The position numbers and the translations under genes are program-made. The notes beneath the pieces were generated by a model. The model was given only the letters and a program-made list of their open reading frames with translations. It did not search any database and was not told the DNA's origin. Positions 1 through 22,278 of a stretch of 22,278 nt of DNA are shown here, piece after piece; the first letter of the stretch is position 1, and every line of letters begins with the position of its first letter. This DNA is from a virus, in the IMG/VR virus record IMGVR_UViG_3300042549_003410, positions 1 to 22,278 of that record; one strand, given 5' to 3'.

Positions 1-70
1 CAATCAGACTCCCAACTGGCAAAATGTGATTAGCGGGAACACAGTGACTTGGGTTCAAGTCCTAACGTAA
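1..70 (+). CDS. 3' end of an upstream phage tail/structural gene (partial)
   Basis: An open frame enters from the left edge (codons begin at base 2) and ends at TAA 68-70, giving a 22-residue C-terminus that ends in TWVQVLT. Tryptophan-, asparagine- and threonine-rich ends of this kind are common in phage tail proteins next to fibre genes, but 22 residues cannot identify a family. The stop lies 10 bases before the fibre ATG, and the fibre ribosome-binding site AAAGGA overlaps the end of this gene, so the two are probably co-transcribed. Confidence 0.6.
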   Translation, partial: NQTPNWQNVISGNTVTWVQVLT

Positions 71-80
71 AGGAAATAAC

Positions 81-3000
81 ATGGCAAGCACCTATTCAAG
101 TAACCTCAAGATTGAGCTGATGGGCACGGGTGAGAACGCGGGAACTTGGGGCACCATCACAAATACCAACTTGGGTACAGCCTATGAGCAGGCCGTCATT
201 GGTCTGGGCAATCCTGACTACACGTCTGATGCCAATCTGACCATCACCCTCACCGACAGCAACGCCTCACAAGCAGCGCGTTGCTTGGTCCTTAACGTGA
301 CCTCCGCGTTTGGTTCGCTCACGCAGACGCGCGAGCTGATAGTTCCTACCATCCAGAAGCAGTACATCGTTCAGAACAACACGACCGGTGGCCAAAGCAT
401 CACGGTTAAGACTTCTGGCGGCACTGGTATCACTGTTCCAAACGGCCGCAAGGCGCACTTGTATGTGGACGGCACGAACGTCATCCAGATGTTTGACTTT
501 GTCGACATCAACGGCGGCACGATTGACGGTGCAACTGTGGGTGCTGCTTCAGCTTCTACCGGTGCTTTCACTTCCCTCACCGCCTCTGGCGCGACCACTT
601 TGAACGGTGCGGTTGCCCTGGGCGACGCAGCTGGTGACTTGATCACTGTGCCTGGCACTGTGAACAGCAACTTGCTGTTTACCGACGCAACGTATGATAT
701 TGGCGCTTCTGGCGCGACGCGTCCTCGCGATCTGTTCTTGTCTCGCAACTTGACGGTTGGAGGCACGTTGACGCTTGCTGGTGGTGTGAACTTGAACGGC
801 AACGTGACCGTGGGCGACAGCTCTGCTGACACGCTGACCATCAACAGCACGATCACCAGCAACCTGATTTTTACCGACAACACCTACGACATTGGTGCCT
901 CTGGTGCAACACGTCCTCGCAGCTTGTTCCTGGCCGGCAACATCACCGCTGCGGGCAATCAGACGCTGACCGGCGCGTTGACCGTGGACAGCACGACTGA
1001 CTCCAGCAGCACGACCACTGGCTCGATCCAAACGGACGGTGGTGTGGGTATTGCCAAGGCGCTGTTTGTGGGAACCACGGCCAATGTGGCAGGCGTAGCC
1101 ACCTTGACGGCCGGCGCTCTTATCCAAGGCCTCACAGTAGGCCGTGGTGCAGGTGCTGTGTCGGACAACACCGTAGTTGGTTCAGGCGCTCTTGCTGTAA
1201 ACACAACGGGTGCAAGAAACTCCGCTTTTGGCAATGGCGCTCTAGCCGCCAATATAACAGGCACTGACAATGCCGCTTTTGGTCGTCTTGCGTTAACTGC
1301 TAATACTGGAAGTGGTAATAATGCTTTTGGTAGTGCGGCTTTATACAGCAACACGACAGGCGGTACAAATCAAGCGTTTGGCGATGGCGCACTTTTTAAT
1401 AATATTTCAGGTTCACGCAACGTAGCAGTTGGCGCTTCTGCTCTTTATACAAATACTGCTAACGACAACACGGCTGTTGGATATTTTGCTCTTAAATTAA
1501 ATACTACAGGCTCTCAAAATATTGCCGTTGGGCGTGAAGCCCTCCAAGCTAACACCACAGCAGGCAATAACACTGCTGTAGGTTATCAGTCGATGTATAC
1601 AAACACGACTGCGGCAAACAATGTGGCGTATGGTTATCAATCGTTGTACTCACAGAATAGTGCTACCAATACCAACAACACTGCATTGGGGTATCAGGTT
1701 CTTTATGCCAACACAACTGGTGCATCTAATGCAGGTGGTGGTTATGCCGCCTTGTTCCAAAACACCACGGGCAGTCAAAACACCGCCTTTGGTATGTCTG
1801 CGCTTCAAAACAACACCACAGCATCAAACAATACGGCTGTGGGTTATCAGGCGGCATATACAAACACAACTGGTATTCAAAACACAGCAATTGGAAATCA
1901 AGCGCTGTACACCGCAAGCACGGCTAATAACAATACCGCTGTTGGTCACACGGCGCTCTTTTCAACAACCGCAGGTGGTAACACGGCGGTTGGTATAGCC
2001 GCTGGTTATGCAAACACCACTGGAACAGACAATACTGGTGTTGGTGTTCTTTCGCTTCGGTTCAATACCACAGGCACTAATAATGTGGCATTTGGATACC
2101 AAGCCCTTTATTCCAACACCACAGTATCTGGCAACACTGCGCTAGGGTTTCAGGCTGGCTATAGCAACACTACAGGGGATTACTTGGTTGCTATCGGCTA
2201 CCAAGCAGGATACAGCAATACCACTGGACGTTTTAACGTAGCGTTGGGTAGGGGTGCGCTTTACACAAACTCAACGAGCAATGACAACACTGCTGTTGGG
2301 CAAGCCGCATTAAACCTATCAACTGGCTATGGAAACACCGCTATAGGCTCCAATGTTCTTGGCGTTAACACTACTGGCGCAAGTAATACTGGCGTTGGTA
2401 ATTCCGCTTTTGCAAGACACACCACTGGCTCAAACAACGTAGCAATTGGAGAAAGTGCGCTTGCTTTTAATACCACAGCATCTGGCAATACAGCGGTTGG
2501 TTATCAGGCGGCTTATGCAAATACAACTGGAGATGAAACTGTTGCAGTAGGCTATAGGGCTTTATATAGCCAAACTACGGGTCGCAATACTGCGATTGGA
2601 TTTTCTGCTGGTTTAGATATAACCACAGGGACGTTTAACACACTGATAGGTGGAGAGGCAGGTGAAAACATTACTACAGGCGGCTCCAACACTGCGCTGG
2701 GTACTCAAGCACTTCGCTTCAACACCACAGCCTCAAACAACACTGCTGTAGGTTTTCAGGCGGGGTATACGAATGTCACGGGTGCATCAAACGTCTATGT
2801 TGGTGGCGGTGCTGGAAGCCTTTCCACTGGTTCATTTAATACCTTTGTGGGTCAAGGCGCAGGTCTAAGCACCACGACTGGCTCAAGCCTTGTGATTATT
2901 GGACAAGGCGCTGGTACAAACGTAACCACAGGAACGTACAACGTCTACATCGGTGAGGCGGCAGGCGTTGGGGCAACAGCCTCAACAAACAACACGGGCT

Positions 3001-3812
3001 CCTACAACGTAGGAATTGGTGGGGTTAATAGTTATGCCAACACCTCTGGGTCAAACAACGTGTCTATGGGGCACGAAGCCCTGCGTGCAAATACAACGGG
3101 CTCAAATAATATTTCGCTTGGCTCTCAAGCACTGCGCCTAAACACAACAGGTTCAAACAACACGGCTGTAGGTTATCAGGCGGCGTACAGCCAAGTTACA
3201 GGAACAACAACTGCCGCTTTTGGTTATCTGGCGTTGACTACGGCTACAGCCTCAGACAACACTGGAATTGGGGCGCGTGCGCTGGAGTTATGCACTACTG
3301 GAAACGCCAATACAGCAGTTGGCTATTACACCTTCAGAGGTCTAACAACAGGCGCAGGCAACCTTGGATTTGGGTCTGTTAATGCGGCCGGTTCGGATGC
3401 GCCTGTGTTTAACGTGACAACGCAAAGCAGTCGAGTTGTGATGGGTCATACGGGCGTAACCAACGCTTATGTCCAAGTGGCATGGACAGTTGTTTCTGAT
3501 TTGCGTGACAAGATTGTTCTTGGCAATGTGCCGCTTGGTTTGGATTTTGTTCGCAAACTCAAACCAATTAAATACCAGTTCAAAGAGACCCGCGAAAGCG
3601 ACACACCACATGGTGTTGTCAAATACGGTTTTGGCGCACAAGATGTTTTGGCTGAAGAAGGTGAAAACCCTGTAATTGTGGACACCGAAGTAGCGGAAAA
3701 ACTGAAGATTACAGACTCACACATGATGCCTGTATTTGCAAACGCCATCAAAGAGATGGCAGATATGATTGACCAACTCAAGGCAGAAATTGCCGCACTT
3801 AAAGGAGCCTAA
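81..3812 (+). CDS. Tail fibre with beta-repeat shaft and C-terminal S74 intramolecular chaperone
   Basis: A 1243-residue receptor-binding fibre. The N-terminus (about 1-150, starting MASTYSSNLKIELMGTGEN) resembles virion-attachment domains of phage fibres. Residues 150-350 carry fibre motifs such as TGAFTSLTASGATTLNG, TYDIGASGATRPR (twice, 64 residues apart) and a GSIQTDGGVGIAKALFVG segment. About residues 355-1095 are some forty 17-residue units of the type NTAVGYQALYxNTTGxx, resembling YadA-like trimeric beta-roll repeats. The C-terminus from about 1139 is a Peptidase S74 chaperone: SDLRDK holds the Ser1139/Lys1144 pair that in characterised S74 domains performs self-cleavage after the trimer folds, and the end is a helical coiled coil (IKEMADMIDQLKAEIAAL). 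The start is supported by AAAGGA 7 bases upstream. The product is expected to be a trimer whose last ~105 residues are released. The family assignment is firm; the receptor is unknown. Confidence 0.93.
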   Translation: MASTYSSNLKIELMGTGENAGTWGTITNTNLGTAYEQAVIGLGNPDYTSDANLTITLTDSNASQAARCLVLNVTSAFGSLTQTRELIVPTIQKQYIVQNNTTGGQSITVKTSGGTGITVPNGRKAHLYVDGTNVIQMFDFVDINGGTIDGATVGAASASTGAFTSLTASGATTLNGAVALGDAAGDLITVPGTVNSNLLFTDATYDIGASGATRPRDLFLSRNLTVGGTLTLAGGVNLNGNVTVGDSSADTLTINSTITSNLIFTDNTYDIGASGATRPRSLFLAGNITAAGNQTLTGALTVDSTTDSSSTTTGSIQTDGGVGIAKALFVGTTANVAGVATLTAGALIQGLTVGRGAGAVSDNTVVGSGALAVNTTGARNSAFGNGALAANITGTDNAAFGRLALTANTGSGNNAFGSAALYSNTTGGTNQAFGDGALFNNISGSRNVAVGASALYTNTANDNTAVGYFALKLNTTGSQNIAVGREALQANTTAGNNTAVGYQSMYTNTTAANNVAYGYQSLYSQNSATNTNNTALGYQVLYANTTGASNAGGGYAALFQNTTGSQNTAFGMSALQNNTTASNNTAVGYQAAYTNTTGIQNTAIGNQALYTASTANNNTAVGHTALFSTTAGGNTAVGIAAGYANTTGTDNTGVGVLSLRFNTTGTNNVAFGYQALYSNTTVSGNTALGFQAGYSNTTGDYLVAIGYQAGYSNTTGRFNVALGRGALYTNSTSNDNTAVGQAALNLSTGYGNTAIGSNVLGVNTTGASNTGVGNSAFARHTTGSNNVAIGESALAFNTTASGNTAVGYQAAYANTTGDETVAVGYRALYSQTTGRNTAIGFSAGLDITTGTFNTLIGGEAGENITTGGSNTALGTQALRFNTTASNNTAVGFQAGYTNVTGASNVYVGGGAGSLSTGSFNTFVGQGAGLSTTTGSSLVIIGQGAGTNVTTGTYNVYIGEAAGVGATASTNNTGSYNVGIGGVNSYANTSGSNNVSMGHEALRANTTGSNNISLGSQALRLNTTGSNNTAVGYQAAYSQVTGTTTAAFGYLALTTATASDNTGIGARALELCTTGNANTAVGYYTFRGLTTGAGNLGFGSVNAAGSDAPVFNVTTQSSRVVMGHTGVTNAYVQVAWTVVSDLRDKIVLGNVPLGLDFVRKLKPIKYQFKETRESDTPHGVVKYGFGAQDVLAEEGENPVIVDTEVAEKLKITDSHMMPVFANAIKEMADMIDQLKAEIAALKGA
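666..950 (+). repeat. Two-copy fibre motif, 192 bp apart
   Basis: A segment of about 30 residues (SNL-[LI]-FTD-x-TYDIGASGATRPR-x-LFL-x2-N) occurs at 666-758 and again at 858-950. The offset is exactly 192 bases (64 codons). The protein is more conserved than the DNA, indicating an old in-frame duplication within the fibre neck or shaft. Confidence 0.8.
1150..3370 (+). repeat. Array of ~51-bp degenerate repeats inside the fibre gene
   Basis: Tandem in-frame units of about 51 bp encode 17-residue repeats with core A-V/F-G-Y-Q-A-x-Y-x-N-T-T-G. Most copies have diverged, but short exact identities remain: GGTTATCAGGCGG occurs at 1842-1854, 2499-2511 and 3171-3183, with near copies near 1580 and 2750. 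Unit length slips by one or a few residues in places (for example near 1660-1680 and 2975-3000). The array could expand or contract by recombination without losing the frame. Confidence 0.85.
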
Positions 3813-3813
3813 C

Positions 3814-4140
3814 ATGGCAACAACTTTTACAACCCGCATCACAGCAATGTACACCCTGCAACAGCCTGACCCTAACTATGTGGTCAATGCTTTGTGGGAA
3901 GTCACTGGCGTAGATGGCACTAACACTGCCTCTATCGGTGGCAATACGCAGTTCAACTCTGCTGACCAAGTGGGTGCATTCATCCCTTACGATCAGTTGA
4001 CAGAAGCCACCGTCATTGGTTGGATTCCTGAGTCAGCCATTACAAGCGCACAGCAGTGTGTGCAGGGACAGATTGACTCAATGATTACACCTCCTGTTAG
4101 CCCTGCAAATACAGCACTGCCCTGGGCACCTGCGGCATAA
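3814..4140 (+). CDS. Small conserved-type phage protein downstream of the fibre
   Basis: A 108-residue protein. The start was taken at ATG 3814, because AAAGGAG (3801-3807) lies just upstream and the ATG follows the fibre stop by one base; a longer in-frame reading from 3769 would run inside the fibre gene. The sequence begins MATTFTTRITAMYTL and contains NYVVNALWEVTGVDGT, SIGGNTQF and a proline-rich end (TPPVSPANTALPWAP). It has no signal peptide or membrane segment and looks like a compact beta-strand domain. Position directly after the S74 fibre suggests a fibre-tip or fibre-assembly accessory, but nothing in the sequence proves this. Similar short proteins seem common in phages; I cannot name the family with confidence. 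Confidence 0.85.
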   Translation: MATTFTTRITAMYTLQQPDPNYVVNALWEVTGVDGTNTASIGGNTQFNSADQVGAFIPYDQLTEATVIGWIPESAITSAQQCVQGQIDSMITPPVSPANTALPWAPAA

Positions 4141-4154
4141 TGTTTATGGGGTTC

Positions 4155-4178
4155 CATCGCTGCCCCATTTCAGCGATG
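4155..4178 (+). promoter_or_regulatory. Perfect 8-bp stem-loop upstream of a ribosome-binding site
   Basis: CATCGCTG (4155-4162) and CAGCGATG (4171-4178) are perfect inverted repeats around an 8-base loop. The hairpin fills most of the 54-base gap between two genes and ends 4 bases before the GGAG of the next gene. No U-run follows, so it is not a classic intrinsic terminator. An mRNA-stabilising or RNase-processing hairpin, or a weak attenuator, are possible roles. Confidence 0.55.
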
Positions 4179-4194
4179 CTTTGGAGAAAAATCC

Positions 4195-4380
4195 ATGAAT
4201 GAAGAAGTGAAAATGAGCCTGCAACTCGTAAACGGCATCCTGCAATACCTGGGTACTCGCCCCTACGGCGAAGTGTTCCAGATTGTCAACGCCGTCCACG
4301 CTGAAGTGCAACCCCAAATCCCAATGCCAGATATGGCAAAGACCGATGAAGCTGCAAAGCCCGTCACGGACGCTGCCTGA
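4195..4380 (+). CDS. Small hypothetical protein (61 aa)
   Basis: A 61-residue acidic-tailed protein starting MNEEVKMSLQLVNGILQYLGTRPYGEVFQIVNAV. The first 40 residues look like a short helical domain; the end (MAKTDEAAKPVTDAA) looks disordered. The GGAG at 4183-4186 is well placed for ATG 4195. The LVNGILQYLGTRPYxEVF pattern recalls small proteins of unknown function in other phage late regions. It lies between the fibre accessory gene and a zinc-ribbon-like gene that overlaps its end. No function can be given. Confidence 0.7.
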   Translation: MNEEVKMSLQLVNGILQYLGTRPYGEVFQIVNAVHAEVQPQIPMPDMAKTDEAAKPVTDAA

Positions 4381-4558
4381 CGGCGGCATCGAGCCCGCAC
4401 ACGCCGTGGAAGTTCTCTGCGGTGCGTGCGGCTACGACCTGGATCAGTCCGAAATCGACGCAGACACCTGCGCCGATTGCGGGCAACCACTGAACTTGCA
4501 ACAGTCAGTGGCGATCGAGATCACGACGGTCCCTGCTGCATCGGGAGCAACTATGTGA
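4346..4558 (+). CDS. Small zinc-ribbon-like protein (70 aa)
   Basis: The frame ending at TGA 4556-4558 carries two CxxC knuckles, CGAC (Cys25/Cys28) and CADC (Cys42/Cys45), 13 residues apart: a rubredoxin/zinc-ribbon pattern expected to bind one zinc ion. ATG 4346 was chosen because the frame is open across the end of the previous gene (35-bp overlap) and translation could be coupled. No good ribosome-binding site precedes it, and GTG 4406 is an alternative that would leave just over 50 residues. The part before the first CxxC has no family signal. Possible partners are nucleic acid or another phage protein. The cysteine spacing argues for a real gene; the start is uncertain. Confidence 0.6.
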   Translation: MKLQSPSRTLPDGGIEPAHAVEVLCGACGYDLDQSEIDADTCADCGQPLNLQQSVAIEITTVPAASGATM

Positions 4559-4568
4559 AGTAGCGGAC

Positions 4569-5180
4569 ATGGACAAGCTAACACCTGACAGCACGGTAGA
4601 CAAAGTACTTGCCTACGTCAACAGTCCTTTCCGCTTGTTTGCGCTTGTCCTAATGGCTGTGCTGGCCTTTGCAGGGTACTTCCTATGGACAAACCAAGAG
4701 TTTTTGCTTGGTGCGTACAAGGAGGCACAAAAGCAGCCTAGCATTGCCAAAGACCGTGTTGAAGACGCAGCAGCGCATTTGTTCAAAAACACCAACGCCA
4801 CGATTGTGGCGGTGTTTAAAGTTAACCCCATGTTTGGAACACGCACCTTGCATCGTGCTTATGCCAAAGATGGCAGAGACAAGACCAATGATGGGCTGGA
4901 CGTTGGCTTGTTTACACAAAATGCAAGCAACAACGCGGATGTCGTCAGGTTGATGGCAAACGAAATTCCTTGCGGCCCGTACTTGACAGCGCAATCCGAA
5001 ATGGGCCTGTGGTACATCAGTAAGGGTGTAACTTTTACCTGTAGAGTCAGCGTGCCGCCAGAGCCAAGCCGTTTTGTCGGACAGATTACTGTGGGCTGGG
5101 ACAAGGAGCCCCTAGATATGGAAGCGGCTCGAACGATGCTCAGTATTGCAGCGTCCATGCTATCAAGGAGCAAAGAGTAA
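4569..5180 (+). CDS. Single-pass membrane protein at the head of the lysis cassette
   Basis: A 203-residue protein with a hydrophobic segment at about 21-40 (FRLFALVLMAVLAFAGYFLW). Positive residues precede it (K12, R22) and none follow until K51, which predicts an N-in topology with residues 41-203 in the periplasm. The soluble part has alternating strands and helices (NATIVAVFKVNPMFGTR, CRVSVPPEPSRFVGQITVGW) that vaguely recall a GAF/PAS-type sensory fold, and two cysteines (135, 158). Its stop TAA shares one base with the endolysin ATG, so it is translationally linked to lysis. It is not an obvious spanin (no lipobox, no long coiled coil) and has only one membrane segment, so a canonical holin is unlikely. 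Role unknown; a lysis regulator is a reasonable guess. Confidence 0.85.
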   Translation: MDKLTPDSTVDKVLAYVNSPFRLFALVLMAVLAFAGYFLWTNQEFLLGAYKEAQKQPSIAKDRVEDAAAHLFKNTNATIVAVFKVNPMFGTRTLHRAYAKDGRDKTNDGLDVGLFTQNASNNADVVRLMANEIPCGPYLTAQSEMGLWYISKGVTFTCRVSVPPEPSRFVGQITVGWDKEPLDMEAARTMLSIAASMLSRSKE

Positions 5181-5695
5181 TGGCACAGTTTGAACCAGCA
5201 TTTGAGCAGATGATGCGCGATGAGGGAGGCTACGTCCTTCATGAAATTCCTGGCGACACGGGAGGCATGACTTACGCAGGTATTGCCCGTAACAAGAATC
5301 CACAGTGGCCTGGTTGGGCACTTGTGGACAAGAAAGAATTCGGTGGCTCTTTGACCCCCATGGTGCGTGAGTTTTACCGCATTGAGTTCTGGGACAAAAT
5401 GCGCGGCAACGAAATTACCAACCAGGAAGTCGCAAATTCTATTTTTAATTTCGGCGTCAATGCAGGCATGGGCATGGCCGTGAAGCTGGCTCAGTTGGTC
5501 GTTGGAGCCACACCTGACGGTGGTATTGGGGCCAAAACGGTCGAAAAACTCAACCAGATCACGGATGGACAGCGTTTTAAAGAATCCTACGCTTTGGCAA
5601 AGATTGCCCGATACGTTGAGATTTGCAACAAAAATCCCGTGCAGGTTAAGTTCCTCAAGGGCTGGATTAACCGCACTTTGAAAGGCCTGGCATGA
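5180..5695 (+). CDS. Endolysin, GH108-type N-acetylmuramidase
   Basis: A 171-residue muramidase-like lysin that would cut the glycan strands of host peptidoglycan. Residues 14-18 (DEGGY) supply the expected catalytic Glu15, followed by the family pattern GDTGGMTYAGIAR (25-37). The second half (VANSIFNFGVNAGMGMAVKLAQ then PDGGIGAKTVEKLN) fits the peptidoglycan-binding PG_binding_3 domain that normally follows GH108 domains. There is no signal peptide, so release should depend on the holin downstream. It starts on the last base of the preceding stop codon and ends in an ATGA overlap with the holin. Length is normal for the family. Confidence 0.93.
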   Translation: MAQFEPAFEQMMRDEGGYVLHEIPGDTGGMTYAGIARNKNPQWPGWALVDKKEFGGSLTPMVREFYRIEFWDKMRGNEITNQEVANSIFNFGVNAGMGMAVKLAQLVVGATPDGGIGAKTVEKLNQITDGQRFKESYALAKIARYVEICNKNPVQVKFLKGWINRTLKGLA

Positions 5696-6129
5696 GCTTA
5701 CTGGCTGTTGGATCAATTATTGAGGCCGTGGGCAAAGTCGCAGGAGACTTGATCACCACTGACAAAGAGCGCCTGGAAATGGCGCTAGAAGAGCGCAAAC
5801 TTGACCTTGAAGAAAAGCGCATTGACCAGGCTACCGATCTGGCCCAGATTGATGTCAACAAGATCGAAGCCGCGTCCTCTAACGTGTTTGTCAGCGGCTG
5901 GCGTCCTGCCATCGGCTGGATCGGTGTAGCAGCCATGGCTTACCAGTTCTTGCTCTATCCGCTGTTTCAATGGGCGTGGAAATATTTGCAGGCAATGGGC
6001 TGGGTCCCTGTGGGCATGGACCCTCCTCCCGTACTTGAAGCGGACCAGCTCTGGGTGATTTTGTCTGGCATTTTGGGAATTGCTGGCATGCGATCTTTTG
6101 AGAAAACTAAAGGCGTAGCCTCCAAGTGA
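5692..6129 (+). CDS. Holin, 3TM (Holin_3TMS) family
   Basis: A 145-residue protein with an N-terminal helix (LLAVGSIIEAVGKVAGDLI), a charged coiled-coil stretch (about 23-60: DKERLEMALEERKLDLEEKR), the family hallmark FVSGWRPAIGWIG (66-78), a membrane segment at about 73-96, a second at about 119-134 (QLWVILSGILGIAG) and the characteristic end GMRSFEK. Proteins of this family form the inner-membrane lesion that lets the endolysin out. It starts inside the endolysin stop (ATGA), the usual lysin-holin coupling. Start and family are well supported; the mode of gating cannot be read from sequence. Confidence 0.92.
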   Translation: MSLLAVGSIIEAVGKVAGDLITTDKERLEMALEERKLDLEEKRIDQATDLAQIDVNKIEAASSNVFVSGWRPAIGWIGVAAMAYQFLLYPLFQWAWKYLQAMGWVPVGMDPPPVLEADQLWVILSGILGIAGMRSFEKTKGVASK

Positions 6130-6202
6130 GCCAAAGTTTCTTTTTTTTGAGTTAAGTGCGAAAATGCCACATACCACAAAACTTCTTTGATTGGAGCCTC
6201 GT

Positions 6203-6361
6203 ATGAAAACCACGCCTGTTTGGGACAAAAAACGCCCTAAAAGCATTGGAAAACCCAAGGCTTTGACGCCTGCAAAGAAGTCTGCTGCGAAAGCTGCTGC
6301 CAAGAAAGCAGGACGCCCATACCCTAATCTTGTTGACAACATGCGTGCAGCAAAGGGCTAA
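6203..6361 (+). CDS. Short lysine-rich basic protein (52 aa)
   Basis: A short frame from ATG 6203 to TAA 6359-6361, preceded by TTGGAG (6191-6196). The product begins MKTTPVWDKKRPKSIGKPKA, continues with a Lys/Ala block resembling histone-H1-like tails (residues 22-36), and ends in PYPNLVDNMRAAKG. It has about 14 Lys and 3 Arg in 52 residues and almost no acidic residues, so a nucleic-acid-binding role or a small virion component are the natural guesses. It sits 2 bases before the nozzle-like gene and 73 bases after the holin. Distinct conserved-looking ends flanking the low-complexity core argue against chance. Confidence 0.72.
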   Translation: MKTTPVWDKKRPKSIGKPKALTPAKKSAAKAAAKKAGRPYPNLVDNMRAAKG

Positions 6362-6363
6362 AA

Positions 6364-8214
6364 ATGGCCCTCCTGCGACTCTTCCTCAAACCCGGCATTG
6401 ACAAGCAGAATACCGAATACGGCGCTGAAGGCGGCTGGGTGGACGGTGACTACATCCGCTTTCGCTACGGCCTGCCAGAGAAGATGGGCGGGTGGACAGA
6501 GTTCGGCAACACCCTGGTCAACTTTGTTGGCTCGGCCAGCGAGATATTTGCTTGGAATGGGCTTGACGGCGTACCCTACGCGGCCCTCGGAACAAACCGC
6601 AAGGTCTATGTGTTCTACGGCGGCGCGTGGGCCGACATCACCCCAATTCGGGCCACTGGGGCATGTACCTTTACCACCACCAACGGCAGCACCACGGTAA
6701 TTGTCAACGACGCAGCCCACGGAGCAGTTGAAGGCGACTTTGTTACTTTTAGCGCCGTCTCAGGCGACCCAGGCGGTATCACCAATGCCAGCCTTACAAA
6801 CGAGTTTGAGATTCAGGAGGTATTGACCAGTGGCACATACACTATCGTCTCCCCAACCTCGGCGACCTCCACGGCAGCGACGGCCGGTGCGGCCACAGCG
6901 ACCTACCAGATCAACGTCGGAAGTGACATCAGCTTTGTAGACTTCGGTTGGGGCACTGGAACTTGGGGCTTAAGCACCTGGGGCACGCCACGGCCGGCGT
7001 CTTCAGGCTTGTCGTTGCTTGCCAGGGTCTGGCAGTTTGACAACTTTGGTGAGAATTTAATCTTGCAGCAGGCGGATGGCGGCATTTACGAATGGGCTCC
7101 AAGCTCGGGCCTCGGAACGCGGGCCACGGCCATCTCAGGCGCGCCCACCAAATCAAAGTACGCGCTGGTGTCTACGCCAGACAGGCACCTGGTGTGCTTT
7201 GGCACGGAGTCCACGCTGGGTGACCCGACAAGCCAGGACCCGATGTTTGTGCGCTTTTCTTCGCAAGAGGACATTAACGACTTTGTGGCCACGGCGACCA
7301 ACACGGCTGGCGGACAACGGCTCACGGACGGTAACGAGATTATCTCGGCGCTGCGTTCACGAGGTCAGATATTGATTTGGACAGATACATCTATTCATGG
7401 CCAACAGTACCTTGGACCACCTTACACCTTTGGCTTCCAACAGCTGGGTGCCAACTGCGGCATCATCGCGCCCCACGCTTCTGCTGACGTGAACGGCGTG
7501 GCCTACTGGATGAGTAAGGACGCGTTCTTCGTGTTTGACGGTACGGTCAAGAAGATTCCTTGCACTGTGCAGGATTACGTTTTTGAAGACTTAAACATTG
7601 CACAGGCCACTGCTGTGAACGTGGGCATCAACACTCAGTTCAACGAGGTAACGTGGTTTTATCCGTCCCTCAGCAGTAACTACGTCAACCGTTTTGTGAC
7701 GTACAACTACATGGAAAACGTCTGGTCAGTGGGCAGCATGGCCCGCACGGCCTGGACCGACATTGGCACGTTTGAGAAGCCCTTGGCCACGGAGTACGAC
7801 CCCCTAGATAATGAGGCCACCCTCACCACAATTTATGGCCTCACAGCAGGCCGCAGCCACTTGTACAACCAAGAGGACGGTGTGGACGCCAACGGCGTGG
7901 CAATTGACGCCTACATATATTCAGGCTACTTTGACCTTGGCGACGGGGATCAGATGCTGCTGATGCAGAAGTTCATCCCTGACTTTAAGCGTCAAGTAGG
8001 AGAGTTGATAGTGCGACTACTTTTGCGTCCCTATCCACAGGCCTCTGCAACGCCAAGCTCCTTGGACCCTTATCCAATCACTCCTACTACACAGTTTGTC
8101 AGCACTCGCGCACGCGGGCGGCAGATTCAGTTGCGCATTGAGAGCGATGAGTTGGGCGGATGGTGGCGCTATGGCACGCTGCGAGTGGACGTTCAAGCGG
8201 ACGGTTTGCGATGA
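6364..8214 (+). CDS. Probable tail nozzle / hub structural protein
   Basis: A 616-residue beta-rich virion protein. The N-terminus (GIDKQNTEYGAEGGWVDGDYIRFRYGLPEKMGGW) and the C-terminus (RGRQIQLRIESD then WWRYGTLRVDVQADG) match a widespread podophage structural family. I relate it to P22 gp10-like nozzle or DNA-stabilisation proteins, which are beta-propellers, on gene order and repetitive WG/GTWG-type strands. About residues 99-183 (GSTTVIVNDAAHGAVEGDFV then FSAVSGDPGGIT) look like an inserted FCCH/Ig-like beta domain of a kind seen in other phage proteins. No signal peptide or membrane segment. It begins 2 bases after the basic gene and overlaps the next gene by ATGA. The structural role is likely; the exact nozzle assignment is moderately sure. 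Confidence 0.85.
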   Translation: MALLRLFLKPGIDKQNTEYGAEGGWVDGDYIRFRYGLPEKMGGWTEFGNTLVNFVGSASEIFAWNGLDGVPYAALGTNRKVYVFYGGAWADITPIRATGACTFTTTNGSTTVIVNDAAHGAVEGDFVTFSAVSGDPGGITNASLTNEFEIQEVLTSGTYTIVSPTSATSTAATAGAATATYQINVGSDISFVDFGWGTGTWGLSTWGTPRPASSGLSLLARVWQFDNFGENLILQQADGGIYEWAPSSGLGTRATAISGAPTKSKYALVSTPDRHLVCFGTESTLGDPTSQDPMFVRFSSQEDINDFVATATNTAGGQRLTDGNEIISALRSRGQILIWTDTSIHGQQYLGPPYTFGFQQLGANCGIIAPHASADVNGVAYWMSKDAFFVFDGTVKKIPCTVQDYVFEDLNIAQATAVNVGINTQFNEVTWFYPSLSSNYVNRFVTYNYMENVWSVGSMARTAWTDIGTFEKPLATEYDPLDNEATLTTIYGLTAGRSHLYNQEDGVDANGVAIDAYIYSGYFDLGDGDQMLLMQKFIPDFKRQVGELIVRLLLRPYPQASATPSSLDPYPITPTTQFVSTRARGRQIQLRIESDELGGWWRYGTLRVDVQADGLR

Positions 8215-8921
8215 GCAAGATCAACAACGTCCGCCTGCCCAACGCGAGCACTGGCGGCTACGACCCGCAACAGTTCAACCAGCTGGTGCGTTCGCTTGAG
8301 CAGGTAATCTTTCAGCTCAATAACACTTACACACCTGTTACCAGCGAAAACACCGCTGGCGCTGCAACGTGGATGGCCATGGGCAGCGGAGCGGGAGGCG
8401 GGTTTGCTGGTGGTATCCGTGGGTTCCAGAACAGCAACGGCATCATCTTGCCCCAGGCAATGATGATCTCGGACCAGGACCAGACAAACGCCAGCATCAC
8501 GGGTGAGAATCTGTTGACGTTTGCCCCAGCGTTTTCCAACGGCATCAGCGTGGTAAGCGGCTCACAAATCAAGGTTCCTTGCGCAGGCCAGTACCTGGTG
8601 ACATTTACCTTGCAGGTAACAAACCGCAGCAATACAGCCGCTGAATTTGAGGTATGGGCCAAGGACACTGGCGTCAACTACCCGTTAAGCAACACACGCT
8701 TTGACGTACCTGCTCGTAAAAGCGGCAGTATTTGGTCCCACATAGTCCCAGCAATTACTGGTATTTTCACTGTAGATGATCCCACCAACGACTACTTGCA
8801 AGTTGCCTGGTGGTCGGATAATTTGAACGTCTTTATTCAGAACTATGCTGCGGGCACAAGTCCCACACGCCCTGCCATTCCGTCGGTGATTCTCACCATC
8901 AACTTTGTATCGGCGAACTGA
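8211..8921 (+). CDS. Virion protein with C-terminal jelly-roll (C1q/TNF-like) fold
   Basis: A 236-residue protein starting MSKINNVRLPNASTGGYDPQ. The ATG at 8211 in an ATGA overlap with the nozzle gene was preferred over an upstream in-frame ATG at 8160 that lies inside that gene. Residues 17-38 form a helix (QFNQLVRSLEQVIFQLN), followed by a glycine-rich linker. The part from about 85 on has the strand pattern of phage C1q/TNF-like jelly rolls, including CAGQYLVTFTLQV, EFEVWAKDTG, DYLQVAWWSDN and a final PAIPSVILTINFV. Such domains often trimerise and decorate tails or heads. A tail or neck decoration role is inferred from fold and position. Confidence 0.83.
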   Translation: MSKINNVRLPNASTGGYDPQQFNQLVRSLEQVIFQLNNTYTPVTSENTAGAATWMAMGSGAGGGFAGGIRGFQNSNGIILPQAMMISDQDQTNASITGENLLTFAPAFSNGISVVSGSQIKVPCAGQYLVTFTLQVTNRSNTAAEFEVWAKDTGVNYPLSNTRFDVPARKSGSIWSHIVPAITGIFTVDDPTNDYLQVAWWSDNLNVFIQNYAAGTSPTRPAIPSVILTINFVSAN

Positions 8922-8923
8922 TC

Positions 8924-9256
8924 ATGGCAAACAAATACCTGCGCAAATACCTCACTCCGGCAGCTGCAACGGAGACAACGATCTACACCGCGCCTGCTGC
9001 AAATACGGGTGTTTTGTCCTCTTTGCGGGTGACAAACAGAAACGCCTCTACCACAGCTTTGACGGTCAACGTCTATCCGGCTGGCGGGGCTACTGCATTT
9101 TGTTTGTTGAAGACTTATTCACTGCCCACGAACCAGACTTTGGATGTTTTAAGCGGTGTGCCCTGTGTGCTGGAGGCAGCGGACGTGATTAAAGTCCTCA
9201 GTTCGATGGCGACAGTTGACTTTTACTTGTCCTATTTAGAGATAGACAGATCGTAA
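8924..9256 (+). CDS. Small beta-sandwich-like virion protein
   Basis: A 110-residue protein (MANKYLRKYLTPAAATETTIYTAP) made mostly of short beta strands: SSLRVTNRNASTTALTVNVYPAG, CLLKTYSLPTNQTLDVL and a hydrophobic end. The ATG follows the previous stop by two bases. The pattern resembles small neck or head-tail fibre proteins of other podophages, but no diagnostic motif is present. It is the last gene before the leader region at 9257-9361. Its stop TAA shares one base with the ATG of a short leader frame. Function unassigned; virion component by context. Confidence 0.8.
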   Translation: MANKYLRKYLTPAAATETTIYTAPAANTGVLSSLRVTNRNASTTALTVNVYPAGGATAFCLLKTYSLPTNQTLDVLSGVPCVLEAADVIKVLSSMATVDFYLSYLEIDRS

Positions 9257-9372
9257 TGAGTGGACAAAACTTGATCTTTTGTTGGATAATTACAGCCATT
9301 AACGCGTCCTTTCCCGGCGCGCGGCCCGTGAGGCCTTTGGCAAAAACTGGAAAGGACTATCATGGCAACTGA
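9256..9372 (+). CDS. Candidate leader ORF (38 aa) coupled to neighbours
   Basis: A 38-codon frame starts at ATG 9256 as part of TAATG (stop of the previous gene) and ends at TGA 9370-9372, eight bases past the start of the 737-aa gene. The product (MSGQNLIFCWIITAIN then a basic tail) has no family signal. No separate ribosome-binding site is evident, so initiation would rely on ribosomes ending the upstream gene. Its reading passes through both arms of the stem at 9306-9357 and could unfold it. It may simply be a chance open frame. Confidence 0.3.
   Translation: MSGQNLIFCWIITAINASFPGARPVRPLAKTGKDYHGN
9261..9290 (+). promoter_or_regulatory. Sigma70-like promoter ahead of the internal-virion gene block
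   Basis: TGGACA at 9261-9266 matches 5 of 6 bases of the -35 consensus and GATAAT at 9285-9290 matches 5 of 6 of the -10, separated by 18 bases. Transcription would start near 9297-9298, giving a leader of about 64 bases ahead of ATG 9362. This is the best promoter-like match I found in the intergenic regions read by eye. It also lies in the only sizeable gap within the structural block. Confidence 0.55.
9306..9357 (+). promoter_or_regulatory. Leader stem that sequesters the RBS of the 737-aa gene
   Basis: GTCCTTTCC (9306-9314) is perfectly complementary to GGAAAGGAC (9349-9357), which contains the Shine-Dalgarno sequence of the gene starting at 9362. The 34-base loop is GC-rich on its left side and can form an inner GGCC/GGCC hairpin (9323-9326 with 9332-9335). 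The outer stem would hide the ribosome-binding site unless opened by a ribosome, RNA or protein. Confidence 0.5.
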
Positions 9373-11575
9373 AGGAATCATGGCCTTGCCTCAAGGCATG
9401 GGCATGCAGGGCGAACAAGCCCAACAAGAACAACCGACCGTCACGAGCGCTGACTCCTACGACGCCGCGATGACTGCCCTTGGCATGGTCAATCCAGGCG
9501 AAGAAGTCGCGCTAAAAGAGGCCATTCGCCAAAACATTGGTGACCTTCAGCTCTCGCCTGCACAGCTTGACATGCTTATCCAGGTTTTTGAATACATCAG
9601 TCAAAACCCCAGCGAATATAAGAGCTTGCTCCGAGACTTGGTTCAGGCAGACGCCCTTGATGAAGGGGACATGCCAGAAGAATACGATCCTGAGTTTATT
9701 GGCGCGATGCTCGCGGTGCTGCAAGAGATGCGGCAGATGCAGGGCGCTGGTGCTCAAGAACCTATGAACATGGGTCCTACCGTCGAAGGCCTACAGCCCA
9801 TAGGCATGGCCTCTGGCGGCTTGGCCGATGTTGGTCAGTACCTGGCTGCCCAGGGCCGCTACGGCGATACCATGCTGGCGCATATCACCCCGGAAGAGGC
9901 CGCGCTGCTCAAGCGCCGTGGCGGCTCGGGCACGATTAACCCCGTTACCGGCCTGCCAGAATTCTTTCTTAAAAAACTTTTTGGCGCGGTTAAGAGTGTC
10001 GTCAAGGGCGTTGTAAACGTCGTCAAAGACGTGCTCAAGAGCCCTGTTGGGCGTATCTTGGGCACCATTGCGTTGGCCGCTGTCCTCGGACCAGCAGGCG
10101 TGGGCCTTTCCATGGGCACTGCAGCAGGTCTCGCGGGCGCAGGAACGACGCTCATGGCCGGCGGATCAATCAAGGAAGCCTTGATCTCTGGTGCGTTGGG
10201 CTACGTTGGCGGTGGTGGCACGATTATGGGTGTAAATCCCGTGTCTGCTGTTGGCGGTTACTTGCCTGGCGCAGCCGGCAGTGCGTTGAACACAGGCCTG
10301 TCAACAGGCTTGATTGGCGCGGGTATCGGCAAGATCAGCGGCATGAGCACACAAGACGCATTGCGGATGGGCCTGATGTCTGGCGCGTCGGCAGCAGCGC
10401 TTCAAGGCCTGAAGAACAACACAAGCATGATGAATGAGCCGGTCTCGCTTGAGTCCGGTAATCAGCCTCCTGCCGCCCCGTTGCCCGGTGAACCGGGCAG
10501 CAATGTTTTAGTTGGTGGAAAGCCTGATATTACTGCTATTGAAGCAACAGGGCCCGCAGGCACGACAGGTACCGCACGCGACCTTTTGGCCGGCGGTAAT
10601 CAGCAATACTCAGGTTCTGGCTTGAAAATGCCTGCAATGGGGCCGTCTGCCGGCTTTGACGCTGCAGGCAACTTCCGAGGCGATTACAGCTTGGCTGGTG
10701 CTCCTTCTGCTCCAATTCCTGGCATGGAAGGCGCGATCGGTACTGGCCTACGTGCAGGTCCTGCAATGACTGGTGCTCCTGGTATGGGAGACGCGTTGGG
10801 CACTGGCCTACGCGCCCCCGTAAGCCCTGCAACAATGGCAAGCGGCGCTGCCAACTACAGCCTGTCCAGCGTTCCCCAGGGCGCACAACCTACTGGCTTT
10901 ATTGACAAGATGGTCCAGGGCGGCAAGAACTTGTACAACGAATACCTCTCGCCAACCCGTGCGGGTTTACCCGCAGACGCTGGCATCATCCAAAAATACG
11001 GTCCTTTGGCGTTGGCCGGAACTACCGCCGTAGCAGCTGCTGGCGGCATGAAATCTGAACCCGTAAACCAGAACCCTGCGTTTAACCGCAACTACACCGG
11101 TTCTGACTACATGCGGGATAACCCTGATAAATTCAGTGGTGGTCTTAGCAGCTACACCAAGCCTACGACACCGGACAACCCTATTGTTCCTACACCTTCG
11201 TATGGCTCAATTCCTATTGGATCGCCCAGCACTGTTGTTCCTATGGGCGTAACCAATAGCCCTGGTGGTGTTGCACAACCTTACAACGTAGCTGGTTTGT
11301 ATGGCATTCCAATCATCTATGGTCCTGACGGACAGCCCCGTCGCATGGCCAAGGGCGGTGACGCCACAATGACGCAGTTCCCACGCAAGACGGGACCGAT
11401 CAACGGCCCTGGCACAGGAACTTCGGATGACATCCCCGCAATGCTGTCGGACGGTGAATTTGTGTTTACGGCCAAAGCCGTGCGCAACGCCGGAGGCGGC
11501 AGTCGTCGCAAGGGTGCGGCTCGCATGTACAAGTTAATGAAGAAGCTCGAAGGCGGAGCCGTTAAGGGGAAATAA
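9362..11575 (+). CDS. Large internal-virion / ejection-like protein with amphipathic membrane segment (737 aa)
   Basis: A 737-residue Ala/Gly/Met-rich protein. Residues 30-130 are helical and acidic. Then comes MASGGLADVGQYLAAQGRYGD (149-169), a motif shared by many large phage structural proteins, and HITPEEAALLKRRGGSGTIN. Residues 199-228 form a cationic amphipathic helix (FFLKKLFGAVKSVVKGVVNV then VKDVLKSPVG), followed by about 110 residues of Gly/Ala-rich hydrophobic sequence (230-345), suggesting membrane insertion. Residues 350-660 are low complexity. The C-terminus has a conserved block GPGTGTSDDIPAMLSDGEFV then TAKAVRNAGG and MYKLMKKLEGG. Good RBS (GGAAAGGA). First of four large genes with 0-9 base gaps. 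I read it as a protein packaged in the head and ejected with DNA; no enzymatic motif is seen. Confidence 0.85.
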   Translation: MATEGIMALPQGMGMQGEQAQQEQPTVTSADSYDAAMTALGMVNPGEEVALKEAIRQNIGDLQLSPAQLDMLIQVFEYISQNPSEYKSLLRDLVQADALDEGDMPEEYDPEFIGAMLAVLQEMRQMQGAGAQEPMNMGPTVEGLQPIGMASGGLADVGQYLAAQGRYGDTMLAHITPEEAALLKRRGGSGTINPVTGLPEFFLKKLFGAVKSVVKGVVNVVKDVLKSPVGRILGTIALAAVLGPAGVGLSMGTAAGLAGAGTTLMAGGSIKEALISGALGYVGGGGTIMGVNPVSAVGGYLPGAAGSALNTGLSTGLIGAGIGKISGMSTQDALRMGLMSGASAAALQGLKNNTSMMNEPVSLESGNQPPAAPLPGEPGSNVLVGGKPDITAIEATGPAGTTGTARDLLAGGNQQYSGSGLKMPAMGPSAGFDAAGNFRGDYSLAGAPSAPIPGMEGAIGTGLRAGPAMTGAPGMGDALGTGLRAPVSPATMASGAANYSLSSVPQGAQPTGFIDKMVQGGKNLYNEYLSPTRAGLPADAGIIQKYGPLALAGTTAVAAAGGMKSEPVNQNPAFNRNYTGSDYMRDNPDKFSGGLSSYTKPTTPDNPIVPTPSYGSIPIGSPSTVVPMGVTNSPGGVAQPYNVAGLYGIPIIYGPDGQPRRMAKGGDATMTQFPRKTGPINGPGTGTSDDIPAMLSDGEFVFTAKAVRNAGGGSRRKGAARMYKLMKKLEGGAVKGK

Positions 11576-13669
11576 ATGGCAGAAGAAACAGTCACCCAAC
11601 AGATAGTCCGGGAAGCCCCGGAGATTGAAGCGTATAAGCTCAAGCTACTGCAAGAAGCTCAGAAGCTGGCCTTCAACCAGAGCGGTGGTCAAACGCTTGC
11701 CCAACAGCTTCCGGGCTATCAGGTAGCAGGCTTCTCTCCCGCTCAACAAGCGGCCATGAGAGCCGCCGAGCAGCAAGGTGTTGGGGCGTTTACGCCTTAC
11801 ATGACCGCTGCCAATCAGGCACTGGGCGGTGCGTACAACACCACTGCTGAAGCCGCTGACATTTTGCGCGGTGCTGACACCCGCAACCAATTCACCGATG
11901 CGCAAAAAGCCATAGGACAAGCAGCAGGTGCCACGGGTAATATTACCTCGGGCATTGGCCAGATCAACCAAGGCCTGGGCTATCTTGACGTGGCCGCGCA
12001 GCGTGCAGCAGCATCCGACACCACCGGTCAGTTTGGCGCGGCGCGTCAAGACATAGGCTCGGGCCTCGGAGCGCTGGCCACGGGCCAAAACATGGCAGCT
12101 TTGTCTAGCCAAGCTGACTTGCGTCCTGCAACGGCAGCAATCGCTCAAGGTATTGGTGGTTTGACTCAAGCCCAACAACTGGCCCTTGGCTCTGGCGGTG
12201 CAGACTTTAGTGGCTCTCAGGCTTTGATGCAGCAAGCTGCTGGTCAGCTTCAAGGTGCACAGCCCCAGTTTAACCAAGCCAACCAGCTGATTGGTTACGG
12301 CGTTGGCCAAGGCCAGCAAGCTGTTGGCATGGCCGCGCAAGCAGCTCGTCAGCCCGGCTTTGGCATGGCCCAGGGCGCGCTTCAAGCGGGTATTGGAGCA
12401 ATCGCAGGTTCAGCAGGCGGTTATGACCCTCGTTCTGCGCAAGGCTTTATGGACCCATATCGTCAGCAAGTCATTGACGAGACCATGAAGCAGATGGATC
12501 GCCAGAGCATGATTGCTGGCCAAGGCCTAGCAGCGCAGGCGGTCAAATCTGGTGCGTTTGGTGGTGAGCGTGAAGGCGTTCAGCGTGCAGAGATGCAGCG
12601 CAACTTGATGGACCAAAAGTCTTCCACAATTGCCAATCTCTTGTCTCAGGGCTACAGCCAGGCGCAGGCGCAGGCAATGCAGGCATTTGAACAGCAGCAG
12701 GGCCGTCAAATGCAGGCTGGTCAAGGTATTGGCCAGCTCGGCGCACAGCAGGCTCAAGTGGCATCGCAGCAAGGTGGTCTGCAACAGCAAGCTGCTCAGT
12801 TGGCAGCACAACAAGCTGGTTTGGGTGTTCAAGCAGGCTCACAGCTCGGTTCCTTGGAAGCACAACGTGCGCAGCTTGGACAAGCCGGTGCTGGTCAACT
12901 GGCCAACATTGGTCAACAAGTGGGCGCGCAAGCCGCGCAGCAAGCTCAATTGGGCCAGGCAGCAGCAGGCCTGTATGGCAACTTGGCACAGCAGCAAGTG
13001 GGCGCTGGCCAGGGCCTCGGTCAGTTAGGCGTTCAACAAGCTCAATTGGGCCAGGGCGCAGCAGGTCAATACTTGCAGGCCGCGCAGCAGTACGGCAACT
13101 TGGCGTCTCAAGGCGGTGCATTGGCTGGCCAAGAGGCTTCAATCAACCAAAACATCTCCAACTTGATGATGCAGCAAGCCCAAGCGCGCAACCAAGCCGC
13201 TCAAACGGCAGCAGGCATCTACGGCCAGCAGGCACAGCAGTACCAGGGCCTTGGCCAGGGTATTGGCCAGCTTGCTTCACAGCAGTTTGGTATTGGCCAA
13301 CAGACCGCTCAAGGCCTTGGTCAAATGGCCGGTCAGCTGGGTCAGCTTGGCGTGCAACAAGGTGCTCTGGGCCAGACGGCTCAGGCTTTGCAGCAGGGCG
13401 ACATCAACTTTTTGTACAACGTCGGCCAGGCAGGTCAAGCGTTCAACCAGCAAACACTGGATGCGCAGCGCGCCAGCGAGTTGCAAAAGGTCTACGCACC
13501 GTATCAACAAGCTGGTTTCTTGTCAGACATCTACAAGGGCGCACCGTCCTCGCAGATGTCGACGGCCGTGGCAAGTCAGCCATCGGCAAGCCCGTTCCAA
13601 CAAGCGGTCGGCATTGGTTTGGGAGCAATCTCAACTGCCGCTGGCGCGAAAAAAGCTGGTCTTTTCTAA
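11576..13669 (+). CDS. Gln/Ala/Gly-rich internal-virion protein (697 aa)
   Basis: A 697-residue protein extraordinarily rich in Gln, Ala and Gly. The N-terminus (REAPEIEAYKLKLLQEAQKL then PGYQVAGFSPAQQAA) and a central block at about 283-346 (QGFMDPYRQQVIDETMKQ, GAFGGEREGVQRAEMQRN) are recognisable in large virion proteins of other podophages. Residues 350-620 are quasi-repetitive (LGQLGVQQAQLGQGAAGQ type) and probably form a long helical rod. The final part (AQRASELQKVYAPYQQAGFL) is again conserved-looking. Start ATG 11576 follows the previous stop directly, with AGGGGA 5 bases upstream. Context suggests an ejection-tube or core component; no catalytic motif is visible. Confidence 0.85.
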   Translation: MAEETVTQQIVREAPEIEAYKLKLLQEAQKLAFNQSGGQTLAQQLPGYQVAGFSPAQQAAMRAAEQQGVGAFTPYMTAANQALGGAYNTTAEAADILRGADTRNQFTDAQKAIGQAAGATGNITSGIGQINQGLGYLDVAAQRAAASDTTGQFGAARQDIGSGLGALATGQNMAALSSQADLRPATAAIAQGIGGLTQAQQLALGSGGADFSGSQALMQQAAGQLQGAQPQFNQANQLIGYGVGQGQQAVGMAAQAARQPGFGMAQGALQAGIGAIAGSAGGYDPRSAQGFMDPYRQQVIDETMKQMDRQSMIAGQGLAAQAVKSGAFGGEREGVQRAEMQRNLMDQKSSTIANLLSQGYSQAQAQAMQAFEQQQGRQMQAGQGIGQLGAQQAQVASQQGGLQQQAAQLAAQQAGLGVQAGSQLGSLEAQRAQLGQAGAGQLANIGQQVGAQAAQQAQLGQAAAGLYGNLAQQQVGAGQGLGQLGVQQAQLGQGAAGQYLQAAQQYGNLASQGGALAGQEASINQNISNLMMQQAQARNQAAQTAAGIYGQQAQQYQGLGQGIGQLASQQFGIGQQTAQGLGQMAGQLGQLGVQQGALGQTAQALQQGDINFLYNVGQAGQAFNQQTLDAQRASELQKVYAPYQQAGFLSDIYKGAPSSQMSTAVASQPSASPFQQAVGIGLGAISTAAGAKKAGLF
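12640..13450 (+). repeat. Quasi-repeats encoding a Gln/Ala/Gly-rich rod
   Basis: Degenerate in-frame repeats built on CAG/CAA-GCN-GGN runs. A clear near-duplicate is CAAGCTCAATTGGGCCAGG, present near 12942 and again near 13039, each followed by GCAGCAGG or similar and then an AACTTGGC segment. The spacing of about 97 bases between these anchors is not a multiple of a single short unit, so the array is irregular rather than a clean tandem repeat. Confidence 0.55.
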
Positions 13670-13678
13670 GAGGTCAAT

Positions 13679-15733
13679 ATGAACAAAAAGATGATGCGCG
13701 AAGACGACGACATCGAAAACATGGGAATCATGCAAGGATTCATGGACTCCATGGCCGATGAAGGCGACGACGAAGGTGAGGGTGAAGACCCTGAAATGAT
13801 GATGGAGCGTCGTCCTGACTCTCCTGAAATCTTGATGAACAACCTGCGGGGCGACATGCGCTCCGTTGACGCTCGTCGTGACGAACTGGCCGACCTCGTA
13901 GGTTACCAAGCCGCTACTGAGACACCTGAGCAGGTGCTTGCGATGCTGCAGCCTATTCTGGCGCAGCAAGGCGGTGGTGGTATTGGCGCGCTTCCTCAAT
14001 CACAACCCATGGCCCAAGGACCACAGCCCCCGATGATGGGTGGTGCTCCTGGTATGCCGCCTCCTGGCATGCCCCCAATGCCTCCTGACGCTGGCATGGC
14101 TCCTCCTCCCCCTGATCAGGGCGGCATTGCTGCGCTGATGGCAAGCATGGGCGGCGGTGCTCCTGGCGGTGCGCCTCCTGGTGCTCCCCCTGGAGCGGGC
14201 GCGCCTCCTGGCATGCCCCCAAGCGACATGCCTCCCGTAGCCATGGCGCGCGGTGGGTACGTCCAAAATTTTCAAACAGGGTCTAGTCCGGCGGGTGTGA
14301 CCCCTGTTGATGAGTCCAGCGCTTCCGAAAAGGATTTGCTGATGTACCCGCCTGAACTGGTTACAGCTGCCAAAGCGCAGATGAACGCCTTGTTGGCCCA
14401 AAGACCTGCGGCTGTGCCGACACTGGCAGAAGGCATGAAGACACGCTTGCCTGAATACCAAGCCTTGCTTGGCGCTGACAAGGGCCGTGGCAACGCAGAA
14501 GCACAGCTCTTGTTTGAGTTGGGCCAGCGTGCGTTCAATTTTGGAGCCAACACGGACGACCAAGGCCGCCCACTGCGTGGTAACTTCTTCGGTCGTTTAG
14601 CCGGCGCTGCCAAGTCTCTCCCTGGAGCCATTGGCAAGCACGTCGAGGCCATGAACAACATTGACCTGAAACTTAAGACGCTGGCATTGCAGGCGTCCGA
14701 GAAGGACCAGGATCAGGTTGTGGCACAGAACACCAAACTGCTGGACACCAAAGCACGTGTTTTTGGCGACATTTTGAGAGAAAACGCCAAGGTCGAAGCC
14801 CAAAAGCTCAAGGGCATGGGCACCAGCATCTTTGGCAAAGGTGATTGGGAATGGAACGTGGTCAACATGCCGGGCCTCACGGACAGATATGCCCAAGGCT
14901 TGACCACCCCTGAAGAAGACAAGCTCGTCGCATCCGCCATTACCAAGTTTAAGCTGCCTCGTTATGAGGATCGTACTGATCCAGTAACACGTGTTCCGTA
15001 TACAGTGACAATTCCCGGAGTATTGCCTGACTTCGTGAAACAGGCGGAAGCTGCACGTGTGAAGGCAGGCAAACCTGGTGCACCTACTCCAGCTATCACT
15101 CCACCAGGTAGCCCCGTGCGCGTACAGGGCGGCTCCACGGCTGCTCCCGCAGATGGCGCGGCCCCTGCTGCACCGACTACGGACCAAGGAGCCGCACCTG
15201 CAGCAGCACCAGCGGCGGATGTGCCAACCGGTAAGCTGTCTTTGTGGAATGACCGATTCAAGATTGCAGGTCCTGCGGCTGCTGCTATCGCAACTGTTTC
15301 AAGCATCCCTGGCTTGGGTGACCCCGCAGCAAGCATTACTTTGGCACGTCAAAACGCCGAGTTGGATGCGGAACGATTGATTGAATCATTGCTTAAGAGT
15401 ACTCAAGGTAGTGTGACTGAACAAAAGCGTTTAGAAAAAGTCATCAACATTCGCCCTTCTACCTTTACGGACCCGGATGTTTATGGCACCCGATTGATTG
15501 CGCTTGGCAATGCCCTTCAGTCGGGCATCAAAGAGTTTGATCAGCAAGGCAGCAACACATCTTCCTTGGCCCCTGCCGACAAAGCGAAAGCCCGTCAGAA
15601 AGCCATGGAGTACCGTAAGTTTTATTCTGAGTTAGGGCTTCCACGGGCGGTCTATAGCCAGGCAGAAGTTGATAAACTGGCTCCTGGAACTGAGTTTCTT
15701 TGGAAAGGCACAACGCCTCTTAAGAAAGACTAG
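13679..15733 (+). CDS. Internal-virion protein with proline-rich linkers (684 aa)
   Basis: A 684-residue protein starting with an acidic, Met-rich segment (MNKKMMREDDDIENMGIM). Residues about 65-100 (VDARRDELADLVGYQAATET then PEQVLAMLQPIL) and the GGYVQNFQTGSS block (about 196-207) are signatures met in large phage virion proteins. Residues 104-189 are Pro/Gly/Met low complexity, followed by a helical domain (EAQLLFELGQRAFNFGANTD, PLRGNFFGRLAGAAKSLPGA, long helices to about 400). A second Ala/Pro linker spans about 461-517 and a helical C-terminal domain completes the protein. RBS AGAGG at 13669-13673. It lies between two other ejection-like genes with gaps of 9 and 2 bases, implying one transcript. 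Function inferred from context only. Confidence 0.83.
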   Translation: MNKKMMREDDDIENMGIMQGFMDSMADEGDDEGEGEDPEMMMERRPDSPEILMNNLRGDMRSVDARRDELADLVGYQAATETPEQVLAMLQPILAQQGGGGIGALPQSQPMAQGPQPPMMGGAPGMPPPGMPPMPPDAGMAPPPPDQGGIAALMASMGGGAPGGAPPGAPPGAGAPPGMPPSDMPPVAMARGGYVQNFQTGSSPAGVTPVDESSASEKDLLMYPPELVTAAKAQMNALLAQRPAAVPTLAEGMKTRLPEYQALLGADKGRGNAEAQLLFELGQRAFNFGANTDDQGRPLRGNFFGRLAGAAKSLPGAIGKHVEAMNNIDLKLKTLALQASEKDQDQVVAQNTKLLDTKARVFGDILRENAKVEAQKLKGMGTSIFGKGDWEWNVVNMPGLTDRYAQGLTTPEEDKLVASAITKFKLPRYEDRTDPVTRVPYTVTIPGVLPDFVKQAEAARVKAGKPGAPTPAITPPGSPVRVQGGSTAAPADGAAPAAPTTDQGAAPAAAPAADVPTGKLSLWNDRFKIAGPAAAAIATVSSIPGLGDPAASITLARQNAELDAERLIESLLKSTQGSVTEQKRLEKVINIRPSTFTDPDVYGTRLIALGNALQSGIKEFDQQGSNTSSLAPADKAKARQKAMEYRKFYSELGLPRAVYSQAEVDKLAPGTEFLWKGTTPLKKD

Positions 15734-15735
15734 GT

Positions 15736-18700
15736 ATGGCAGAAAAAACAGACAACCAAGAATCAAGCATGCCTGTGGGGGCTTCTCCCATCGGAGGAAC
15801 TCCAAGCACGCGCATCGTCACTGAGCCTTTTGCAGGGGATGATGCAGCACTGCCTGTGGGGGCTACTACCTCGCGCCCGACTCTTGGCCAACGGGCCACG
15901 GAAGTGGGCATTGGAACTGCTCAAGGTGCAGCGCGTGACACACCTGTTGTAGCTGGTGCACTGACTGGCTTTCGTATAGGCATGCCTCTGGCCACTGCAG
16001 CGGCTCCATTTATTGGGCCCTATGCAGGTGCTATTCCTGTTGTGACCACAGCTGCTGGCGCTGGTGCCGGTTTCCTGTTTGGCAGCGAGCTTGACCGTTG
16101 GTTCCCTGCTGTTGATCGTGCAGACCTAGTGCCTTACCGCGAAGGCGGCAAGACGTTTGGTTCTGCAATTGCCACGGCCCCCGCAGCATTTGGCTTGCCA
16201 CTCATGACCGGCAACCGTGTGTCTAGGTTCGTTTCTGCGCTTGGCGAAACAGCGCGTCGCAGTCCTGTCGCCTTTATGGGCACAGAAGCGGTTACGGCTG
16301 GAACAATGGGTGTTGCAGGTGGCGCGTCTGAGTCGTACTTCCCAGGACAAACAGGTGTTCGCCTTGGGGCGGAGCTGACGGCAGGTGTGTTGACTCCTAC
16401 CAAACTGCTTGTCAGCGGCTTGGACCTGGCTAAAACCGGCTTAAATTCAATAAAGTCGAGCTATGCCAATCGAACAAATTCGTTGGAATTGAAGTCTGCC
16501 AACATCTTGTTAGATGCGATTGAAAAGGCCGGTGAGGACCCTGTTGCATTGGCCAAGGCCCTGCGCATGCAGATTCCAGGCAGCGTGCCTACGCCTACTT
16601 CTGGCCAGAAAACTGGCAGCCGGGCCCTGATGGACCTGGAAAGCGCTCTCAGTGAGCACCACGCCCAGTTTGGCGGTGAGGCCAAACAGCAGGCCATAAA
16701 TTCAATGCGTGCCTACCAGGCGCTCATCGACAAACTGCAAAGTATTGGCAACCCCGAGTCGTTGAAGATTGCTGCGCAGCTGCGTCAGCAGAACTTTGAC
16801 AACATGCTCAATACGCGCTTGTCTGCAGCAGATGCCAAGGCCGCGCAGAAGATCGCCACGATCAGCAAGGACACGCCTGCTGCACGCGCTGCGATCGGCG
16901 ACATCGTCAAGACCGAGACAGAGCTGGCCCTGCGCCAGGCCCGCGACTACGAAAGTGAGTTGTGGACCGCTGCAATCAACGACATGACAAAGCCTAATCT
17001 TGTCACGAAGCAGCAGCGTATTGACATGTCAGGCCCTAAGGCGCAGCAGATATTTGATCGCACTGGAAGATGGCCTCAGATTACCATCACCGATCAGGTG
17101 CTCAGGCCTCCCGTCATCAAGCCGCAGTCCACCGTCGACATTTTCTTGAACCGCGCTGCGAATGTGGGCGAGGCACTGTATGACGACGCTATTCCTGGTC
17201 CTGTGCGCAAGATCATGGAGTCGCTGCGTGTCGACAAAGACGCTGTGCAACGATTCAAGGCTGGAAAGTCTACGCAAGAGTTTTTAGACACCAAGCAAGT
17301 GCCCTATGGCTTCAAGCCCAACCCCAGCGAGATCGGTGTTGATGAGCTGGTGAACTACCGCTCCACGCTCCTGAAGATGGCGCGTGAAGCTGGAAGCCGT
17401 GGTGAGATGGGCAATGCCGAATTCTATGGCTCGTTGGCCGAGGGCATGCTCAATGATCTGAACAGCTTGAAAAATCCCGTTTTTGACCAGGCACGTCAGT
17501 ACTCCAAGAGCCTGAACGACGTCTTCACACGTACCTTTGCCAAGACCGCATCTATCACCGGTGACACCACCCGTGCCGGTGCAGAGCGCCTGGCTCCTGA
17601 GTTGCTCGTGACCCGCGCTTTTGGCACCAATGCTGACGTGACTGCGCAGCGTATGGAGCAGATTGAAGAAGCGGTCAAGTTTGGCCGCACGCAGTACGAC
17701 CAGGCAGTAGCGCAGTTTGGCAAAAACAGCCAGCAAGCCAAGAATCTTAAGCCCATGGCAGACCTGTCCGACACACAAGTTGTGTCGATCCAGGACGCAC
17801 AGAACCGTGTGCTGCGCTTGCTTGCAAACGAAGCGGTCACTACCGTTTACGACCAGGCTAAGGGCACTTACGTTCAAAAGCTCAACACTGCCAAGCTGAC
17901 AAAGTTTGCGCAGCAAAATGCTCCAATGCTCGAGAAATTGGGCATCATGGACGACCTGCGTGACGCAGCTCATGCAAGCAATTTGCTCACACAAGTGGCC
18001 AACCAAAACAGCGCGCTGAACAAGGCCGTCAAGAACCAGACAGCGTTTGCTCAAGTATTGTCAGTTGAGAACCCAAGCCGCGCCATCAACGACGCGCTGA
18101 CAAGTAAGTTCCCTGTCAAGAACATTACCAACATAGCCAAGCTGGCCAGGGCCGGTGGCGGTGATTCGGTTGACGGCATGAAGGCCGCTTTGTACGACTA
18201 CGCCTACACCAAAGCAGGCGGCAACTCTGGCAAGTTCAATATCCAGGCCTACGAAGACGCTCTCTTCAAGCCTATTGCACAGAACCAGCCTTCTATGGTG
18301 AACATCATGCGCTCAAGCGGATTGATGTCACTCACCGAAGTCAAGGACCTGCGCCGTTTGATCAACCCAATGGTGCGCATTGAGACAGCGGTAAAGAACA
18401 ACATCCCATTGGATGATGTGATTCAAGGCGCTGATGCGGTCACTGACCTGGCTTTGCGCGTGCTGGGCTCACAAATTGGTACAGCCGCAGCCCCAGGTGG
18501 CCCAGGCTCCCTGATCGCTGCTTCTGCGGGCTCTAAGGCCGTTCGTCAAATCTTTGACAACCTGCCCAATGCCACTGTGCGTCAAATCCTGGAGAACGCG
18601 GTCAAAGACCCCGAGGCAATGGCCATTCTTTTGGACAAGGGCCGCACGCCAAAGCAACAAGCCGACATTGCCAACCGCCTGCTCAACTATCTCGGCAGCA

Positions 18701-19116
18701 TGGGCGTGTCAGTGGGCAAGAGCGCTGTGACGCCCGCACTGAATTACGTCGCGCCTGAAGAGCCACGGCCCGCGCAACTTCCTGCAAGTACAGCTCGTGG
18801 CCCTGTGCCTCCAGGCATGGAACGTCTGTACTACGACGTGGGCAGCATGGACTTTAAACAGCCTCCTTTCACACCAGAAGGCCAGGCCGCGCGCCAGCTG
18901 CGTTTGTTGCCAGGCGACCGGAGAATTCCACCAAAGGCTCCAAACACGCGTGGTGTACCAGGGCTCACGGACCAAGCGCCAAAGCCTCCTGGCCAAGGTG
19001 CTGGTGGCAGCGGTGCTCCAACCAACGCCAACGCACGCTCGATGTTCCAGTCCCTGTTCCCGTTTGACTCGGTCAGTCCGATGGTGGGCGCGCCATCACA
19101 ACAACCTCCAAAATAG
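15736..19116 (+). CDS. Very large internal-virion / ejection-like protein (1126 aa)
   Basis: A 1126-residue, mostly helical protein. A disordered N-terminus leads to TEVGIGTAQGAARDTPVVAG and a hydrophobic Gly/Ala stretch at about 73-118 (GMPLATAAAPFIGPYAGAIP then TTAAGAGAGFLFGSELDRWF) that could enter a membrane. A second such patch is near 135-155. The middle 250-900 consists of long charged helices. The segment at about 905-1000 (AADAVTDLALRV-like helices, GTAAAPGGPGSLIAASAGSK) resembles C-terminal parts of large phage injection proteins, and the tail is Pro-rich, ending RSMFQSLFPFDSVSPMVG. No lysozyme or transglycosylase motif was found. Size and order match the longest ejection protein of podoviruses such as T7-type cores; a tape-measure role is the main alternative. 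Confidence 0.84.
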   Translation: MAEKTDNQESSMPVGASPIGGTPSTRIVTEPFAGDDAALPVGATTSRPTLGQRATEVGIGTAQGAARDTPVVAGALTGFRIGMPLATAAAPFIGPYAGAIPVVTTAAGAGAGFLFGSELDRWFPAVDRADLVPYREGGKTFGSAIATAPAAFGLPLMTGNRVSRFVSALGETARRSPVAFMGTEAVTAGTMGVAGGASESYFPGQTGVRLGAELTAGVLTPTKLLVSGLDLAKTGLNSIKSSYANRTNSLELKSANILLDAIEKAGEDPVALAKALRMQIPGSVPTPTSGQKTGSRALMDLESALSEHHAQFGGEAKQQAINSMRAYQALIDKLQSIGNPESLKIAAQLRQQNFDNMLNTRLSAADAKAAQKIATISKDTPAARAAIGDIVKTETELALRQARDYESELWTAAINDMTKPNLVTKQQRIDMSGPKAQQIFDRTGRWPQITITDQVLRPPVIKPQSTVDIFLNRAANVGEALYDDAIPGPVRKIMESLRVDKDAVQRFKAGKSTQEFLDTKQVPYGFKPNPSEIGVDELVNYRSTLLKMAREAGSRGEMGNAEFYGSLAEGMLNDLNSLKNPVFDQARQYSKSLNDVFTRTFAKTASITGDTTRAGAERLAPELLVTRAFGTNADVTAQRMEQIEEAVKFGRTQYDQAVAQFGKNSQQAKNLKPMADLSDTQVVSIQDAQNRVLRLLANEAVTTVYDQAKGTYVQKLNTAKLTKFAQQNAPMLEKLGIMDDLRDAAHASNLLTQVANQNSALNKAVKNQTAFAQVLSVENPSRAINDALTSKFPVKNITNIAKLARAGGGDSVDGMKAALYDYAYTKAGGNSGKFNIQAYEDALFKPIAQNQPSMVNIMRSSGLMSLTEVKDLRRLINPMVRIETAVKNNIPLDDVIQGADAVTDLALRVLGSQIGTAAAPGGPGSLIAASAGSKAVRQIFDNLPNATVRQILENAVKDPEAMAILLDKGRTPKQQADIANRLLNYLGSMGVSVGKSAVTPALNYVAPEEPRPAQLPASTARGPVPPGMERLYYDVGSMDFKQPPFTPEGQAARQLRLLPGDRRIPPKAPNTRGVPGLTDQAPKPPGQGAGGSGAPTNANARSMFQSLFPFDSVSPMVGAPSQQPPK

Positions 19117-19130
19117 TCTTGGTGGTGTTT

Positions 19131-19271
19131 ATGGTCACTCAACCTCAGTTGAACAGCGAGCGAAAGCGCGCACCGACCGAAGCACCAAAGATGGAGTGCG
19201 TCCGATGGTCTTGGACGGGGGACGTTTACAACCGCAGAGTGTATTGTCTTGAGTGGCGTAAAAAGAAATGA
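19131..19271 (+). CDS. Short Trp/Arg-rich protein (46 aa) coupled by ATGA
   Basis: A frame from ATG 19131 to TGA 19269-19271 that overlaps the next gene start as ATGA (19268-19271), the same coupling used elsewhere in this genome. GGTGG at 19121-19125 can serve as ribosome-binding site. The product begins MVTQPQLNSERKRAPTEAPK and ends in a compact aromatic/basic motif (MECVRWSWTGDVYNRRVYCL then EWRKKK) with two cysteines. Without it the 150 bases between 19116 and 19268 would be an oddly long gap for this operon. No family recognised. An internal ATG at 19191 is an alternative start. Confidence 0.6.
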   Translation: MVTQPQLNSERKRAPTEAPKMECVRWSWTGDVYNRRVYCLEWRKKK

Positions 19272-19738
19272 TCGATCCGATCACCGCTCTAACGGCTATA
19301 TCGTCGGCGGTCGCCCTTGTAAAAAAGGTCGCTAAGACAGTCGACGACGTGTCCTCGCTGGGGCCGGTGCTGGGGAAGTATTTTCAAGCCAAAGAGCAGG
19401 CAATTGAGGTTGTCAAGAAAGCAAAAGCAGGCGACTTTAAAGGCTCTGCTTTGGGCCACGCCCTTGAGCTGGAACTTGCGATAGAGCAGGCCAAGGACTT
19501 TGAAAAACAGGTGCAGATGCTGTTTTTTCAGAGCAACAAAATGGACGTGTGGCAGCGTATTGTCAAGCGTGCCCAGCAGATGGAAATTGATGCAGCGCAT
19601 GACGCAAGACGCCAGCGTGAGGCCAAGCGTAAACGTGCTGCAGAGATAGAGGAAATAGTCACCATCTCCGCTGCAGTCGTCATCACGTTAGCGCTCTTAT
19701 TTTTCATCCTTTGGCTCGTGCTGCCCAAAGTTCGCTAA
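19268..19738 (+). CDS. Small C-terminally anchored membrane protein (156 aa)
   Basis: A 156-residue protein with an N-terminal hydrophobic helix (MIDPITALTAISSAVALVKK), a helical middle, a strongly basic stretch (112-123: DARRQREAKRKR) and a C-terminal membrane segment at about 130-152 (VTISAAVVITLALLFFILWL). The basic patch before the segment predicts a cytoplasmic N-terminal domain anchored in the inner membrane. Proteins with this MIDP...VKK start, a DVWQRI-like motif and a C-terminal anchor are found in many phages; their role is not established as far as I know. It is coupled by ATGA to the 46-aa gene. Its last 13 codons and stop are overlapped by the 3' end of the oppositely oriented nuclease gene. 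Confidence 0.85.
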   Translation: MIDPITALTAISSAVALVKKVAKTVDDVSSLGPVLGKYFQAKEQAIEVVKKAKAGDFKGSALGHALELELAIEQAKDFEKQVQMLFFQSNKMDVWQRIVKRAQQMEIDAAHDARRQREAKRKRAAEIEEIVTISAAVVITLALLFFILWLVLPKVR

Positions 19739-20395
19739 ACGCTCCATCCACTCGGTCTTGAACACTTCCCAGGCCCGGCCTGCAATCGTGAACTCCTGCG
19801 TCGTCCCGTCTTGCACTGCAATCATCACCGCAGCGTAGTCAATTGACGTGCCGTGCTTCCAGTCATGCGCAACAGCATAGGCTGCCAGCTGGTGGAAGTA
19901 ATCGGTGATGTACTCGTACCGCTTAGGCTTGACGGATTGCTTGAAGTCAATGATGGCCAACTTGCCACGGTACGTGGCCACCAGGTCAGTCGTGCCGGCG
20001 TAGCGGTCCTGGTAGTACAGGCCTACCTCAGAGCCGTGAATGGCAGAAAGCCCACCGAAGTATTTGTTGGCCAAGGTAAACGCCATCTCGTGGCCTTTCA
20101 TGGCCTTCCAATCAGTGCCAAATTTCATCGCATCGCCGTTGATGATGCACTCAAGCGTCGCGTGCATGTTCGTGCCGATGTAGGCCGCTTGCTCACGTTG
20201 CCTGTCAGCCTCTGCTTGGCCCACGCGGTTGGCCCATTCCTTGAGCGCTGTCTTGTCTTTTGTGCGGTCCAGCACAGTGGTCACGGATGGCACATGTACA
20301 CCGCTTGGCAAAACATAAACACGTCCTGTGGGCGTGTCGTCTCGCTCGAGCTTTTCGTACACGTAGTCGTTTGACCAAGGGATTAGATGAGCCAT
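19697..20395 (-). CDS. PD-(D/E)XK nuclease, RecB/Cas4-like exonuclease
   Basis: A 232-residue nuclease of the RecB-like PD-(D/E)XK group, probably a DNA exonuclease for replication or recombination. Visible motifs in order: VPSVTTVLDRT (35-45), GTNMHATLE (74-82, with His78), SEVGLYYQDRYAGTTDLVA with Asp137, AIIDFKQS giving Asp150 and Lys152, and QLAAY (169-173), the QxxxY motif of RecB/Cas4-type enzymes. The four-cysteine iron-sulphur cluster of true Cas4 is absent. A strong RBS (GGAGAGGAG on the minus strand, 20404-20412) precedes the ATG, which overlaps the helicase end by 13 bp. Its 3' end runs 42 bp into the converging membrane-protein gene. Nuclease class is firm; precise substrate unknown. 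Confidence 0.9.
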   Translation of the reverse strand: MAHLIPWSNDYVYEKLERDDTPTGRVYVLPSGVHVPSVTTVLDRTKDKTALKEWANRVGQAEADRQREQAAYIGTNMHATLECIINGDAMKFGTDWKAMKGHEMAFTLANKYFGGLSAIHGSEVGLYYQDRYAGTTDLVATYRGKLAIIDFKQSVKPKRYEYITDYFHQLAAYAVAHDWKHGTSIDYAAVMIAVQDGTTQEFTIAGRAWEVFKTEWMERLANFGQHEPKDEK

Positions 20396-21834
20396 GTTTT
20401 GATCTCCTCTCCAAGAACTTGTGTTGCAATGTCAATCTTTGCACGCAGCGCTTTGACGATCTTTTCGTCCACTGTGCCCACGGCAATCAGGTCAATGTAG
20501 GTGACGTTTTTGGTCTGGCCAATACGGTGTGCACGGTCCTCAGACTGCAGCCTTTTTTCAAGGTCAAAACTGTTGCTGTAGTAGACCATTGTGTTGGCCG
20601 CTGTCAAGGTCAAACCGTAGCCGCCAGTGCTGGGATTGCCAACAAAAAAGCGCATCTCGCTGTCAGGATTTTGAAACTCTTCCAGCACACGTTTACGCTC
20701 GTCCATCTCGGTGTCGCCGTAGTACATGCCCACAGAGTTCATGCCATATTCTTTTGAAAGCGCCAGCTTGATAGCTTCAATGTCGTGTCGGTAATTGGCC
20801 CAGATGATGAGCTTGCCGTCTGTCTCTTCAACAATGGCAAGAAGCTCATCCATGCGCTTGTTTGGCAGCTCAATCACAGTGCCATCATCCAGCTTCACGT
20901 GACCACAAACAATCTGGTGCAGCCGCATGAGCTGCGTGAGCGCATTCACAGTGCTCACCAGGCCGCCGTCAATCTGCGCCATGGCAAAGGCCTTCATTTC
21001 GTTGTAGTACTTGAGCTGCTCAGGCGTTAAGTCCACCTCACGCTTGACGTAGAGTTTGTCGGGCAGGTCCAGGCATTCTTCCTTTTTCACGCGATACGCA
21101 AAACGGTCGAGCTTTTCTTTCAGCTCATCCAGGCGTCTGTATCCCACGATCTGTTTGAAACTGTGGGTGTTGAGCTGGCGCTCCACTGTGACGGCGTAGC
21201 GCGCCTGAAACACGTAGTAACTACTCACTTCTAAACAGTCGTCAGACAAGAATGCGCACTGCTGGTACAGGTCCATTGGGCTCTTGGTGACCGGGGAGCC
21301 TGTGAGGATGCGCCTGTACCGCGCGCCACGGCCCACCTTCTCAGTGTTCTTGCTGCGCGCTGACCCGGGCGTTTTAATCGTGGTGCTCTCGTCGATCGCC
21401 ATCATTGCGTTGTGCACAAGCAAAAAGCGCTTGGCGTATGCAGTGCCCTTAGCAGTGCTGAAAGCCTCGACGTTCATCACCAGGATTTTTAAATCTTCAG
21501 TGACGGTGAACAGCTCATCCATCGCCTTTTGCTCGGCCTTTCTGGGGTTGGGCGACCAGATGGCCATGCGATATACGACGTGGTCGGGTAAGTGCTTAGG
21601 GATTTCGGTGTCGTACCAGTTGCGGTAAACACCTTTTGGGGCTACGATCAAAAACCCGTTGAGTTTGCCTCTGTCATAGAGCATCGCTACGTTGTTGATC
21701 AGCATAAAACTTTTGCCTGTGCCCATGTCGGCAAAGAGCGCAGCTACCTGGTACTCCCAGAAGCGCTGAAGGTATGCCTGTTGATGTACAAAAGGCTTGT
21801 TCTTAAACGGATAGGTAGATAAAAATTGGTCCAT
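20383..21834 (-). CDS. SNF2-family superfamily 2 helicase / translocase
   Basis: A 483-residue SF2 ATPase. ATG 21834 (MDQFLSTYPF) was chosen over an upstream in-frame ATG at 21918: it has a purine-rich AAGAAAGAAG ahead of it, and the longer form would run through the divergent control region. Motifs: Walker A DMGTGKS (36-42, Lys41), Walker B IDES (147-150), LTGSP (177-181), motif V at about 399-413 (GNPSTGGYGLTLTAA) and motif VI QSEDRAHRIGQ (430-440), whose RAHRIGQ form is typical of SNF2 proteins. Such phage enzymes probably remodel protein-DNA complexes or unwind during replication or recombination. It is co-transcribed with the PD-(D/E)XK nuclease downstream. Confidence 0.93.
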   Translation of the reverse strand: MDQFLSTYPFKNKPFVHQQAYLQRFWEYQVAALFADMGTGKSFMLINNVAMLYDRGKLNGFLIVAPKGVYRNWYDTEIPKHLPDHVVYRMAIWSPNPRKAEQKAMDELFTVTEDLKILVMNVEAFSTAKGTAYAKRFLLVHNAMMAIDESTTIKTPGSARSKNTEKVGRGARYRRILTGSPVTKSPMDLYQQCAFLSDDCLEVSSYYVFQARYAVTVERQLNTHSFKQIVGYRRLDELKEKLDRFAYRVKKEECLDLPDKLYVKREVDLTPEQLKYYNEMKAFAMAQIDGGLVSTVNALTQLMRLHQIVCGHVKLDDGTVIELPNKRMDELLAIVEETDGKLIIWANYRHDIEAIKLALSKEYGMNSVGMYYGDTEMDERKRVLEEFQNPDSEMRFFVGNPSTGGYGLTLTAANTMVYYSNSFDLEKRLQSEDRAHRIGQTKNVTYIDLIAVGTVDEKIVKALRAKIDIATQVLGEEIKTWLI

Positions 21835-21918
21835 GTGTTCTTCTTTCTTGCAGGGGGTTGCAATTCCCTGAAAAGATAGTGTACACTGGTCCCTCGAATT
21901 CAGAAAGGAGAAATTCAC
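21835..21918. promoter_or_regulatory. Divergent control region with two palindromes
   Basis: This 84-base gap separates the leftward helicase from a rightward gene. It holds an imperfect 20-bp dyad at 21851-21870 (arms CAGGG and CCCTG, core TTGCAA, 8 of 10 pairs matching) and a perfect 10-bp palindrome AGTGTACACT at 21878-21887. A weak rightward promoter is possible: TTGCAA 21858-21863, 18-base spacer, TACACT 21882-21887 (4/6 each). Because the palindrome reads TACACT on both strands it could also supply a leftward -10. The rightward RBS AAAGGAG is at 21904-21910. Confidence 0.5.
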
Positions 21919-22263
21919 GTGCCAAAGGTTTACGTTGTCTCAGAGACTACGCAACACAACATAGCAAGCGCTCTGGACTACGGCCAGATCGAAACCATTC
22001 TGCCGCCCAACGCGCAGATTGCTTTCTCAGTTGTACCGACAGTCCGCCGCATCCAGCGCAAGCTGGAGAAATTTTCCGATGAGGACTTTTTGCTCCTCAT
22101 TGGAGACCCATCTGCCATAGGCATTGCCTGTGCAGTAGCTGCCAGTAAAAACAATGGCCGCTTTAAGTGTCTCAAATGGGACAAGCGTGAAAGACGCTAC
22201 ATTCCATTGGAGGTTGATTTGTTCAAGAAAGGAGAATTAGATGAGTCTTACGAATTTATTTGA
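21919..22263 (+). CDS. Conserved-type phage hypothetical protein (114 aa), GTG start
   Basis: A 114-residue protein starting at GTG 21919, with a consensus AAAGGAG at 21904-21910. It begins MPKVYVVSETTQHNIASALD and contains AQIAFSVVPTVRRIQRKLEK, DFLLLIGDPSAIGIACAVAA and KCLKWDKRERRYIPLEVDL. The LLLIGDPSAIG stretch looks like a strand-turn-helix of an alpha/beta fold, with no catalytic signature I recognise. Proteins of this pattern occur in early regions of other phages, with unknown role. It is the first rightward gene after the divergent region, hence probably early-expressed, and overlaps the next gene by 23 bp. Confidence 0.85.
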   Translation: MPKVYVVSETTQHNIASALDYGQIETILPPNAQIAFSVVPTVRRIQRKLEKFSDEDFLLLIGDPSAIGIACAVAASKNNGRFKCLKWDKRERRYIPLEVDLFKKGELDESYEFI

Positions 22264-22278
22264 AGATGACGCAGGTGC
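22241..22278 (+). CDS. 5' end of a further early gene (partial, truncated by window edge)
   Basis: ATG 22241 is preceded by AAGAAAGGAG (22227-22236), one of the best ribosome-binding sites in the window, 4 bases before the start. The frame is open to the edge and reads MSLTNLFEDDAG. It overlaps the previous gene by 23 bp in another frame. Too short to identify; position suggests a replication or DNA-metabolism gene. Confidence 0.65.
   Translation, partial: MSLTNLFEDDAG

Follow-up and report, generated by a model that had tools for sequence, protein, structure and literature searches.

Genomic context of the leader

The window, that is, the whole stretch of DNA analysed here, is a 22-kb virus record of 22,278 nucleotides in which profile matches were found to endolysin, holin, virion structural proteins and helicase. 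An open reading frame of 737 aa with a tape-measure-like C-terminus is located on the plus strand at 9362-11575 and begins with the ATG at 9362. Its homologue in phage DSL-LC04 (OR003939, Dishui Lake) is annotated as a tail tape measure protein, and the corresponding genes of that phage are annotated as stabilization protein, hypothetical proteins, tail tape measure protein and, last in the block, DNA transfer protein. Judging from the DSL-LC04 annotation, the name 'ejection-protein block', used for the window genes in the initial annotation, is plausible. The gap in front of the 737-aa gene had also been described as the only sizeable one in the structural operon. This is roughly right for 9257-9361, but the gap at 19117-19267 is longer and the one at 6130-6363 holds a small ORF. 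The latter gap precedes a 616-aa gene, and its ORF (6191-6361, 56 aa) is rich in lysine and alanine and has a T-run before it. Elsewhere in the window, positions 81-3812 encode a tail-spike-like protein of 1243 aa with many degenerate repeat units of 48-51 bp and a weak C-terminal match to Peptidase_S74 (endosialidase chaperone).

A promoter-like sequence of the sigma70 type, TGGACA-18-GATAAT, does lie just upstream of the gene (9261-9290, plus strand), with a predicted +1 at about 9296-9298. The same layout with a spacing of 17 or 18 was observed in 115 distinct leaders, which were gathered by a pattern that itself contained the promoter. The common arrangement is TRGACA, 17 or 18 nt, SATAAT, usually 11-12 nt, the RNA element, the Shine-Dalgarno (SD) sequence and ATG. 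The usual spacing of 11-12 nt from the -10 box to P2, the first hairpin of the element, leaves about 5 nt between the predicted 5' end and P2. The leader is tied to the promoter; one locus, L243, misses both the -10 box and the leader.

The sequences GTCCTTTCC (9306-9314) and GGAAAGGAC (9349-9357), both on the plus strand, are exact reverse complements over 9 nt, and the second contains the SD (AAAGGA) of the 737-aa ORF. The pairing, its coordinates and the overlap with the SD were therefore correctly described in the initial annotation. By our own arithmetic, some 50 nt of upstream sequence would contain an exact 9-nt match to the complement of one particular SD about 2e-4 times by chance. 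A second SD-like/ATG pair, GAAGGAATCATGG, is found just within the gene at 9362-9385 (M-x-x-EGIM), and an internal start at this pair is possible. Conservation of the GIM motif is probably at the protein level because the motif occurs also in homologues without the leader.

Distribution of the leader among related phages

A protein search with the 737-aa product gave 68 viral loci and a DNA pattern search gave at least 119 stretches, while two profile searches added distant relatives. The protein-similarity and profile loci were gathered independently of the leader, and 34 of the counted main-clade leaders are of this kind. Conservation of the leader at these loci is thus no search artefact. 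Because certain loci are on the same contig or overlap one another, locus counts exceed the number of independent phages, and distinct leaders were used for the pair counts. The related sequences are mostly metagenomic and unannotated.

The same leader recurs in about 100 distinct relatives, a large group of freshwater phages, where it follows a sigma70-type promoter (TRGACA-17/18-SATAAT) and precedes the homologous gene. The leader is kept while the downstream proteins drop to about 33-44% identity, and the sole DNA similarity of DSL-LC04 to 8500-10500 consists of the leader and the gene start. When 19 whole records were searched, 18 had one strong leader match each. The other, a 58-kb record (L225, G009), has a leader of equal score at each end (18-89 and 58225-58296), as expected from a terminally redundant or circular assembly. 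Weak extra matches of the model in whole records were taken as chance (E 0.2 or worse), and no further copies of the motif were found within the window.

Many more distant homologues of the gene are without the leader (for example L302-L306, L311, L316 and L331), and in most of them the start is preceded by a plain SD of the AAGGAA type. The leader match was also absent from the weakly protein-similar named phages, which are Methylophilales phage Venkman, Pelagibacter phage HTVC104P, MW202753 and MW202825. Two pattern matches in bacterial genomes (Roseomonas and Planctomycetota MAGs), considered as a hint to the host, are in unrelated sequence and look like chance, and one further pattern match (L075) in a different context was also rejected as chance. 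The literature search found no paper that links a structured phage RNA with a tape measure gene and a riboswitch, and none that deals with DSL-LC04.

Conserved fold of P2, P3 and P1

The leader contains two adjacent hairpins on the plus strand. In P2, the 5' arm CGCGTC (9303-9308) pairs with the 3' arm GGCGCG (9316-9321) and encloses the apical loop CTTTCCC (9309-9315), which is complementary to the SD (CTTTCC/GGAAAG). A single C at 9322 joins P2 to the P3 hairpin, GGCC-CGTGA-GGCC (9323-9335); it shows no changes in 67 main-clade leaders and is C in 109 of the 111 parsed leaders. Both hairpins are enclosed by a weaker helix, P1, formed between GCCA (9295-9298) and TGGC (9338-9341). The initial annotation had placed a structured GC-rich loop between the two SD-pairing arms. 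This region is indeed structured, but the description understated it, as it holds the 3' half of P2 and all of P3, and P2 takes bases of the left arm.

A covariance model matched 89 leaders in one locus set and 98 in the final set. In the alignment fitted to this model, 99.1% of the P2 cells are paired across 98 leaders with two-sided changes at four of the six pairs, P3 is 94.6% paired with two-sided changes at 4/4 pairs and P1 is 71% paired with two-sided changes likewise at 4/4. P2 is CGCGUC with GGCGCG or GACGCG, and its two-sided variants include CACGUC/GACGUG (L214, L251), CACGUC/GGCGUG (L237), CGUGC/GCACG (L244), CAUGC/GCAUG (L236) and CGCCUC/GAGGUG (L218). P3 was observed as GGCC/GGCC, AGCC/GGCU, GACC/GGUC, GGUC/GACC and GGCUC/GAGCU. 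On the tree of the downstream protein, the outer P3 pair changed about 21 times with none unpaired among 89 leaders, and four P2 pairs changed 6, 3, 1 and 1 times and were never unpaired.

The covariation score, from the same fitted alignment, was 0.277, whereas slid partners scored no more than 0.087 and 0 of 500 shuffles reached it. For P1, swapping of partners gave 0/2000 in the main clade and 121/2000 in the distant leaders, where there is no clear excess; the shuffle and swap tests keep shared ancestry in, and we claim no exact significance from them. RNAalifold, run unguided on an unfitted MAFFT alignment, also gave P2 and P3, and the main clade alone gave the same, with some SDs out of register. 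The folding energy of 9257-9420 was unremarkable against shuffles (z = 0.06), and hence it is conservation that reveals the element, as energy alone could not. From these alignments the P2/P3 structure is well supported.

According to these results, the simple 9-bp stem of the initial annotation is not the unit that has been preserved. In roughly half of the leaders in the alignment, its end pair, 9306/9357, is a wobble or does not form, and the P2 and P3 hairpins picked by RNAalifold from the unfitted alignment are incompatible with the full stem. Covariation of the two arms was looked for in the relatives and none is claimed, the arms being near-invariant; the compensatory changes are found in P2, P3 and P1.

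Two adjacent stem-loops near a phage promoter resemble, by description, putL and putR of phage HK022, which consist of two stem-loops, spanning about 70 nt, that follow an early promoter and cause antitermination via the beta' zinc-binding domain of RNA polymerase (PMC9378689). It is conceivable that the leader also acts on elongating polymerase as a nascent-RNA antiterminator of the put type. We consider this very unlikely, because the two hairpins occupy about 33 nt, roughly half the size of put, have no match in Rfam, are always found right beside the SD of one gene and, for the window's clade, include complementarity to that SD. In addition, a search for intrinsic terminators found no terminator-like site within 8900-9700.

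The position of P1 bears on another phage system. In T4, the SD or AUG of genes e, soc, 49 and I-TevI is sequestered by an mRNA helix, and for gene e, transcripts from a late promoter lack the 5' part of that helix (PMC3014915). The leader is similar in that the SD of a phage gene would be placed in an RNA helix with a promoter close upstream. Escape of the gene e type would mean that read-through transcripts hide the SD while transcripts from the promoter lack the 5' arm and get translated. The 5' arm of P1 straddles the predicted +1 and P1 may thus form only in read-through RNA. However, the predicted +1 (9296-9298) is upstream of both P2 (9303) and the 9-bp left arm (9306), so that both kinds of transcript carry them, and the arms are set in a covarying two-hairpin fold unlike that of gene e. 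We therefore see only a slim chance for this type of escape.

Conservation of the P2 loop and the SD

In the 67 main-clade leaders, the columns of CGCGUCCUUU show 0-1 change each, and GGCGCG is unchanged apart from the U-G/U-A column. The CCUUUCC loop and GGAAAGG show 0-3 changes per column on the tree, with no more than two in any column of GGAAAGG, while most neighbouring unpaired columns show 10-28. The variable positions are the last base of the loop and position 9357 at the end of the right arm, with 14 changes at the latter. The conservation of the loop holds also in the 34 main-clade leaders from the protein search. The CGCG on both sides is required by P2 and unneeded by the 9-bp stem, whereas the first GG of GGAAAGG is unneeded by a canonical SD and required for the pairing with the loop. 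Since neither side covaries, the loop-SD pairing is inferred from joint conservation; the first MAFFT counts had suggested that loop and SD covary, but this signal came partly from misregistered SDs and was dropped.

In 22 distant leaders, P2 and P3 are kept but the P2 loop is shrunken or altered (e.g. UUCG, UCU and AUAU), and its complementarity to the SD is no better than that of swapped partners. The expectation that relatives with the same gene order would keep both arms thus holds for the main clade, where a 7-nt core is almost unvaried and the SD is complementary to the upstream segment, but not for the distant leaders with P2 and P3, in which this complementarity is gone. On this comparative evidence, what is conserved is a folded leader RNA, to which one lineage adds the hiding of the SD, since these 22 leaders keep the hairpins and lose the complementarity. 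P2 and P3 must, by the same comparison, serve another role in the distant leaders because loop-SD complementarity there is at the level of swapped pairs.

Such a role could be that of a 5'-end module unrelated to translation, in which the stacked hairpins block 5'-dependent decay or bind a phage or host protein and the SD complementarity is secondary and confined to one clade. The retention of P2 and P3 with shrunken loops that do not match the SD fits this explanation, as does the closeness of P2 to the predicted 5' end. It leaves unexplained why, in the main clade, the loop is conserved together with those bases of GGAAAGG that lie outside the SD, and we regard it as rather unlikely though deserving of consideration.

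The variation of the loops is relevant also to a metabolite riboswitch governing translation. A junction of P1, P2 and P3, if formed, would together with a loop-SD pseudoknot look like the architecture of translational riboswitches. Nevertheless, the P2 and P3 loops vary freely in the distant leaders, few unpaired bases are conserved and the leader precedes one virion gene only. Furthermore, the Rfam covariance models assigned the leader to no family; the only match, to an miRNA on the opposite strand, is due to chance and scores far under its gathering score. A metabolite riboswitch is accordingly extremely improbable.

Two predicted closed forms of the leader

Full P2 and the full 9-bp stem are mutually exclusive because both use the GUC of the P2 5' arm, and full pairing of the left arm needs P2 to be opened. 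The core CUUUCC/GGAAAG is compatible with P2 as a pseudoknot or can be part of the 9-bp helix. In nested energy models, outside which the pseudoknot falls, the 9-bp form has a median advantage of 5.1 kcal/mol across 65 leaders when compared with P2 and an unpaired SD. The median unpaired probability of the SD in the nested model is 0.006 in the main clade against 0.41 in the distant leaders, in agreement with the earlier proposal that the SD is hidden in the fold, and the SD is predicted to be occluded in the window's clade. Stepwise folding of the window leader passes from P2 to P2 with P3 and, when the SD has been added, to the 9-bp helix; with more coding sequence, P2 forms return at similar or better energy. 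The favored state thus varies with the length of downstream sequence folded, and these models are consistent with either a pseudoknot on P2 or a rearrangement into the 9-bp helix.

The autoregulatory pseudoknot of T4 gene 32 precedes the initiation region and serves as the nucleation site for gp32, with the SD outside the pseudoknot (PMC3014915). Both it and the leader are found in a phage mRNA leader and relate to translational control of one gene, the pseudoknot being only a candidate here. They differ in that the SD itself is in the candidate pairing of our leader and that no regulator protein is known for it. In the leader of the MS2 maturation protein, the SD pairs with an upstream complement and delayed refolding could limit a low-copy virion protein. 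The presence of an SD with its upstream complement is common to both leaders, and slow refolding may be limiting in ours as well; MS2 differs as an RNA phage with a larger leader fold.

Proposed role in expression of the tape-measure gene

The element is probably a cis-acting translational-control leader with which the transcript of the last virion-gene block begins, before the tape-measure/ejection gene. A cis-acting leader of one transcript is the simplest reading of the single strong match in 18 of the 19 whole records and the equal matches at both ends of the other. P2 and P3 would form first as the RNA emerges from the polymerase. Once the SD is transcribed, the P2 loop would pair with it, either as a pseudoknot atop P2 or through rearrangement into the 9-bp helix, and the SD would be closed in both forms. 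The first large tape-measure-like/internal protein may consequently be made little, late or only on nascent RNA unless the SD is opened by ribosomes or a trans factor. The regulatory role, including repression, its timing and the trigger, is put forward here as an inference.

A more specific reading is offered tentatively, as one that could well prove wrong. The leader might represent a new phage leader RNA family (P2-C-P3, often with P1 and the loop-SD pseudoknot) that works as a genuine switch. A factor from the phage or its host, or ribosomes moving along nascent RNA, would open it and so set the amount or timing of the tape-measure/ejection protein, and in distant relatives the same RNA would act with the SD uncovered.

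The sampling of structured cis-regulatory RNAs from tailed phages is still thin. The present leader shows strong covariation and has a fixed place, at the last virion-gene promoter and before one gene. It occurs in essentially a single copy per genome, and its many natural variants include distant ones that lack the SD pairing. It would therefore be a good test bed for how phages set the levels of particular virion proteins and for how an SD-loop interaction rides on a more widely conserved RNA fold.
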